A DNA stretch of 64,000 bases from Erysipelothrix rhusiopathiae (GTDB lineage: Bacteria; Bacillota_I; Bacilli_A; Erysipelotrichales; Erysipelotrichaceae): the NCBI RefSeq assembly GCF_900637845.1, contig NZ_LR134439.1, forward strand, positions 1,674,001 to 1,738,000, given 5' to 3'. Below are positions 1 through 64,000 of the stretch, piece by piece. Below the pieces are notes generated by a model that worked only from the letters and a program-made list of their open reading frames with translations, ran no database searches and was not told the DNA's origin. Each line of letters begins with the position of its first letter. Position 1 is the stretch's first letter. Position numbers and translations under genes: made by a program.

Positions 1-493
1 CACCGTGTTCAATTGAAAAAGCATTTACATTTGTACTCCCACACATGACACATCCTTCAACATCAGGTGTGAATCCTTGTGTTTGAATTATAAAAGCCAA
101 ATACTTTATACAGTGAACCTCTAAATTGTTGGACTCAATACAATTCTCGAACCATTGATAAAATAAGTGATGTGAATCGAAATCAAAACATCGCACTGTT
201 AATTCAGAGACCAATGACATATACATCAACCAATCAAGATTCTGCCGCACTTGTAAATATGCATTGATTGATTCACCACCTATAATTCGATTTAATTTAT
301 GTTCTTGAAAATTAAATCGATATTGAACTTTAGAAAATTCGAGTCCCAGTCGTCCTTGTTTTGATTTTGCACGGTAATAGCCCGGCAAAATCATCCGGAT
401 CAACCCATACTCATAACCAAGAAAATGGACCATCGCATCATGTTCTCGAAATGGAACAATCGATACAATGAATCCAACATCCTTATTGTTCAT
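1..493 (-). CDS. recO: DNA repair protein RecO (3' end cut by window)
   Basis: RecO anneals single strands and loads RecA in RecF-pathway recombination repair. My own translation of the minus strand from the ATG at 493 stays open to base 1. It gives an N-terminal OB-fold region starting MNNKDVGFIVSIVPFREHD. Further on is the zinc-finger segment GFTPDVEGCVMCGSTNVNAF, which is typical of the RecO C-terminal half. About 164 residues are visible of the usual 240 or so; the remainder and the stop lie outside the window. The start overlaps the end of era by 11 nt. era-recO adjacency is common in Firmicutes and supports the call. Only the partial status limits certainty. Confidence 0.88.
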   Translation of the reverse strand, partial: MNNKDVGFIVSIVPFREHDAMVHFLGYEYGLIRMILPGYYRAKSKQGRLGLEFSKVQYRFNFQEHKLNRIIGGESINAYLQVRQNLDWLMYMSLVSELTVRCFDFDSHHLFYQWFENCIESNNLEVHCIKYLAFIIQTQGFTPDVEGCVMCGSTNVNAFSIEHG

Positions 494-1379
494 ATTCAGT
501 TTCGATATATCCGAGTTGATTCAACATACGAGCACGATTACGCCAGTTCTTTTCAACACGAACATATGTTTCTAAGAAGACTTTTTCACCTAGTACTGTT
601 TCCAACTCACCACGGGCACGTTCACCAATTTGCTTAATCATACTGCCTTGTTTACCGATAATGATCCCTTTTTGCGAAGGACGATCTACGAGAATAACAG
701 CACTGATAATTGTTGCATTTTTCTTTTTCACAATGCGTTCAATAGCGACAGCGACACTATGTGGAATTTCCTCTTCAGTAAGTTCAAGAATTTTTTCTCG
801 AACAATTTCCGCCATAATAAATTGCTCTGGATATGCACTGACTTGATCTTTAGGGTAATACATTACACCCTCTTCCATATAACTTAAGGTTACGTCAAGC
901 AAGCGATCTACATTGTTATTTTCAAGGGCCGAAATAGGTACAATTTCCGCAAATTGAAAATCGGTTGAAGCAGCAATACGCTCAAGCAATGCCTGTTCAC
1001 TCATTTTATCAACTTTGTTAATAATCAAAAACACAGGTATTTTAAGCTTGCTTAAACGTTCAATTACAAATTCATCACCCGTTCCAAACGGCTCTGCACC
1101 ATCAATGATGTAGTAAACCAAGTCCACACCTTTAAAATGAGCATATGCGGTACGGTTCATTCGCTCTCCCAATTGATGTTTCGGTTTATGAATCCCAGGA
1201 GTATCAATAAAAATTAATTGATAATCTTCTTCTGTTTTAACACCGATGATAGCATCGCGCGTTGTTTGTGCTTTTTCTGTTACAATCGCAATTTTTTGTT
1301 TAACGATTTGATTAATGAGTGTTGATTTCCCTGCATTGGGACGCCCAACAATTGAAATAAATCCTGATTTAAATGTCAT
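483..1379 (-). CDS. era: Ribosome-assembly GTPase Era
   Basis: Era is an essential GTPase that binds the 3' end of 16S rRNA during 30S maturation. All G motifs are visible: GRPNAGKS near residue 12 (G1), DTPG (G3), NKVD (G4) and SALE (G5). A C-terminal KH domain follows (GKQGSMIKQIGERARGELE), giving 298 residues, the normal family length. The ATG has a fair Shine-Dalgarno (AAGGA, 5 nt upstream). The gene overlaps the end of cdd by 11 nt and its own end overlaps recO, so translation is probably coupled through ybeY-dgkA-cdd-era-recO. This order is standard in Bacilli. Confidence 0.97.
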   Translation of the reverse strand: MTFKSGFISIVGRPNAGKSTLINQIVKQKIAIVTEKAQTTRDAIIGVKTEEDYQLIFIDTPGIHKPKHQLGERMNRTAYAHFKGVDLVYYIIDGAEPFGTGDEFVIERLSKLKIPVFLIINKVDKMSEQALLERIAASTDFQFAEIVPISALENNNVDRLLDVTLSYMEEGVMYYPKDQVSAYPEQFIMAEIVREKILELTEEEIPHSVAVAIERIVKKKNATIISAVILVDRPSQKGIIIGKQGSMIKQIGERARGELETVLGEKVFLETYVRVEKNWRNRARMLNQLGYIETEYEQ

Positions 1380-1770
1380 TTAAGTCCTTCTTTCCAAACA
1401 TTAACGGCATCAGTTCCTCAATGTTAGTTGTCATTGATTCCTTACCGTTTGATAAATATATAGGGGTTGTCGGTTCAAGTAATTCCGAAAGCACTTGACG
1501 ACAAATACCACAAGGACCTGCTAAGAGATTCCCGTCTGTAACGATTGCAATACCCATAATATCTTCTTGACGATATCCATGAGAATAGGCTGAGAACACA
1601 GCACTTCGTTCACCACAATTCGTTGCACCATACGATGCATTTTCGATATTTGCACCTACAAATGTCTTTCCATCACGTGTCAGGAGACACGCACCAACAT
1701 GATAGTTAGAGTAAGGTGCATAGGCATTGCCCATTGCTTCAAAAGCTTTTGTAATGAGTTCGTCTTTCAT
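1369..1770 (-). CDS. cdd: Cytidine deaminase
   Basis: A zinc enzyme that deaminates cytidine and deoxycytidine to uridine and deoxyuridine for pyrimidine salvage. The 133-residue protein carries the family zinc site: C-G-E-R-S-A with the catalytic Glu, and the P-C-G-I-C-R-Q motif supplying two more Cys ligands. An AAGGAG Shine-Dalgarno precedes the ATG. It overlaps dgkA by 4 nt and era by 11 nt. Its products feed the same pool used by thyA, pdp and deoC elsewhere in this window. Confidence 0.96.
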   Translation of the reverse strand: MKDELITKAFEAMGNAYAPYSNYHVGACLLTRDGKTFVGANIENASYGATNCGERSAVFSAYSHGYRQEDIMGIAIVTDGNLLAGPCGICRQVLSELLEPTTPIYLSNGKESMTTNIEELMPLMFGKKDLNDI

Positions 1771-2135
1771 ATAAATCTCCTTGTGAGTACGATAACTCCT
1801 ATAATGATTGCATATAGAGCCGCTAACAACACCGCACCAGCAGCAATATCTTTTATTTCCTTTACGTGCAAATTATAATTTTTAATTAGCAAATCACAAA
1901 TATCCTCAACTGCTGAATTTAAAAACTCAGTAACCAGAACCATAAACACCGCACTGATTACAAACATCCATTCAACAGGGGTGATCCCAATAAAAGCAAA
2001 AAAGACAACAGCAATCAACCCAAGAATAAGTTGAATAAGAATGCTGTGATCATATAACACTCCGGTCTTTACACCCTGAAATGCCGACTTAAACTTTTTT
2101 CGGGTGCGCTTAAGAATCTTTGCGAGCGATATCAT
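1767..2135 (-). CDS. dgkA: Diacylglycerol/undecaprenol kinase, DgkA family
   Basis: A small integral membrane lipid kinase; in Gram-positives it phosphorylates undecaprenol and so recycles the cell-wall carrier lipid. The 122-residue protein has three hydrophobic segments (about residues 33-51, 58-75 and 97-116). It has the family signature E-F-L-N-S-A-V-E-D-I-C-D, in which the two acidic residues bind Mg. I place the start at the ATG at 2135 (MISLAK, preceded by AAAGAGAT) rather than an upstream in-frame TTG at 2159. It lies inside the end of ybeY and overlaps cdd by 4 nt. The ybeY-dgkA-cdd-era order is the classic Bacillus arrangement. Confidence 0.92.
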   Translation of the reverse strand: MISLAKILKRTRKKFKSAFQGVKTGVLYDHSILIQLILGLIAVVFFAFIGITPVEWMFVISAVFMVLVTEFLNSAVEDICDLLIKNYNLHVKEIKDIAAGAVLLAALYAIIIGVIVLTRRFI

Positions 2136-2553
2136 GTAATATCTCTTTCTGGAGTCCAAACATTACGACTTCTTCTTCAGGTGTATGATGATCATACCCA
2201 AGTAAGTGGAGGTATCCATGCGCTACAAGAAAACAAAACTCACGTTTAATTGAGTGTCCGTATTCTTCTGCTTGTCGGCGAATCGCATCAACACTGATAA
2301 TAATATCCCCCATCATAAAAACTTCCCCTTCCATTGAACCATCCTCAAAGCTTAAAACATCTGTAGGACGATCAATATCGCGGAATTCCTTATTAAAGTT
2401 ATGAATGCTTGGGTCATCTACCAAAACAACATTAACTTCAACCGGATTTTTAAAACCAGTTTTATTTAAAGTCTCTTCCAATATTGGACTGAGGTATGTT
2501 TCAAAAGCATCCCAAGAGTCATCATTTGATTGATTAATATAATTTATTTCCAT
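2110..2553 (-). CDS. ybeY: Endoribonuclease YbeY, rRNA maturation factor
   Basis: A zinc metalloprotein needed for 16S rRNA 3'-end maturation and ribosome quality control. The diagnostic H-x3-H-x5-H zinc motif is present as HGYLHLLGYDHH near residues 111-122. The length of 147 residues is normal. It is the first gene of the ybeY-dgkA-cdd-era-recO run. A TATAAT-like element at 2572-2577 could start the transcript about 12 nt upstream. The 3' end overlaps dgkA by 26 nt. Confidence 0.95.
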   Translation of the reverse strand: MEINYINQSNDDSWDAFETYLSPILEETLNKTGFKNPVEVNVVLVDDPSIHNFNKEFRDIDRPTDVLSFEDGSMEGEVFMMGDIIISVDAIRRQAEEYGHSIKREFCFLVAHGYLHLLGYDHHTPEEEVVMFGLQKEILHDIARKDS

Positions 2554-2571
2554 TTTATCACTTCCTCATTA

Positions 2572-2577
2572 ATTATA
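2572..2577 (-). promoter_or_regulatory. Possible -10 element for ybeY operon
   Basis: On the minus strand the sequence reads TATAAT, 18 nt before the ybeY ATG. No convincing -35 lies 16-18 nt upstream, where the phoU terminator hairpin sits. This is a weak call, supported mainly by the need for a promoter after that terminator. Confidence 0.4.
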
Positions 2578-2581
2578 TCAC

Positions 2582-2608
2582 AAAAAAAAGGCTTAAATCT
2601 AAGCCTTT
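2582..2608 (-). terminator. Rho-independent terminator of the pst-phoU operon
   Basis: Read on the minus strand, a 9-bp stem (AAAGGCTTA / TAAGCCTTT, 4-nt loop) is followed by a run of eight T. It lies 10 nt after the phoU stop and separates the phosphate operon from ybeY. Confidence 0.85.
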
Positions 2609-2617
2609 TATCACATA

Positions 2618-3250
2618 TTAACCAAAATCTATATGACGTCCTTTAACAATATAGATAACATGCTCACAAATATTGGTTGCATGGTCCCCAGCGCGTTCAA
2701 TATTACGCAAGATTCCGATTGTTTGGGTGGGGATACGATCTGTTTCCAAAGGTTCAGATGCATAACGTGCCATAATCCCTTGAAATAACTCATCCAAAGA
2801 TTCATCCATCTCGGCCACATCGTAAGCATCTTTCACACTTGGGTTTTTGAGAAGTGACACCACGGCATCAAAATTTTCAAGAAACTTGGCGCCCAATAAC
2901 TCAACATCGCATTGATATTCAGGTTGCGACTCTTTACTTTTAATCACATATCGACCCATGTTCTTAGCATAATCACCAATACGCTCCAAATCCGCAGATA
3001 CCTTGATACCACCCACAACCATCCTTAAATCTTTAGCAACTGGTTGCATTAGAGATAGAATTTCAATCGCTTGATCATTAATGCTTTCGTCAGAATCGTT
3101 AATATAATCATCTTTTTCAATAACATTTAGAGCAAGTGTCTTATCTTCCGTTACAATCGCTTGAATTGCCATCGCCATTTGCTTGCGAACGCGATCTGCC
3201 ATCGTCAACAAATCCGTTTCAAATACTAACATTTTATCTTCTAGTCGCAT
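2618..3250 (-). CDS. phoU: Phosphate-uptake regulator PhoU
   Basis: PhoU is a peripheral all-helical protein that links the Pst transporter to the PhoR kinase and keeps the Pho regulon off when phosphate is plentiful. The 210-residue protein shows the two PhoU helical repeats. Their metal-binding signatures include DLRMVVGGIKVSADLERIGD in the first repeat and RNIERAGDHATNICE in the second. It is the last gene of pstSCAB-phoU, 8 nt after pstB, and is followed by a terminator. Confidence 0.96.
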   Translation of the reverse strand: MRLEDKMLVFETDLLTMADRVRKQMAMAIQAIVTEDKTLALNVIEKDDYINDSDESINDQAIEILSLMQPVAKDLRMVVGGIKVSADLERIGDYAKNMGRYVIKSKESQPEYQCDVELLGAKFLENFDAVVSLLKNPSVKDAYDVAEMDESLDELFQGIMARYASEPLETDRIPTQTIGILRNIERAGDHATNICEHVIYIVKGRHIDFG

Positions 3251-3258
3251 AGTTCCTC

Positions 3259-4011
3259 CTAGCCGAATCGGCCTGTAATATAGTCTTCAGTACGTTTATC
3301 TTTAGGGGTATGAAATAGTTTTCGGGTCGTCTCATATTCAACAATATCACCCATCAGGAAAAAAGCAGTCATATCACTAATACGCCCCGCCTGTTGCATT
3401 GAATGCGTGACAATAATAATGGTGTAATCTTTTTTCAAGTCTAAAATTAATTCTTCAATCTTCGCTGTGGCAATTGGATCGAGGGCCGAAGTCGGTTCAT
3501 CCATTAAGATAACCTCAGGTTTTAATGCAATCGCGCGTGCAATACACAAACGTTGTTGTTGTCCTCCGGACAAACGAAGTGCTGATGAACCCAGGCGATC
3601 TGAAACTTCATCATACAACGCTGCTTTAATTAATGCATTTTTTACGGCCTCATCTAAAACTTGCTTATCCTTTATTCCTTGACAGCGTAATCCATAAGCA
3701 ACATTATCATAAATACTCATTGGAAATGGATTGGGATGTTGAAACACCATACCAACACGTGTTCTTAAATCAACAACATCCACATCACGTCCGTAGATGT
3801 TTTCATCCTCAAAAAGAACGCTCCCCTCAATGCGACAATTTTCTACCAGATCATTCATACGATTAAAACATCGTAGAAATGTTGATTTACCACAGCCAGA
3901 AGGCCCAATAAAAGCAGTAACTTTTTGCTTCTTTATGTCTATAGAAACGTCTTTAAGTGCTTGGTGCTCGCCATAGAAAAGATTTAGATTTTTGACTTGG
4001 AAACTATTCAT
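3259..4011 (-). CDS. pstB: Phosphate ABC transporter ATP-binding protein PstB
   Basis: The cytoplasmic ATPase of the high-affinity phosphate importer. Motifs seen are Walker [11 protein letters not shown]-loop VFQHPNPF, signature LSGGQQQRL, Walker [13 protein letters not shown] and the switch His in [10 protein letters not shown]. At 250 residues it is the usual length. It lies 2 nt after pstA and 8 nt before phoU, inside the pst operon. Confidence 0.97.
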
Positions 4012-4013
4012 AA

Positions 4014-5237
4014 TTAATATCCCATCCTTTTTTGAAGTTGCTTAGAAATGTATTTGACGGTTAAATTTAAAATTAAAACTAATGCTAAGATTACAATTGA
4101 AATTGCACTTGCCAACTCGAAATTAGGCTGTTCTTGACTCATCACTGACCATATATGAACAGCTAAAGACGTTCCACCTTGAGTTAATCCCGGCACATCG
4201 TTCACAAAGGTTCCCATCGTATAAATAAGAGCCGCAGATTCCCCAATAATTCTACTTACTGAAAGTAATACAGCAGATAAAATTCCTGGTAATGCACTTG
4301 GAAGTACCACTTTAAAAATAGTTTGGGTTTGTGTTCCACCTAAAGATAGCGAGGCAGAACGTAAGCTATCAGGTACAACCAACAACGATTCTTTTACTGA
4401 ACGAATGATTACTGGTAACAAGATGATTGCCATTGTCATACCACCTAACAGAATACTCAAACCCGAAACATTAAAGAATGCAGTAATTGGGAAGAGCACC
4501 GCAATCCCAAGAAGTCCAAATATGATACTTGGAACACCTGCGAGCATTTCAATACTGCTTTCAAGCATTCGTGTCATCGCTGTATCTGGTGCAATTTCTG
4601 TTAAATACAATGCTGCCCCGATTCCAAGTGGCAATGCAAATAAGAGTGAGGTTGCAATCAACAGTAATGTCGCAAGAATTGACCCCCAAATACCGCCGCT
4701 TTGCGTTTTAAAATATATAGACTCTAATCGTTGCGCTTGATCAAGTTTCAAACTTAAAGCGTGCGCATCATCACCAGCTACATGTCCAGAAATCATACGA
4801 TTCCCTTGCGAATCATGCATCGTAATCCGCTCAATCGCATCGCCACGATGCATAACTTGCTGCTTTTCAAATTGAGAACCTGCAGTTAGATTATATGTTG
4901 AGTTGAACGGACTTTTTTCATCAATGTAAGTTACGATAACAGTTTGCTTACCTTCATGGTTCTTATCATCGCGCACAGCAATTCCATACGATTCATTAAA
5001 TACATCACCTGAATTTAAATTCCCTGGATTCGCAAACATTTCAGATTCCGTTTTCGAGAAACCAAGTAGATAATTTTCAGACCAATAATTCGATCTCAAC
5101 ATATCCCAACTCAGCGTATCCTTTCCTCGAACGATTACAAAACTAAAAATACCCAGAAGGACCAAAACAGAGAGCAGTGCTGCCACATACGTAATTCCAT
5201 TTAGTAAAAAATCGTGAATGCTACGTCTACGTGTCAT
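4014..5237 (-). CDS. pstA: Phosphate ABC transporter permease PstA with extra extracellular domain
   Basis: One of the two membrane subunits of the phosphate importer. After a first TM helix (about residues 13-37), roughly 130 polar residues (50-180) would lie outside the cell. The usual permease core of five helices starts near residue 183. It includes the ABC-permease EAA-like loop with G-x3-T-Q-T around residue 305. The total of 407 residues is about 100 longer than a typical Bacillus PstA of about 300. The insert has no motif I recognise. It overlaps pstC by 4 nt (ATGA). Because the partner PstS is rearranged, the insert may contribute to docking, but that is inference. Confidence 0.93.
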
Positions 5238-6178
5238 TTTCCTTCATTCCCCACTTTCCGTTTAAATGCATGAATCATTAAATTAGAGATAAGAATTATG
5301 ATCATTAATACAATACCCACACTAAAACGTACATCGTAATCAACACCAGAAGTTTCTTTCATCCCTGAAAGCATTGTGGAAGTTAAGGTTCGGGTAATAT
5401 CAAACGGATTCCAAGTTGGACCTGTTGGTTTATTACCCGCAACCATTGAAACGGCGGTAGCCTCACCAAAAGCACGCGCTAAGCCAAGAATAAGTCCTGT
5501 TGTAATTCCTGACTTCGCTGATGTTAAAACAACTTTAAAATTTGTTTGAGTGGGAGAAGCCCCCAATGCAAGTGATCCAAGTTCTAAATTCTTATCAACT
5601 GCATTCATAGAAACAATTGAAAGTGATGTCATGGTCGGTAACACCATAATCGCAAGTAATATAACAACAGCTAACATTGAGCGCCCACCAAACGTCGAGA
5701 ATCCAAGCACGGTTGCAAATTGATCGACAAAAGGCACGATGACACCGGAAGCAAATACACCGTACACAACAGAAGGTACTGCCGCAAGCATCTCAATAAC
5801 CGTCGTAAGCAGCTTTGATAATTTTTGGGGCGCAATCTTTGAAATAAATAATGCCGTCAATACAGAAATTGGGAATGCGATCAACATTGCCAAAAAAGCT
5901 GTAATTACGGTATTGATAATGATAAACAGGACACCGTAAACATGTTTATCAGCTTCCCAAACAAAACCTGTCAGAAAATCAATCAATGAAATTTGATTTG
6001 GACCATAAGATGGAAGAAAAACAGCAATCCCCCGTTTAAAAATAAATATGAAAATAATGATAACCATGGACGCTGCAAGGATTCCTGTAAGTTTTAATAA
6101 ACTTTGAACCCAAACATCCACTGTTTTTTTGCGTCGTTGATATCCTTCAGTGCTGAAACGATTTGATTTGTAACTCAT
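5234..6178 (-). CDS. pstC: Phosphate ABC transporter permease PstC
   Basis: The second membrane subunit of the Pst importer. The 314-residue protein has an N-terminal cytoplasmic stretch and about six TM segments. The permease loop reads LGASPTQTNFKVVL. I choose the ATG at 6178 (MSYKSN): it overlaps the pstS stop as ATGA and has GGAAGGA 5 nt upstream. An ATG 15 nt further upstream is less likely. It overlaps pstA by 4 nt. Confidence 0.95.
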   Translation of the reverse strand: MSYKSNRFSTEGYQRRKKTVDVWVQSLLKLTGILAASMVIIIFIFIFKRGIAVFLPSYGPNQISLIDFLTGFVWEADKHVYGVLFIIINTVITAFLAMLIAFPISVLTALFISKIAPQKLSKLLTTVIEMLAAVPSVVYGVFASGVIVPFVDQFATVLGFSTFGGRSMLAVVILLAIMVLPTMTSLSIVSMNAVDKNLELGSLALGASPTQTNFKVVLTSAKSGITTGLILGLARAFGEATAVSMVAGNKPTGPTWNPFDITRTLTSTMLSGMKETSGVDYDVRFSVGIVLMIIILISNLMIHAFKRKVGNEGK

Positions 6179-7077
6179 ACAAGATCCTTCCATTGCGAGA
6201 GTTCTCCGCTAAAAATTTGTTGAAGTTGTTCGGGTGATATATCATCCAAAGTGTTTGTCTCATTGACGACCACAACCACTGCATCCATACAATAAACTCC
6301 AGAGGTCATGCCCTCACTTACCGGCTCTTCTTTTTTAAATTTTCGTGATGAAAATCCAATATCAATATGATTTGCACCGCTCTTTTCACTCCCTAAAGTT
6401 CGCTTATAACCATCTCCAGAACCCGTATGATTTGGTTCATATTTAAAATTACCTGCCATCGGAATAAAGGATTCTACGGCAGGTTTAATTGTTGGTTCTA
6501 CAGATGTAGAACCTCCTGTTTTAAGTACGAGGTCTGTGTTATCTCTTAATACAATCGGGTGATTTTGTTTCAAATCCTCCCATAACACACCTTTGGACAC
6601 ATCCACGATTCCACCAGCCGCTAATACAATTTCCTTACCCTCTATCGAATTATTTAAGTAATCTAGAAATGCAAGCACTAATGCTTGTTTCTCATCCGAT
6701 TCATAGTCTCCCTCACGTCGTGTTACAAAACTGAATGGACGCGCTAATTGGTACGAACCTTGATTAACCGAATCTATGGATGGTAAGACACCCAAATATT
6801 GTAACGGTTTAATACCATTGCCTTTAAAATCTGTGGCTAGTGATACATATCCAATTGCATTGTGAGCTTGCCCCACTTGCGTTGCCATATCCCCATTACC
6901 CGTAGTCTCTGCGCTATTGTGAGTAATTGATTTTATTCCCGCAATGGATTCAAACGCTTCTCGAGTTCCAGATGAACCATCTCGTGTATAAACCTTAATT
7001 TGATCCTCACTGCCTTGTGCCCGACATCCACTGAGCATGATCGCGAACAGGAAAAGCAAAATAAAAGATTTCCTCAT
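6175..7077 (-). CDS. pstS: Phosphate-binding lipoprotein PstS, circularly permuted
   Basis: The extracellular phosphate receptor of the Pst importer. Residues 1-17 are a lipoprotein signal ending in LSGC (lipidated Cys18). In ordinary PstS the order is GSTSxxP, SGSG, an acidic-to-Arg segment, FxGxxxxW, then RxxGSGT. Here the order is inverted. R32-D-G-S-S-G-T38 and the rest of the normally C-terminal half come first (to about 160). After a linker comes GGSTSVEP (188-195), then HTGSGDG (217-223), IDIGFSSR (238-245) and IFSGELSQWKDLV, ending at residue 300. All phosphate-loop elements are present, so I read this as a true circular permutation and not a fragment. There is no space upstream for a missing half. 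I start at the ATG at 7077; an in-frame GTG at 7089 is too close to the SD. Confidence 0.88.
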   Translation of the reverse strand: MRKSFILLFLFAIMLSGCRAQGSEDQIKVYTRDGSSGTREAFESIAGIKSITHNSAETTGNGDMATQVGQAHNAIGYVSLATDFKGNGIKPLQYLGVLPSIDSVNQGSYQLARPFSFVTRREGDYESDEKQALVLAFLDYLNNSIEGKEIVLAAGGIVDVSKGVLWEDLKQNHPIVLRDNTDLVLKTGGSTSVEPTIKPAVESFIPMAGNFKYEPNHTGSGDGYKRTLGSEKSGANHIDIGFSSRKFKKEEPVSEGMTSGVYCMDAVVVVVNETNTLDDISPEQLQQIFSGELSQWKDLV

Positions 7078-7111
7078 AATGATACACACACCCTTTCCAA
7101 CTGTTATTGAA

Positions 7112-7117
7112 AGTATA
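7112..7117 (-). promoter_or_regulatory. -10 element of the pst operon promoter
   Basis: TATACT on the minus strand, 34 nt before the pstS ATG. No TTGACA-like -35 is present at the right distance. This fits an activator-dependent promoter using the repeats at 7138-7177. Confidence 0.55.
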
Positions 7118-7137
7118 GCGAGGTATCATTAAAAGAA

Positions 7138-7177
7138 AATCAATTAAAGGTTAATTCTGTGTTAACTTTATTGTAAA
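7138..7177 (-). promoter_or_regulatory. Pho box: four TTNACA-like direct repeats
   Basis: On the minus strand, TTTACA (7172-7177), TTAACA (7160-7165), TTAACC (7149-7154) and TTGATT (7138-7143) start 12, 11 and 11 bp apart. The PhoP binding site described in Bacillus is direct repeats of TT(A/T/C)ACA at about 11 bp period. The array covers the last codons of phoR and the -35 zone of the pstS promoter, so PhoB/PhoP made by the adjacent operon could activate pst directly. Confidence 0.72.
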
Positions 7178-8362
7178 GGTTGTACCTTTATCAATCTTAC
7201 TTGTGACATTAATCGTTCCACCATGTGCCTCCACAATCGATTTCGAGATTGCAAGACCAAGACCACTACCACCATTTTCACGACTGCGATCTTTTTCACC
7301 ACGATAGAATCGTTCAAAGATATGCGGAATTAAATCCGGTTCCATACCTTTGCCATTATCCATAAAATCAATGTGAACATATTCTTCATCAGTATCACAC
7401 TGAATTTTAATACGTCCGTTTTCGGCATAATTAATGGCATTATTGAAAAGATTTAAGAAAACTTGTGAAAGACGAAATTGATCAGCATAAACTGTAATAT
7501 TTGAAGGACAATTTAAAACGACTTTAATATTTGCTTGATGCAATTCTTGTCTTCGTTCATAGATCAAACCATCAAAGAACTGTTTTAAATTAAAAACTGT
7601 TTTCTCTAAATATACGGTATTTGACTTAAGTCGTGATTGAAGCAATAAATCTTCAACGATATGATCAAGTCTGTTATTTTCTTTCTCAATTTGTTTTAAA
7701 AACGCTTCTAATGTTTCCGTATCATCAAACTCAGGTCGGTTTAAAATTTCAACCATTCCTTTGATCGAAGCGATCGGAGTCCGCAGTTCATGGGATGCAT
7801 CCGCAATAAATCGTTTCTGCATCTTTTCACCCTCTAAAATGCGTGTAACATCTTGAAAAATCAACATACATCCGTTATAACGGCGCTTTTCAGTGAGAAA
7901 AGGAATTGATAGAACTTGAAACTCGACATCTTGATAACTTACTTGACGAACAAACTGCTTTTCATTTAGAAATGCATCCAATAAGGTTTGGCGTATCGGC
8001 GAATCAATCTTTACATCGTACACACTTTTTGCGTCTACATGAATGAGTTGATCAAAATATTGATTACTTACCTCAAAATCACCTCTTTGATCAATATAAA
8101 CCAACGGTGATGGAATTGCATTGATTAATTGTACCGTACGATCATAAGCATAGTCTGCTTGTACCGTAGCCTCTTTTTTTACCATTTCAACATCTTCTTT
8201 AATTGTTTCAACTTTGTTTTTAGTGTTTAAGGTATCCAGGATAAATAGCAGAGCCATCCCTAAACTTAAAAAAAGTATTGATACAACTGTACGACTCCAT
8301 AGAGCAATCACAGAAAGAAGTACGAGAATTAATAATTGTATTTTATTCTCTTTTCGCAACAT
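7151..8362 (-). CDS. phoR: Phosphate-sensing histidine kinase PhoR
   Basis: The membrane sensor kinase of the phosphate two-component system. In 403 residues it has two N-terminal hydrophobic segments (about 8-24 and 27-42), a PAS-like domain (about 70-165), and a HisKA domain with the phospho-acceptor His in FIADASHELRTPIASIKGM. The ATPase domain shows NLFNNAINYAENG, DNGKGM and GGSGLGLAISKSI. The ATG at 8362 is preceded by GAGAGGAG; an in-frame TTG at 8368 is rejected. It overlaps phoB by 20 nt. The extracellular loop is only a few residues, so signal input probably comes through PstSCAB-PhoU. Confidence 0.93.
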   Translation of the reverse strand: MLRKENKIQLLILVLLSVIALWSRTVVSILFLSLGMALLFILDTLNTKNKVETIKEDVEMVKKEATVQADYAYDRTVQLINAIPSPLVYIDQRGDFEVSNQYFDQLIHVDAKSVYDVKIDSPIRQTLLDAFLNEKQFVRQVSYQDVEFQVLSIPFLTEKRRYNGCMLIFQDVTRILEGEKMQKRFIADASHELRTPIASIKGMVEILNRPEFDDTETLEAFLKQIEKENNRLDHIVEDLLLQSRLKSNTVYLEKTVFNLKQFFDGLIYERRQELHQANIKVVLNCPSNITVYADQFRLSQVFLNLFNNAINYAENGRIKIQCDTDEEYVHIDFMDNGKGMEPDLIPHIFERFYRGEKDRSRENGGSGLGLAISKSIVEAHGGTINVTSKIDKGTTFTIKLTQN

Positions 8363-9017
8363 AACCAACTCCTCTCAGCGAATTAATCTTAACATTTGAA
8401 TCTTCTAATTTTGTTCTTAATTTAAATATATGAACATCAACAATTCTCGTATCTCCATCGTAATCAAAGTGCCATATTTCAGACAATATTTGATCACGTG
8501 TTAATACTATATTTTCATTCTGTAATAGGTAGATTAACAGGTCAAATTCTTTTTTGGTAAGTTCAACAGGATTTGAACCGACCACTACTGTATGTTGATC
8601 CAAATTAATGACAATATCACCCACTTCAATTCTTCTAAGTTCATGATTCATATCAACTCTGCGTAGGTGTGCTGTAATACGCGCTGAAAGTTCTCGTGGT
8701 GAAAATGGTTTTGACAAGTAATCATCTACACCCGCATCAAACGCTTCGAGAATATCTGCTTCCTCATCTTTTGCAGTCAGCATGATTAAAATGGCTTTTA
8801 ATCCACGGTCACGAAATTTTGCAACAAGTTCAATGCCATCATGGTAAGGAAGCATCCAATCAACAATTATGACATCATACTGTCCCTGCAAAGCCATCTC
8901 AAGACCTTCACGACCATCTTTAGCAGAATAGACATCAAAACCCATCTGCTTTAAATCATAGCGCAACAGGCGACGTATGCCTTCCTCATCTTCGATAATT
9001 AGTATTTTCTTGCTCAC
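8343..9017 (-). CDS. phoB: Phosphate response regulator PhoB/PhoP (OmpR family)
   Basis: A DNA-binding response regulator that controls phosphate-starvation genes. The receiver domain has the acidic pocket IIEDEEG, phospho-acceptor Asp in IIVDWMLPY, Thr in MLTAKD and Lys in SKPFSPREL. The winged-helix output domain is at about 125-222. The start is a GTG at 9017, preceded by AAGGAG at 6-nt spacing, giving 224 residues. It overlaps phoH upstream by 32 nt and phoR downstream by 20 nt. The likely target is the repeat array in front of pstS. Confidence 0.93.
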   Translation of the reverse strand: MSKKILIIEDEEGIRRLLRYDLKQMGFDVYSAKDGREGLEMALQGQYDVIIVDWMLPYHDGIELVAKFRDRGLKAILIMLTAKDEEADILEAFDAGVDDYLSKPFSPRELSARITAHLRRVDMNHELRRIEVGDIVINLDQHTVVVGSNPVELTKKEFDLLIYLLQNENIVLTRDQILSEIWHFDYDGDTRIVDVHIFKLRTKLEDSNVKINSLRGVGYVAKRE

Positions 9018-9969
9018 GACGATCTCCTTCCGCAAACTTCTTAAGAATTTTAATCACCAATGGATGGCGAACCACATCACTGTGTGATAAATTAACAAAG
9101 CGAATTTCGGGAACATCTGATAAATAATCTTGCGCAACACGAAGCCCTGAAGCTTGATGACGCGGAAGATCAATCTGGTCAACATCTCCGGTCACGATCA
9201 TTTTCGAATTGCGACCAAGTCTTGATAAAAACATCATCATTTGTGCTTTTGTCGTATTTTGTGCTTCATCAAGAATAATCATTGCATCATCTAAGGTGCG
9301 GCCACGCATATACGCTAAGGGCGCAATTTCAATAACACCTTTATCCATATAACGTTGAACACGTTCTGGAGAGAGCATATCATCTAATGCGTCATAGAGC
9401 GGTCTTAAGTAAGGATCAATTTTTTCTTTCAGATCACCAGGTAAAAAACCTAAGTTCTCACCCGCTTCAACAGCAGGACGCGTTAAGATAATCTTCTGAA
9501 TTTCACCTTTTCTTAAAAGTTCTACTGCATAGCAAACCGCTAAAAATGTCTTACCCGTTCCTGCTGGTCCAATCGCAAAAGTCAAATCACTTTGTTTAAA
9601 TGCGTCGATGAATACCTTTTGACCTAAAGTTTTAGGTCTAATTGGCTTACCGGTAAAAGACCGCGTTAAAACTTCATCCATCATTTCAATAAAACGATCT
9701 GTTTGATTTAAACGCACAACATCAAACAAATACTCAAATTCTTGAACATCCAAACGCTCATAGCGTTTAATAACTGAGGCTGCAAGGCGAATAAATGTGA
9801 CGGTGTTATTTACGTTCACTTCAGATCCATCAATGGAAAGATAAGCGTCCCGTCCATGAATATTTACTTCATAATTTTTTTCAATGTGACGAATATTTTT
9901 ATTCTCAATACCGACGAGTTGTTGGAGTGAGATTTCAAGTTCATTTAAATTAACTGTTTGAGTTACCAA
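8986..9969 (-). CDS. phoH: PhoH-family P-loop ATPase
   Basis: A cytoplasmic ATPase of the PhoH family, associated with phosphate starvation and RNA metabolism; its exact reaction is not settled. Of 327 residues the core holds Walker A GPAGTGKT (about 135), Walker B IILDEAQN and the sensor segment MIVTGDVDQIDLP. The N-terminal ~110 residues resemble the usual KH-like extension. The start is a TTG at 9969 with GGAGG 7 nt upstream; there is no better ATG. It heads the phoH-phoB-phoR operon, whereas in many Firmicutes phoH lies next to ybeY. Confidence 0.92.
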   Translation of the reverse strand: MVTQTVNLNELEISLQQLVGIENKNIRHIEKNYEVNIHGRDAYLSIDGSEVNVNNTVTFIRLAASVIKRYERLDVQEFEYLFDVVRLNQTDRFIEMMDEVLTRSFTGKPIRPKTLGQKVFIDAFKQSDLTFAIGPAGTGKTFLAVCYAVELLRKGEIQKIILTRPAVEAGENLGFLPGDLKEKIDPYLRPLYDALDDMLSPERVQRYMDKGVIEIAPLAYMRGRTLDDAMIILDEAQNTTKAQMMMFLSRLGRNSKMIVTGDVDQIDLPRHQASGLRVAQDYLSDVPEIRFVNLSHSDVVRHPLVIKILKKFAEGDRREQENTNYRR

Positions 9970-9991
9970 GAGTAGTCCTCCTTATGTATTA

Positions 9992-10019
9992 ATCATATCG
10001 CAAATTTAAAAACATGCAA
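9992..10019 (-). promoter_or_regulatory. Promoter of phoH-phoB-phoR
   Basis: Minus strand: -35 TTGCAT (10014-10019), 16-nt spacer, -10 TATGAT (9992-9997). The -10 ends 23 nt from the TTG start. It lies just downstream of the rpsU terminator. Confidence 0.65.
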
Positions 10020-10020
10020 T

Positions 10021-10043
10021 AAAAAAGAAGCGCTTTGCGCTTC
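10021..10043 (-). terminator. Terminator of rpsU
   Basis: Minus strand: GAAGCGC / GCGCTTC 7-bp stem with a 3-nt loop followed by six T, just after the rpsU stop codon. Confidence 0.9.
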
Positions 10044-10050
10044 TGATTTG

Positions 10051-10236
10051 TTATCTACGTTTTTTACGGCGTGCTTTTTGAGCAGCTTCCGACTTCAATT
10101 TGCGTCGTACGCCAGGTTTTACATAAAACTCTCTTTTGCGAGCCTCAGCAAGGGTACCATTACGAGATACTTGACGTTTGAATCTGCGTAATGCGTCATC
10201 CAAACCTTCGTTCTCTTTTACTACAATTCTCGACAT
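10051..10236 (-). CDS. rpsU: 30S ribosomal protein S21
   Basis: A small basic protein of the 30S subunit, 61 residues. It begins [20 protein letters not shown], the conserved S21 start, and ends in a Lys/Arg-rich tail (QKARRKKRR). The ATG at 10236 has an ideal AGGGAGG Shine-Dalgarno; the open frame runs 27 nt further upstream but that part is not S21-like. It is monocistronic, with its own promoter and terminator. Confidence 0.97.
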
Positions 10237-10267
10237 GACTAACCTCCCTTCTGATGCAAGCAAATTA

Positions 10268-10295
10268 ATTATAACACTTCATCAATCAAAATCAA
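10268..10295 (-). promoter_or_regulatory. Promoter of rpsU
   Basis: Minus strand: -35 TTGATT (10290-10295), 16-nt spacer, -10 TATAAT (10268-10273), 31 nt before the rpsU ATG. Confidence 0.75.
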
Positions 10296-10424
10296 GTATA
10301 TAATTAGGATTTTTTCGATATATTGCTAATATATTGCTTAAACGGTAAAAACCTAGTGTATAAGCACCCTCACACTCACGTTTTGGGACAATTTAATCGA
10401 TCTATCATCCTAATTAAGCATTCT

Positions 10425-11852
10425 TTATGCTGACTTTTTACGACGATTTGTTGTTTTTTGTTCTTGATTTTTTGTTCGTGTACGACTTCCACTTGGCTTC
10501 TTGCCGTTTTGAGATTGTTTCTTTGCTTTCTTCGAAGCATGATTACTCCAATCATAAGGGCCATTGAGTTCTTTTTCTTTTTTCTTAGGTTTTCCTTTTG
10601 ATTTGGAATCTTTTTGTTTCATCGGTTTTTTCTTAGTTTTGGATTCTTCTGCTTTAATACGTTCTAACTTAGCTTTTTTCTTTTTACTGATTTTCCCATC
10701 CTTGATTGTTTTATCAAGTAAAGGATAGTTATGTGACTTAATTACAGGAACACGCATCTGAATCACATGTTCAATATCTTTAAGTAATGGAATCTCTTCA
10801 AAATTACAGAATGAAATCGCTGCGCCACTAAAACCTGCACGACCTGTTCGACCAATTCGATGCACATATGTTTCAGGAACTTCTGGCAATTCATAATTCA
10901 CAACATATTTTAATTCATTAATATCAATACCACGCGCCGCAATATCTGTTGCGACCATTACATTAATCGTACCATCTTTAAATCCACTCAGAGCACGTTG
11001 ACGTGCCCCTTGTGACTTATCGCCATGGATTGCGACTGCATTGATGTTACTACGGCATAAATCACGTGCCACACGGTCTGCACCACGTTTTGTACGTGTA
11101 AAGACAAGAACAGAATCAAAAGACTTGTTCTCTAAAACATCAATCAGAAGTTGAGTCTTATTACGTTGATCTACATAATAAACACTTTGCTCTACTGTTT
11201 CAACTGTAGAAGATACAGGTGTAACTGCGACTGTAGTAGGATTATTTAAAAGCATCTCCGCAATACTTGAAATTTCTGATGGCATTGTTGCAGAGAAAAG
11301 AAGTGTTTGCTTCTTTTTAGGAAGTTTTTTAATAATGCGTTTCACATCATTAATAAATCCCATATCCAACATGCGATCCGCTTCATCGAGAATAAAAATC
11401 TCAATCTGCGATAAGTCAATATAACCTTGACTCATCAAATCCTCAAGACGACCGGGAGTCGCAATCAATGTGTCAACACCGTTACGAAGTGCTTTAACTT
11501 GGTAGCGTTGCGCAACACCACCAAAAACTACTGTTGAACGTAAATCCATATACTTACCATACATTTCAAAATTTTCTTGAATTTGAATGGCAAGTTCACG
11601 AGTGGGCGTGAGTACAAGTGCACGTATTTTACGTTTTCCATTACGATCAAATGCTTTCTCTTTTAAATTTTGTAACGTTGGTACCGCAAAAGCAGCAGTC
11701 TTTCCTGTACCTGTTTGAGCGAGTCCAATTAAATCGTTATGTTTTAATAAAGTTGGAATTGCTTGTTCCTGAATCGGTGTAGGTTTTTCATAACCTTGTT
11801 CCGTTAACGCTTGTAAAATTTTCTCATTGATACCTAAATCTTTAAATTCCAT
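10425..11852 (-). CDS. DEAD-box ATP-dependent RNA helicase
   Basis: Unwinds RNA duplexes, probably in ribosome assembly, mRNA decay or cold growth. Motifs in order: Q-motif YEKPTPIQEQAIP, I AQTGTGKT, Ia PTRELA, GG, II DEAD, III SAT, then VFTRTK, ATDIAARGIDI and VI HRIGRTGRAG. The ~340-residue core is followed by a ~110-residue Lys/Arg/Ser-rich low-complexity tail, likely an RNA-binding extension as in CshA/RhlE-type proteins. I cannot tell which orthologue it is. It is a single gene between rpsU and the divergent ABC pair. Confidence 0.93.
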   Translation of the reverse strand: MEFKDLGINEKILQALTEQGYEKPTPIQEQAIPTLLKHNDLIGLAQTGTGKTAAFAVPTLQNLKEKAFDRNGKRKIRALVLTPTRELAIQIQENFEMYGKYMDLRSTVVFGGVAQRYQVKALRNGVDTLIATPGRLEDLMSQGYIDLSQIEIFILDEADRMLDMGFINDVKRIIKKLPKKKQTLLFSATMPSEISSIAEMLLNNPTTVAVTPVSSTVETVEQSVYYVDQRNKTQLLIDVLENKSFDSVLVFTRTKRGADRVARDLCRSNINAVAIHGDKSQGARQRALSGFKDGTINVMVATDIAARGIDINELKYVVNYELPEVPETYVHRIGRTGRAGFSGAAISFCNFEEIPLLKDIEHVIQMRVPVIKSHNYPLLDKTIKDGKISKKKKAKLERIKAEESKTKKKPMKQKDSKSKGKPKKKEKELNGPYDWSNHASKKAKKQSQNGKKPSGSRTRTKNQEQKTTNRRKKSA

Positions 11853-11884
11853 ATAATTACTCCTTAAATTCTTTTATACATTTT

Positions 11885-11903
11885 GTGTTCATAATCAGAA
11901 CAC
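11885..11903 (-). promoter_or_regulatory. Inverted repeat in helicase 5' UTR
   Basis: Perfect 6-bp inverted repeat GTGTTC-N7-GAACAC, starting about 4 nt after the predicted transcription start and 33 nt before the ATG. It could be an operator or an mRNA 5' hairpin. Confidence 0.45.
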
Positions 11904-11913
11904 CAACCGTTTA

Positions 11914-11942
11914 ATCTTATAGTTTTATGAGCCCAATGTAAA
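11914..11942 (-). promoter_or_regulatory. Promoter of the DEAD-box helicase gene
   Basis: Minus strand: -35 TTTACA (11937-11942), 17-nt spacer, -10 TAAGAT (11914-11919). This implies a 5' UTR of about 55 nt. Confidence 0.65.
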
Positions 11943-12016
11943 CAAAAATAAATTAATGTGCTGTTTTACTTTAATTTCCCTCTATTTAAGCTATGATAAT
12001 TCTACGGAGGCATTTT

Positions 12017-12652
12017 ATGATTGAACTAACAAACATTAATTTTAAAGATATACTGCATTACCCAACAATTAGAATTGTTGAAGGCGAAACAACATTTATA
12101 ACAGGGCCATCAGGTTCTGGTAAATCAACACTCCTAAAACTCATCAACGGAACCGTTGATCCCAAGGATGGAATCATTTCATTGGATGGCGTGAAAATCG
12201 AGGATTATAATCGCATTGAGTTGCGTAGAGACTATATTTTATGCGATCAATCTGTTTTTTTATACGACCAAAGCGTACGTGATAATTTTCATTCTTTCTA
12301 CAATTTAAGAGAGGAATCTCTCCTAACAGATTCTCAAATCAAAAACTTTCTAGAACTATCGTGCTCTAGTGCACACCTTGATGATTCTGTAATTTCTATG
12401 TCTGGCGGTGAACGTCAGAGAATTTACATCGCTCTTTGTTTATCTTTAGCGCGAAAGGCAATCATGTTTGATGAACCCACTTCCGCTCTTGATGATGTGA
12501 CTGCGGACACTTTGTTAAAGAACATAAAAACGTACTGCATTCAAAACCACCTTGACCTCATTATTGTGAGTCACAATTCAGCGTTAAGTGAGAAATACGC
12601 CGATAATTTAGTCATCATTTCAAATTTGAAGGAGGATAATTCTCATGAATAG
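12017..12652 (+). CDS. fetA: ABC transporter ATP-binding protein (FetA/YbbL-type)
   Basis: The ATPase partner of the membrane protein encoded next. The 211 residues carry Walker A GPSGSGKST, signature MSGGERQRI, Walker [14 protein letters not shown] and switch His IIVSHNS. The ATG at 12017 is preceded by GGAGG at 6-nt spacing, so the 24 nt of open frame before it are not coding. It overlaps the permease gene by 8 nt. The pair matches the E. coli FetAB/YbbLM family, linked there to iron homeostasis. The substrate here is not shown by the sequence. Confidence 0.85.
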   Translation: MIELTNINFKDILHYPTIRIVEGETTFITGPSGSGKSTLLKLINGTVDPKDGIISLDGVKIEDYNRIELRRDYILCDQSVFLYDQSVRDNFHSFYNLREESLLTDSQIKNFLELSCSSAHLDDSVISMSGGERQRIYIALCLSLARKAIMFDEPTSALDDVTADTLLKNIKTYCIQNHLDLIIVSHNSALSEKYADNLVIISNLKEDNSHE

Positions 12653-13427
12653 CGGAATCATTGAATTAAGCATTGTTCAATTCAGTTTAATATATCTGTT
12701 ACTGTTGATTGTATTATTTATCATGAAACGGGCAAATATAAGTCAGACACGTCTCTTATTTACCGCAAGTATCAAGATGTCGGTTCAATTATACTTATCA
12801 GGTCTTATCTTAACGTACATCTTTGGAAACCCACACCCCCTCTTTGTGGTTCTTTATTTAACTTCGATGGTTCTCTTTTCAACTTTTAGAATATTAAAGA
12901 AAAACCCCCGATTAAATCCCCAATTTAAGCGTGTTATCTTTTTATGTCTTATGGCTTCGGGTCTCTTTGTCGTTGCATTTTTTGTAGGGATTATTGTAAG
13001 AACAAGTATCTTCAACCCTCAATATGCCATTCCAGTAGGAGGAATGATCATTGGTAATGCCATGAATGGATTGAGTTTAGGAATCAAAACACTTACTGAT
13101 ACACTTGATCTTGAACGCAATAAAGTTGAAACCTTATTAAACTTAGGAGTCACACCTAAAAGGATTATGATTCCATTCGTCAATCAATCGTTAGAAATGG
13201 CACTTTTACCCACTCTTAATAATATGTTGAATATGGGCATTATTTCGCTACCCGGAATGATGACGGGACAAATCATATCGGGAACGCCTCCCCTAACTGC
13301 CATTATGTATCAAACAGCAATTATGATTGCGATCACAACAGGTGTCGCTCTCACAACATTTACTTCACTTTCAATCGGTTATCGTACGCTAATAAGTGAA
13401 AACGAACAGATTAATTGGTATCAATAA
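12645..13427 (+). CDS. fetB: ABC permease, UPF0014/FetB family
   Basis: A membrane protein of 260 residues with about seven hydrophobic segments. It carries the UPF0014 features PVGGMIIGNAMNGLSLG and LGVTPKRIMIPFVNQSLE, then LPGMMTGQIISGTPPLTAIMY. It pairs with the preceding ATPase through an 8-nt overlap and a GGAGG site. The plus-strand pair is an isolated two-gene operon between minus-strand genes. It ends in a bidirectional terminator. Confidence 0.87.
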   Translation: MNSGIIELSIVQFSLIYLLLLIVLFIMKRANISQTRLLFTASIKMSVQLYLSGLILTYIFGNPHPLFVVLYLTSMVLFSTFRILKKNPRLNPQFKRVIFLCLMASGLFVVAFFVGIIVRTSIFNPQYAIPVGGMIIGNAMNGLSLGIKTLTDTLDLERNKVETLLNLGVTPKRIMIPFVNQSLEMALLPTLNNMLNMGIISLPGMMTGQIISGTPPLTAIMYQTAIMIAITTGVALTTFTSLSIGYRTLISENEQINWYQ

Positions 13428-13496
13428 AAAAAAAGGTGTTTTCAGCCTTTACTTCAAACGTATTGAATACATTTGAAGGGCTGAAACACCTTTTTT
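13428..13496. terminator. Bidirectional terminator between fetB and deoC
   Basis: A long imperfect hairpin, A8-GGTGTTTTCAGCC ... GGCTGAAACACC-T7, with an inner near-palindrome (TTCAAACGTATTGAATACATTTGAA). A tracts on one side and T tracts on the other allow it to stop transcription from both convergent genes. Confidence 0.9.
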
Positions 13497-14158
13497 TAGT
13501 AATCGGATTGACTTACTTCGTTTTTAACCAATGCAACACCGGATGATGTACCGATTCGTGTAGCGCCTGCTTCGATCATCGATTCCATATCTTCTTGACT
13601 TCGAACACCACCAGAAGCCTTTACAGAAGCTTGATTTTTAACTGTATCTTTCATCAGTTTAACAGCTTCAAACGTTGCACCACCTGTACTGAATCCTGTT
13701 GATGTCTTAACAAAGTCAGCACCAGCAGCAACAGCAAGTTCACAAACCTTAACGATTTCGTCATCTTCTAAAAGACATGTTTCAATAATCACTTTAAGGA
13801 TGTTTTCACCACATGCGTCTTTAATTGAACGAATTTCATTTTCGATTAAATCGTATTTTTTGTCTTTTAAAGCACTTACGTTGATAACCATGTCAATCTC
13901 ATCCGCACCGTTTTCAAGAGCGTTTTTAGTTTCGAAAACTTTTACTTCAGTTGTATTTGCACCTAATGGAAAACCGATTACAGTACATACTTTAACATCA
14001 GTACCACTTAGAAGTTCATTACAAAGTGAAACAAATCCCGGATTAATGCACACACTCATAAAATCGTATTCTTTTGCCTCATCACATAAAACACGAATTT
14101 GCGCTTCTGTAGCATTTTGCTTCAACAGCGTATGATCAATATATTTACTTAATTTCAT
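13496..14158 (-). CDS. deoC: Deoxyribose-phosphate aldolase
   Basis: Cleaves 2-deoxyribose 5-phosphate to acetaldehyde and glyceraldehyde 3-phosphate, the last step of deoxynucleoside catabolism. The 220 residues include the Schiff-base Lys in [16 protein letters not shown], and [17 protein letters not shown] with a catalytic Asp. The start at 14158 ([12 protein letters not shown]) follows GGAGG and overlaps murE by 14 nt. It acts downstream of the pdp product encoded 5 kb upstream in the same run. It is the last gene before the terminator. Confidence 0.96.
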
Positions 14159-15611
14159 TTTCTTTTCCTCCGTATAGTTTATCAAGGATCAGTGATGCAC
14201 ATACTTCGTCACCCATCCACGTTTCTTTTGAACCTTGCTCACGATAGATAAATTTTTCTTCACCTTTACCGATTAGAACAACCGTATCACCTGGCAGGGC
14301 CATTTTTAAAGCTTTTTCAATTGCGTCTGTACGATTGGGCACAAACTCATAATTGTTGGATTCAATCCCTGTAATAATATCTTGTGTAATATCCACAACA
14401 CGCTCGTCTCGATTATCATGCTCTGTAATAATTACGTGATCACAATACATCGAAGCGACACGGCCCATTATCGGTCTTTTTGCTGTATCTCTCCCACCTG
14501 CTGCACCGAATACAGTAATTAAACGTGCACCTTCATCTTGTGTCGAACGTACAAATTCATAAACATTTTTCATGCTGTCTGGTGCATGTCCAAAATCAAC
14601 AATTACTCTAAATGGTTGTCCCTTGTTAACCATTGTTTGGCGACCATCGACGTGCTCAATATCTTTAAGCTCAGGAATTATTTTTTCGAGAGCATAACCA
14701 CGTTGATGTAGAATTGCGATGACATTAAGCATGTTGTATACATTAAATATCGCTACAAAATTTGTGACAACAGGATAGGTTTTTCCTTCATGAATCAGTG
14801 TGAATTCGGTAAAGTCTTCATGTAATACAATATCCTTTGCACGATAATGTGCCTTCGGATTGTCGACTCCATATGTTACAACATTTGAATAATCTTGATT
14901 TTGAAGTATTTCACCATATTCATTATCAATATTTAGAACCATAAATCCAGACGGTTTTAAATTATCAAAAAGCATTTTCTTCGCCTCAAAATAATTTTCC
15001 ATTGTTTTATGATAATCAAGATGATCATGCGTTAGGTTGGTAAAGGATGCATTATCGAAATCGATTGATTCAACTCTTCTTAATGCAAGTCCTTGACTTG
15101 ATACTTCAAGGCAAACTTCTTCAACACCTTCTAATCGCATATCCTGAAGGTATGATTGCAACTCTACAATATCCGGTGTTGTTAATGAAGGAGCGAATTT
15201 ATGTTCGTTATACTCTACAGAGATTGTACCAATATAGCCCGCATTTACACCAAATCTTCTCAGAATGTTGCGAACTGTAAGCATCGTCGTACTTTTTCCA
15301 TTCGTTCCTGTTATTCCATAAACATACATATTTGTTGATGGACTGTTATAGAATACATCCGTTACACGATGCAATTCAGTCATCACATCATCGACGCGAA
15401 TATATACAATTCCTTCGATTACATCAATATCATCCGAGTGGACTACCGCTACCGCACCATTTTCAACTGCTTGTTTCGCAAACTGATGACCATCAACAGT
15501 TAAGCCTTTTAAACAGAAGAACATGCCGTTTTTAACACGATCACGAGAATCAAGAACCAAATGATCAATGTCACAATCCAATTCTGTGTTCACAAGTTTA
15601 TTCAATTTCAT
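14145..15611 (-). CDS. murE: UDP-MurNAc-tripeptide synthetase MurE
   Basis: Adds the third amino acid to UDP-MurNAc-dipeptide in peptidoglycan synthesis. In 488 residues it has the N-terminal MurE domain, the ATP loop [10 protein letters not shown] (about 99-108), the [17 protein letters not shown] segment typical of MurE, and the Mur C-terminal domain. At the amino-acid selectivity loop, where meso-DAP ligases have DNPR and Staphylococcus Lys ligase has DNPA, this protein reads T396-E-H-D-N-R401 with the Pro absent. Substrate choice therefore cannot be read from the motif; Lys or another amino acid is possible. An AGGAG site precedes the ATG. Confidence 0.9.
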
Positions 15612-15613
15612 AC

Positions 15614-16360
15614 TTATCTCCTACTCTTTTTTTCTGCTTTAACGCGTTGTTTATTAATTTTCTTAATGCAGCGCGGTTTGATAAGTTCATTTTCAATACA
15701 ATAATCTAATAATGCTTTTTCATCTGAATTTAATATTAAATCTGCAAGTTCTTTAATGTGTTCGGATTCAAGTTTTTTTTCCGTCCATAGAGGATATGAT
15801 TCGCATTCCGTCAAATTGTATCGATAAAAAATATTTATATCTTCTCGATACAATACAATATCGGATGTGCTTTGTGCGATACATCGACCTGAACTCATAT
15901 TTGCGATAAAGGGCTGTAATCCATACGTATCGATTGGAATCAAACGATCTTGAAAGTCATTATATAATTTAAAGTATTGTGGTAACTCCAAAATCGCGGT
16001 TTCACGATCATACAAGGTATTCAACAATCCATCAAAAATAGGAATGTATACTCTGTTTTCATTTTCGACTTGGAATACTTTCAATTTTGATTTGATTGGG
16101 GCGATGTCACACTGAACGATAAAGTTTCGTTCTTTGAAAAGTAAATTATCCCACATATCCAGATGCTCATTCCGAATTCGCTCAAACTCTGTTTCGAATG
16201 TTTTCTTAGTCTCTAAACTATGCTTAAAAACATCAAGTTTTAAAAGATCAAAATCAGATTTTGGATTAAGCCCTAAATTATACATCTTATTCATATCCAT
16301 CAACATCTTGATTTCTTTTTTAGAACGCTTCTGGTCATGATATTTTTTTAGTATATTCAC
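15614..16360 (-). CDS. Protein of unknown function
   Basis: I do not recognise this 248-residue protein. It is soluble, with no signal peptide or TM segment. Both ends are Lys/Arg-rich, and the middle is mixed alpha/beta with many aromatic residues. It has a segment PFIANMSSGRCIAQSTSD with the only notable Ser/Gly/Cys cluster. The start is GTG at 16360, overlapping the rsmE stop by 4 nt and preceded by AGGTGA. It ends 2 nt before murE. Tight coupling to rsmE and murE shows it is a real, co-expressed gene. Confidence 0.8.
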   Translation of the reverse strand: MNILKKYHDQKRSKKEIKMLMDMNKMYNLGLNPKSDFDLLKLDVFKHSLETKKTFETEFERIRNEHLDMWDNLLFKERNFIVQCDIAPIKSKLKVFQVENENRVYIPIFDGLLNTLYDRETAILELPQYFKLYNDFQDRLIPIDTYGLQPFIANMSSGRCIAQSTSDIVLYREDINIFYRYNLTECESYPLWTEKKLESEHIKELADLILNSDEKALLDYCIENELIKPRCIKKINKQRVKAEKKSRR

Positions 16361-17058
16361 TTTATCACCTCACACGCCGATACAATATTACAAATATAGA
16401 TACTTGCTGTCTCAGCTCTAAGAACATTGTCTCCAAGGCTCACTTGACGATATCCCATTGCTTCAAATTTACTGCGTTCGTCATTACTAAAACCGCCTTC
16501 GGGTCCTACAAGTACCGTGATAGACTTTGTATCTTCCCGAACTGTATGAATCAAATGCGCTTCATCTCCTATATCCGCATAAAGATTTAAATCGGATTGA
16601 TATTGAGGTAAATCATCAAGTGTTGCGATTCCTTTAACGGGTACTTCATACTGTCGGTAAGATTGTTCCGACGCTTCCTTCGCAATGAGGTTGAGGCGTT
16701 CCATTTTACGATCTGATCTTTTCCCAAAATCACGTACAACCCCATGTTGACTTTGGTAAAGAATAATTTCATCTACACCGCACTCGCATGCTTTTTGAAT
16801 CATCCACTCGAGGCGTTCTGATCGAATTAATGAAGCGACAATTCGCAATCTAAATTTTTTCTCGTTCCATTCAATTGGTTCTTTAACTGTTAGATGTGTG
16901 AGCGTATCATCCGTAAATGAAGCGATCACACCATTACCACGATGATCTACAAGTCGAATCGAATCACCCTCTTGCATTCGAAGTACCTTTCGACATTGAT
17001 GTAATTGATCTGCACTGAGTTGCAAGTCCTCAATTGATTCAATGAAGAATTGTTGCAT
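16357..17058 (-). CDS. rsmE: 16S rRNA (uracil1498-N3)-methyltransferase
   Basis: A SPOUT-class enzyme methylating U1498 of 16S rRNA. In 233 residues it shows an N-terminal PUA-like region (QLHQCRKVLRMQEGDSIRLVD). The knotted SAM site is VLVGPEGGFSNDE, followed by VSLGDNVLRAETA, both diagnostic of RsmE. It overlaps rluB by 1 nt upstream and the unknown gene by 4 nt downstream. Confidence 0.96.
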   Translation of the reverse strand: MQQFFIESIEDLQLSADQLHQCRKVLRMQEGDSIRLVDHRGNGVIASFTDDTLTHLTVKEPIEWNEKKFRLRIVASLIRSERLEWMIQKACECGVDEIILYQSQHGVVRDFGKRSDRKMERLNLIAKEASEQSYRQYEVPVKGIATLDDLPQYQSDLNLYADIGDEAHLIHTVREDTKSITVLVGPEGGFSNDERSKFEAMGYRQVSLGDNVLRAETASIYICNIVSACEVIK

Positions 17059-17798
17059 TAGATTTCACCTTTTGCTGTTAAAAGCAATTTTTTAACCTCA
17101 AATGGTTTTAATTCACGGTATTGTCCGATTTTAAGTTCATCAATATCAAGATATCCAATTTGATAGCGGTGAAGTTTCAAGACTGGAAGTCCAAAATGCG
17201 CAAATATTTTACGGATTTGTCTGTTTTTACCTTCGTGAAGCGTAATCGAAAATTGAGTTTTATCTTTAGCAGCATCATATTTCACACGACTAATTTCGAC
17301 ACCTTTATATTCGACACCTTCAATGGTAATGCCTTCTTTAAGTGAATTGGTCACTTCATAGGAAAGTCTTCCTCTAACACTTACACGATATATTTTTGAT
17401 AGATCAAATTTTGGGTGTGTCATGTAGTAAGCAAAATCTCCATCATTGGTGAGGATGAGTGCACCTGTTGTTTCACGATCGAGGCGGCCTACAGGAAAAA
17501 CACGAATGTCATTTGGCACTAAATCTACGACACTTTCTCGATCTTTATCATCATTTGCACTTGATACAATGCCACGAGGTTTATTGAGAATGTAGTATAC
17601 TTTTTTTTCTTCAACATTAATAAGGATTCCATTGACCATAACACGGTCTTCAGTCGAAACTTTCAAACCCTGTTCTGTAACTTTAATCCCATTAACTTTT
17701 ACTTTACCTTCGTTTATTAAAACTTCAGCCTTACGACGGGAACAATATCCACTCATCGCTATAAATTTTTGTAATCTTATATTATTTAAAGAGTTCAT
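17058..17798 (-). CDS. rluB: 23S rRNA pseudouridine synthase, RluB family
   Basis: Makes a pseudouridine in 23S rRNA (position 2605 in E. coli RluB). The 246-residue protein has an N-terminal S4 domain (RLQKFIAMSGYCSRRKAEVLI) and the catalytic Asp in VGRLDRETTGALILTNDG. It follows scpB with a 17-nt overlap. scpA-scpB-rluB is a conserved Firmicutes cluster. Confidence 0.95.
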   Translation of the reverse strand: MNSLNNIRLQKFIAMSGYCSRRKAEVLINEGKVKVNGIKVTEQGLKVSTEDRVMVNGILINVEEKKVYYILNKPRGIVSSANDDKDRESVVDLVPNDIRVFPVGRLDRETTGALILTNDGDFAYYMTHPKFDLSKIYRVSVRGRLSYEVTNSLKEGITIEGVEYKGVEISRVKYDAAKDKTQFSITLHEGKNRQIRKIFAHFGLPVLKLHRYQIGYLDIDELKIGQYRELKPFEVKKLLLTAKGEI

Positions 17799-18318
17799 TA
17801 TTTTCTTCCAACATTTCTATCTTAATTTCGGGTAATTCTTTCAAACTCGTCAGTTTAAATACATCCATAAATGAGTTTGTCACTTCATAGAGTATTGGAC
17901 GACCAACTGAATCAGCTCGTCCACATTCCTGAATTAAATCCAATGCTTCCAATCTTCGACACATCATGTCACTATTAACACCGCGTATTTCTTCAATTTC
18001 TAAACGCGTTATCGGTTGTTTGTATGCAATAATCGCAAGTGTTTCGAGAGCAGCTTGAGATAATTGACGGTTTTTATTAAATTCAAGCATATCGGAAATG
18101 GTCTCGTGCAGTTCTTTTTTAGTAATTAACTTGTAAACTGAACCAAACTCAACCAGTTCCAATCCACGATTCGAATCCATTAAACTTATTTTATAATCTT
18201 GTATTTTGTTATTAAATGCTTCGTCATCAATTCCAAGAGCGAGCATTAATTGTTCTTTATCAACGCCTTCTTCCCCAAAGGCAAATAAAATGCCTTCAAT
18301 AATTGCAAAATCAGTCAT
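17782..18318 (-). CDS. scpB: Segregation and condensation protein B
   Basis: The winged-helix subunit of the SMC-ScpAB condensin. The 178 residues include the conserved second winged-helix motif LSQAALETLAIIAYKQPITR, followed by EIEEIRGVNSD. The start overlaps the scpA stop by 1 nt and the end overlaps rluB by 17 nt. smc itself is not in the window. Confidence 0.96.
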   Translation of the reverse strand: MTDFAIIEGILFAFGEEGVDKEQLMLALGIDDEAFNNKIQDYKISLMDSNRGLELVEFGSVYKLITKKELHETISDMLEFNKNRQLSQAALETLAIIAYKQPITRLEIEEIRGVNSDMMCRRLEALDLIQECGRADSVGRPILYEVTNSFMDVFKLTSLKELPEIKIEMLEENNELFK

Positions 18319-19043
18319 TAAATCGCCCCTTTCAGATAGACCTCTTCATCTTGATAACTCATTTTTAAATCTCCCATTCGTAACATATCTAAAACTGCTA
18401 AGAATGATACGAGCAGGTATTGCAGGGTGGGTGCTTGAGACAATACATGGTCAAGAGACAAAACGACACCACCCTGAAACACTCTTCTTAAATCTTCTAC
18501 GACTTCGTCAACTGAGAGTTCCGCTCGTTCTATAGATACATCCTGAGGGTGCGCTAACTTAAAACGACTCATTACTTTCATCATTGCATTCATAAGGTCA
18601 TAGGGCGTTTGTTCATAAGTAATCGAATCTTGTAAACTCGTCTTAATTTCTTTAAACAAACCCGATGAGATTGGTTTTGCGAATTGCTTTGAACGTTCTT
18701 CATAACGCTCTGCCAATTCAATGCTGACCTCTTTATAACGTTGATACTCAATAAGTCGTCTCACAAGGTCATTCTCATCATCTTCTACATCTTTTGCATC
18801 CAGTTCACTTTTATCTCTAGGCAACAGACGTTTGCTTTTGTATTCAATTAAACCGGCAAGTTCACTAAGATATTCAGACGCTACTTCAAGTTTTTGATCT
18901 CGAACGCTATCTATAAAAGCAATGTACTGATCCGCCAATTCATCAATATTCAAATCAAAAAGATCTAGTTTTTTATCCTTAATTAGATAAAGCATTAAAT
19001 CCAAGGGACCACTAAATTGATCAATAGATACTTCAAAATTCAT
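18318..19043 (-). CDS. scpA: Segregation and condensation protein A
   Basis: The kleisin subunit that bridges the SMC heads. It begins with the typical kleisin N-terminus FSGPLDLMLYLIKDKKLDLF, then SEYLSELAGLIEYKSKRLLP. The C-terminal winged helix ends in LVSFLAVLDMLRMGDLKMSY. At 241 residues it has normal length. It is translationally coupled to scpB. Confidence 0.96.
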   Translation of the reverse strand: MNFEVSIDQFSGPLDLMLYLIKDKKLDLFDLNIDELADQYIAFIDSVRDQKLEVASEYLSELAGLIEYKSKRLLPRDKSELDAKDVEDDENDLVRRLIEYQRYKEVSIELAERYEERSKQFAKPISSGLFKEIKTSLQDSITYEQTPYDLMNAMMKVMSRFKLAHPQDVSIERAELSVDEVVEDLRRVFQGGVVLSLDHVLSQAPTLQYLLVSFLAVLDMLRMGDLKMSYQDEEVYLKGAI

Positions 19044-19065
19044 GGTTATTCTCCAATCTAAACTA

Positions 19066-20364
19066 TTATAGCACGGCTGCGATTAAATTTGGTTTTTCAA
19101 CAGGTTCTTGTCCCATCACAAAACATGATACTGTATTGTTTTTATGATCATCGGTTATTGGTGAATCGCTATATAAAGTAGCAAGTAAATCACCCGCATG
19201 AATTAAATCTCCAATTTCTTTTCGAAGTACAATCCCCGCTTTATAATCAATAATATCGTCTTTTGTTTGTCTTCCTGCACCTAAGTGCATGGATACAATA
19301 CCTAATTCCATTGCTTTTAAATCGTGTAAGTAACCATCTTGCTCAGCGAACACTTCGACTTCATATTTAGCTTTCGTAAAGGAATCAAGATCATCAAAAA
19401 TTGAAATGTCTCCACCTTGTGCTTCAATCCATTTTAAGAATGTTTCATAAGCTGCACCACTTCGTAATGTTTCTTTTGCGAGTTCATAACCACTTTCTGA
19501 TGAATCAGAAAGTTCTGCTTGGTACAGCATATATCCTGATGCTACAAGACACAATTCCTCTAATTCCTTTGGTCCTTCGTTTTTTAAAGTCATAATTGCT
19601 TCTTCTACTTCAAGTGCATTTCCAATTGAATGTCCTAACGGTTGATTCATATTTGAAAGCATCGCATTAACCTCACGTCCAAGATTCCGGCCAATCGTGA
19701 TCATTGTATTTGCTAACTCACGCGCATCCTCGACATTTTTCATAAATGCGCCTTCACCATATTTCACATCAAGTAAAATACAGTCTGCACCTCCTGCCAA
19801 TTTCTTTGACATGATGGATGATGCAATTAAAGGTATCGCATTAACTGTTCCCGTTACATCTCGAAGCGAATAGAGAACTTTATCTGCGTAAACCAAATTT
19901 CCAGTTTGACCAATGACTGCAAGATTAATAGCATTAACTTGATCAATGAAATCTTGACTTGAAACCTCGATGTTGAAACCAGCGATGGATTCTAACTTAT
20001 CAAGTGTTCCACCTGTATGACCTAAGCCTCTACCACTCATTTTCGCAACTTTTGCACCTGCTGCCGCAACAATTGGGCTCAAGATAATTGTAGTTTTATC
20101 ACCTACACCACCTGTTGAATGCTTATCCACTTTCTTGCCAACAATGGATGACAAATCAATAACATCTCCACTACGCATCATCGCATCTGTCAATGCTGTT
20201 GTCTCGTCGAGACTCATTCCTTTTAATACAATTGCCATGAGCAATGCACTGGTTTGATAATCTTTAACCGTACCATCTGTAACACCATGAATCCAAAAAT
20301 TAATCTCTTCATGAGTTAATTCCATACCGTCACGTTTCTTTTCAATTATTTCTACTATTGTCAT
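19066..20364 (-). CDS. pdp: Pyrimidine-nucleoside phosphorylase
   Basis: Phosphorolysis of thymidine, deoxyuridine or uridine to base and (deoxy)ribose 1-phosphate. The 432-residue protein carries the family signature SGRGLGHTGGTLDKLESI and the phosphate site KHSTGGVGDKTT near residue 82. The C-terminal alpha/beta domain includes KAGIVLRKEIGDLIHAGDLL. The thymidine-specific and broad enzymes are hard to separate by eye; Gram-positives usually have the broad type (pdp). It sits between folA and scpA. Confidence 0.92.
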   Translation of the reverse strand: MTIVEIIEKKRDGMELTHEEINFWIHGVTDGTVKDYQTSALLMAIVLKGMSLDETTALTDAMMRSGDVIDLSSIVGKKVDKHSTGGVGDKTTIILSPIVAAAGAKVAKMSGRGLGHTGGTLDKLESIAGFNIEVSSQDFIDQVNAINLAVIGQTGNLVYADKVLYSLRDVTGTVNAIPLIASSIMSKKLAGGADCILLDVKYGEGAFMKNVEDARELANTMITIGRNLGREVNAMLSNMNQPLGHSIGNALEVEEAIMTLKNEGPKELEELCLVASGYMLYQAELSDSSESGYELAKETLRSGAAYETFLKWIEAQGGDISIFDDLDSFTKAKYEVEVFAEQDGYLHDLKAMELGIVSMHLGAGRQTKDDIIDYKAGIVLRKEIGDLIHAGDLLATLYSDSPITDDHKNNTVSCFVMGQEPVEKPNLIAAVL

Positions 20365-20366
20365 AA

Positions 20367-20819
20367 TTATATCCTCTCGTAAGTTACTTGTTTAAAAGTA
20401 CTGTATTCAACCTGATTCTTGATCTTGAATTCTAAATCAGAAAAATCCGGAAAAAATGTATCACCAATTACATCATTTGGTATATACGAAATGATTAACT
20501 CGTGAGCAAAAGGCAAACTTTGAGCGTAAATTTCTCCGCCACCCGCGATAAAAATATCTTCGCTCGATTCTTTGTGTTGCATTAAAAATGCCCTAAGATC
20601 TGGAATTGCATTTTCAATCGAAGCGTTTCGTGTTACGACATAGATTTCTCGATTATCAAGCTTTTTAGGAAGACCCTCAAACGTTTTTCGACCCATAACC
20701 ACTTTTTGATTCAGTGTCGACTTTCTAAAATGCTGTAGATCTTCTTTATTATGCCATGGCATCGACCCATTTAAACCAATGGTGCGATGGTTATTCATCG
20801 CGACAATAATTTTAATCAT
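20367..20819 (-). CDS. folA: Dihydrofolate reductase
   Basis: Reduces dihydrofolate, regenerating the cofactor oxidised by ThyA. The 150-residue protein shows the DHFR hallmarks: IGLNGSMPWHNKEDLQHF with catalytic acidic residue, VVMGRKTFEGLPK, and IFIAGGGEIYAQSLP. The ATG at 20819 overlaps the thyA stop (TGATG), with AAGGTGAG upstream. A GTG one codon earlier is less likely. The thyA-folA pairing is common. Confidence 0.96.
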   Translation of the reverse strand: MIKIIVAMNNHRTIGLNGSMPWHNKEDLQHFRKSTLNQKVVMGRKTFEGLPKKLDNREIYVVTRNASIENAIPDLRAFLMQHKESSEDIFIAGGGEIYAQSLPFAHELIISYIPNDVIGDTFFPDFSDLEFKIKNQVEYSTFKQVTYERI

Positions 20820-21688
20820 CACACACTCACCTTTGCTTTTATTAATGGATGTGGATCATAGCCGACTACTTCAAAATCTTCAAACTTGAAATCTGTAATT
20901 TTTTCTTGGTTTCCATGAATTATGAGTTGTGGTAAAGATTTCGGTTCGCGTGCTAATTGCATTTGAACTGCATCATAATGATCATTGTAAATATGTAAAT
21001 CACCAAAAGTATGGACAAATTCTCCAACCTCTAAATCGCAGACTTTAGCTATCATGTGTAACAACAGCGCATACGAAGCAATATTAAATGGAACACCCAA
21101 AAATACATCTGCACTACGCTGATAAAGTTGCAATGATAATTTTCGATCATTACTTACATAAAACTGCATAAATGCGTGACAAGGTGGTAATGCCATTTGA
21201 TCAACTTCGGTCGGATTCCAAGCACTCATAATAATACGACGTGAATACGGGTTTGTTTTAATTGTTTCAATAACGTTATTAATCTGGTCAACACCACCAA
21301 AATCACGCCATTGTTTACCATAAACGGGACCCAACTCTCCATATTTTTGAGCAAACAAATCATCAGCTACAATGCGTGCAATAAACTCATCCATGGTTTC
21401 GCCATTGTAATCATCTGATTTTTTGAAAAGTTCGTATGGCCATTCATTCCAAATTCGAACCTTGTTCTCGACAAGCCATTTAATATTGGTATCGCCGCTT
21501 ACAAACCATAAAAGTTCTTTCGCAAGCGATGGAAAATGAACTTTTTTAGTTGTAAGCAAGGGAAAACCCTTGCTTAAATCAAAACGCATTTGATAACCAA
21601 AAACGCCTGTCGTACCTGTTCCCGTACGATCTTCTCTTCGTGAACCTTCGTCTAATACAAATTGACACATTTCCAAATAATTTTTCAT
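20819..21688 (-). CDS. thyA: Thymidylate synthase
   Basis: Methylates dUMP to dTMP using methylene-tetrahydrofolate. In 289 residues the catalytic Cys lies in [13 protein letters not shown], followed by [15 protein letters not shown] and [14 protein letters not shown]. The N-terminal [16 protein letters not shown] is the folate/dUMP loop. An AGGTGAT site precedes the ATG. It is directly coupled to folA. Confidence 0.98.
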
Positions 21689-21734
21689 TTTATCACCTAC
21701 ATTCTATTATACAAAAAAATCACTCTCTTTGGTA

Positions 21735-22025
21735 CTATTTCGGATATAAGAACTCAAGATGTTCTGCAATTAAGATAAATTTTTCATCATTAATTTCTAA
21801 TCTACCTTTCACAGAAATTAAACTTCCTGGTTTACATGAGTTTGTGGTTGTCTCACTTGCACCGCGCCATAGTAAAATCGGAAATGTATCCTTTCTGAAA
21901 ATACCCGTTGGCGTTCTAAAATTTGAAGTGACACTAACATGCATCAATGCATAACTTTCATTTGAGTGGTCCTCAATGGGCACCGGCATGGTTTCAATGT
22001 GTCCAACTAGCTGTACAAAGTTCAT
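21735..22025 (-). CDS. Small SSB-like OB-fold protein
   Basis: A 96-residue protein beginning MNFVQLVGHIETMPVPIEDH, with VTSNFRTPTGIFRKDTFPILLW, SLISVKGRLE and ILIAEHLEFL. This is the strand pattern of a single-strand DNA-binding OB fold. It lacks the acidic C-terminal tail (DDDIPF) that true Ssb uses to recruit partners. The start at 22025 has a strong AAGGAGG. It heads the thyA-folA-pdp run. It may be an accessory SSB paralogue; the main ssb is probably elsewhere with rpsF-rpsR. Confidence 0.7.
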   Translation of the reverse strand: MNFVQLVGHIETMPVPIEDHSNESYALMHVSVTSNFRTPTGIFRKDTFPILLWRGASETTTNSCKPGSLISVKGRLEINDEKFILIAEHLEFLYPK

Positions 22026-22047
22026 TTTGACCTCCTTTTCTTCATAA

Positions 22048-22063
22048 TGTGGGTTACCCCACA
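22048..22063 (-). other. Inverted repeat before the ssb-like gene
   Basis: TGTGGG-N4-CCCACA, a 6-bp GC-rich stem with a 4-nt loop, ending 22 nt before the ATG. It lies in the presumed leader of the long thyA operon. Its role is unknown. The rest of 22026-22123 is A/T-rich with no clear promoter hexamers. Confidence 0.4.
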
Positions 22064-22119
22064 CTCATAAATTTACTGCAAATAAAAACCTTCCTAATAT
22101 TTTTTTCAAAAAAACAACA

Positions 22120-22149
22120 AAAAAGGTTAGATTCTCTAGAATCTAACCT
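22120..22149 (-). terminator. Terminator of the M16 peptidase pair
   Basis: Minus strand: an AGGTTAGATTCT/AGAATCTAACCT hairpin of up to 11 bp followed by T6. The stem overlaps the stop codon at 22148. Confidence 0.85.
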
Positions 22150-23407
22150 AATTATTCGAATTAACCATCCGTAAAAATGTATCGTCACTATCCACAATCA
22201 CATCCACAAGATTGGCCAATGCATCATACGATAAATCACGAATCATTTCCAAATACTCAAAGTACGAAACTCCATCGAAGTGAGCACGTCCCAATGTAAT
22301 TGCAAGTTCATCTGTTTTACTTAGTGACATAATCATTTCACCATAATATCGCTTCTTCAACTGGTTAAACATTGCTTCATCATGCTTTAAATGATTCATG
22401 CGGTACTTAATAATTTCTTTAAACGATTCGTGCTTATGCCCTTCATTCACAAAATAGATGACACCAAATGATTCACGGATATCGACATCATAGCCATATG
22501 AGTTTGAAACGATTCCTTCATCAAGCCAAACCTGATAGTCGGGGATCATTTCTGAAAAATTCATCTCTAAAAGCATACGTATCAAAAACTCATCTTTTAA
22601 TTTATCATTGCGATTATAAGGAAATTTAAATGAATAGGTCATTTTCGGAACTTCTACATCCCCTTGAATTTCCCGTTCTTTAAACGCAACATGATGCGGT
22701 TCTTCATCAAACAAATCCATTACATTTTCACTCACAGCATGATGTGATTGCGTTTCTTCTAAGACGATCTCCGCAACCTTTTGTGGATCCATCGGTGTTA
22801 CGATTGTTAATGACATGCGGTGATCAGAATAGTTCATTTCAAAAGCACGGAGTAAATCCGCACGCGTCGTTTCCGTCACGCTTTTTTCTGTTCCTGCGAT
22901 ATCATAGATAAACGGATAATGATGAAATAAGTTCACATACGTCTCATTCAATAAACGCATATCCGGCATTTGATCATACATTTTTATTTCTTCGATGATG
23001 ATCCCTTTTTCTTTTTCTACGCTTTCTTCACTCACACTAAACTTACTTACAAACTGAATCAGTAAGCGTAAGGGCGCTTCCAAATCACCGTTATGACCAA
23101 AGTAATACATGGTTTGTTCGTATGAAGTAAAAGCATTGCCACTTGCACCAAGTTCCGCAAATTGACTTAATATATCCTTACTCTCATCTTCAAACAGTTT
23201 ATGTTCCAGAAAATGTGCAACACCCGATTTATGTTCAATTACATTTCCATCGAGACTTTGTTTAAGATTCAATGCACCAAACGGAGTCCCATATACAGCA
23301 CTTGAACGTTTAAAACCAGGTCGGTGCACAATGGTTACACTCAGAGCACTTGGTGTTGTAAAGGTATACACTTTTTCATTAAAATCATTTTTAATTGTTT
23401 TCATCAT
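22148..23407 (-). CDS. ymfH: M16-family zinc metallopeptidase (YmfH-like)
   Basis: A cytoplasmic insulinase-type peptidase with the inverted zinc motif HFLEH (in SGVAHFLEHKLFE), followed by the distal Glu segment EKGIIIEEIKMYDQMPDMR. It has two M16 halves over 419 residues. The start at 23407 follows AGAGGTGAA; an in-frame GTG inside that site is rejected. It overlaps the upstream M16 paralogue by 17 nt. In Bacillus the ymfF-ymfH pair forms a heterodimer-like set; the substrate is unknown. Confidence 0.9.
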   Translation of the reverse strand: MMKTIKNDFNEKVYTFTTPSALSVTIVHRPGFKRSSAVYGTPFGALNLKQSLDGNVIEHKSGVAHFLEHKLFEDESKDILSQFAELGASGNAFTSYEQTMYYFGHNGDLEAPLRLLIQFVSKFSVSEESVEKEKGIIIEEIKMYDQMPDMRLLNETYVNLFHHYPFIYDIAGTEKSVTETTRADLLRAFEMNYSDHRMSLTIVTPMDPQKVAEIVLEETQSHHAVSENVMDLFDEEPHHVAFKEREIQGDVEVPKMTYSFKFPYNRNDKLKDEFLIRMLLEMNFSEMIPDYQVWLDEGIVSNSYGYDVDIRESFGVIYFVNEGHKHESFKEIIKYRMNHLKHDEAMFNQLKKRYYGEMIMSLSKTDELAITLGRAHFDGVSYFEYLEMIRDLSYDALANLVDVIVDSDDTFLRMVNSNN

Positions 23408-24617
23408 TTTCACCTCTATATGCGAAGATAAACGGCTCTGTGATTTTTGTTAATACAGCTTTCACATCCGACTCCGTTACTGCACGAATTTTTTCCTGCA
23501 TTGTTTCAATGGACTCATCTACCTGCAGCATATTATTCCTAAAGGTATGATCTGCAATACTCTTTATCCGTTCTGTATTACCCTCTAAGGAGAGATCTAA
23601 ATAGTTGATAGCCGCTTTTAAATCTAAAGGTTCATTTCGAACAATCTCAAATTGATCTTCAATCAGTGATAAAGCCTTTTCTACGTTTTTATCACTCACT
23701 CCCGTCGCAATATAGAAAATCCCGTCATAGACTTGACGTGATGCATAGATTGAATAACATAGGCTATGCTTTTCGCGAATATTTTGGAAAAGTAGTGAGG
23801 TCGGAAGTTGACCAAGATATGCAATAAACACGAGATAGGCATAATACAAATCATCATAAGGCGTAATGCTTGTTTCATAAACGCATACAAGTTCACTTTG
23901 ACTTCCTTTATATCGTTCTTCAAGATACGAATTTGAAATTTCTGTTTTTAAAAGTGATTCGTTGATTGGCATTGAGTGACCAACCGTAAATGCATCGAAA
24001 TTACATGCGCGGTCAACGCCCCCCACCAAATAAATTTGTTTATTAAACTCTTGAATACAACGTGTATGAAGATTTTGGATATCTTTCAAGCTTACAGAAT
24101 CTAAATCATCCAAATCCCCAAAAGCACTTAAACCAAACAACTGTCCTTCACCTGCATGTTTAAAACCCTTAACCAGCGCATTTTGCGATGCATTTTCTTT
24201 GATATGCATATGACTGATGCGTAAGTTTTTCTTTGCTTCTTCAAGAGTTTGTTCTGTTAATAGTGGATAAAGATACATATCTTCAAGTAATTTAATCTGT
24301 TTGTCCAACAACAATTCATTGGTGAATCGTTCGTGAATCATTTTAATTCCAAGATCTATAACTTGGTATGTTCCTAAAGTATAAGTTAAAGCGCTTGTCT
24401 TCGCTCCATATAACATATCGTGTCGCTGTGCGAGTGATGTTTTAGTTGGGTTTTCAATTAAACGATCTCCCATCATCCGCGTGAGTAAATTTGCGATAGT
24501 ATTCGTTCTTGATTCAAGCTTAAATACAATTTTTAACGAAAGATACACTTCATGAAACTTTTCTTCATTGATTTGATAAACCTTAATGTCATTTTTTAAT
24601 ATTAATTCTTCATTCAT
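23391..24617 (-). CDS. ymfF: M16-family peptidase-like protein (YmfF-like, inactive partner)
   Basis: A 408-residue M16-fold protein without the HxxEH zinc motif: the corresponding region reads LTRMMGDRLIENPTKTSLAQ. It therefore probably acts as the non-catalytic half of a pair with the next gene. A C-terminal M16 segment (LPTSLLFQNIREKHSLCYSI) with the conserved Arg and Tyr is present. GGAGG precedes the ATG. It is divergent from pncB with 77 nt between start codons. Confidence 0.87.
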   Translation of the reverse strand: MNEELILKNDIKVYQINEEKFHEVYLSLKIVFKLESRTNTIANLLTRMMGDRLIENPTKTSLAQRHDMLYGAKTSALTYTLGTYQVIDLGIKMIHERFTNELLLDKQIKLLEDMYLYPLLTEQTLEEAKKNLRISHMHIKENASQNALVKGFKHAGEGQLFGLSAFGDLDDLDSVSLKDIQNLHTRCIQEFNKQIYLVGGVDRACNFDAFTVGHSMPINESLLKTEISNSYLEERYKGSQSELVCVYETSITPYDDLYYAYLVFIAYLGQLPTSLLFQNIREKHSLCYSIYASRQVYDGIFYIATGVSDKNVEKALSLIEDQFEIVRNEPLDLKAAINYLDLSLEGNTERIKSIADHTFRNNMLQVDESIETMQEKIRAVTESDVKAVLTKITEPFIFAYRGENDENN

Positions 24618-24643
24618 GATACATCCTCCAAAAAATGATACAA

Positions 24644-24649
24644 TATAAT
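24644..24649 (+). promoter_or_regulatory. -10 element for pncB
   Basis: TATAAT on the plus strand, 45 nt before the pncB ATG. There is no clear -35. Confidence 0.45.
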
Positions 24650-24694
24650 AGCATTGTACATCAATATGATGTAAATAGAAAGAACGGTGACATA

Positions 24695-26143
24695 ATGATA
24701 AAACCTAACGACGCAGTCTTTTTGACTGACTTATATGAATTTACAATGGCTTATACATATTTCAAACAAAACCGACATGAAGAAATTGTTTATTTTGATA
24801 TGTTTACCCGGAAAATACCAAACCAAGGTGGTTATCTTATTTTTAATGGATTGAGTAAACTTATTGAAACCATTAATAATTTTAAGTTTACACAGTCACA
24901 TATCGATTACCTCTATGAACAAGGATTTACAGATCCAAAATTTCTTGATTATTTATTAAATTTAGAATTAAATTTAGACATTTGGGCTGTTGAAGACGGA
25001 ACGGTTGTTTTCCAAAATGAACCGTTGGTCACAGTACGTGGTACCGTTATCGAAGCACAACTCATTGAAACACTTTTATTATTATCGATTAACTACTCAA
25101 CTTTAGTTACAACTAAAGCAAGTCGTATTGTAAATGCTGCACGTGGACGTGCTGTACTCGAATTCGGTGCTCGCCGTGCTCACGGTTACGATTCTTCCGT
25201 CGATGGAGCACGTGCCGCAATTATTGCGGGTTGTATCGGAACATCCCATACACTTGCTGGTTATCAATACGGGGCTCATGTTTCTGGAACAATGGCACAT
25301 TCATACATTCAACTTCATGATTCTGAATTTGAAGCGTTTATGTCTTTTGCGGAAATCAATCCTGATAACGCAATTTTCCTCGTTGATACATATGATACAT
25401 TGGGATCTGGAATTCCAAATGCAATTAAAGTAGCACATGAATATCTTATTCCAAACGGTTTCCGCCTCAAAGCAATTCGTCTTGATTCTGGTGACTTAGC
25501 ATATCTATCCAAAGAAGCCCGAAAAATGCTCGATCAAGCAGGTCTTCAAGATTGTAAAATTATGGCCTCAAACTCACTTGATGAATATCTCATAGATGAC
25601 TTGATCTACCAAGGAGCGCAAATCGACTCATTTGGTGTTGGCGAAAATCTTATTACTTCAAAATCGGAACCTGTTTTAGGCGGTGTTTATAAACTTGTAG
25701 CCCAAGAACGCGCAGATGGAACCCTTACACCAAAAATTAAAGTAAGTGAAAACATTGAAAAAATAACAAACCCAAGTTACAAACGACTTTATCGTTTCTA
25801 TGATAATCACACGAACAAAGCCCTTGCCGATTACATCGCCCTCGCAGATGAAGTAATCCCAACTGATACCATTACCATTTTCGACCCTTCCGCACCTTGG
25901 AAGAAGAAAACACTGACGGATTATCAAGTAAGAGAATTACAAGTACCTATTTACCAAAATGGTAAATGTGTCTATGAGTTACCGAATCTTGAAGAAATTG
26001 CACTCTATTCTCAAAAGGAATTGGAAACAATTTGGGATGAGGTAAAACGACTTCATTATCCGCATCGTTATTATGTTGATTTATCTCAGAAACTTTATGA
26101 CTTGAAATTGGAGCTTCTCCACAATATTAGTAAAAATAAATAA
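24695..26143 (+). CDS. pncB: Nicotinate phosphoribosyltransferase
   Basis: Converts nicotinate and PRPP to nicotinate mononucleotide for NAD salvage. The 482-residue protein has the N-terminal LTDLYEFTMAYTYFKQNRHE and the phosphoribosyl site FGARRAHGYDSSVDGARAA with the phospho-His. It also has IRLDSGDLAYLSKEARKML. The ATG at 24695 is chosen over an upstream frame extension because the family begins near MIKPNDAVFLTDLYEF. Its Shine-Dalgarno is weak (ACGGTGA). It is a single gene ending at a shared terminator. Confidence 0.95.
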   Translation: MIKPNDAVFLTDLYEFTMAYTYFKQNRHEEIVYFDMFTRKIPNQGGYLIFNGLSKLIETINNFKFTQSHIDYLYEQGFTDPKFLDYLLNLELNLDIWAVEDGTVVFQNEPLVTVRGTVIEAQLIETLLLLSINYSTLVTTKASRIVNAARGRAVLEFGARRAHGYDSSVDGARAAIIAGCIGTSHTLAGYQYGAHVSGTMAHSYIQLHDSEFEAFMSFAEINPDNAIFLVDTYDTLGSGIPNAIKVAHEYLIPNGFRLKAIRLDSGDLAYLSKEARKMLDQAGLQDCKIMASNSLDEYLIDDLIYQGAQIDSFGVGENLITSKSEPVLGGVYKLVAQERADGTLTPKIKVSENIEKITNPSYKRLYRFYDNHTNKALADYIALADEVIPTDTITIFDPSAPWKKKTLTDYQVRELQVPIYQNGKCVYELPNLEEIALYSQKELETIWDEVKRLHYPHRYYVDLSQKLYDLKLELLHNISKNK

Positions 26144-26184
26144 TCAATTTTAACATTCTAAACGTATTTAACCTTAAATACAGA

Positions 26185-26231
26185 TAAAAAAAAGGTATGA
26201 CCTCTTCCATGTGAGATTCATACCTTTTTTG
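26185..26231. terminator. Bidirectional terminator between pncB and nupQ
   Basis: A hairpin AAAGGTATGA ... TCATACCTTT with an A-run on the left and T6 on the right, placed between two convergent genes. Confidence 0.88.
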
Positions 26232-26246
26232 CTGTGAATAATTATT

Positions 26247-27200
26247 TTAACGTTTACCTGCATCATAAGGTTGTCCCGCTGCTTTAGGGGCTGCAGACTT
26301 CTTAGATGTGAATACAAGGACTACTAGGGTCGCAATATAAGGTAACATTTTGAAAACTTGATCCGGAATTCCAAGTCCATTGAGGAATGGTATTCCCGAA
26401 TAAACGTTGGATAGCGTTAATGCAAGAGCGAAAAATAGAGATGAAAAGAATATTGTCTTAGGTCTCCATTGACCGAAAATAAGGATTGCTAACGCGAGGA
26501 ACCCATAACCATTTGCAGTACCTGTAAATGATGTACTGATTGGAACTGTTATAATAAGTCCACCAAGCCCCGCAAGAGCTCCAGAGATAAGAACTCCCGC
26601 CCAACGAATACGTTTTACATTTCCACCTGCTGCGTCAAGAGCATGAGGATTCTCTCCTGCTGATCGTAATCGTAATCCAAATCGTGTTTTATAGATAACA
26701 AACGTTGCGATAAAGAGGATTGCAATTCCAATATAGGTAGAGATATACGCATTGGTAAAAAACAATTTACCAATAACCGGTATTTCGGATAAGAACGGTA
26801 CCTTTCGAATGAGAAACTCATTTCTGAACGGAATTTCTTTTACCGAATACAAAAGACGCGCGATATAAACTGTAAATGCTGGTGCAAACATATTAATGGC
26901 CGTACCACTAATAGTTTGATCTGCATTCATATTTATAGCCGCAAATGCATGCACTGCACCCATAACAACACCCGCAAGAATGGCTGCTAACATGGCAACA
27001 ATGTAAAGTAATTGACCAGACATATGGTTCTGAAGGAAAAACAGAGTGATAACTCCAAAGAAGGTACCAAATACCATAATCCCTTCTAAAGCAATATTTA
27101 CAATACCACCACGCTCAGAGAATAACCCTCCAAGTGAAACTACAAGTAATGGAATTGCTACATACAACATCTGTTGAACAATAAATGCAAGTGTGTTCAT
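26247..27200 (-). CDS. nupQ: Nucleoside ABC transporter permease (NupQ/YufQ type)
   Basis: The second membrane subunit of a BMP-type nucleoside importer. The 317 residues form about eight TM segments. Family motifs include GLFSERGGIVNIALEGIM and ISGTAINMFAPAF, and GLRLRSAGENPHALDAAGG in the cytoplasmic loop. It overlaps nupP by 1 nt. It is the last gene of the transporter operon. Confidence 0.92.
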   Translation of the reverse strand: MNTLAFIVQQMLYVAIPLLVVSLGGLFSERGGIVNIALEGIMVFGTFFGVITLFFLQNHMSGQLLYIVAMLAAILAGVVMGAVHAFAAINMNADQTISGTAINMFAPAFTVYIARLLYSVKEIPFRNEFLIRKVPFLSEIPVIGKLFFTNAYISTYIGIAILFIATFVIYKTRFGLRLRSAGENPHALDAAGGNVKRIRWAGVLISGALAGLGGLIITVPISTSFTGTANGYGFLALAILIFGQWRPKTIFFSSLFFALALTLSNVYSGIPFLNGLGIPDQVFKMLPYIATLVVLVFTSKKSAAPKAAGQPYDAGKR

Positions 27201-28306
27201 CAGTTATCACCTCCGGAATTTTTCGTCACTTTCGCAATAAATCCTTTAAGAAGTATTGTAAGTGCGCTCACATAAATAATTGTAGCGGTGATAACAGAGA
27301 TAATTTCAGGCTCAAGACCAAATAATTGAAGATTATTACCACCATACGTAATATGTGCTATAAAGAGACCTGAAAGAATAATACCTATAGGATTACTTTG
27401 AGCAAGTAAAGCTACTGAGATACCGTCAAATCCTTCTGTAAGAAGAACATTAAGTACATCCATGTATTTCCCAACATTTGCGAGGTACATCACTGCACCA
27501 CCAAGACCTGCAAGTGCACCTGCAATCGTCATTGATAAAATGATCGATTTTTTTTCATTGATACCTGCATAGCGGCTGGCATGACGATTATAACCAACTG
27601 CTTTCAGTTCAAATCCAAACTTTGTTTTTTCTAAAATAATGTAAATCAAAATTGCCATCACAATCGCAATCACAATTCCAATATTAACCGATGATCTCGG
27701 AAAAATCTTGTTTAAGCCAAGTACCGGTAAATATGCATTTACAGGTGGCAAGGTACGTGAGTGAACAGAATCGAATGCAGTATTGGTAATCAGATAGTTT
27801 ACGGCATACATTCCAATATAGTTCAACATAATCGAAGCAATAACTTCGTTTACGTTACGATAAGCCTTTAAGATACCAACGATTGCACCCCACAGTGCTC
27901 CAGCAAGAGCACCACCGATTAGACCTACAATCCAACCAGTACCCGCAGGCATCCAAGTCCAGTTAACGCCAATATAGACTGCAGTAAATGCACCAACTGT
28001 AAACTGTCCTGAAGCTCCGATGTTAAAGAGGCCCGTTTTAAATGCGAATCCAACCGATAACCCCGTCAGGATAATTGGAGCTGCTCGGAATAGAACATTT
28101 CCCATACCACGTAGGTTATGGTGGAAACCACCTTTGAGAATTATCCAAAATGCACTTAATGCATATTGAGGTGTTGTTAGTAAGATTACTAAGAACCCAA
28201 CAAACAATCCAATAATTATCGCAAGAAAGGATGCAATAACAGCGTGATTCCCCTCATTTGCGAAGAATTTTTTAATTTTTGTACCAATCGAACTAGTTTT
28301 TACCAT
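27200..28306 (-). CDS. nupP: Nucleoside ABC transporter permease (NupP/YufP type)
   Basis: The first membrane subunit of the importer, 368 residues with about nine TM segments. It shows FKTGLFNIGASGQFTVGAFT, NEVIASIMLNYIG and FELKAVGYNRHASRYAGI, all conserved in this BPD_transp_2 family. The start overlaps the ATPase gene by 14 nt. Together with NupO and NupQ it forms the channel fed by the two BMP lipoproteins. Confidence 0.92.
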   Translation of the reverse strand: MVKTSSIGTKIKKFFANEGNHAVIASFLAIIIGLFVGFLVILLTTPQYALSAFWIILKGGFHHNLRGMGNVLFRAAPIILTGLSVGFAFKTGLFNIGASGQFTVGAFTAVYIGVNWTWMPAGTGWIVGLIGGALAGALWGAIVGILKAYRNVNEVIASIMLNYIGMYAVNYLITNTAFDSVHSRTLPPVNAYLPVLGLNKIFPRSSVNIGIVIAIVMAILIYIILEKTKFGFELKAVGYNRHASRYAGINEKKSIILSMTIAGALAGLGGAVMYLANVGKYMDVLNVLLTEGFDGISVALLAQSNPIGIILSGLFIAHITYGGNNLQLFGLEPEIISVITATIIYVSALTILLKGFIAKVTKNSGGDN

Positions 28307-29828
28307 TTAGAGTACCCCGCTTTGCTCCAGCCATATATAAGCCAAGTTCTTGTTGCGTAATATCTTCTGGCTTAAATTCACCTACAAATTCTCCATTGTA
28401 CATTACAAGAATTCGATCGCTGATGTTCATAATTTCAGACAATTCGTACGATACGAGAAGAACAGACTTTCCAGCATCGCGTTGTGCTACAAGTTGGTTA
28501 TGTATATATTCAATTGCACCTACATCAAGACCCCGTGTTGGTTGAACAGCCATCAGAACTTCCGATCCCATGTCAATTTCACGAGCCAATATAGCTTTTT
28601 GTTGATTCCCACCAGACATACTACGTACAACAGAACTCGGTCCTTTTGAACTTCGAATATCAAACTTTTCAATCATTTTACGTGCATACGTTTCGATTTT
28701 ATCGAAACGAAGCATTCCATTTTTTTGGAAACGATCTGTAAAATATTGTTTTAATACAAGATTGAAATCCAATTTATAGTCAAGAACTAAACCATCCTTG
28801 TGACGGTCTTCGGGAATATGCGATATCCCATGAGTATTTCTGTATCGGATTGATTTATCTTCAATGCTTTCACCTTTAAGGACGATCTCGCCCTGTGTTA
28901 TCGGTAACATTCCAGCAATTGCGTAAACCAATTCATGTTGTCCATTACCTTCAATACCAGCAATACTTACAATTTCACCTTCATGCAATGCAAATGACGC
29001 TGCTTTAACGGCATCATGATTTCCATGAGAAGAAGCAACATTAATGTTTGTAACTTCTAATACTACTTCACCCCGCTCTTGCGGTTTCATATCGATATTT
29101 AAATCAATTTTTCGACCCACCATCATTTCGGACATTTCATCGACAGTTACATCTTTTACATTGACGGTACCAATAAATTTCCCTTTACGTAAAACCGACA
29201 CACGATCAGCTACTTCTTTGATTTCGTTCAATTTATGAGTAATAAAAATAATTGATTTTCCTTCAGATCGAAGTTGCTTCATAATTGCCATTAACTCTTG
29301 AATTTCTTGCGGTGTTAACACAGCCGTTGGCTCATCAAAAATCATGACATCACTTTCACGATAAAGTAATTTCAGAATTTCGACACGCTGTTGCATCCCT
29401 ACTGATATATCCGAAATTTTTGCATCCGGATCTACATTAAGGTTATATCGATTACTTAATTCGATAATATCTTTACGAGCATCCCCAAGGCGGACCATCC
29501 CGCGTTCAACGGTCTCAACTCCTAAAATAATATTCTCAGTAACCGTAAAATTATCCACCAGTTTAAAATGCTGGTGTACCATACCAATCTTATGGTAGGT
29601 TGCCTCATGAGGGTTATTGATTTGAGTAACTTTGTCACGAATGACAATTTCTCCCGAGTCTGGTTGGTACATCCCAAACAACACAGACATCAACGTTGAC
29701 TTTCCAGCACCATTCTCACCCAGTAGCGCTAGAATTTCCCCTTCACGAAGTGAAATTGTGACGTCATCATTGGCTCTAATGCCTGGAAACGTCTTGGTGA
29801 TATGATTCATTTCAACAATATTTTTCAT
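28293..29828 (-). CDS. nupO: Nucleoside ABC transporter, double ATP-binding protein (NupO/YufO type)
   Basis: A tandem ATPase of 511 residues. Domain 1 has GENGAGKST, the variant signature SVGMQQRVEI and DEPTAVLTPQE. Domain 2 has a degenerate Walker A (AGIEGNGQHEL), signature MSGGNQQKA and Walker B with Gln in place of the catalytic acid (LMAVQPTRGLDVG). That asymmetry is normal for this family. A GGAG site precedes the ATG. The gene is preceded by about 335 nt without coding sequence that holds a promoter, a cre-like site and a structured leader. Confidence 0.93.
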   Translation of the reverse strand: MKNIVEMNHITKTFPGIRANDDVTISLREGEILALLGENGAGKSTLMSVLFGMYQPDSGEIVIRDKVTQINNPHEATYHKIGMVHQHFKLVDNFTVTENIILGVETVERGMVRLGDARKDIIELSNRYNLNVDPDAKISDISVGMQQRVEILKLLYRESDVMIFDEPTAVLTPQEIQELMAIMKQLRSEGKSIIFITHKLNEIKEVADRVSVLRKGKFIGTVNVKDVTVDEMSEMMVGRKIDLNIDMKPQERGEVVLEVTNINVASSHGNHDAVKAASFALHEGEIVSIAGIEGNGQHELVYAIAGMLPITQGEIVLKGESIEDKSIRYRNTHGISHIPEDRHKDGLVLDYKLDFNLVLKQYFTDRFQKNGMLRFDKIETYARKMIEKFDIRSSKGPSSVVRSMSGGNQQKAILAREIDMGSEVLMAVQPTRGLDVGAIEYIHNQLVAQRDAGKSVLLVSYELSEIMNISDRILVMYNGEFVGEFKPEDITQQELGLYMAGAKRGTLNGKN

Positions 29829-30087
29829 ATTCCCTTACACTCCTTAAACATATCATACACAAAAAAAGAACGATAAAACAGTAAAATTTAAATAATAAAA
29901 ATATCAAGCATACTTGATATCCAATTGTCGACTTTTAATAAGCATCATCCCCGTATTATTTTTTCACTATAAACCGTCATACCCTATTCAACTGAAGCGT
30001 TCGATTAAAACCGGTTGTTCGTGAATTAACCCTTTGTGATGGGTTCTAACTTCAATCATCCCCCGATAGAATATGATTTATGTTCAC
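29829..30087 (-). ncRNA. Structured 5' leader RNA of the nucleoside ABC operon (candidate riboswitch/attenuator)
   Basis: The region between the predicted start (about 30086) and nupO is untranslated and folds by eye. P1 GTGAA (30083-30087)/TTCAC (30021-30025) encloses two hairpins, making a three-way junction. P2 is AATCAT (30073-30078)/ATGATT (30054-30059); P3 is AACCC (30041-30045)/GGGTT (30028-30032). P4 AACCG (30012-30016)/CGGTT (29972-29976) follows, then a terminator hairpin at 29901-29920. It does not match the purine-riboswitch core that I know. The class and any ligand are unknown. Confidence 0.5.
29891..29921 (-). terminator. Intrinsic terminator inside the nupO leader
   Basis: Minus strand: ATATCAAG-N4-CTTGATAT 8-bp stem followed by TTTTATTATT, 63 nt before the nupO ATG. 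Placed between promoter and gene, it suggests attenuation. Confidence 0.6.
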
Positions 30088-30091
30088 CTAA

Positions 30092-30120
30092 ATATTAGCA
30101 TTTTCGACACGTTTTAGCAA
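30092..30120 (-). promoter_or_regulatory. Promoter of the nupO-nupP-nupQ transcript
   Basis: Minus strand: -35 TTGCTA (30115-30120), 17-nt spacer, -10 TAATAT (30092-30097). The -35 overlaps the cre-like site. Confidence 0.7.
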
Positions 30121-30130
30121 GCGCTTTCAA
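30116..30130 (-). promoter_or_regulatory. cre-like CcpA operator
   Basis: Minus strand TTGAAAGCGCTTGCT fits the Bacillus catabolite-response consensus WTGNAANCGNWNNCW at every position. It covers the -35 of the nupO promoter, the position expected for carbon-catabolite repression. Whether this organism encodes CcpA is not visible here. Confidence 0.65.
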
Positions 30131-30147
30131 TCGTGTAACACATACAT

Positions 30148-30172
30148 ATCGCTGAGCTTTCTGCTCAGCGAT
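30148..30172 (-). other. Strong hairpin at the end of the first BMP gene
   Basis: ATCGCTGAGC-N5-GCTCAGCGAT, a perfect 10-bp stem that includes the TGA stop. No T-run follows (ATGTATGT), so it is more likely an mRNA-stabilising or pausing hairpin than a terminator. Confidence 0.6.
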
Positions 30173-31256
30173 AATAATCGATTTTTAGATTTGGAAATAA
30201 ACTTTGATCAGTGAAAACATCTCCCTGTTCATCATGTTCTGTTAGAATTACCAATTTATCATCTAGAATTTCTTTTTTTGTTTTTTCAAGAAGTGCTTTA
30301 ATATCTCTTTTACCGATTTGATTTAATCTGGATTCATCGAAAGCCAAACCCACACCTTCATTATTTAAATCGACACTTAATCGTTTCCCACCTGGAAATT
30401 TATCTTCAGAGTTCTCAACGAGAAGATTCTTAACCGTTTTTCGAATACCCTTCGTTGCGGAATATACCACCTTACTGCTTAAGTACGATTGGTCAACATC
30501 TACTCCGATATAACGTTTATCTGTATCTTCAGCGGCTTTTATGATTGACTGTCCAGCACCGCCAGCTGAACCAAAAATAATTTCCGTTCCTTCATTATAC
30601 CAACTCGAACCTAGCATTTGAACTTCAGTAGATGGCTCAAATGCCCCTGAGTATTTATATTTAAGATCAATCGTTTTATTCATACTTTTAGCGCCTTCTT
30701 GTAAGCCTCGTAGAAAACCCATTCCATAACGTTCTACCGCAGGAATTTTAGCGCCACCAACAAATCCTACTTTCGTATAACCCTCAAGTGCAGTAACGTA
30801 TCCAGCTAAATACGCAGCTTGTTCTTCTCTAAATAAAACAGGAACTAGATTGTCCCGAATATCGATTGTTCCCGACTCATTAGGTTTAGGTAGAGCGTCA
30901 ATTAAAATAAACTTAGTCTTTGGAAAATCATTTTGCACTTTAGCCGCTGTTGCTTCAAAATAAAATCCCGGTAAGACTACAACTTTAGCCCCACCTTCTT
31001 CAATTGCTTTTTGAATTTCACTATAGAATGCTATATCATCTTTATTTTCTGGTCGATAATATTTATATGAAACATTATGTTCCTTACAAAAATCAATAAT
31101 ACCTTCCCAAGATTCTTGATTAAATGAGTGGTCATCAATCGTACCAATATCCGTAATCAAAGCAATCTCCGAAGTCTTTTGATCTTCTGTTGACTTTGAA
31201 GAACATGCCCCAAGCAAAATTAAACTCATAAACAAAATCATAAATTTGGATTTCAT
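30165..31256 (-). CDS. BMP-family nucleoside-binding lipoprotein (copy 1)
   Basis: The extracellular receptor for the NupOPQ importer. From the ATG at 31256 (SD AAGGGGG at proper distance; ATG 6 nt upstream is too close) the protein has 363 residues. It has a lipoprotein signal ending LLGAC. The BMP/Med domain includes ALITDIGTIDDHSFNQESWE, EGGAKVVVLPGF and GSAGGAGQSIIKAAE. It is a tandem paralogue of the next gene upstream. It lacks a clear promoter of its own, although a terminator separates the two. Confidence 0.92.
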   Translation of the reverse strand: MKSKFMILFMSLILLGACSSKSTEDQKTSEIALITDIGTIDDHSFNQESWEGIIDFCKEHNVSYKYYRPENKDDIAFYSEIQKAIEEGGAKVVVLPGFYFEATAAKVQNDFPKTKFILIDALPKPNESGTIDIRDNLVPVLFREEQAAYLAGYVTALEGYTKVGFVGGAKIPAVERYGMGFLRGLQEGAKSMNKTIDLKYKYSGAFEPSTEVQMLGSSWYNEGTEIIFGSAGGAGQSIIKAAEDTDKRYIGVDVDQSYLSSKVVYSATKGIRKTVKNLLVENSEDKFPGGKRLSVDLNNEGVGLAFDESRLNQIGKRDIKALLEKTKKEILDDKLVILTEHDEQGDVFTDQSLFPNLKIDYYR

Positions 31257-31330
31257 AATCATCCCCCCTTGCACTTTAACTTTATCAAGTGAAAGATAGA
31301 GATTCAAACACTTCTTTTTCCACTTACACG

Positions 31331-31356
31331 AAAAAAAACGGCAATGAAGCCGTTTT
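31331..31356 (-). terminator. Terminator after BMP copy 2
   Basis: Minus strand: AAAACGGC-N6-GCCGTTTT stem, continuing into four more T. It lies between the two BMP genes and would reduce expression of copy 1 relative to copy 2. Confidence 0.85.
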
Positions 31357-31363
31357 AAAATAA

Positions 31364-32464
31364 CTATTTAATAAATGTGATATTAATGTTTTTCAAGATT
31401 GGATCGCTGATAACATCTGAGAAATCATCAGCATGTTGTTTCTTGATTGCTGAAGTAACACCATCTTTATCTGCCTTCATATCTGCAATAACTTTATCCA
31501 AATCTTCTTGTTTGAAAGTTTTGAAACGGTCGAAGTTCTTAGGTAATCCGACACCGTCATCATTGATATTGTAAGCATGTTGTGTTCCACCAGGGAATTT
31601 TCCATCATAGTGCGCTTTCAATCCTTCATAAACAGCAAGTTGAAGTTCTTTTAATGCTGAAGTGATAATTGTTTCACTTTCGCCAGCTTGGTCCACATCT
31701 ACACCAATAACTTTAGCTTCTTTATCTTCTGCAGCTTTAAATACTGAAGGTCCAGCACCACCAGCAGAAACAAAGATAACTTCAGTTCCACCAGCATACC
31801 AACCTGATGCTAACATTTGAACTTCTTGTGACGCTTCAAATGTACCTGAATATTTGTACATCATATCTACTGTAATACCCAATTCTTCAGCTGCGTGATT
31901 TGCTCCGTAAACATAACCTAAACCGAACTTTTCAACAGCTGGAACTTTCATACCACCAATGTAACCTAATTTAGTGTAGCCATCTTTAACTGCAGCATAT
32001 CCTGCTAAGAATCCAGCTTGTTGTTCTTCCCAAACAACTGAATACATATTAGGACCAATAACGGGTTCTGACTGTGGTGTCTCTGAAGGAGCACCATCTA
32101 CAAAAATAAAGTTTACATCTGGAAATTCTTGTTGTGCTCTAAATGCTGCGTTAGCGAATAAAAATCCTGGCATAACAACAACCTTAGCGCCCCCTTCAGT
32201 AATCGCTTTTTCGATTTCGTTAAAGTATGCCTCGTCGTCTTTCGCAACGGGACGGTAGTATGTATATGTAACTTTGTTTTCATCTCCATACTGTTTAACG
32301 CCTTCGTATGAACCTTGGTTAAATGAGCGGTCATCAATTGTACCAACGTCAGTAATCAAAGCGATTTCTGCGCCTTTTCCATCTTGAGCTTTTTCTCCAC
32401 CTGAACAAGCGGTAAGAGTAAGAGCTAACAAGACAACTAAAACACTAGAAAATAGTTTTTTCAT
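31364..32464 (-). CDS. BMP-family nucleoside-binding lipoprotein (copy 2)
   Basis: A 366-residue lipoprotein with signal MKKLFSSVLVVLLALTLTAC and lipidated Cys20. The BMP domain is closely parallel to copy 1: ALITDVGTIDDRSFNQGSYE, TYTYYRPVAKDD, EGGAKVVVMPGF, SAGGAGPSVFKAAED. The ATG at 32464 has GGAGG at good spacing; about 96 nt of open frame further upstream are promoter DNA. It is probably the major receptor, with its own strong promoter and a 5' hairpin. Confidence 0.93.
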   Translation of the reverse strand: MKKLFSSVLVVLLALTLTACSGGEKAQDGKGAEIALITDVGTIDDRSFNQGSYEGVKQYGDENKVTYTYYRPVAKDDEAYFNEIEKAITEGGAKVVVMPGFLFANAAFRAQQEFPDVNFIFVDGAPSETPQSEPVIGPNMYSVVWEEQQAGFLAGYAAVKDGYTKLGYIGGMKVPAVEKFGLGYVYGANHAAEELGITVDMMYKYSGTFEASQEVQMLASGWYAGGTEVIFVSAGGAGPSVFKAAEDKEAKVIGVDVDQAGESETIITSALKELQLAVYEGLKAHYDGKFPGGTQHAYNINDDGVGLPKNFDRFKTFKQEDLDKVIADMKADKDGVTSAIKKQHADDFSDVISDPILKNINITFIK

Positions 32465-32475
32465 CTGTTTCCTCC

Positions 32476-32493
32476 ATACAAGTTTCCTTGTAT
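32476..32493 (-). promoter_or_regulatory. 5'-terminal hairpin of the BMP copy 2 mRNA
   Basis: ATACAAG-GAAA-CTTGTAT: perfect 7-bp stem with a GNRA tetraloop directly before the GGAGG site, and beginning at the predicted transcription start. Such 5' hairpins protect mRNAs from decay in Firmicutes. Confidence 0.6.
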
Positions 32494-32497
32494 CTAT

Positions 32498-32526
32498 ATC
32501 GTATCGAATTTTATATTGATAATCAA
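32498..32526 (-). promoter_or_regulatory. Promoter of BMP copy 2
   Basis: Minus strand: -35 TTGATT (32521-32526), 17-nt spacer, -10 TACGAT (32498-32503). The -35 lies inside a perfect 13-bp palindrome ATTGATTATCAAT (32515-32527), a possible operator. Confidence 0.7.
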
Positions 32527-32610
32527 TAGAAATGTCACAAATAAATGTAACCGGTATCATTTATGTAGGAATAAATTCAAAAGCACCGCCAAACAATACA
32601 AGAATAGAAC

Positions 32611-32647
32611 AAAAAAAGAGTATTAACACATCCCTGCATTAATACTC
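32611..32647 (-). terminator. Terminator of thrS
   Basis: Minus strand: GAGTATTAA-N12-TTAATACTC stem followed by T7, 33 nt after the thrS stop. Confidence 0.88.
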
Positions 32648-32679
32648 AATTCAAGCAATTCTAAATACTGTAAAATTTG

Positions 32680-34431
32680 TTATTTTTCAATTTTATGGAT
32701 ATAACGTGTACTGATTTCGTTTTCAACCATTTGCATGAATACATCTAAATCAAATGGATTTTGTGCTCGTTCACCATAACGGCGTACGTTAACACTACGA
32801 TCTTCGATTTCTTGATCTCCAATAATTAATTGAAGTGGAATTTTATTCTTTTGCGCTTCACGTAAACGATAACCTAATTTTTCATTACGGCCATCAACAT
32901 GTGCACGAATACCTTTTTCTAAAAGAAGATCGCAGACTTCGTTTGCATAATCCATATGGAATTCCGTATTTACTGGAATGATTTCTATTTGTTTTGGTGC
33001 CATCCACAGTGGGAAACCACCTGCAAAATGCTCAATCAGAATACCAATAAAGCGTTCAATTGACCCAAAAATTGCACGGTGGAGCATGATTGGACGTTTT
33101 TTCTTTCCATCTTCCGCAACATATGTGAGGTCAAAACGTTCAGGAAGGTTCATATCCAATTGGACAGTACCACATTGCCATACTCGGTTTAAAGAATCTC
33201 TTACTTTGAAGTCTAGTTTAGGACCATAGAAAGCACCATCGCCCTCATTAATCTTAAAGTCGACACCAGCGGCCATACAAGCCTCTTTAAGCGCTTGTTC
33301 TGATCGATCCCAAACATCAATATCACCAATGTATTTGTCCTCAGGACGCGTTGATAATTCAATTGAGTAAGAAAGACCAAATGTCGAATAAATTTCATTA
33401 ATGAAATCTAAAATTTCAACAATTTCATCTTGTAATTGATCTTCACGCATAAACAAGTGAGCATCATCTTGAGTAAAGGAACGAACACGGAATAACCCAT
33501 TTAATGCCCCACTTGCCTCGTGACGATGAACATGACCCATCTCAGCAAGACGAATTGGTAAATCACGATATGAATGCAAACCGTTTTTATAGACGAGCAT
33601 TCCTCCAGGACAATTCATAGGTTTGATTGCGAACTCGCGATCATCAATAGTTGATGTATACATATTTTCGCGATAATTTTCCCAGTGACCTGAGACTTCC
33701 CACAATTCTTTATTTAACATCGTTGGAGTTTGTGTAAATACATAGCCACGTTTGATGTGTGCATTGTAGTAATACTCATCCAAAGCATGACGCAATGTCA
33801 TACCATTTGGTAACCAAAATGGGAAACCCGGGCCAAATTCACTCATCATGAAGAGTTCAAGTTCTTTACCAAGTTTTTTATGATCACGTGCTTTGGCTGC
33901 TTCTAGCCATTCAAGATACTGATTAAGATCTTCTTCAGTTTCAAATGTAATTCCGTAGACACGTTGAAGCATTTTGTTATTGGAATCACCTTTCCAATAT
34001 GCTCCAGAAACTTTAAGAAGTTTGAAATATTTCATTTTCTTTGTCGTTTCAACATGCGGTCCACGACATAAGTCAATGAATTCTGCTTGACGGTATGCTG
34101 ATATTGTTGCATCATCCTCAAGATTGTTGATGATATCGATCTTATAGGAATCGTCTTTGAAAATTTCTAAAGCTTCTTCTTTTGTTAACTCTTCACGTGT
34201 AATGCGCTTGTCTTCTTTCGCAATTTTACGCATCATTGACTCGATTTTAGGTAAGTCCTCTTCTGTTAAAACTTGATCTCCTAAATCCATGTCATAATAA
34301 AAACCATCTTCAATTACAGGTCCAACCCAGAATTTCGCTTCAGGATACAGACGCTTCACAGCATGAGCAAGTAAGTGTGCTGATGAGTGATTCAAGATAT
34401 TTAGACGTTCGTCTTCTCTAATATTTACCAT
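32680..34431 (-). CDS. thrS: Threonyl-tRNA synthetase lacking the TGS domain
   Basis: Charges tRNA-Thr. From the ATG at 34431 the protein has 583 residues. It begins almost at once with the editing domain (NHSSAHLLAHAVKRLYPEAK, then CRGPHVETTKKMKYF). Class II motifs follow: HRHEASGALNGLFRVRSFTQ, and GAFYGPKLDFKVRD with WQCGTVQLD. The anticodon-binding domain is at the end. The ~60-residue N-terminal TGS domain of most ThrRS proteins is absent. Nothing upstream could encode it, since the T-box leader lies there. Regulation is by the T-box at 34450-34668. Confidence 0.95.
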   Translation of the reverse strand: MVNIREDERLNILNHSSAHLLAHAVKRLYPEAKFWVGPVIEDGFYYDMDLGDQVLTEEDLPKIESMMRKIAKEDKRITREELTKEEALEIFKDDSYKIDIINNLEDDATISAYRQAEFIDLCRGPHVETTKKMKYFKLLKVSGAYWKGDSNNKMLQRVYGITFETEEDLNQYLEWLEAAKARDHKKLGKELELFMMSEFGPGFPFWLPNGMTLRHALDEYYYNAHIKRGYVFTQTPTMLNKELWEVSGHWENYRENMYTSTIDDREFAIKPMNCPGGMLVYKNGLHSYRDLPIRLAEMGHVHRHEASGALNGLFRVRSFTQDDAHLFMREDQLQDEIVEILDFINEIYSTFGLSYSIELSTRPEDKYIGDIDVWDRSEQALKEACMAAGVDFKINEGDGAFYGPKLDFKVRDSLNRVWQCGTVQLDMNLPERFDLTYVAEDGKKKRPIMLHRAIFGSIERFIGILIEHFAGGFPLWMAPKQIEIIPVNTEFHMDYANEVCDLLLEKGIRAHVDGRNEKLGYRLREAQKNKIPLQLIIGDQEIEDRSVNVRRYGERAQNPFDLDVFMQMVENEISTRYIHKIEK

Positions 34432-34449
34432 AATAACCTCCTCTATAAT

Positions 34450-34668
34450 AAAGAAAAAACGTAAATCCATCCAAAAGGACGAATTTACGCGGTACCACCT
34501 TTAATTCACAATTTAAATTGTGCACTTAAACTGTTAACGCCAGAATACGGGATTTTTTCTAAAATCCAACTCTGAGGTGGTAAATACGCATATTCTACGA
34601 GAAGTTTTCACCAACCACTTCACTCTCTAGTTCAAAACAACGTATTTTTGTCCTCTTCACTGTTTATA
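34450..34668 (-). ncRNA. T-box leader (tRNA-Thr sensing) of thrS
   Basis: Transcription attenuator that reads uncharged tRNA. The T-box sequence AGGTGGTACCGCG is at 34489-34501, followed by a terminator stem (CGTAAATTCGTCC...GGATGGATTTACG) and T6 at 34452-34489. Stem I pairs GAGG (34652-34655) with CCTC (34574-34577) and AATACG with CGTATT. The 3' strand between these helices is TTACCA, so the specifier is ACC (34579-34581), a Thr codon. This matches the gene controlled. Confidence 0.93.
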
Positions 34669-34673
34669 TATTA

Positions 34674-34702
34674 TTTATACATCAATAGTAAAGAAATATC
34701 AA
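34674..34702 (-). promoter_or_regulatory. Promoter of thrS leader
   Basis: Minus strand: -35 TTGATA (34697-34702), 17-nt spacer, -10 TATAAA (34674-34679). It lies immediately after the aminopeptidase stop. Confidence 0.7.
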
Positions 34703-35932
34703 CTAAATTACAAAATTACCTTCATTAAATACGATAATAGTTTTACCATCGTGTGTCGTTCCTACAACACTCATATCCTCACTACCAAACATAAAGTCTT
34801 CATGATTTAATGAATCATTCGCATTATGTGCAAGTAATTCTTCACCAGTCATCTCGGTACCACCTTTAAGATTCATTGGGTAAGCACGACCTAAGGCCAT
34901 ATGACATGAAGCATTTTCATCAAAAAGCGTGTTATAGAATAGAATATTCAGATCGGAAATGGGTGATTGATGCGAAATGAGTGCAATTTCACCAATGTGA
35001 CGGCTTCCTTCATCCGTGTTTAAAAGTTGTTCTAATGTTTCGCGTTCTTGTTTCGCGTCAAACTCAACAACTTTTCCATCAACGAATTTCAACCAGAATT
35101 CATCAATAAGCTTTCCATTATAGTTTAATGGTTTTGTGCTATATACAATACCATTTACATTTAGGCGATCAGGCATGGTAAATGATTCCTCAGTCGGCAT
35201 ATTTGGATTAAATGTATATCCGCGTTCTGATACTTCTTCACCACCAGCCCATACATGATTATCGACCAATCCAACTACAATATCAGTTCCCTTACCATTT
35301 TTGAAATGCAGCGATTTAAAATTGTAGTCGTTTAAAATTTGATTTTGATGTGACAGTTTTGCATTATGTTTTTCCCATGCTTCAACTGGATCATCACTTT
35401 CATTAATACGTACAGCATAAAGAATAGCTTCTAACAGTTTTTCATATGCTTCTTCAATCTCAAGATCTGGGAAAACTACGTGTGCCCATTCTTTGGTTGG
35501 AAGTGATACTAATGACCACTGACCTCGATTTGCCATCGTATACTCTCGCATACGTTTTAAAGCCTGCGCTTGTGCTTTAGCTTGTGCAGCCAGTTTATCA
35601 CCGTCTACATCAGCCATAAGCCCAGGTGATGGTGCATAGATAGAGAGACGACATAAATCTTCATCTAAATAACTATCGTATTCATCAATAAGCCATTGTG
35701 GAATATCGGTAAGTGTTTCAATATCTTGATTTTGAACATGCATTTTCGCAATATGATCATCACCAAATTTGATAACAACTTTTTTAGCACCTGCTGCATA
35801 AGCTTCCTCTACAATTAAACGAGCAAATTCATAGTGCTCAGCTTTAACATTTACTAAAACTGTTTGTCCTTTTTGTACATTTACACCTGAACAAACCGCT
35901 AATTTAGCATATTTTTTTAATAAATCATTCAT
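34703..35932 (-). CDS. M29-family aminopeptidase (AmpS/PepS type)
   Basis: A cytoplasmic metallo-aminopeptidase of 409 residues. Family features are the N-terminal VQKGQTVLVNVKAEHYEFAR, the Glu-rich metal region PTEESFTMPDRLNVNGIVYS, and the C-terminal ligands in NTLFDENASCHMALGRAYP and NHEDFMFGSEDMSV. The start at 35932 overlaps the glucokinase stop by 1 nt, with AAGAAGG upstream. Its role is peptide turnover; there is no metabolic link to its glycolytic neighbours. Confidence 0.92.
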   Translation of the reverse strand: MNDLLKKYAKLAVCSGVNVQKGQTVLVNVKAEHYEFARLIVEEAYAAGAKKVVIKFGDDHIAKMHVQNQDIETLTDIPQWLIDEYDSYLDEDLCRLSIYAPSPGLMADVDGDKLAAQAKAQAQALKRMREYTMANRGQWSLVSLPTKEWAHVVFPDLEIEEAYEKLLEAILYAVRINESDDPVEAWEKHNAKLSHQNQILNDYNFKSLHFKNGKGTDIVVGLVDNHVWAGGEEVSERGYTFNPNMPTEESFTMPDRLNVNGIVYSTKPLNYNGKLIDEFWLKFVDGKVVEFDAKQERETLEQLLNTDEGSRHIGEIALISHQSPISDLNILFYNTLFDENASCHMALGRAYPMNLKGGTEMTGEELLAHNANDSLNHEDFMFGSEDMSVVGTTHDGKTIIVFNEGNFVI

Positions 35933-36846
35933 TATCTGTGACCTTCTTTCGAGTAACACAACATCGCCGCACCAATTACACCAGGTTCATCCAACTTCGC
36001 TTCAACAAATTGTGTATCTCTCATTTGTTCATGAACGAGATCCTGATAATAACCGATCATACGGTCCCAATATAAGTTTTTCGATTTCGTAACACCACCA
36101 CCAATTACAAAAACATGTGGATTACATACATGCGCAATTGAAGAGAGCATCATAGCGAAATCGTAGGACATTTCATCAATTAGTTGAATTGCCTGTTCAT
36201 TTCCTTGTTCCATTAAGGTGAAAATTTCTTCTGCAGACTGAATCTTTGGATCAATCAATTCTTGAGCTTTACGAACTAATGCCGAACCACTTGCTTCATT
36301 TTCAACCGCACCCGCATTTAAAGTATTAATGTCCGACCGTCGAACACGTTCACGATCAATCACGATATTACCGACTTCCCCCGCATACCCCTTGTGACCA
36401 GAAAGCACTTGTCCATTAAATACAAGTGCTCCCCCAATACCTGTAGAATGCGTTAAATAATACACAACATTATTGCCTTTACCTGCACCAACGAGTGCTT
36501 CAGCAAGACCTGCAACGTTTGCATCATTATCCATATAGATTGGTAAATCTATATGTTTTTTGAGATAATCGATTACCGGATACTCCGTAAACCCTTTCAT
36601 GTTTGTAGATAAGGTTACGCACCCGAGTTCTGTGTTCACTGGACCGGGTAAACCCAGTCCAATTCCAACACATTCATCAAATTGCTTTAAATTTTTTATC
36701 ATCGAAATGATATTATCTAAAACAACTTCAGGTCCCTCAAGTGCGTATGATTCGCTCTTAACTTGCTCATGAATCTTTCCATCTTCATCAATAACAGCCA
36801 CACGTACATTTGTACCGCCTAAATCAACTCCGATATATTTATTCAT
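35932..36846 (-). CDS. glcK: ROK-family glucokinase without the zinc motif
   Basis: A 304-residue sugar kinase: phosphate loop IGVDLGGTNVRVAVID, catalytic Asp in IYMDNDANVAGLAEALVGAG, and THSTGIGGALVFNGQ. It follows pyk and pfkA in the same direction, so glucose phosphorylation is a sensible role. The zinc-binding ExGH...CxCGxxGC motif of most ROK kinases is missing. The equivalent reads GEVGNIVID and then LNAGAVENEASG, so all four ligands (His and three Cys) are replaced. Another hexose or amino-sugar as substrate is possible. Confidence 0.82.
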   Translation of the reverse strand: MNKYIGVDLGGTNVRVAVIDEDGKIHEQVKSESYALEGPEVVLDNIISMIKNLKQFDECVGIGLGLPGPVNTELGCVTLSTNMKGFTEYPVIDYLKKHIDLPIYMDNDANVAGLAEALVGAGKGNNVVYYLTHSTGIGGALVFNGQVLSGHKGYAGEVGNIVIDRERVRRSDINTLNAGAVENEASGSALVRKAQELIDPKIQSAEEIFTLMEQGNEQAIQLIDEMSYDFAMMLSSIAHVCNPHVFVIGGGVTKSKNLYWDRMIGYYQDLVHEQMRDTQFVEAKLDEPGVIGAAMLCYSKEGHR

Positions 36847-36856
36847 AACAATCTCC

Positions 36857-38284
36857 TTATTTTATTTCAATAATTTTCATTGTATTTGTATTACCGGTAC
36901 CTGTTGGGTATCCAGCAGCAATAATAACTTTTTTACCTGGTTCGATTCCGAAGTTTTTAGCAATTGTATTTGCAATTTCATCATCATTTGTCATTTCATT
37001 TCGAATATCTGAAACAACTGGTTTCACACCCCAAACAATTTCAAGTCGATTTTGTACTTCTTTAGTGAAAGTAACAGCAATCACAGGAACGTTTGGACGA
37101 TATTTTGAGATACGTTTAGCAGTTGAACCGCTTTGAGTAAATGCAATTACCGCAGCAACATCATCAAGGTTTAATGCTGTTTCAGCAATTGAAATCCCGA
37201 TTGAATCTTGAATTGTTCGTTTTGATGATTTAATTGAATGACGTAAACGATCACGGTAAGGGATAATTTCTTCCATTGCAATCGCAATTTCTGCCATTGT
37301 ACGTACAGCTTCAACTGGGTATGCCCCAACTGCAGATTCACCTGAAAGCATAATTGCATCTGTACCATCTAAAATTGCATTCGCAACATCACTTGCCTCT
37401 GCACGTGTTGGACGTGGGTTTTGTTGCATCGATTCAAGCATATGAGTCGCTGTAACTACAGGTTTACCCATTCTGTTTGCTGTTTTAATGATTTGTTTTT
37501 GGTAAATTGGAACTAAGTGTGTACTTACTTCAACACCTAAGTCCCCACGAGCAACCATCACACCATCTGCAACTTCAAGAATGCTTTCGATGTTATCGAA
37601 TCCTTCTTGGTTTTCAATCTTAACAATGATTTGGATATCGGGTTTTCCAGCTGCTTCAATAACTTCACGAATATCTAGAACGTCTTGTGCACGTCTAACA
37701 AATGATGCCGCAACATAGTCAATACCATTAACCGCACCAAATGTGATATCTGCACGGTCTTTTTCAGAAAGGAAAGGCATACTTAACACTACGTTAGGTA
37801 CGTTAACACCTTTACGTGTTTTAATAAGACCAGGATTGTCGATACGACATACAAGATCACCATCTTTTTTATCAATAACTGTTAGTTTCATTTTACCGTC
37901 ATCAATAAGTAGGTAATCGTCAACTTTAACATCTTCATAAACTTCTGGTACTAATAAAGTAAAGCGTTCTTTATTTCCTAAATAATCTGCATCAAAACCT
38001 ACACGAACAATATCGCCCTCTGCAAATTCAAGTGCACCGTTTTCCATATCGCCACAGCGGATTTCTGGACCTTTAGTGTCTAAAAGAATCCCTAGGTTAA
38101 TACCAATTCGATCGCTAACTTCGCGAACAACTTTCATACGACGCAAATGATTTTCTTGAACATCGTGTGAGAAGTTAAAGCGAACGATATTCATTCCTTC
38201 GTTTGCGAGTTTTTCAATCATCTCTGGTGATTCGGAAGCGGGTCCGATAGTACAAATAATCTTAGTTTTTTTCATTTCATGCAT
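36857..38284 (-). CDS. pyk: Pyruvate kinase
   Basis: Final ATP-forming step of glycolysis. The 475-residue protein has TKIICTIGPASESPEMIEKL, the catalytic Lys in IVKIENQEGFDNI, MVARGDLGVEVS and KPVVTATHMLESM. There is no C-terminal PEP-utilizer extension, unlike Bacillus Pyk. I start at the ATG at 38284 (MHEMKK) because AGGAGG lies 9 nt upstream; the ATG three codons later would be 18 nt away. It lies 13 nt after pfkA, forming the usual pfkA-pyk operon. Confidence 0.96.
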   Translation of the reverse strand: MHEMKKTKIICTIGPASESPEMIEKLANEGMNIVRFNFSHDVQENHLRRMKVVREVSDRIGINLGILLDTKGPEIRCGDMENGALEFAEGDIVRVGFDADYLGNKERFTLLVPEVYEDVKVDDYLLIDDGKMKLTVIDKKDGDLVCRIDNPGLIKTRKGVNVPNVVLSMPFLSEKDRADITFGAVNGIDYVAASFVRRAQDVLDIREVIEAAGKPDIQIIVKIENQEGFDNIESILEVADGVMVARGDLGVEVSTHLVPIYQKQIIKTANRMGKPVVTATHMLESMQQNPRPTRAEASDVANAILDGTDAIMLSGESAVGAYPVEAVRTMAEIAIAMEEIIPYRDRLRHSIKSSKRTIQDSIGISIAETALNLDDVAAVIAFTQSGSTAKRISKYRPNVPVIAVTFTKEVQNRLEIVWGVKPVVSDIRNEMTNDDEIANTIAKNFGIEPGKKVIIAAGYPTGTGNTNTMKIIEIK

Positions 38285-38297
38285 ATTGTTTATCCTC

Positions 38298-39257
38298 CTA
38301 TACCAATCTGTCATGTAATTCAAACAGCGCTCTACTTGATTTTTTAGGCATTTTCAATGCTTCATCAATATCGATTGCTACTATTTCTTCGTTTAAGATG
38401 CTGACGCATTTTCCGCCATCACCTGCGATAAGCAGTCTTACTGCCTTATCACCGAATTGTGTTGCTAAAATACGGTCACGCGCTGTCGGTGATCCACCAC
38501 GTTGTATATGACCTAAAACAGTTGAACGGCCAGAAAAACCAGTATGTCTTGAAATCTTTTGCGCTAGAAGTTCTACATCTGTTATTTTTTCACTAATGAT
38601 AACAATTGCATGTCGTTTTTTCTTCACTTCTTCAATTTTGCTTAAGCGTTCTAATACTTCTGATTCATCATATCCTGTTTCTTTTGTAATAATTACTTCC
38701 GCACCTGTAGTTAGTCCAGCATAGAGGGCTAAATCACCACATCGATTTCCCATAACCTCAACAACTGAACAACGATGGTGTGAACTCGAAGTATCACGGA
38801 GCTTATCAACATTAAGAATAACTGTATTCAATGCTGTATCAAAACCAATCGTGTAATCAGTAGATGCAATATCATTGTCAATGGTACCTGGAATTCCAAT
38901 ACAGTTAATCCCCATCTCTGTAAGTGCCATCGCACCACGGTAACTTCCATCACCGCCTATGACAACCAAACCTTCAATACCGTGTTTCTCTAAGTTCGCT
39001 ACAGCTTTTTCACGAACTTCAAGAAGCTTAAAGTCCTCAAGACGTGCACTCCCTAAAATTGTTCCACCTTGAATAATAATGTCACTAACATCACCACGAC
39101 TTAGCTTACGAATATTATCGTTTACTAAGCCTTCGTATCCGTCAAAAACACCAAATACTTCAAGTCCGGCTGAAATACCAGAACGGACAACGGCACGAAT
39201 CGCTGCATTCATGCCCGGAGCATCACCACCTGAAGTTAATATGCCAATCTTCTTCAT
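38298..39257 (-). CDS. pfkA: ATP-dependent 6-phosphofructokinase
   Basis: Phosphorylates fructose 6-phosphate. In 319 residues: ILTSGGDAPGMNAAIRAVV (ATP), IGGDGSYRGA, catalytic IPGTIDNDIASTDYTIGFDTA and GHIQRGGSPTARDR. Gly rather than Asp at the discriminating GGDGS site indicates ATP use. It is first in pfkA-pyk-glcK. A TATGAT element lies about 30 nt upstream. Confidence 0.97.
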   Translation of the reverse strand: MKKIGILTSGGDAPGMNAAIRAVVRSGISAGLEVFGVFDGYEGLVNDNIRKLSRGDVSDIIIQGGTILGSARLEDFKLLEVREKAVANLEKHGIEGLVVIGGDGSYRGAMALTEMGINCIGIPGTIDNDIASTDYTIGFDTALNTVILNVDKLRDTSSSHHRCSVVEVMGNRCGDLALYAGLTTGAEVIITKETGYDESEVLERLSKIEEVKKKRHAIVIISEKITDVELLAQKISRHTGFSGRSTVLGHIQRGGSPTARDRILATQFGDKAVRLLIAGDGGKCVSILNEEIVAIDIDEALKMPKKSSRALFELHDRLV

Positions 39258-39320
39258 AATTCACCTCTCTTGTAATCATACCACTATTTTATTGCTATTT
39301 CTCTACAAAATGTTGATAAA

Positions 39321-40241
39321 TTACTTGTTTCGTCGATTTTGACCCACCATTTCATATGGGATTGTTAAAGCATGGATACGATCTACTAATCTTTTAGCTC
39401 GAATCTCATCAGATGTCCCCTTATTATCGAGTTTATATAAGTCAACAAGCATGTCAGGACTGTAATTACTTGTTATAATCGTCTTTTTTTTGTTTTCAAG
39501 GCGTTCATTTAAAATCGACAATAAGATTTCATCACGACTCCATGACGTGATTGGTTCCGCTCCCAAATCATCCAAAACAAGTAAAGGTACTTTTCTTAAC
39601 TTTCTTAACGTATATTCCATCTCATTTGGATGTGTAAATAATTGCTTTAAATGACTCATAAGTTTTGGTACGTGAATAAATGCCACATTTCGACCACTCT
39701 TAGCAAAGTCATTTGAAACACACGCACTTAAATAACTCTTTCCAATACCCAAATTGCCATAAAGATAATATCCTGGTTTGTCATTTTCAACAAAGTTAAT
39801 CATATCTTCGAGAACACCTAAATAATTTGGGTTTTCATTTTCAATTGATATTTTTGAAAATAATGCATCGTGTAAACTAAGTGGTAAATCAAAGATAACA
39901 TACTGACTTAAATAAGCATTTTCTTCCGCAATTTCCCGAACAATTGGAAGTTCAAAAATCTGTTCTGATAATATCCCTGTTGATTGATCGTAAATTAGGT
40001 CTACATATTGACCCAAACTTGGATCATTTTCAAGTTCGTGGGCTGAGTATGATTCAGCTTTTCGTTTATTTAGAACCCAATTTTTGAATTGAAACGCATT
40101 CGCTTCGACAATCGAATCAGGACACTCAAATCGTTCCATAAAATCGATTATTTCTGGTAAGATACGTAAACGTTCAAACGTTTCGACACGCTTTTGAACT
40201 TGTTCATCGGATAACTCAAATTTTAGATTACGTAAACTCAT
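39321..40241 (-). CDS. dnaI: Primosomal helicase loader DnaI
   Basis: An AAA+ protein that loads the replicative helicase. The N-terminal ~120 residues form the helicase-binding region (ECPDSIVEANAFQFKNWVLN). The ATPase part has YLYGNLGIGKSYLSACVSN, PLLVLDDLGAEPITSW, IITSNYS and a C-terminal Arg-rich sensor (RAKRLVDRIHAL). It has 306 residues and directly follows dnaB. The dnaB-dnaI pair is a Firmicutes trait. Confidence 0.94.
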   Translation of the reverse strand: MSLRNLKFELSDEQVQKRVETFERLRILPEIIDFMERFECPDSIVEANAFQFKNWVLNKRKAESYSAHELENDPSLGQYVDLIYDQSTGILSEQIFELPIVREIAEENAYLSQYVIFDLPLSLHDALFSKISIENENPNYLGVLEDMINFVENDKPGYYLYGNLGIGKSYLSACVSNDFAKSGRNVAFIHVPKLMSHLKQLFTHPNEMEYTLRKLRKVPLLVLDDLGAEPITSWSRDEILLSILNERLENKKKTIITSNYSPDMLVDLYKLDNKGTSDEIRAKRLVDRIHALTIPYEMVGQNRRNK

Positions 40242-41405
40242 CTAGATCTCTCCTTTACTTAACATCCCTTTTAATCGAGATTTTAGTTCATCAACATCTT
40301 TATCAATTGTAGTATCTGTGGAATAGGTTGGCGCTACAACTTCAACCTTTGGTTTCGGTACACGCTTAGTATTTGAAGGATTTGGCGCTTCACGTTCTTT
40401 AAGAGCGTCCTCCAATGATTTTACACCACGACGTTTCCATGATGATGCGACCTTTTCAACAAATCCTCTGTTTAAGTTTTTGTCATTTGTTTCTAGAATA
40501 TACTCTACAAGTACATTAATGACTTTGTTATCAAAACCGAAATTATGCTCTAAAGATTTTAACAGTTTTCGATCCGCGTCAATGATGAATGTATCTTCCT
40601 GTTTATAAGCCAAGAAGCTGACAGGATCAAGTTCGTAAGGATCAGAAACACTTTCAACACTTTGTGTTCCGTGATTTTTTTCTATGAGATACTGAAACTT
40701 TTTCGAATCGAAATCACCGGTTTCAAAATTTGTTGAAGCCATTAATACAGATTTCATATCTAAGTAGTTTAGATTATAGAAAGAACCAAACACCCCTACT
40801 TTTTCACGAACATCTTCAGTTCGAAATGCTCGTGGATACATCACATTACTGATCGACTTAAAGAAGCCCTCAACGTCGAATTTATGCTTACGATCTGTAT
40901 CTGTTCCTTCAGCGCGTTTTGATGTATATGATTCTTCTAACGACTCATCCCAAGATGATAATCGAGACAAATCAAAACTTGCCGATATTTCATTATCCAA
41001 TTCAACACAATTTCTTTTACGGTAACGTGAACAAACCTCAATAAAAGCTTCATTTCCGCGTACAATTGCATAGAGTCTTCCAAAGGTAGGATGCTGTAAG
41101 AAATCATGAGGGCTTAGCGGTGGTGTCAGAACAAGGGTTAAAACACCCGTATCATACGTTCGAATAAGTGCAAAACGCTCTAACTCTTTTCGATAATTGT
41201 TTAAGTCAGAAGTCCCAAGGTGTAACATATGTGTCAATGATTTAATTGGCACCTCCGACTCAAATTGACCAAACTCATATAGTGTCAAATATAAACTTAA
41301 TGCAGGATATGAAAAAAGGGGTTGATATAAGAGGATCAATGACTCCATTTGATCAGGGGCTATTTTAAAATCTACATTTGTTTTATATACGACTTCTTGC
41401 ATCAA
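40242..41405 (-). CDS. dnaB: Replication initiation and membrane attachment protein DnaB
   Basis: A DnaB/DnaD-domain protein that recruits the helicase loader at oriC (not the helicase). It has 387 residues. An N-terminal winged-helix-like region (LYQPLFSYPALSLYLTLYEF, typical of DnaB) is followed by the DDBH2 domain FGFDNKVINVLVEYILETN with KVASSWKRRGVKSLEDAL. It overlaps coaE by 4 nt and is followed immediately by dnaI. Confidence 0.9.
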   Translation of the reverse strand: MMQEVVYKTNVDFKIAPDQMESLILLYQPLFSYPALSLYLTLYEFGQFESEVPIKSLTHMLHLGTSDLNNYRKELERFALIRTYDTGVLTLVLTPPLSPHDFLQHPTFGRLYAIVRGNEAFIEVCSRYRKRNCVELDNEISASFDLSRLSSWDESLEESYTSKRAEGTDTDRKHKFDVEGFFKSISNVMYPRAFRTEDVREKVGVFGSFYNLNYLDMKSVLMASTNFETGDFDSKKFQYLIEKNHGTQSVESVSDPYELDPVSFLAYKQEDTFIIDADRKLLKSLEHNFGFDNKVINVLVEYILETNDKNLNRGFVEKVASSWKRRGVKSLEDALKEREAPNPSNTKRVPKPKVEVVAPTYSTDTTIDKDVDELKSRLKGMLSKGEI

Positions 41406-41989
41406 TTGACTCCTCCTTTTTTTATTTTTTTAATTAATTTCTCAGTTTCCTGATTTAAATCAACAACCGTACTATTATTATATAGAATATAGTCTGATTT
41501 TTCTTCTTTTATCTTTTCCGAATACTGTCGATTCATTCTTAGATTGATATCATCAGTCTTCATGCCACGATTTAATAACCTTTTGATGCGAACATCATAG
41601 TCTGCACTGACCATGATAATACAGTCAAATAAATCTTCCATCTTTGACTCAAAAAGAAGCGGAACTTCGAAAAATATCATCGAATTTTTATCATCATGAA
41701 TATCTTGGATAAATACTCTAACTTCAGAGAAAACTTTTTTTTCAAGTTGTTCAAGTAAATTAGTATTCGTAAATAATATTTTTGACATCAACTGACGATC
41801 CACCGTTTTATCAACCCGGAGAATTTCAGGTCCCAATAATTCGATAATATACTCATATAGAATACCCTCTGGTTCATAAAATGAATGTGTTAAACGATCC
41901 ATATCATACACCTGATAACCCAGATCAACGATATGATGACTTACACTCGACTTTCCTGAGCCAATTGTTCCTGTTATTCCTATTTTCAT
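41402..41989 (-). CDS. coaE: Dephospho-CoA kinase
   Basis: Last step of CoA synthesis. The 195-residue protein begins MKIGITGTIGSGKSSVSHHI (Walker A). It carries the family MDRLTHSFYEP and FFEVPLLFESKMEDLFDCII segments, and LLNRGMKTDDINLRMNRQ in the lid. The start at 41989 (AAGG upstream) overlaps mutM by 4 nt. The polA-mutM-coaE order is conserved in Bacilli. Confidence 0.96.
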   Translation of the reverse strand: MKIGITGTIGSGKSSVSHHIVDLGYQVYDMDRLTHSFYEPEGILYEYIIELLGPEILRVDKTVDRQLMSKILFTNTNLLEQLEKKVFSEVRVFIQDIHDDKNSMIFFEVPLLFESKMEDLFDCIIMVSADYDVRIKRLLNRGMKTDDINLRMNRQYSEKIKEEKSDYILYNNSTVVDLNQETEKLIKKIKKGGVN

Positions 41990-42807
41990 ACTTGTACCTT
42001 CTGACATTTTTCACAAAATACAGTTGATCGACCGGATACAACGATGCGTTTCATAATTGAATTACATCGTGAACACGGATCGCCTGCTCTCCCATATGCA
42101 TTAAGGTTAATTTGAAACCGTCCTGATACGTTAAGCGATGAAGTGTATGAACGCACAGTTGTTCCTCCAGCTTTAATAGCGTTACGAAGGATAATTTTCG
42201 TCGTCTCTACGAGTGAGTCGCACTGTTTCATTGTTATTTTCGAACCCGTAGTTAGTGGGTGAATTTGAGTTTCAAAAAGAATTTCATCTGCATAAATATT
42301 ACCAATTCCGGCAATGATGCTTTGATCTAATAATATTGATTTCATAACGCGTTTGGAATGATGAATTTTCTGATAGACGTATTCACCATTTAAATTTGAG
42401 TCAAACGGTTCATAACCTAAGTTTTTCGTTTCTAAATATTTCAGCGGGTCTTTCACGACAGCCATCCGTGAAAATTTTCGTGTATCTAAATAGTGAATCG
42501 TGCCCCCATCATAATTAATAACACAGTGAGTGTGCTTAGATGGTGCTTTATCGTAATCATAAAGATGAAACTTCCCTTCCATTCTTAAGTGAAGAATCCA
42601 ATGTAAACCATTCGACATCTCAAACCAGAGGTATTTCCCTCGACGATGAAACGCTTTAAAGTTTGATCCGACGAGATTCTCGAGTGAATACTCTGATTGA
42701 TCTTCGAGCAGTTTTGGATAAATAAAATTGATTGAATCAATTTGTTTACCTTTGAGAGACTTCTCAAGGGTGCGTATAATTGTCTCAACTTCTGGTAATT
42801 CAGGCAT
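41986..42807 (-). CDS. mutM: Formamidopyrimidine-DNA glycosylase
   Basis: Removes oxidised purines. The 273-residue protein starts MPELPEVETIIRTLEKSL with catalytic Pro2-Glu3. It has the helix-two-turn-helix region DQSIIAGIGNIYADEILF and a C-terminal zinc finger (CSRCNSIMKRIVVSGRSTVF then CEKC). The ATG at 42807 sets Pro2 in the required place. It lies 2 nt after the polA stop. Confidence 0.97.
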   Translation of the reverse strand: MPELPEVETIIRTLEKSLKGKQIDSINFIYPKLLEDQSEYSLENLVGSNFKAFHRRGKYLWFEMSNGLHWILHLRMEGKFHLYDYDKAPSKHTHCVINYDGGTIHYLDTRKFSRMAVVKDPLKYLETKNLGYEPFDSNLNGEYVYQKIHHSKRVMKSILLDQSIIAGIGNIYADEILFETQIHPLTTGSKITMKQCDSLVETTKIILRNAIKAGGTTVRSYTSSLNVSGRFQINLNAYGRAGDPCSRCNSIMKRIVVSGRSTVFCEKCQKVQV

Positions 42808-42809
42808 AA

Positions 42810-45311
42810 TTAATACCAATCCTTACCTGTATCCACAGAAACATTCAAATCAATAGGCCATGAGACAATGTGCTCCATAACAGATACCATTAAATCTTGA
42901 ATTTGTTCCAGTTCATCGTCATAAACATCGAATACTAGTTCATCATGAACTTGTAGGATCATTGACGATTTGTAATTGTTTGACGTTAATAATTCGTCTG
43001 CTTTAATCATTGCAATTTTGATAATATCTGCTGCTGTACCTTGAATCGGCGCATTCATCGCTGCACGTTTTCCAAAATCTTTCACTGCACGATTGGCATC
43101 GTAGATTTCAGGAATATAACGACGGCGATTAAAGAGTGTCTTGACATAACCGTCACGCAAACAGTCTTCAACGACAGAATCCATATATTTTGTAATGTTA
43201 GGGTAAATTTCATTATATCGTGTTATAAAATGACGTGCTTCTGGAATAGTGATATCCAATTGTTTTGAAAGTCCATATTCTGACATGCCATAAACGATAC
43301 CAAAGTTAACACTTTTTGCTTGACGTCGCATCGTACTTGTTACATCATCAACACCAAATATCGCTTTCGCAGTTTCGGAGTGAATATCATGACCACCATT
43401 AAATGCTTCCATCATACGTTTTTCATCAGCTAAGTAAGAGAGTACACGAAGCTCAATTTGAGAATAATCGATGGACATTAAGGTACAACCTTCGGATGCT
43501 ACAAAAGCTTTCCGAATCATCCGTGTCTCTTCATCACGAACCGAAATATTTTGTAAATTTGGGTCACTTGAAGACAAACGACCGGTTTGTGTTGCATGTT
43601 GATTAAAAGAAGTATGAATTTTTCCATCAGCATGGATATGCTTTGTTAATCCTACAGCATAAGTACTGTAAAGTTTTTGGTACTTTCGATACTCCAAAAT
43701 TGGAGCTATTATTGCATGTTCTTCAATCAAGCCTTCAAGTACATCAACTGCAGTTGATCGTTTCTTTTTCGTAGGCAATTTTAGATGATCAAACAACACC
43801 TCAGCAAGCTGTTTTGGCGAATTTAAATTGAATTCCATCCCTGCAAGTTCATAGACTTGGTTGCTCAGTGTCTCGATTTTTTGGTGTGTCACGAGCGCAA
43901 TTTCATCAAGCACGCTTCGATCAACATTGATTCCTCTAAACTCACACTTTGATAAAATGGGAACTAAAGGTTTTTCAATCTCTTCATAGACAGAGAGCAC
44001 TTCAATTTTATTAGCTTCTGTTTTTAGTGTATTGAATTGTGAAAGTATTGCTTGAGTAAACGCTGCACCCTTTTCCATACCTTCATACTCATGGAACCAC
44101 AAACCAAATTCATCCTTTAATCGTGCCATGGTCGTTATTGACGAATTTACTATAAATGCAAGAAGTAACAAATCATCAAATTGATTAGCAATTTCAATAT
44201 TGTTTTCTAAACAGAATCGATAGAGTGATTTAGACGAATCCACAACTATTGAAGTATCTGATGAAATAAGCGCTTTAAAGGCTTCATTGCCGACCATTTC
44301 TCCAAATGTTAAGTATATGTTTTCTTTACCATCAGAAAGATAACACCCTTCAAGGTTTCCTTTTTTATCAAGTTCCATTGAAATCGCAATCATCGATTTC
44401 TTCCAAGATGAATCAAGATTAGTAAATTCGATGGTCTCTTTTTCAACAACTTCAACGTCATAATTATCGGTAATAAGTGAATTCATATCATATTTACGAT
44501 AGAAAGCATTTAACGATTCATTCGGTATTTCATACTTAATACTTGAGAGGTCAATGTCAAGGGGTACCGAGGTATGAATTTCAGCTAATTTGTACGACAT
44601 TCTCGCTTGTTCTTCAAACTCACGGATTTTTTCTCCCATTTTCCCTTTGATTTCTTCTTTATGCACATACAGGTTCTCAAAAGTAGTATATTGTCCAAGA
44701 AGTTTAAGTGCGGTTTTCTCACCGATCGAAGGTACTCCAGGAATGTTATCGCTAGTATCACCCATTAACGCCTTCATATCTACAATTTGTTTTGGCTCAA
44801 TACCCATTTCATCCATGAGACTCGTTTTATCCATAAGACGTAAATCTGTTAAACCTTTTTTCATAAGTAAAACATCAACATTATCATCAATAAGTTGTAA
44901 CATATCACGATCACTGGTTAAAATTTCAACTTTGAAATCCGGATACATTCTCGACATTGTTCCGATAATATCATCCGCCTCATAGCCACTGAGTTCAAAC
45001 CGTTTAATCGGATATGCATCAAGAAACTCACGTACAAGTGCAAACTGAGACACCAATTCTTCATCAACCTCTTTGCGAGTCCCTTTATATTCATCAAACA
45101 TATCATGACGAAATGTTTTATCCTTTGTATCAAAGGCCACGAGGACATGTGTAGGATTTATGATTTCTATTGCTTTAGCGAGCATTGTTGAAAAGCCATA
45201 TACTGCATTGGTGACCACACCTGAACTGGACTTCATGTATCCTCTTGAAAGCGTTCCATAGTAAGCCCTAAAAAGCATTGAATTCCCGTCTATTAATAAT
45301 AATTTATTCAT
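42810..45311 (-). CDS. polA: DNA polymerase I
   Basis: Gap-filling and Okazaki fragment processing. The 833 residues contain the 5'-nuclease domain (LLIDGNSMLFRAYYGT, SGYEADDIIGTMS, GDTSDNIPGVPSIGEKTA). Next is a 3'-5' exonuclease-like domain that has lost the DxE (region MIAISMELDKKGN), then the polymerase domain. The polymerase has motif A SMDYSQIELRVLSYLA, the O-helix RRQAKSVNFGIVYGMSEYG and motif C QVHDELVFDV. Loss of proofreading residues is typical of Gram-positive PolA. Confidence 0.97.
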   Translation of the reverse strand: MNKLLLIDGNSMLFRAYYGTLSRGYMKSSSGVVTNAVYGFSTMLAKAIEIINPTHVLVAFDTKDKTFRHDMFDEYKGTRKEVDEELVSQFALVREFLDAYPIKRFELSGYEADDIIGTMSRMYPDFKVEILTSDRDMLQLIDDNVDVLLMKKGLTDLRLMDKTSLMDEMGIEPKQIVDMKALMGDTSDNIPGVPSIGEKTALKLLGQYTTFENLYVHKEEIKGKMGEKIREFEEQARMSYKLAEIHTSVPLDIDLSSIKYEIPNESLNAFYRKYDMNSLITDNYDVEVVEKETIEFTNLDSSWKKSMIAISMELDKKGNLEGCYLSDGKENIYLTFGEMVGNEAFKALISSDTSIVVDSSKSLYRFCLENNIEIANQFDDLLLLAFIVNSSITTMARLKDEFGLWFHEYEGMEKGAAFTQAILSQFNTLKTEANKIEVLSVYEEIEKPLVPILSKCEFRGINVDRSVLDEIALVTHQKIETLSNQVYELAGMEFNLNSPKQLAEVLFDHLKLPTKKKRSTAVDVLEGLIEEHAIIAPILEYRKYQKLYSTYAVGLTKHIHADGKIHTSFNQHATQTGRLSSSDPNLQNISVRDEETRMIRKAFVASEGCTLMSIDYSQIELRVLSYLADEKRMMEAFNGGHDIHSETAKAIFGVDDVTSTMRRQAKSVNFGIVYGMSEYGLSKQLDITIPEARHFITRYNEIYPNITKYMDSVVEDCLRDGYVKTLFNRRRYIPEIYDANRAVKDFGKRAAMNAPIQGTAADIIKIAMIKADELLTSNNYKSSMILQVHDELVFDVYDDELEQIQDLMVSVMEHIVSWPIDLNVSVDTGKDWY

Positions 45312-45347
45312 GTTTTCCTACTTTCTAAATAAGTAAAACCCTTGGGA

Positions 45348-46310
45348 TTACTTAGCAATCGTCTCAAGGGTTTCTAGATTAAGTCTCATTTTCGCGATGT
45401 AATCATAATTCGCTTCGATATCTTTATCTGATAGATTATAAAGATTGCTTAATTCAATTTGTGTTAAATTAAACTCTGTTTTTAATTGATTAAATAATTT
45501 TACATATTCTTCTGGCATATTCTCTTCATATGCAATAAATTGTACGCCATCCTTCGCAATCCGTGCACGGATCGCATTGAGCATATCTTCATCTGGTAAA
45601 ACACCGTATTTTGATAATGTCGCTGGATATACACCGATATTATAACTCTTTTGCCAATTCCCAAAAGATGGTGTCATGGAAACAAATTTAATACCTTTCT
45701 CCGAATCACGTAAAAGTTGATATTGTGCTTGAAGCCCTGTTAATTCTACTTCTAATGTTTCAAATTGCTCTGTAAAGTATGCTTCTTCATCCGGATAAGT
45801 TTGTACAAGCCAATCTTTTATTGTTCGCGCCATTGAAGTCATCGCTAAAGGATCCATCCATAAAAACGGATCTTTATCATATTGATCAACTGCTGCAAAA
45901 GCATCAGACTCATAATATTCGGATTCTATCGCATGCGATTGCCCATCAACCACAACATTTGTGTAGCGTTTAAATGGATATAACATGGAACGTTCCGATA
46001 AATCAATCATCTGTAATTTAGAGTTTTGAAGATCATCCAAGTATAGTTGCCAATAAGGCTGTAATTCATTAATATAAAAAATTGTATCTGCTTTTTTTAT
46101 AATTTCTTGAAAATCTTCTTTTACCGTTGCCTGTTGAGGTATTAATCCTGTGTCAATGCGCTGAACGTTAACACGTTCTCCCGCAAGACGTTCAACAAGG
46201 AACTGAATCGGATAATTTGTAACGATGACATTCCGACTTCTAGGAACGCATCCCGACAATGTCCCCAGTATGATAACCAATACTAGTAATTTACTCATCA
46301 ATCGTTTCAT
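45348..46310 (-). CDS. ZnuA-like solute-binding lipoprotein lacking metal ligands
   Basis: A 320-residue lipoprotein: signal ending TLSGC (Cys21), then the cluster A-I metal-receptor pattern VIVTNYPIQFLVERLAGERV. Later segments follow the family order DPFLWMDPLAMTSMARTI, FVSMTPSFGNWQKSYNI and FIAYEENMPEEYVKLF. In true ZnuA/MntA proteins these positions hold His ligands (xPHxxEP, DPHxWLDP, fHxafxY). Here they read IPQQATV, DPFLWMDP and MTPSFGNW, so all three His are gone. There are no ABC permease or ATPase genes nearby. It may be a structural or signalling protein, or bind a non-metal ligand. Confidence 0.8.
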   Translation of the reverse strand: MKRLMSKLLVLVIILGTLSGCVPRSRNVIVTNYPIQFLVERLAGERVNVQRIDTGLIPQQATVKEDFQEIIKKADTIFYINELQPYWQLYLDDLQNSKLQMIDLSERSMLYPFKRYTNVVVDGQSHAIESEYYESDAFAAVDQYDKDPFLWMDPLAMTSMARTIKDWLVQTYPDEEAYFTEQFETLEVELTGLQAQYQLLRDSEKGIKFVSMTPSFGNWQKSYNIGVYPATLSKYGVLPDEDMLNAIRARIAKDGVQFIAYEENMPEEYVKLFNQLKTEFNLTQIELSNLYNLSDKDIEANYDYIAKMRLNLETLETIAK

Positions 46311-46340
46311 ACACAACCTCTTTTCACATTTTATTATACA

Positions 46341-47435
46341 CTAATTTTCTTCAGGGATAACCCAATTATTCTTTCTCAAGTTGAATAATGCTCGTATTGA
46401 GAAGTATAATGGCATCGAAATTAAAATCCCTACAAAACCAAATAAAACACTTGATGCGAAAAACGCAAATAAGGACCAAAGCGGTTCGATTTTATCACGC
46501 TTGGAGTAAACCATAGGAGAAACGACATACCCATCAACATTTGAAAGAATAACCAATCCAATTGTAAGTATAATCACTCGCGGTAACGGTAACGTTAAAG
46601 CGGTTAAGATCCCTAATACATGTACAACTGTTGGCCCAATGTAAGGTATTAACAACCCAAATGCCGTTAGAACACCAAGAACAAATGCATAATTATGTCC
46701 GACAGCTAAATAAAGCAAACTGTACTCAATACATGTAATAGTCATAATCACAACGAGTGTCCCTAAATAACGACTTACAGCATGGTCAATAACAATAATT
46801 GAATTTCCGAGTTTTGGAGAAATATTATTCGCAATGCGTAAAACACTTCCCGTAAAATTTTCATAATCGAATACAAAATACATCCCGATAATAAACGAGA
46901 AAATACCTGTAGTGATTGTTGAAAAAATCTTTGATAGGAATTGTGAAGCAGCTGCTGGCAATGTAGGTATCTGGCCCACAATTCCGTTAAGCATTCCCAT
47001 CACTTGTTTAAAAATGTCATCCGCCCATGGAGAAGGATTATTATGGTTAATTTCTTTGTAGTAATTATAGAGTTGCTGTATGCCGTCCATACTATTACCA
47101 ATTAACTGCGAAATATCTGTATACAATGATGGTAAGATCGATGAAAAGAGCAGTACAATCAAAACTACAAACAAAACGAGTGTAATTGGAACACTGATTG
47201 CTCTTTTAATATTATATTTTTCAAAAAACACCGCAATCGGTCTTACAATATATGCAAGTGCAAAGCCAATAACAAATGGCAGAAGAATTCGCTTAGCTAA
47301 TTCAAAAGCATGTTGCCATACTGCCCATGTTTGCATCAATAAGAAAACACTTAATAAAAATAACATAAATGGAACAAGTTGCTTCCAACTGAAATGATCG
47401 TCAAAAAATTTTTGAATACGTTGAAAAATGTTCAT
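46341..47435 (-). CDS. AI-2E/PerM-family membrane transporter
   Basis: A 364-residue protein with about eight TM helices: two near residues 17-60, one near 75-95, a long amphipathic region, and the C-terminal cluster. The family signature GLLIPYIGPTVVHVLGILTA lies in the C-terminal membrane region, with ISMPLYFSIRALF at the end. The substrate is not predictable; relatives export quorum signals or exchange Na+/H+. GGGAG precedes the ATG. Confidence 0.9.
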   Translation of the reverse strand: MNIFQRIQKFFDDHFSWKQLVPFMLFLLSVFLLMQTWAVWQHAFELAKRILLPFVIGFALAYIVRPIAVFFEKYNIKRAISVPITLVLFVVLIVLLFSSILPSLYTDISQLIGNSMDGIQQLYNYYKEINHNNPSPWADDIFKQVMGMLNGIVGQIPTLPAAASQFLSKIFSTITTGIFSFIIGMYFVFDYENFTGSVLRIANNISPKLGNSIIVIDHAVSRYLGTLVVIMTITCIEYSLLYLAVGHNYAFVLGVLTAFGLLIPYIGPTVVHVLGILTALTLPLPRVIILTIGLVILSNVDGYVVSPMVYSKRDKIEPLWSLFAFFASSVLFGFVGILISMPLYFSIRALFNLRKNNWVIPEEN

Positions 47436-47460
47436 TAATTTATTTCTCCCTCTATTTTTA

Positions 47461-47991
47461 TTAACGCATATATAAATTCTGAACGCGTTGCATAATCATA
47501 CGATGCATTAATTTATATAACGTCATAGCGATTGGTAGCAGAATTAAATTACCAATAATAACCCATAACGTTCGGGTACTTATAAAAGTAATTAAACTAT
47601 ATGACACCCCTTTTACTAGAGGTAACATGCCAAATATTAACATTTCTTTAATAAACAAACCAATCACGGCTAAGACTAAGAACTCAAAGGTTGAAGTACC
47701 AATATAACGGTCCCAGACCCTTAAAAGCGCTATCGTGATTGAATAACTGACAAAAAACATTGGAAATGAACCAATATGGCACAGATCCATCCAGATTCCT
47801 AAAAGAATTGCTTTAATTATCGATTCCGTTTGAGAATCATTTTGAGTCAATAACATCAGCCCTAAAAAATGAAGACTGCTCACAAATGTTAAGGAACTTA
47901 GACCCAATTGTGTAAATATGGCATTAAATATTGAATCTAGAACCAAGAGAACCACAATATACAAGAAATGCATCCAGCGAATCATTCTCAT
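47461..47991 (-). CDS. mreD: Rod shape-determining protein MreD
   Basis: A small membrane protein (176 residues, about five TM helices) of the elongasome. It follows mreC with a 4-nt overlap and has GIWMDLCHIGSFPMFFVSYS, an MreD-type central segment. The sequence is divergent, so position and topology carry much of the weight. No mreB is seen next to mreC. Confidence 0.86.
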   Translation of the reverse strand: MRMIRWMHFLYIVVLLVLDSIFNAIFTQLGLSSLTFVSSLHFLGLMLLTQNDSQTESIIKAILLGIWMDLCHIGSFPMFFVSYSITIALLRVWDRYIGTSTFEFLVLAVIGLFIKEMLIFGMLPLVKGVSYSLITFISTRTLWVIIGNLILLPIAMTLYKLMHRMIMQRVQNLYMR

Positions 47992-48827
47992 GATTTCTTC
48001 ACCACCGATACGTATTTAATATTATTATAATCAACAGAAGGTTTTACATAAACTAACACACCCACACTATCTGCAACATTTTTAACAGAATCAACTTTTC
48101 CAACAAATAATCCACTTGGATAAACACTGCTTATACTTGCAGTTGAAACAGGCATTTCTGCGGCAATGGTCGATGTTGATTCAAGTAAAACAACTGAAAA
48201 TAATTTTTTCTCGTGGTCATATGAATTCAAAATTCCTTGAACATAATTCCCTTTAGAAACTTCAATTTGTACCGTCGCATTTGAATTTTCGTCATTTGCG
48301 ATAAGTAAAGCTACTAATGATTGATTTTTATCAACACTTAATACCTTACCAATAATTCCCTTAGGCGCTACAACACCATCACCTACGGCAACACCGTCTT
48401 GACTCCCTTTATCAATTGTAATTACGGAATCCCATTTTTCTGATGAACGGTTTTTAACCGTCGCATTAACTTGTGTATATTCTGAATACACTGAATTTAG
48501 CTCATTTAGAGCCTTTAACTCTGCAACTTCACTCTCCAACTCATTTAATCGTGTTTGCCAATGATGCGATGTTTCCAATTGCGTTCTTAACTTATCATTT
48601 TCATGGCGTACATCCCACATCATTGATGTGTCTCTTACAACATTACTTACTGTCTCAATTGGATAATCGATAAGGCCATAACGCACCATCGAAATGAAAC
48701 TAAAGAAATTACGATCTGACGATTCATAAAATGACGATTTTTTAACAAATCCCATTCCAAAAAGACAAACAATAACTGTTGTTAATAAATATATAAGTAC
48801 ACGTCTAAAATTATTCTTTCGTTTCAT
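47988..48827 (-). CDS. mreC: Rod shape-determining protein MreC
   Basis: A bitopic protein organising cell-wall synthesis. The 279 residues comprise a short cytoplasmic start, one TM helix (about 8-26), a coiled coil (about 68-100, NDKLRTQLETSHHWQTRLNE) and beta-rich domains with IDKGSQDGVAVGDGVVAPKG, the MreC hallmark. It has its own strong promoter at 48843-48871. Confidence 0.94.
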   Translation of the reverse strand: MKRKNNFRRVLIYLLTTVIVCLFGMGFVKKSSFYESSDRNFFSFISMVRYGLIDYPIETVSNVVRDTSMMWDVRHENDKLRTQLETSHHWQTRLNELESEVAELKALNELNSVYSEYTQVNATVKNRSSEKWDSVITIDKGSQDGVAVGDGVVAPKGIIGKVLSVDKNQSLVALLIANDENSNATVQIEVSKGNYVQGILNSYDHEKKLFSVVLLESTSTIAAEMPVSTASISSVYPSGLFVGKVDSVKNVADSVGVLVYVKPSVDYNNIKYVSVVKKS

Positions 48828-48842
48828 TTAATCACCTTCTTT

Positions 48843-48871
48843 ATTATACTTACAAATCCAACTTTTTACAA
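48843..48871 (-). promoter_or_regulatory. Promoter of mreC-mreD
   Basis: Minus strand: -35 TTGTAA (48866-48871), 17-nt spacer, -10 TATAAT (48843-48848), 15 nt before the mreC ATG. Confidence 0.75.
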
Positions 48872-48901
48872 ATGAAAGAATAAGGGTTTTAGCCCTTATT
48901 C
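48872..48901 (-). terminator. Hairpin terminator of radC
   Basis: GAATAAGGG-N6-CCCTTATTC, a perfect 9-bp stem overlapping the stop codon, followed by TTTCATTTG. The T tract is short, so termination may be partial. Confidence 0.6.
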
Positions 48902-49603
48902 TTCAAACAAAACCGGATGCAAATTGCGCAGTGAAACCGAGTTTGTAGAAGTAACAATAATGTGGTCGACGACTTCAATTCCAATCATCATTCCAACCTC
49001 TATTAAGGCTCGTGTCACTTCCACATCCGCCTCACTGGCGCTTAATGACCCGCCTGGATGATTATGAACCAACACAATCCTTGATGCATTACATCGAACC
49101 GCTTCCCGAAAGACATCGCGAGGATGAACTAAACTCTTATCGGCTGTACCTTTAAATAAATCTAAATAACGTATCAAGTTATTTTGAGTTGATAAGAAAA
49201 GCACTCGAAATAGTTCCTGTTCCTCAAATCCAATTTCAAGATTTAACCAGCGAACAATTCGATCACATGAGCTGAGTTTGATTTTTTCTCCAGGGAATGG
49301 CATCACAATCCTTCGCAGCAATTCATGTACAGCAAGCAAAGTTGTACACTTCGCTTGTTTCATTCCTTTGATCTTTGACAGTTGACTGTATTGAATTTTA
49401 ATTAAATTTTGGATTCCACCAATCGACGTTAAAACCTCCGAAGCAAGGGAAACAACATTTTTATTACGGGTCCCTGTCCTAAGTAAAATCGCAACAAGCT
49501 CCTCATCCGTCAATTTATTCGGACCAAGCACCAACAGTTTTTCTCTTGGCAAAAATTGAGAACGATCCAAATCAACGTCCCCATTGAATTTTGGCTTTAC
49601 CAT
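48896..49603 (-). CDS. radC: RadC-family JAB metalloprotein
   Basis: A DNA-repair-associated protein of uncertain function. The 235 residues contain an N-terminal UPF0758 region (REKLLVLGPNKLTDEELVAI), a helix-hairpin-helix (IQYSQLSKIKGMKQAKCTTLL) and the JAMM motif RIVLVHNHPGGSLSASEADVE with its two His and Asp. The ATG has no convincing Shine-Dalgarno and lies inside the 40-residue ORF upstream, suggesting coupled translation. In other Firmicutes radC also neighbours mreBCD. Confidence 0.92.
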   Translation of the reverse strand: MVKPKFNGDVDLDRSQFLPREKLLVLGPNKLTDEELVAILLRTGTRNKNVVSLASEVLTSIGGIQNLIKIQYSQLSKIKGMKQAKCTTLLAVHELLRRIVMPFPGEKIKLSSCDRIVRWLNLEIGFEEQELFRVLFLSTQNNLIRYLDLFKGTADKSLVHPRDVFREAVRCNASRIVLVHNHPGGSLSASEADVEVTRALIEVGMMIGIEVVDHIIVTSTNSVSLRNLHPVLFEE

Positions 49604-49694
49604 AAGATAAACTGCCGCTACTACTTGTAAGGATTTTGTAAACAGCAGCCAAACCTATCAATACAATTAATCCTGTTAAATATAACGAAAGCAT
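49572..49694 (-). CDS. Small single-pass membrane protein (40 residues)
   Basis: Translation by hand from the ATG at 49694 gives 40 residues. It begins MLSLYLTGLIVLIGLAAVYK, one hydrophobic helix, followed by a Ser/Gly-rich polar tail ending KIQWGR. The Shine-Dalgarno GGAGGTGAT is near-perfect and 3-4 nt from the ATG. The last 32 nt overlap radC in another frame. I do not recognise it; it may be a real microprotein or a leader peptide that couples translation of radC. Confidence 0.6.
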   Translation of the reverse strand: MLSLYLTGLIVLIGLAAVYKILTSSSGSLSYGKAKIQWGR

Positions 49695-49737
49695 ATATCA
49701 CCTCCGCTACTAGGTATGTTCTTTAGAAATAACTTCA

Positions 49738-49768
49738 TAAAAAAAGAAAGAAACGTGTTCTTTCTTTA
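49738..49768 (-). terminator. Terminator of ftsA-ftsZ
   Basis: Minus strand: AAAGAAAGAA-CACG-TTTCTTTCTT stem followed by T5 and an A/T tail, about 35 nt after the ftsZ stop. Confidence 0.8.
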
Positions 49769-49802
49769 GTTCTTATGATTTAAAAAGATCAAACATTGTT
49801 TA

Positions 49803-50879
49803 TTATCGTGTCTTAAAGAACTCAGGAATATCGTTATTTTCAGTGCGACGTTCTTCCTGATTGTTATGAGATGTTTGATATGCTGGTCTTGATTCTGCAG
49901 CAGTACGCGTAGCATGGACCTCAGGTGCAGGTTCTTCTGCTCCATCAAATCCAGTAGCAATAACAGTTACAATAATTGAATCTCCGATATTTTCATTAAT
50001 TGCAACACCAAAGATAATGTCAATATCATTTCCAGCTGCATCACGAATATAATCCACTGCTTCTGATGCATCTTGAATCGAAATTGAATCACCACCGGTA
50101 ACGTTCACAATCGCGTTACGGGCTCCATCAATTTGCGCTTCTAAAAGTGGTGAAGTAATCGCTTTTTGAGCTGCTTCGATTGATTTATTTTCACCCTGTG
50201 ACATACCGATACCAATCAAGGCACTTCCTTGTCCAGCCATAACTGAGCGAACATCCGCAAAGTCAAGGTTAATCATTGCAGGAACAGCAATAAGATCTGT
50301 AATTGTTTGAACACCTTGTCTTAAAACATTGTCTGCTTCTTTAAATGCTTCTTGGAATGGAATTCGTCCGATTACTTCGAGCAATTGATTATTGCTTACA
50401 ATAATGAGCGAATCAACGTAAGATTTCAACTCTTCCAAACCTGACATCGCTTGATTTGAACGACGACGTCCTTCAAATGTAAATGGTTTTGTAACGATAC
50501 CAACTACAAGTGCTCCCTCTTCTTGCGCAATTTTCGCAACAAGTGGAGATGCTCCCGTACCAGTTCCACCACCTAAACCTGCTGTAACAAATACCATATC
50601 TGCATCTTTTACAGCTTCACGAATTTCATTTTCACTCTCAACAGCAGCTTTGCGTCCCATTTCTGGATTCGCCCCTGCCCCGAGACCTTTTGTTACTTCA
50701 CGGCCTAATTCAATACGATTCACTACAGGTGAACAGTTAAGCACTTGCAAATCCGTATTTGCGACGTAAAATTCTACGCCCTTCATGCCTTCATCGACCA
50801 TGCGATTAACCGCATTACATCCTGCGCCACCGACACCTATTACTTTAATTCTTGCTACTTGTTCAAAATTCGCATCCAT
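49803..50879 (-). CDS. ftsZ: Cell division GTPase FtsZ
   Basis: Tubulin-like protein forming the division ring. In 358 residues: [17 protein letters not shown], the tubulin signature [25 protein letters not shown] and the C-terminal peptide DIPEFFKTR that binds FtsA. The ~45-residue linker before it is charged and variable. It follows ftsA by 18 nt. The murein and dcw genes usually upstream are absent here. Confidence 0.98.
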
Positions 50880-50897
50880 ATTTGTTCACTCCTCCAT

Positions 50898-52133
50898 CTA
50901 ACGTTCAAAGAACATGCTCTTTAGTTTTTGAGTAATCGAGTCATCTTCATCTTTTTCATATTGTAACACAACTCGTTTAAACTCATCTTCATCAACGCTT
51001 GAGAGTGTTACATCACGGAATATACTTTGGTCTTTATAAAAGTAAAATGCCCCTACAAGAGATGTTAAACCATAGTCTTTTACACCAAATGTTGTAGAAC
51101 GGTATGTAACCGCCTCCGCTTCTGTTATTTTTTCAATACAATCTGTAACGCCTGAAATCTCTGCTGCTTCACCACTGATAATAAAACGTGGTTCTCCGAG
51201 ATTTTCGAAAATTGGGTCACAACTACTACATATTTCGCCCACAAATTTATGAATATCATCTGCGACTAAATTCATAAGATCTACCTGTGATAAGGTATGG
51301 GATGTCGATTTAGTCGACCAAATAAATATTGGGTCATCTTTCGGATTTTCATTATTCAAATCGATATTAAAATACAACAAACGATGTACAACATCAGTTG
51401 GTACCTTTAATGTGCGTTCGATTTTTTTCATAAAGACTTCAAATCCACGATCAATATAATCATTCGATAAGAGAATCCCTTTACTGAATAATGATAATTT
51501 AGTTAACTTTTCACCTAATGTTAAGGCAACAATCGGCTTGTCAATCGATGCTTCGAATAAAGAAGCCTCTTTTGCAAAACCAATGTCATCTAAAACAATA
51601 TCAATAATCTTTAATCCTGATTTTTCAACACATGACACATATGGGAAAATGATGGATTGTTTTCCAAAGTAGCAATCTGCTTCAATAGTCAAACTTTCAC
51701 ATCGTTCGTTTAATGGTAATTTACGTGTCGAACTTCCGTTCACAAAATATTTACTCATTAAAACATTTGTTAATATATGTCCTTCAGGAGCTTTTACGTT
51801 TAATAATTCTTTATATGCTCTTTTTACATCATTCTCAGAAATACGCCCAGTGATTGGTACGCGCAATTGTTTATTAATTCGCTTCATGTGGACGCCTGGA
51901 ACAAGTAAGAGTACTTGCTTAATTACAACCCCCAAATTTCGCGATGCATTTTCAATCGCTTTTTTAATTGAATCGACCACATGTGTTTCACTCATGATCG
52001 AGTAGCCTGCCACACCTAAATGTGGGACACGTTCAACCTTTAATATATTTAATCGGCCATTGAAAAATTGTCCAACTAACAAGCGCACTTCATGATCCGC
52101 GATTTCTAAAGCTGCAATAATTTGTTTCTCCAT
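50898..52133 (-). CDS. ftsA: Cell division protein FtsA
   Basis: Actin-like protein anchoring FtsZ to the membrane. The 411 residues begin MEKQIIAALEIADHEVRLLV and include ISENDVKRAYKEL (1C region) and RFIISGEAAEISGVTDCIEK. The C-terminal amphipathic helix SITQKLKSMFFER is the membrane anchor. The sequence is diverged in the phosphate loops compared with Bacillus FtsA. GGAGG precedes the ATG at 52133. Its place before ftsZ fixes the identity. Confidence 0.93.
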   Translation of the reverse strand: MEKQIIAALEIADHEVRLLVGQFFNGRLNILKVERVPHLGVAGYSIMSETHVVDSIKKAIENASRNLGVVIKQVLLLVPGVHMKRINKQLRVPITGRISENDVKRAYKELLNVKAPEGHILTNVLMSKYFVNGSSTRKLPLNERCESLTIEADCYFGKQSIIFPYVSCVEKSGLKIIDIVLDDIGFAKEASLFEASIDKPIVALTLGEKLTKLSLFSKGILLSNDYIDRGFEVFMKKIERTLKVPTDVVHRLLYFNIDLNNENPKDDPIFIWSTKSTSHTLSQVDLMNLVADDIHKFVGEICSSCDPIFENLGEPRFIISGEAAEISGVTDCIEKITEAEAVTYRSTTFGVKDYGLTSLVGAFYFYKDQSIFRDVTLSSVDEDEFKRVVLQYEKDEDDSITQKLKSMFFER

Positions 52134-52158
52134 CAGCGAACCTCCTTGTGCTATTATC

Positions 52159-52186
52159 ATAATATCATAATAAAGTCCAATAGCAA
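52159..52186 (-). promoter_or_regulatory. Promoter of ftsA-ftsZ
   Basis: Minus strand: -35 TTGCTA (52181-52186), 16-nt spacer, -10 TATTAT (52159-52164), about 25 nt before the ATG. Confidence 0.6.
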
Positions 52187-52266
52187 AGTGATAGATGGTG
52201 TGTTAAGTGCATTTTTGCTTGTTATTTCACACAAGAATTTTTGGTGATAATTTTTCTCTGAGATAC

Positions 52267-52295
52267 TTGATTAAACAAAATCTATATGATATTAT
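52267..52295 (+). promoter_or_regulatory. Promoter of rpmB
   Basis: -35 TTGATT (52267-52272), 17-nt spacer, -10 TATTAT (52290-52295), 40 nt before the ATG. Confidence 0.75.
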
Positions 52296-52335
52296 AGTCA
52301 AGCGTTATGAAATAGATAAGAAAGGGGGTTACGGT

Positions 52336-52527
52336 ATGCCTAGAGTATGTTCCGTATCCGGTAAAAAAACACTATCAGGAAACAAACGTTCACATTCACT
52401 TCGTGCAACACGTCGTAAATGGAATGTAAACTTGCAAAATGCAACAATTATGGTGGATGGAAAACCAACTCGTGTCCGTATTTCCGCCCGTGCACTAAAA
52501 TCATTGAAAGCACAACAAGCAAAATAA
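52336..52527 (+). CDS. rpmB: 50S ribosomal protein L28
   Basis: A 63-residue basic ribosomal protein starting [20 protein letters not shown], with RRKWNVNLQ and [14 protein letters not shown]. The ATG at 52336 has AAGGGGG upstream, so the long open frame before it is promoter DNA. It is monocistronic and divergent from ftsA. The zinc-binding Cys pairs of some L28 forms are absent (only one Cys). Confidence 0.97.
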
Positions 52528-52532
52528 TAAAA

Positions 52533-52557
52533 AATACGGTTTACACCGTTTTTTTTA
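52533..52557. terminator. Bidirectional terminator between rpmB and thiN
   Basis: ACGGT-TTAC-ACCGT stem with A-run before and T8 after; it can serve both convergent genes. Confidence 0.85.
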
Positions 52558-53151
52558 TTATGAATCGCATGCTTGAATAACGAGAACACTTGCTTCTTCG
52601 AGAATTATTTCCGCAGTATCACCGATCATTTCATTTGAAGTGAGGTAATCATCAAAAGGAAATATTTCTCGTCGGGTAAGAGGATATTTAAATCCATTAA
52701 GCGTAATAAAACCTTGTGTCAGCACAATTATAGAAAAATACTTATAATTCAACTTATTTACGATATGACTCCCTGAGTCATATCGTTTTATTTTGTTTAA
52801 ATCATCATATAACTCAATTCTCGAGTCTTTAATCGCAGTCATAATATTTATGAACTCATGATCTTTACGACGTCCCAGGCCGCCAAGTACGCGAATTATG
52901 TCGTATTCATTACAAAGTGAATATGCATACTTGAAATCTGTTTCATCTTTTATGGGGTTTAGCTTGTGTATATGCGAACAGTGCAATTCAATCTCCTTGA
53001 ATTGCACTGCCGTTACAGAATCAAAATCGCCACAGGCTAGATCCATCGATATTCCATCCCGAGCGCAAACAAATGCACCATAGTCAACACCAATCACATC
53101 TCCAATGATTGTGTCGTGATGTTCTCCTAAAACGATTGTGACGATTTTCAT
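52558..53151 (-). CDS. thiN: Thiamine pyrophosphokinase
   Basis: Transfers pyrophosphate from ATP to thiamine. The 197 residues have GVDYGAFVCARDGISMDLAC, then GDFDS, and KDETDFKYAYSLC, the Asp-rich catalytic motifs, with GGLGRRKDHEFINI. It overlaps rpe by 4 nt. The rsgA-rpe-thiN order is conserved in Firmicutes. Confidence 0.93.
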   Translation of the reverse strand: MKIVTIVLGEHHDTIIGDVIGVDYGAFVCARDGISMDLACGDFDSVTAVQFKEIELHCSHIHKLNPIKDETDFKYAYSLCNEYDIIRVLGGLGRRKDHEFINIMTAIKDSRIELYDDLNKIKRYDSGSHIVNKLNYKYFSIIVLTQGFITLNGFKYPLTRREIFPFDDYLTSNEMIGDTAEIILEEASVLVIQACDS

Positions 53152-53798
53152 AGTAACGATGAAACCGCCTTTTCGATATCATCCCCAAATACATAACTTC
53201 CCGCTACTAATATGTCCGCTCCAGCAAGACGTGCTCTTGGACCCGTTTCACCATTAATGCCACCATCTACAGAAATTAGATACTCATAATTATTAAGTTT
53301 TCTCATCTCATCAAGTTGTTTTATACGTTCAAGCATCTCAGGCATGAAAGCTTGTCCTCCAAAACCAGGCTCTACACTCATCACTAAAACCAAATCTACG
53401 TGTTTTAGATAAGGAACAATTTTATCGAGATCGGTACCCGGTCTTAGCGTAATACCCGCTTTGATTCCTTTTTTCTTTAATTGTTTAACTGCTTCAATAC
53501 CTTGCGTTGGATCACCATAACATTCTGTATGAAAGGTTATCGCATCAGCACCATTTTCAATAAACATATCAAAATACTTTTCAGGATTAACAATCATAAG
53601 ATGTACATCCATTAATAAATCTGAAACTTGACCTATTTGTTTCATGATTGATGGACCAAAGCTAATGTTATCTACAAAAACCCCATCCATGACATCATAG
53701 TGCAACCATGTTGCACCTGCTACTTCTACGCGTTTTAACTGTGTTTTCATATCTTTAAAATCCAAGGATAATAAAGATGGTGATACGATTTTACTCAT
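53148..53798 (-). CDS. rpe: Ribulose-phosphate 3-epimerase
   Basis: Interconverts ribulose 5- and xylulose 5-phosphate. A 216-residue TIM barrel: SPSLLSLDFKDM, WLHYDVMDGVFVDNISFGP, MDVHLMIVNPEKY, VLVMSVEPGFGGQAFMPEML and VDGGINGETGP. It overlaps rsgA and thiN by 4 nt each. Confidence 0.97.
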   Translation of the reverse strand: MSKIVSPSLLSLDFKDMKTQLKRVEVAGATWLHYDVMDGVFVDNISFGPSIMKQIGQVSDLLMDVHLMIVNPEKYFDMFIENGADAITFHTECYGDPTQGIEAVKQLKKKGIKAGITLRPGTDLDKIVPYLKHVDLVLVMSVEPGFGGQAFMPEMLERIKQLDEMRKLNNYEYLISVDGGINGETGPRARLAGADILVAGSYVFGDDIEKAVSSLL

Positions 53799-54649
53799 CG
53801 TGACTCCTCCTTAATTAATGTTAAGCAATCAAGATAATCTTGATGACGTTGTTTTGAGATTTCACCGCTCTCTACTTTTTCTTTAATGATACATCCCGGT
53901 TCTTGAATATGCATACAGTCTCGATACTTACAATTTCCAATAAACGGAACAAAATCAGGAATGGATTGTGATAACTCAACAGGATCAACAGAACTGAAAT
54001 CTAAAGAAGAAAACCCTGGTGTATCCGCAATCCACCCTCCACAGAGTGGATAAATTTGATTATGACGTGTCGTATGGCGTCCGCGTCCCAATGCTTTAGA
54101 TATTTCTTGTGTATTAAGCTCTAAATCATCACTAATTCGATTTAAGATACTCGACTTTCCAACACCACTTTGACCTGCTAGAACAGAAATTTTATTTTCC
54201 ATGACTGATTCAAGGGCATCTGTTGAGATATCCTTTCCACTCATGATGACCGTATATCCATATTGTTCATATTCATCCAGAATACTTTGTTTCAAGGCTG
54301 AATCTGCCAAATCCCCTTTTGAAACGATAATTATTGGATTAATATTTTGAAGTGATACAAGGAAAATGAGTCGGTTTACAAGTGTAAAGGAAAAATCAGG
54401 TTCTTTTGCAGACATCACAATAAGCGCTTGATCTACATTAGCTACAAGTGGTCGAATTAATTGATTGCGACGGGGCAGAACCTGTTGAATTACCCATTTC
54501 CCATCTAATTCTTCAATATGAACATGATCACCAACAATTGGCTTGTCACCAAGTCTTAATTTACCCATTGCAGTTGCTATAATGAATTCGCCCTCAAAAT
54601 AAACCGAATATCGATTTGATACAATGCGTGTTATTACTGCTTCTCTCAT
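53795..54649 (-). CDS. rsgA: Ribosome-dependent GTPase RsgA
   Basis: Checks 30S maturation. The 284 residues have an N-terminal OB fold and the known circularly permuted GTPase order: G4 (IIVSKGDLA), then G1 GQSGVGKSSILN, then G3 DTPGFSS. A C-terminal zinc knuckle (CKYRDCMHIQEPGC) follows. It directly follows prkC, sharing 1 nt. Confidence 0.97.
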   Translation of the reverse strand: MREAVITRIVSNRYSVYFEGEFIIATAMGKLRLGDKPIVGDHVHIEELDGKWVIQQVLPRRNQLIRPLVANVDQALIVMSAKEPDFSFTLVNRLIFLVSLQNINPIIIVSKGDLADSALKQSILDEYEQYGYTVIMSGKDISTDALESVMENKISVLAGQSGVGKSSILNRISDDLELNTQEISKALGRGRHTTRHNQIYPLCGGWIADTPGFSSLDFSSVDPVELSQSIPDFVPFIGNCKYRDCMHIQEPGCIIKEKVESGEISKQRHQDYLDCLTLIKEESR

Positions 54650-56400
54650 TATGCCTCCCTATCGTTGCTACCATCTGGTTTTTCTTCGGGTTCAGATGGT
54701 TTTTCTTCTTTTTCATCCGCTTCTTCTTTTGGACGACTGCTCTCACTATAGTAATAAAGCGTCACAGAATTCCCGGAATTTTGGATATAATAGCTTCCTG
54801 GCATCGGATTTGACCGAATTACAGTACCATAACTTAAACTATTCAACTCTGAAATGCTTAAATTTTGGGTTGGAAGTTCTGAAGTTGTTACCTCAACACC
54901 CAGACCTTCTAATTGTGCTTTAGCATCCGCAATTGATTTACCAATTAAATCCCCTGGTAAAACAAGTTCTTTATCTGAACTTACGACTAAAACGATATCA
55001 TAACGTTGTTCTGGTTTGATTTTATCACCTGGCATCAAGCCTTCTTGACGAATAATATGACCCGTCGGTACGGATGATGAGTACTCCGAAGTAGTTTTAA
55101 TATTAATATTTTTATCCGACAAAATCGCTTTCACATCATTAACCGATTTCCCTGTAAAATCCTCTACAGTGTAAATTTTACCCTGAGAAACAATCAGTTT
55201 AATTTGATCACCTTTAAGTACCTTCGTACCCTTCTCTGGTTTCGTCCCAATTAACTTACCGTCTTCATATTTATCAGAGATTTCGTATAAATAGGACGGA
55301 GCGTAATTGAGTCCTAAATTTGCAAGGTGTTCCTTAGCCTCTGAAACAGAAAGACCTGCTAAATCTGGAATTTCGATATCACTAGGTTTTTTAGGAGCAA
55401 ATATCATCCAAATACTGAAGATGATGATGACCAGTGCCAGTAAGCTTGCACCAACAATCATCTTTCTTTTCTTTTTGGGTTTTGATTGATTTGGAAGTGT
55501 TTCAGTTACACCATTTAACTTTTCGATTAATTTAGTTCCGTCATCACTTTCCATCGTTGCTTCCCACAAGGGCTCATCAGCACGTGACTCCAAAAGACAT
55601 GTGTCTAAATCTTCTACAAATTCCTTCATATTTGCATATCGATGCGTTCTATTTTTATGTGTTGCCCGTGCAATGATATTTGCAATTGAATTTGGCAGTG
55701 TTGGATTAAATTTCATCACTGAAGGAAATGGTTCTCTCATGTGCTTCATTGCAATCTCAACGGGTGTCTCACCACGATATGGCACATCACCGGTCAACAA
55801 TTCGTAAAATACAACTCCCAATGAATAAACATCCGATTGTTCCCCGGCACCTTCCCCTCGAGAGCACTCCGGCGCCATATAATGTACAGATCCAAGTACT
55901 GAGTCTGATTTCGTTAATTGTATTGCATCACCTGCAAGCGCAATACCAAAATCAGTTATCTTAACGGTACCATCATCTTTAACAAGAATATTTTGAGGTT
56001 TAATATCTCGATGAATAACATGAGCGGCATGAGCATGCTGCAATGCCGAGGCAAGTTGCTGCATAATTGCGACTGACTCATATTTATCCAATGCACCACG
56101 ACGATGAACAAGTTGTTTCAAAGTCGTACCACGAATCATCTCCATTACAATGTAGTGCTGACCCTCATCTTCACCTACATCATACACCTCAACAATACTT
56201 TGGTGGTTTAATCCTGAAGCTGCGTTGGCTTCACGTTGAAATCTCAACAGTGCAACCGGATCATGGGATAAATCACCTCTTAAAACTTTAAGGGCTACCT
56301 CCCGATTTAAAACAGTATCCAATGCTAAGTAGACATCCGCCATCCCTCCGGTACCAATCTTCTTAACAATTCGATAACGTTCTCCAATAATACTATTCAT
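54649..56400 (-). CDS. prkC: PASTA-domain serine/threonine kinase PrkC/StkP
   Basis: A membrane kinase sensing cell-wall fragments. In 583 residues: a kinase domain (IGTGGMADVYLALD, catalytic VIHRDIKPQNILVK, DFG, APE), a single TM helix (about 316-338), then three PASTA repeats (about 340-405, 406-475 and 476-552). It ends in a highly acidic, Pro/Glu-rich tail of about 30 residues. The ATG at 56400 starts MNSIIGERYRIVKKIG. It overlaps its phosphatase prpC by 8 nt. Confidence 0.96.
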   Translation of the reverse strand: MNSIIGERYRIVKKIGTGGMADVYLALDTVLNREVALKVLRGDLSHDPVALLRFQREANAASGLNHQSIVEVYDVGEDEGQHYIVMEMIRGTTLKQLVHRRGALDKYESVAIMQQLASALQHAHAAHVIHRDIKPQNILVKDDGTVKITDFGIALAGDAIQLTKSDSVLGSVHYMAPECSRGEGAGEQSDVYSLGVVFYELLTGDVPYRGETPVEIAMKHMREPFPSVMKFNPTLPNSIANIIARATHKNRTHRYANMKEFVEDLDTCLLESRADEPLWEATMESDDGTKLIEKLNGVTETLPNQSKPKKKRKMIVGASLLALVIIIFSIWMIFAPKKPSDIEIPDLAGLSVSEAKEHLANLGLNYAPSYLYEISDKYEDGKLIGTKPEKGTKVLKGDQIKLIVSQGKIYTVEDFTGKSVNDVKAILSDKNINIKTTSEYSSSVPTGHIIRQEGLMPGDKIKPEQRYDIVLVVSSDKELVLPGDLIGKSIADAKAQLEGLGVEVTTSELPTQNLSISELNSLSYGTVIRSNPMPGSYYIQNSGNSVTLYYYSESSRPKEEADEKEEKPSEPEEKPDGSNDREA

Positions 56401-57124
56401 GGCGATCTGCCTCAAGGAGGATGATTGAAATATTATCGTATCCACCCGCCTTATACGCCATTTCCATCAAATGATTCCGTTGAGCGAGTAAACCATTAAT
56501 CTTAAAAGTTGATTCAATTTGATCTTGAGGAACATATCCATGAAGACCATCTGAGCAAAGCAAAAGATAATCCCACTTTGGTGTAATCGTTACAACCTCA
56601 AAATCAACATTCTCGTCAATTCCAACGGCATTCATTAAAATATTTCTTTTAGGATGGTTATAAATTTCTTCTTTGGATATTTCATTACGCTTATACATCT
56701 CATAAGCATACGTTTGATCGTGACTCAAACAGCTTAATCGATTATCTTTCACACTGTAAATTCTGCTATCTCCAATATTAAATCCGATAACATCTTCACC
56801 TAAAACTACCACAGCAACAAGAGTCGTCCCCATACCCGAATACTCCCGCACAACTAAAGACTCATGGTAAGTAGCACGATTAATGGAGGTAATAGCTTTA
56901 TCAAACCATGCTCGAATATCCTTTAGATTTGAAAATTCACGTTTATCAATAAAAGATTCACGAAGTAGTTTCACAACCATTTGACTCGCAACAGATCCTG
57001 CATTCGCGCCCCCAATACCGTCACATACAACAGCTAAAAGTGCATTGTCATTTTCAACTACAGCAACATAGTCTTGATTTTCTTTGCGGATTAATCCGAT
57101 TTCACTGATACTTGTATACTTCAC
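56393..57124 (-). CDS. prpC: PP2C-type protein phosphatase PrpC
   Basis: Reverses PrkC phosphorylation. The 243 residues show PP2C motifs RKENQDYVAVVEN, VVCDGIGGANAGSVAS, SGMGTTLVAVVV, GFNIGDSRIYSV, LLLCSDGLHGYVP and GGYDNISIILLEA. The start is GTG at 57124 with TGAGG upstream. Confidence 0.95.
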   Translation of the reverse strand: MKYTSISEIGLIRKENQDYVAVVENDNALLAVVCDGIGGANAGSVASQMVVKLLRESFIDKREFSNLKDIRAWFDKAITSINRATYHESLVVREYSGMGTTLVAVVVLGEDVIGFNIGDSRIYSVKDNRLSCLSHDQTYAYEMYKRNEISKEEIYNHPKRNILMNAVGIDENVDFEVVTITPKWDYLLLCSDGLHGYVPQDQIESTFKINGLLAQRNHLMEMAYKAGGYDNISIILLEADRHE

Positions 57125-57155
57125 GCGAAAACCTCACTTATTCTATCTATTTATA

Positions 57156-58370
57156 TTAACATGTTCTCTTTAATTTAGCGATATAAAACCCATCACCCTT
57201 TGTCTCAACAGGGTTAAGCGTAACCTCTTTAATCAGTTCAAAATTTGAATGATGATCCAAAAAGGTTTGGACTTGTTTTTCGTTTTCTTTTCGATTTAAG
57301 GTACAGGTGGAATAAACCAGAATTCCATCTTTTTTAACAAACTGTGATGTATGGATAAGCATTTCTTGTTGTATTTTAACGAGTTCATCTAAATCTTGCG
57401 GAAAAATATGATATCGCAAATCATGCTTATGGGATAAAACGCCCAATCCCGAGCACGGTGCATCAACGAGAATTCGATCATATTTTTGATCTGTTTGAAA
57501 CTGAAGGACATCACTGGTAATAATATTCGCGTTTACAACATTACAACGTTCTAAAAGCGCTCTTGTAGCTTCTGCACGTGATTCATGAAGTTCAACACCC
57601 GTTATGGTTCCACTATTTTCAAGATAATTTGCAATTTGCACGGTTTTGGTACCCGGACCACAACAACAATCAAGTACGGACAATGACGGTTCTAAATCCA
57701 TCCAACGCACGACTTCTTGACTGTTGATATCTTGCACAAGAACATAACCCTCTTGCAAATATTTACTTTTAAAAAGTGCAGGCTTAGCTAAATGTTTATC
57801 CTGATCATCTAATATGAAATCCGATAAATCATCAGTTGTTGGTTTTAAAGCATTAAAACGTACATATGTCGGTTTAATATCTTGACAATATTGCGCATAC
57901 GCTAATGAAAAGGATTCACTGTACTGCTTCGATAAGAGTTTCATAATCCATAGTGGCATACTATATTGAATTGAAGCCACTTCAAGGTCGCTCCCGCTGA
58001 TTTCACGTTCATTGCGTTCAATCACCTTTTTCAATACCGCATTCACAACACCTGAATAGCGATGCTTCCCAATTGCTTTACATAAATCAACCGTTTCACT
58101 TACCAAAGCATAGTCTGGAATTTTGTCCATTTTAAAATATTGTGCACATCCCATTTTAATAACAAGTCGTACTTCTTTGGGTAACTTTTTATCTACTAAA
58201 TCTTCATATTGATAATCTAAAAATAAACTGTTTTGTAATGTCGCATAAACAAAAGCACTCACAAATGCTTGATCTTGTGCAGGTAAATCCAACTCTTTGA
58301 GTACTAAATGCGCATGTCGTCCTTTAAAGTAAACTTCACTCAGTACTTTATAACTCTCGATTCTTCTCAT
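57156..58370 (-). CDS. rsmB: 16S rRNA (cytosine967-C5)-methyltransferase
   Basis: In 404 residues, an N-terminal NusB-like domain (DLPAQDQAFVSAFVYATLQN) is followed by the Rossmann methyltransferase: VLDCCCGPGTKTVQIANYL (SAM site), ILVDAPCSGLGVLSHKHDLR with one catalytic Cys, and LVYSTCTLNRKENEKQV with the second. It lies 1 nt after priA. The def and fmt genes normally between them are absent. Confidence 0.95.
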   Translation of the reverse strand: MRRIESYKVLSEVYFKGRHAHLVLKELDLPAQDQAFVSAFVYATLQNSLFLDYQYEDLVDKKLPKEVRLVIKMGCAQYFKMDKIPDYALVSETVDLCKAIGKHRYSGVVNAVLKKVIERNEREISGSDLEVASIQYSMPLWIMKLLSKQYSESFSLAYAQYCQDIKPTYVRFNALKPTTDDLSDFILDDQDKHLAKPALFKSKYLQEGYVLVQDINSQEVVRWMDLEPSLSVLDCCCGPGTKTVQIANYLENSGTITGVELHESRAEATRALLERCNVVNANIITSDVLQFQTDQKYDRILVDAPCSGLGVLSHKHDLRYHIFPQDLDELVKIQQEMLIHTSQFVKKDGILVYSTCTLNRKENEKQVQTFLDHHSNFELIKEVTLNPVETKGDGFYIAKLKRTC

Positions 58371-58371
58371 A

Positions 58372-60522
58372 TTATTCTAATGTTATGGGATTAACGTCCA
58401 CAACAACTCCTGTTCCGTTAATTTTTCGATATAACTGTAATGCTTGATTACAGATGTTAATCATTGATTCTAAATTCTTACCCTTTAAGATAATCCGGGT
58501 ACGATGTTTTCGTTGAAGTTTTCTCAGTTCAGTAGGACCTAAAATTTGAAAGTCTTGATCATTCAGTAACTTTTGAAAATCTTCTGCTGCTCGCCATGAT
58601 TTCAGTGCATCTTCATCTAAGAAAACCAGTGAAATCAAGTAATTATAAGGCGGATATCCTGCTATTTTTCGATATTCCATTTCTTGTTTGAAGAAGTGTT
58701 TATATTTTTGATTCACTGCACAAACAATTGCATAATGATCTGGATTACTTGTTTGGATGATAACCTCTCCTGGATATTGACCTCTTCCACTGCGACCTGC
58801 GGCTTGTAAGAGCATATTAAAGGTTAACTCAACCGAACGATAATCAGAATATGCAAGGGTTGCGTCCGCATTCACAATCCCTACTAACGTTACATTTTCC
58901 ACATCTAAACCTTTCGCAATCATCTGCGTTCCGACAAGAATGTCAGACTGATGATTAATAAAATCGTTTAAGATGCGTTGATGGGCATTTTTCTTTGATG
59001 TAGTATCGGCATCCATTCTCGCAATACGCGCTTTGGGAAAAATCCCTTCAAGCTCTTCGACTAAGCGCTGTGTACCAACACCACTTCCAATTATTTTAGG
59101 GGGTTTACCATCTACAAGTGGTAGTTGGTGGTAACTTTCTCCGCACATGTGACATCGAATCGTTTGATCATCTTTATGATAGTTTAAGGCGACATCGCAA
59201 TGCTCACAGAGTAATACTTCATTTGTTATCGCATTTTTCAAAAGGGTATTGTACCCTCTTCGATTAAGAAGTAAAATCACTTGTTCACCCGCACTTAAAC
59301 GCTTTTTAATCCCTGATAAAAGCGTATGGGTCAAATAAGGCGATTGCTTTTCATAAAGTGCTGTCCGTGTATCGACAAGCGTAACGGTTGGAAATGTATG
59401 ATTAATCCGGTCATTAAGTTCTAAAAGTTGATAATTCCCCTTCAGTGCTCGTGCATAGCTTTCTAATGCTGGTGATGCACTACCCAAAACCAATGGACAG
59501 TTATGAAATTGACTCCGCTTGATCGCAATGTCACGTGTATGATACATGGGAACTTGATCTTGTTTATAACTCGAATCGTGTTCTTCATCCATGACAATTA
59601 ACCCTAAGTGTTCAAAGGGCATAAAAATCGAAGATCGTGTACCGATGACAATTTTAACCTGCTGTTTTTGGACTCTAACGTATTGTTCATATTTTTCTTG
59701 ATCGTTTAAAGCAGAATGATAGATTGCGACATCTTCCCCAAACCGTTCGGAAACCCTTTGAATCATTTGTGGTGTTAGCGAAATTTCAGGAACCATAATC
59801 AGTACTTGTTTTTGTTCCTTTAACACTTGTGCCGCTGCATTTAAGTATATTTCCGTTTTTCCACTTCCGGTAACACCATGAAGTAGGTATGTACTTGCTA
59901 CACCAAATTGAATTTTATTAAGTGCCTCTATTTGATCTGGAGTTAAAGTAGGCTTTAGGTAGTCTGCTTTTATAAATTGCTCTTGATACGTAACTTCACG
60001 TTCAAATTCCTCTACAAAACCCTTCTCGATGAGTTTTCGATAATCTGAATAATAGTGTCGCGCTGCTTTAAGCGAGAGAGGCGTGTTTTGATCCAGATAT
60101 TTCAAGAAAGCACATTGTTTTGGGGTCAAATCAGACCCCATCGAATGGCCTGTTAATTTCAAAACCCGTTCTGTTTTAATTGTTCCCGCAGAACTTTTAG
60201 GTTTTAGCTTATTAGGAAGTATAGTCTGCAAACAACGAATCATCGGTGTCATGTACTCATAACTCATCCACAATGCCAAATCATCTAACTCTTGATTTAA
60301 AATCGGCACTTCATCCAACACAGAATCAATCGGTGCTACGGTATAAGTCGTTTCATAGGGTTCCTTTACGGAATGAACGAAGGCAACCATCAGACGATTA
60401 CGCACTCGTACCATTACCCTGACTCCTGGTGAAACATCAAAACCATTATCGGAATATGTAAGTGTTTGATTATTTAAAAAACTCTCTTCTATATATACTT
60501 CTAAATATTTCAATGATTTCAC
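58372..60522 (-). CDS. priA: Primosomal protein N' (PriA helicase) with a single zinc site
   Basis: A replication-restart helicase of 716 residues: N-terminal 3'-end binding domain, Walker A LLHGVTGSGKTEIYLNAA, DEEH box, LNRRGYN, VGTQMIAKGLDVENVTLVGI and QAAGRSGRG. PriA normally has eight Cys in four CxxC pairs, binding two zincs. Here only the middle pairs remain (CEHC and CHMC, one zinc). The first pair is replaced around AITNEV and the fourth by LPLVDG. It is somewhat shorter than Bacillus PriA (about 800). It lies 23 nt after gmk. Confidence 0.93.
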   Translation of the reverse strand: MKSLKYLEVYIEESFLNNQTLTYSDNGFDVSPGVRVMVRVRNRLMVAFVHSVKEPYETTYTVAPIDSVLDEVPILNQELDDLALWMSYEYMTPMIRCLQTILPNKLKPKSSAGTIKTERVLKLTGHSMGSDLTPKQCAFLKYLDQNTPLSLKAARHYYSDYRKLIEKGFVEEFEREVTYQEQFIKADYLKPTLTPDQIEALNKIQFGVASTYLLHGVTGSGKTEIYLNAAAQVLKEQKQVLIMVPEISLTPQMIQRVSERFGEDVAIYHSALNDQEKYEQYVRVQKQQVKIVIGTRSSIFMPFEHLGLIVMDEEHDSSYKQDQVPMYHTRDIAIKRSQFHNCPLVLGSASPALESYARALKGNYQLLELNDRINHTFPTVTLVDTRTALYEKQSPYLTHTLLSGIKKRLSAGEQVILLLNRRGYNTLLKNAITNEVLLCEHCDVALNYHKDDQTIRCHMCGESYHQLPLVDGKPPKIIGSGVGTQRLVEELEGIFPKARIARMDADTTSKKNAHQRILNDFINHQSDILVGTQMIAKGLDVENVTLVGIVNADATLAYSDYRSVELTFNMLLQAAGRSGRGQYPGEVIIQTSNPDHYAIVCAVNQKYKHFFKQEMEYRKIAGYPPYNYLISLVFLDEDALKSWRAAEDFQKLLNDQDFQILGPTELRKLQRKHRTRIILKGKNLESMINICNQALQLYRKINGTGVVVDVNPITLE

Positions 60523-60545
60523 CTCCCATAGACTGAAAACAACTC

Positions 60546-61118
60546 TTATAGAGTTGTTTCGATGTTTCTTTTAATAATTAAAGCAACAGAGTCTGCAGCT
60601 TTTTGTGGATCTTCATTACAAATAACATAACGATAATGATTCATTAATTCCATTTCTTTAGCCGCTTTTTCAAGACGTTCATTAATTACATCTTGAGATT
60701 CCGTCTGTCTTCCTTCAATACGACGCTTGAGTTCTTCCATACTTGGTGGTACTAAAAAAATACTGAGTGAATCAGGAACACGATCAATAACTTGGAGCGC
60801 ACCTTGGACCTCAATTTCAAGCAATACATTCTTACCTAAATCTCTCAAACGATCAACTTCCGCTAACAACGTTCCATAATGATTCCCAACGAACTCAGCA
60901 TGCTCAAGTAATTCATTATTCTGAAGTGCTTCATTAAAACGTTCCTGAGTAACAAAATAGTAGTCTTGTCCATCGACTTCGCCATTTCTTGGTTTGCGTG
61001 TTGTCATCGAAATAGAAAATGCTAAGTTCAACTCTTCTCGATCAAAAAACAACTTACGAACTGTTCCTTTTCCTACCCCACTAGGACCTGAAAAAATAAT
61101 TAATAATCCTCGTCTCAT
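60546..61118 (-). CDS. gmk: Guanylate kinase
   Basis: Phosphorylates GMP. A 190-residue protein: MRRGLLIIFSGPSGVGKGTV (Walker A), SISMTTRKPRNGEVDGQDYY (GMP site) and VLLEIEVQGALQVIDRVPDS. The ATG at 61118 has AAGGGATGG upstream. rpoZ, usual after gmk, is missing. Confidence 0.97.
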   Translation of the reverse strand: MRRGLLIIFSGPSGVGKGTVRKLFFDREELNLAFSISMTTRKPRNGEVDGQDYYFVTQERFNEALQNNELLEHAEFVGNHYGTLLAEVDRLRDLGKNVLLEIEVQGALQVIDRVPDSLSIFLVPPSMEELKRRIEGRQTESQDVINERLEKAAKEMELMNHYRYVICNEDPQKAADSVALIIKRNIETTL

Positions 61119-61147
61119 AAACACCATCCCTTTTAATAATTTTACTT

Positions 61148-61156
61148 ATTATACCA
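61148..61156 (-). promoter_or_regulatory. Extended -10 promoter of gmk operon
   Basis: Minus strand TGGTATAAT, an extended -10, 30 nt before the gmk ATG; no good -35. Confidence 0.55.
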
Positions 61157-61194
61157 TAACAAGTCAAACAATTTTATAAACCACGTGGACTTAA

Positions 61195-61203
61195 TGTTAT
61201 AAT
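61195..61203 (+). promoter_or_regulatory. Extended -10 promoter of rqcH
   Basis: Plus strand TGTTATAAT, an extended -10, 30 nt before the rqcH ATG; no clear -35. It is arranged back-to-back with the gmk promoter. Confidence 0.5.
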
Positions 61204-61233
61204 ATTAAATATTAGTATTGAGAGGTAGATTAT

Positions 61234-62856
61234 ATGGCTATTGATGGCGTACTGTTAAATCGAATTGTTAGGATGATGAATGAAGATTGTCCTGTGAAAA
61301 TAAATAAAATTACTCAACCTTCAAATCATGAATTTATGCTTCATTGTTTTGCAGGAAAAAAAATGAATATGTTCATCTCAACACACCCTGTGTTTAGTAG
61401 AGTTCAATGGACTAAAGAAAAACCAACTGCAAATCTTGATCAAACTCATTTGTTAACGCTCATGCGTAAGCATCTTGAAGGTGGTATAATCACACAGATA
61501 AGCCAATACGGCTTTGATCGTGTTATAGAGATTCATATCGAGCATCGTGATAACATGGGCGTCATTAGACCCTACCGTTTAATTATTGAACTTTTAGGGA
61601 AATACGCAAATATTATTATCGTTGATGCGAATAATATTATAATTGATGCACTTAAACGTATATCCCCATTTGAAAATACTTCGCGAGCAATTGTAAGTGG
61701 TAGTCTTTATGAATATCCACCACAATTTGATAAAAAATCTTTTTTAGAACTTGCATCCTACGATCCTGATGATGCATTAAAAAATCAATTTAATGGAATC
61801 TCGCCGCTTTTAGAACGGGAGATTACATATCGTTTAAAAACGCAGAAACCTGAAGATATCATAAAACTCTTGTCTGAGTCTCAAAACATCTATCTGTATG
61901 AACGTGATTTCCATATTATTGAATTAACGCATCTCAATCAAAGTTTTAAAATAGAACCAATTATGGAAGGTCTTGATTTATACTTCAAAGACCTTCAACA
62001 AAAAGATCGTATTAAAGCGCATACGGGTGATTTATTAAAACTAATCAAACGCGAATTGAAACGGAGTCGCATTAAACTTCCCAAATTATACGATGATTAT
62101 GATCATGCTCAAGACAGTGATTATTTGCGTGAAAAAGGAGATCTTCTCTTCGCTTTCGCGAGTTCTCTACCAAATGGCCATAATGAAATAACTGTTACAG
62201 ACTTTGAGGGCAATGAAGTAACCATTGAACTTGATGCTCGATTTAATGGTAAAGACAATGCGAAACGTTATTTTAAACGCTACCAAAAAGCAAAGACCAG
62301 CTTATTTTATCTTGAAGAACAAATTAACAAAACTGAAGCACGCATCCATTATTTTGAACAACTTCAAACACAAGCCGAACAAGCAACAGTTGAAGACGCT
62401 CAAGAAATTAATGATGAGCTGATGTCACTTGGAATCATTAATCAAAAAAGAATGAAGAAACACAACGTAAAGAAAAAGAAAAAACCGAACTATCTCACAA
62501 TTACCTACGATGATGAAACTACAATTTTTGTAGGTAAAAATAATATCCAAAATGACTACCTAACCTTTAAACTTGCACGTAAAGAAGATATGTGGTTTCA
62601 TGCCGCAAATACATTTGGAACCCATGTCATTATCAAAACTCCAGAATTGGATGAGCCTAAAATTAGACTGTGTGCACACCTTGCAGCATTCTATTCAAAA
62701 GCAAGACATGGCAGCAGTGTTGAGGTCTACTACACTCAAGCAAAAAACATAAAAAAAATCCCAGGCGCTAATCCGGGACTGGTAAGTGTATCAACACAAA
62801 AGAGCATCTTTATAGATCCTGATGAATCGCTCGTTGCATCTTATTTGAATGAATAA
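61234..62856 (+). CDS. rqcH: Ribosome quality-control factor RqcH (NEMF/FbpA family)
   Basis: Adds C-terminal Ala tails to stalled chains on 50S subunits. The 540-residue protein has the NFACT-N domain with the tRNA-binding DR motif (YGFDRVIEI). A central helix-hairpin and coiled coil (about 350-400) follows. The NFACT-R domain reads EDMWFHAANTFGTHVIIK. AGAGG precedes the ATG. It also matches proteins annotated as fibronectin-binding FbpA. The 3' end overlaps the convergent YgjP gene by 47 nt. Confidence 0.94.
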   Translation: MAIDGVLLNRIVRMMNEDCPVKINKITQPSNHEFMLHCFAGKKMNMFISTHPVFSRVQWTKEKPTANLDQTHLLTLMRKHLEGGIITQISQYGFDRVIEIHIEHRDNMGVIRPYRLIIELLGKYANIIIVDANNIIIDALKRISPFENTSRAIVSGSLYEYPPQFDKKSFLELASYDPDDALKNQFNGISPLLEREITYRLKTQKPEDIIKLLSESQNIYLYERDFHIIELTHLNQSFKIEPIMEGLDLYFKDLQQKDRIKAHTGDLLKLIKRELKRSRIKLPKLYDDYDHAQDSDYLREKGDLLFAFASSLPNGHNEITVTDFEGNEVTIELDARFNGKDNAKRYFKRYQKAKTSLFYLEEQINKTEARIHYFEQLQTQAEQATVEDAQEINDELMSLGIINQKRMKKHNVKKKKKPNYLTITYDDETTIFVGKNNIQNDYLTFKLARKEDMWFHAANTFGTHVIIKTPELDEPKIRLCAHLAAFYSKARHGSSVEVYYTQAKNIKKIPGANPGLVSVSTQKSIFIDPDESLVASYLNE

Positions 62857-63469
62857 CTTCTTTATATGAGGGCATCACCGACGATACTACCTTGTAAAAG
62901 CGATCACTGTGATTAAATTCAAAGATATGGGCGCATTCGTGCAGAACTACATAATGAATAAATGGAATGCTCTCATGATATAAGTATGTATTAAATGCGA
63001 GCTCATGATTTTGATTACAGCGACCATACAATCGTTTATAACGTCTCACTTTAAAGGGAGGCGTTTTTAATTTTAATCGCCATGCATACAAACACACCAA
63101 CGAATCCAACCGTATTTCGAGCTGTTTCTTAAAATAGTCATCAACCTTTTGGTTGATACGTTCATCCGATAACGATGAAGGTGTCGTAATTTTTATCGAA
63201 TCTCTTGACTCAAAAATCTTAAAAACGTTTCCCTCTAACGTTTCCACATTTTTGTATACACCAAAAACACGAAGTTTATTCATCGTTTGATGATGATAAC
63301 CAAGTGGTTCATAAGCTTGTACATGTTTTTCAATCCAAGATTTTTTTTGAGTAATAAATGCCTCAATTACAGTATCGGATGTATTGATGGGTGCCTTCAC
63401 AATTACCTTTCCATCACGAACCAAGATTGCCATTGTTTTACGTTTGCTTCTATTGATTTCAATTTTCAT
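62810..63469 (-). CDS. YgjP/WLM-type zinc metallopeptidase (DUF45)
   Basis: A 219-residue protein with the SprT-like signature: the strand INRSKRKTMAILVRDGKVIV, YKRLYGRCN, then HYVVLHECAHIFEFNHSDRF with HExxH and a third His. The function of this family is poorly known. The ATG at 63469 is chosen for the conserved start. Its last 47 nt lie over the end of rqcH on the opposite strand. Confidence 0.88.
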   Translation of the reverse strand: MKIEINRSKRKTMAILVRDGKVIVKAPINTSDTVIEAFITQKKSWIEKHVQAYEPLGYHHQTMNKLRVFGVYKNVETLEGNVFKIFESRDSIKITTPSSLSDERINQKVDDYFKKQLEIRLDSLVCLYAWRLKLKTPPFKVRRYKRLYGRCNQNHELAFNTYLYHESIPFIHYVVLHECAHIFEFNHSDRFYKVVSSVMPSYKEVIHSNKMQRAIHQDL

Positions 63470-63493
63470 AAGGGTATCATAGCACATTCATGC

Positions 63494-63499
63494 TATACT
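63494..63499 (+). promoter_or_regulatory. -10 element for the HAD hydrolase gene
   Basis: TATACT, 16 nt before the ATG; the Shine-Dalgarno AAGGTGAT follows. No clear -35. Confidence 0.4.
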
Positions 63500-63514
63500 A
63501 TTTAAGGTGATAAA

Positions 63515-64000
63515 ATGAAAAATAATGAAATATTCTATTTTGATGTAGATGGTACGTTGTTGGATAATACTACACATACCGTTCCACAAAGCACAGTGGA
63601 TGCACTGTATCTCTTAAAAGAAAAAGGATACTTGGTTGCTTTATGTACTGGAAGAAGTTTGTTAGGTATTCATGAAGCTGGTGTTGATGATATCTTTCCG
63701 TGGGATGGATATGTACTTTCCAATGGCTCTCTCATTTTAGATTCAAAGCAACAAGTCATTTCTGAAATCTTCTTTGAACCTGAATTTATTCATGAACTTA
63801 TTGAAGTGAATAAAGGTCCATTGCTTTTAGAAGGAGCTCGCAATACGCTTACAAGCAAAGCAAATAAGCGTCTATTAGAATCACTTAAGCATTTTGGAAT
63901 TCCTGCTGAGTACCCTGTTGTATCCTATCAAAATGAAAAAATCTATAATTTAATTAGTTATGATATCGACACGCTCTCAAAAGATGATTATAATAGACTT
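63515..64000 (+). CDS. Cof-type HAD hydrolase (3' end cut by window)
   Basis: From the ATG at 63515, 162 residues are open to the window edge. The DxDGTLLD catalytic motif (FYFDVDGTLLDNTTH), TGR in ALCTGRSLLGI and VLSNGSLI fit the Cof subfamily of sugar-phosphate phosphatases. The substrate is unknown. An AAGGTGAT site precedes the start. Confidence 0.9.
   Translation, partial: MKNNEIFYFDVDGTLLDNTTHTVPQSTVDALYLLKEKGYLVALCTGRSLLGIHEAGVDDIFPWDGYVLSNGSLILDSKQQVISEIFFEPEFIHELIEVNKGPLLLEGARNTLTSKANKRLLESLKHFGIPAEYPVVSYQNEKIYNLISYDIDTLSKDDYNRL

Follow-up and report, generated by a model that had tools for sequence, protein, structure and literature searches.

The question raised by this locus is whether a 40-codon open reading frame (ORF) that overlaps the start of radC in Erysipelothrix rhusiopathiae is a gene in its own right, and what its product may do. 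In the window, that is, the whole stretch of 64,000 nucleotides that was analysed, the ORF runs from 49694 to 49572 on the minus strand, consists of 40 codons followed by TGA (41 open codons only) and encodes the product MLSLYLTGLIVLIGLAAVYKILTSSSGSLSYGKAKIQWGR. Two bases 5' of its ATG there is a Shine-Dalgarno sequence, GGAGGTGAT (49697..49705, minus), the GGAGG core of which is kept in G006 and G009 and reads GGGGG in G004. The product of radC (48896..49603, minus) contains the UPF0758_N and RadC JAB domains (Pfam PF04002 at 1.3e-36 and PF20582 at 1.5e-21), and its motif HNHPGGSLSASEAD is intact. The longest radC ORF begins with the ATG at 49603, which gives an overlap of 32 nt with the peptide ORF (49572-49603). 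No Shine-Dalgarno-like run is found in the 20 nt 5' of this ATG. The start itself is not certain; an ATG with an open frame at this position is common to G000, G006 and G009, and in the Erysipelothrix genome G004 this frame is interrupted, its radC ORF beginning 3' of the peptide stop. The peptide has one hydrophobic segment (highest 19-residue hydropathy 2.15, from residue 1) and a net charge of +4 beyond residue 19. The sequence thus bears out the initial annotation, which had described a 40-residue membrane ORF with a near-ideal Shine-Dalgarno site, overlapping by 32 nt a radC start that lacks its own.

One reading of this arrangement is that the ORF serves only the translational coupling or the regulation of radC, and that the sequence of the peptide is irrelevant. 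The 32-nt overlap fits it, as do the strong Shine-Dalgarno sequence at the peptide with none before radC and the start/stop overlaps that are found in many relatives. However, the codon changes are nearly all synonymous, also outside the radC overlap: in six pairs among four Erysipelothrix species, pS is 0.25-0.67 and pN is 0-0.09. This comparison, which the initial annotation had proposed as a check, shows that the peptide is conserved and under purifying selection at the amino acid level. Furthermore, its motif is kept across families, seven f8 genomes retain the peptide although they have no RadC match, and the JAB domain of 38 genomes lies 600-1500 nt away, mostly with another gene between in the loci examined. 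We consider it very improbable that coupling is all there is to this ORF. A chance ORF is ruled out by the selection pattern and the conservation across relatives, and, judged by its sequence, the 40-codon ORF is confirmed as a real gene.

The peptide spans several families of the class. A profile built from 18 relatives matches in 96 of the 315 genomes of the order at E <= 1e-6; with a loose cut-off of 0.1 the order-wide search returns 132 genomes, matches inside long proteins included. Family f2 of the order (G036-G078) has the peptide in 40 of 43 genomes, and a class-wide search at E <= 0.01 gives matches in 77 of 394 genomes, 48 of which do not belong to the order. The hallmarks of the family are one transmembrane helix, a Lys/Arg behind it, a C-terminal beta hairpin, an S-x-x-G motif and a near-terminal Trp; the peptide occurs mostly in a single copy per genome and at a fixed chromosomal place. 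In genus g29 there are three tandem copies before a SPOR-like gene and radC (L106, L110, L017), with a fourth copy on another contig in G040, and some of the copies are more diverged. In genus g71 (L097, L098, L132, L137, L389) two diverged leaderless peptides adjoin each other ahead of radC, which looks like a two-component form that evolved once the leader had been lost.

An AlphaFold2 model made with 50 homologues (mean pLDDT 85) has a helix at residues 2-23 and strands at 26-31 and 34-39, which form a two-stranded hairpin; it supersedes a single-sequence AlphaFold model with one long helix and a poorer tail. A Foldseek comparison of the model with the PDB gave 73 matches at E <= 10 and none at E <= 0.001. 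In Pfam, NCBIfam and PHROG the window peptide has no match above noise, and FeoB_C, its best Pfam match, was discarded as not significant (E = 0.49). The 'new microprotein' suggested from the sequence alone is therefore supported by the purifying selection, the spread over several families of the class and the lack of a known model, and the peptide family has apparently not been described before. Among the matches listed in our literature search, which were judged from titles and the starts of abstracts, cover subscription journals little and leave out a gut smORF survey (PMC13376575), no paper describes the peptide family, the C39 peptidase gene that is linked to ybeY in relatives, or the mycoplasma substrate discussed below.

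The upstream neighbour of the peptide gene in the window is ftsZ (49803..50879, minus). In the gap between them, folding reveals an A+T-rich hairpin followed by a T run (49739..49766, minus; 85-nt fold, z -2.5), which is possibly the ftsZ terminator; a stricter terminator scan called no terminator, the hairpin being seen by folding only. The window also holds a very diverged FtsA homologue (50898-52160), with SHS2_FTSA at 9e-5 as its best Pfam match and the FtsA domain at 0.09. Among the 80 loci that we read, ftsZ lies directly upstream of the peptide in the four Erysipelothrix only, and with one intervening gene in two other genera; otherwise the upstream gene varies, being valS-like in many f2 and f8-type loci and different elsewhere. 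The 'cell-division neighbourhood' that the initial annotation had named is therefore not a conserved context, and we dropped the idea of a cell-division gene, since the linkage with ftsZ is local.

Because the gene upstream of the peptide changes, we see radC, and not cell division, as the constant partner. When 119 peptide genomes were compared with RadC searches, a RadC match was found in 107. In 103 of these it follows the peptide on the same strand at no more than 1.5 kb (JAB domain at up to 600 nt in 65 genomes and at 600-1500 nt in 38). In the remaining four, RadC is 2.7 kb off (one genome) or on another contig (three). RadC is unmatched in the other 12 peptide genomes, although BLAST reveals a fragment of it at the end of a contig in G253; the seven f8 genomes mentioned above belong to genera g128 and g155. 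Where a gene stands between the peptide and radC, it is mostly SPOR-like (80 loci), and the gene 3' of radC is mreC in the majority of loci from f1 and f2 and a different one in f8 and f19. The proposal of a coupling peptide for radC thus stands in part: the 103/107 linkage and the start/stop overlaps fit coupling, but the conserved protein sequence and the peptide genomes without RadC are not explained by coupling alone.

The same linkage, retained while other neighbours change, is what one would see if the peptide were dedicated to RadC, as its partner or as an anchor through which RadC acts at the membrane. Such a bond is at odds with the 12 of 119 peptide genomes in which RadC has no match (the fragment of G253 among them), and also with the many genomes of f1, the family of the window, in which RadC is present and the peptide absent. 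We regard this reading as possible but rather doubtful. In 20 peptide-negative f1 genomes in which radC was read, 19 show the upstream sequence, and no comparable small ORF was seen there by eye. The role of RadC is poorly understood, and the peptide adds a constant neighbour to it.

In families f2, f8, f19, f24, f25 and part of f1, about 15 residues precede the peptide, and these fit the double-glycine leader of bacteriocin-type precursors. The published recognition pattern has Leu-12, Glu-8 and Leu-7 before GG (PMC6363468). Over 40 leaders, a strict consensus of six positions (-12, -8, -7, -4 and GG) is matched at 187 of 240 places; 1000 shuffles, with the site chosen anew in each round, gave a mean of 113 and a maximum of 126. 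A hydrophobic residue is found at -12 (LIVM) in all 40 leaders (Leu in 38) and at -4 (ILVM) in 33, Glu at -8 in 26, LMIV at -7 in 21, and an exact GG in 27. Several f8 leaders have PG or TG instead of GG, and leaders beside the bare peptidases described below often have GR, GK, GL or GM, with one GS; in the peptides of G022, G279, G280, G282, G035, G271 and G275, the -1 residue is R, K, L or M and a bare C39 stands alongside. These -1 substitutions possibly reflect a changed cleavage specificity. Since the -1 residue is R, K, L or M, or GG became PG or TG, cleavage is doubtful in those genomes. In genus g26 (L103 4853-5011, L119, L120, L126), a second double-glycine peptide with a different core directly follows the first (for example, MKELPISIQKETNGG and then FALPFIITIAAVVAGLNTARLIKTHYSITRNR) and is probably processed by the same peptidase as the first.

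The window peptide and those of 24 other f1 genomes have no leader; in a few leaderless f1 genomes the open frame extends upstream, without the leader consensus. The leaderless start Met is 19-22 residues before the conserved Lys/Arg (16 sequences), and the predicted mature ends of nine f1 leaders are 19-23 residues before it. The family as a whole, with exceptions, thus carries the leader of double-glycine peptides and PCAT substrates; its window member (49572..49694, minus) does not and starts near the predicted mature end, as a leaderless member of a double-glycine family. The state of the leader was read from sequence, except in G274, where it comes from profile coverage alone.

A whole-genome search for C39 peptidases (E <= 1e-5) found a match in 24 of 24 leader-bearing genomes of f2 and in 19 of 19 of f8, f19, f24 and f25, in 2 of 25 leaderless f1 genomes and in 3 of 12 other f1 genomes. 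Of 80 genomes regarded as peptide-negative or not listed, 26 have C39 as well, five of the 26 being mycoplasma-like (G317, G328, G337, G347, G355). The whole genome of the window gave no match. At 20 loci fetched at C39 matches, the gene lies just upstream of ybeY in 8 of 8 cases from f2 and 10 of 10 from f8, f19 and f25, in a row resembling ybeY-cdd-era-recO, with a small ORF intervening in two; fetched in this way, the f2 and f8-type loci show the position of C39 and not an unbiased count (one of three C39 matches was taken for G071). The C39 matches of the leaderless G005 and G009 are away from ybeY. In the window, ybeY (2110..2553, minus), the site at which leader-bearing relatives have a C39 gene directly upstream, is preceded in that place by a phoU-like gene (2618-3250). 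An ORF for a small membrane protein of 130 aa (1767-2159), which we take to resemble DgkA, overlaps the end of the window ybeY by 50 nt.

The form of the C39 protein differs between families. The f2 proteins have 669-687 aa, and in two that were scanned with Pfam, C39 is joined by membrane and ATPase domains. Of ten proteins of the f8 type, nine have 371-410 aa and one has 170; four of them were scanned, and C39 is present with no ATPase recognised. In f1, where the search began from ybeY with a profile made of the C39 proteins of f2 and of the f8 type, a ybeY-linked C39 gene is found in 14 of 14 leader-bearing, 0 of 25 leaderless and 0 of 21 peptide-negative genomes; the last set includes G033 and G163, which have peptide matches at chance level. 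The f1 peptidases are bare proteins, 111-127 aa in length, and their genes immediately precede ybeY. In a Pfam scan of 10 of the 14, C39 is the sole match in all 10, at or above the Pfam cut-off in G024, G274, G279, G282, G035 and G281 and below it in G261, G211, G031 and G022. The catalytic residues of C39 are kept (Cys in 32/33, His in 33/33, Asp in 33/34). The bare peptidases begin at or just before the Cys, without the Gln before it that is the usual oxyanion hole residue.

JAB peptidases can act at Gly-Gly, and RadC itself was considered as the protease that cuts the leader. This was rejected on three grounds: RadC is retained by leaderless genomes, it has no match in seven f8 genomes that bear the leader, and in the set tested it is the ybeY-linked C39 whose presence follows that of the leader. 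A separate, bacteriocin-like arrangement appears, from its sequence, to be present in the f12 genomes G324 and G334 (L348, L349), in which short peptides with a double-glycine-like leader adjoin a full-length C39 transporter-like gene.

To see how leader and peptidase are distributed on a tree, we used a FastTree tree of RadC and YbeY from 66 genomes that have both. The states of the leader and of the ybeY-linked C39 agree in 66 of 66 genomes: 26 have both, and among those without C39, 22 are leaderless and 18 peptide-negative. Counted without regain, there are six joint losses, with clade support of 0.73-1.0; some parent nodes are weak (0.18 for one), and the count of six holds for this tree. 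Leaderless peptides persist in four of the six loss clades. When independent losses of C39 were simulated (20000 runs for each of three rates), no run matched the leader in more than 59 of the 66 genomes. Exceptions or partial cases that the tree leaves out are G270, G055, G069 and G068. In G270 (L122) the N-terminal extension is double-glycine-like but departs from the leader consensus, and the genome has neither C39 at ybeY nor a RadC match; the extension is possibly a transitional form. G055 and G069 have neither peptide nor RadC match, and their ybeY C39 protein is partial and full-length, respectively. The f2 genome G068 has RadC and the SPOR-like gene with no peptide before them, and its ybeY-linked C39-like protein (L309, L318) has no aligned catalytic Cys, a telling case of joint decay of peptide and C39. 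Leader and peptidase thus appear to have vanished together repeatedly, with Erysipelothrix as what looks like the leaderless end state.

We are fairly confident of the following full explanation: the ORF encodes a functional single-pass membrane peptide, probably coupled to radC, that is the leaderless descendant of a C39-processed double-glycine precursor. Beside the gene, its family, its position, the leader motif and the co-occurrence with C39, which are read from the sequences, we infer cleavage, membrane location, orientation and function as follows. The ancestor would have been an old, mostly single-copy and apparently vertically inherited double-glycine peptide, the leader of which keeps the hydrophobic peptide from inserting in the membrane until it is cut. 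A C39 cysteine peptidase encoded beside ybeY would recognise the leader helix and cut at or near GG, releasing a peptide of about 40 residues that forms a helix and a C-terminal beta hairpin and ends near the Trp. The mature peptide is predicted to remain in the membrane of the cell that makes it, the basic hairpin (net charge of +4 after residue 19) facing the cytoplasm. Its gene position makes an envelope or RadC-linked housekeeping role our best guess. The C39 protein takes the forms of a full ABC transporter (f2), a shorter protein with no recognised ATPase (other families of the class) and a bare peptidase (parts of f1). In Erysipelothrix, with no C39 at ybeY and the start codon about where the cleavage site was, the peptide would be translated from its own strong ribosome-binding site, probably in coupling with radC, and, since synthesis starts at the mature end, would insert in the membrane directly.

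The leader and the transporter could also mean that this is a family of bacteriocins or secreted signalling peptides, of which Erysipelothrix has a relic or a leaderless form. The canonical double-glycine leader, the full peptidase-ABC transporter in f2, the tandem copies in one genus and a sub-threshold match of two members to the bacteriocin model TIGR03949 agree with this, and the full transporter of f2 argues for export there and against retention in the membrane, so that export of the peptide is possible in f2. On the other hand, the peptide is mostly single-copy, at a fixed chromosomal place by radC across several families and under strong purifying selection; one f2 member has no match in 72,556 plasmid records and the window member none in 50,697 phage records. 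In 14 genomes, moreover, the transporter part was lost and peptide and peptidase were kept, which suggests retention rather than export. We think it unlikely that the family consists of bacteriocins or signals, and prefer the membrane peptide with a housekeeping role.

Possibly related peptides are also found in mycoplasma-like genomes. The genomes of f16 (0.6-0.9 Mb, read with code 4) have a double-glycine peptide, some 80-100 residues long, whose core (S-x-x-G-E ... K-W) is similar. In 12 of the 16 genomes read, it is immediately followed by an rplU-like gene (G455, G713, G654, G669, G727, G675, G593, G688, G674, G720, G730 and G703), seven of these loci having been fetched because of the peptide match; it is absent from this place in G337, G347 and G363, and a fragment is present in G355. 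In G473, G557 and G532 the peptide is beside lspA-ileS-like genes. The f16 profile matches the profile A2 with a probability of 97.9 (E = 3.7e-13), which would support homology with the family of the window, although most f16 peptides had themselves been found with A1 or A2. By pattern match, rplU- and rpmA-like ORFs are found within the same 8 kb as peptide and radC in 13 of 18 f8-type loci, which suggests that the f16 peptide occupies the same place with radC gone. In the f11 genome G323 (L359), which lacks the peptide, a radC-like gene immediately precedes rplU, as would be expected, going by the sequence, if the peptide alone was lost. In 12 genomes of f4, f9, f11, f12 and f13, no ORF of the double-glycine type was flagged before rplU.

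In f5, a 130-aa protein before rplU starts with MQKLKDNELKDIKGG in G317, and the corresponding protein of G328 starts with MQKLKVDKLKDIKGG. G696 has a related peptide before rplU, G408 has none, and rplU of G491 was not found by the script. The f5 peptides match the f16 profile weakly (E = 1.6e-6, from four sequences), and their link to the family of the window rests on the leader, the place and this weak match. In G317 and G328 a C39 transporter-like gene stands directly before ybeY-era-recO, and among the mycoplasma-like genomes, the double-glycine peptide and the ybeY-linked C39 transporter were seen together in these two only. The f16 genomes G337, G347 and G355 have a C39 transporter at ybeY, with a small ORF between in two (loci fetched at C39 matches); in f16, peptide and ybeY C39 transporter are seen in different genomes.

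For the C39 protein 0401 of the minimal cell JCVI-syn3A, a 2019 paper states that no candidate double-glycine peptide was identified, nor apparently in other mycoplasmas, and proposes lipoyl uptake instead (PMC6609329). The peptides before rplU suggest themselves, by sequence and place, as a candidate substrate for this retained transporter, and the candidate place makes the question of the 0401 substrate directly testable. A wider claim, about which we are evenly divided, is that a core, non-bacteriocin double-glycine peptide system, with the peptide before radC (or before rplU in genomes that lost radC) and C39 before ybeY, is older than the split between Erysipelotrichales and mycoplasmas. 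It would supply the substrate of the Mbov_0121-type transporters, including 0401, and the processing exporter would have shrunk to a bare peptidase and finally disappeared, the leader going in step with it.

The usual reading of peptidase-containing transporters is that they serve bacteriocins or pheromones. In the present case, the processing peptidase and the peptide look like housekeeping genes; the joint disappearance of the leader and its likely peptidase points to an overlooked housekeeping peptide system and offers a clean case of repeated co-loss. The peptide of the window is a real, conserved microprotein, apparently undescribed so far, and would stand at the leaderless end of a two-locus double-glycine system of housekeeping character.

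How does this system compare with known ones? The class IIb bacteriocins of the lactobin A/cerein 7B type (TIGR03949) share the double-glycine leader and the hydrophobic core with the peptide family. Two members match this model at E = 7e-4 and 1e-3, with scores of 19.3 and 18.5 that are below the cut-off of 21.5, and no bacteriocin family model is above its cut-off in the 8 and 6 sequences scanned; no bacteriocin gene context was seen around the peptide. A C39 domain outside an ABC transporter, as here, is also known from the FapD-type peptidases (NF058616), to which one f8 C39 domain has a weak match (4.8e-10, missing the cut-off of 330); FapD belongs to amyloid secretion in Pseudomonas (PMC5557850).

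Like the PCAT/AMS systems, the relatives have a leader with hydrophobic residues at -12 and -4, often Glu or Gln at -8, and GG, together with a C39 that has Cys, His and Asp, and C39-membrane-ATPase proteins in f2 (Pfam, two proteins). Unlike them, peptide and processing gene are here in two separate housekeeping loci, mostly in single copy; one group retains the peptidase alone, and another has neither peptidase nor leader. The best NCBIfam model for one f2 transporter is NF045998 (Mbov_0121 family peptidase domain-containing ABC transporter), with E = 2e-79 and 267.6 bits, below the cut-off of 500; the ybeY-linked transporter of G337 exceeds it with 554.9 bits, and the G317 protein has 68.8 bits. 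The name and description of NF045998 state no substrate, and the peptides described here are proposed as the candidate substrate family.
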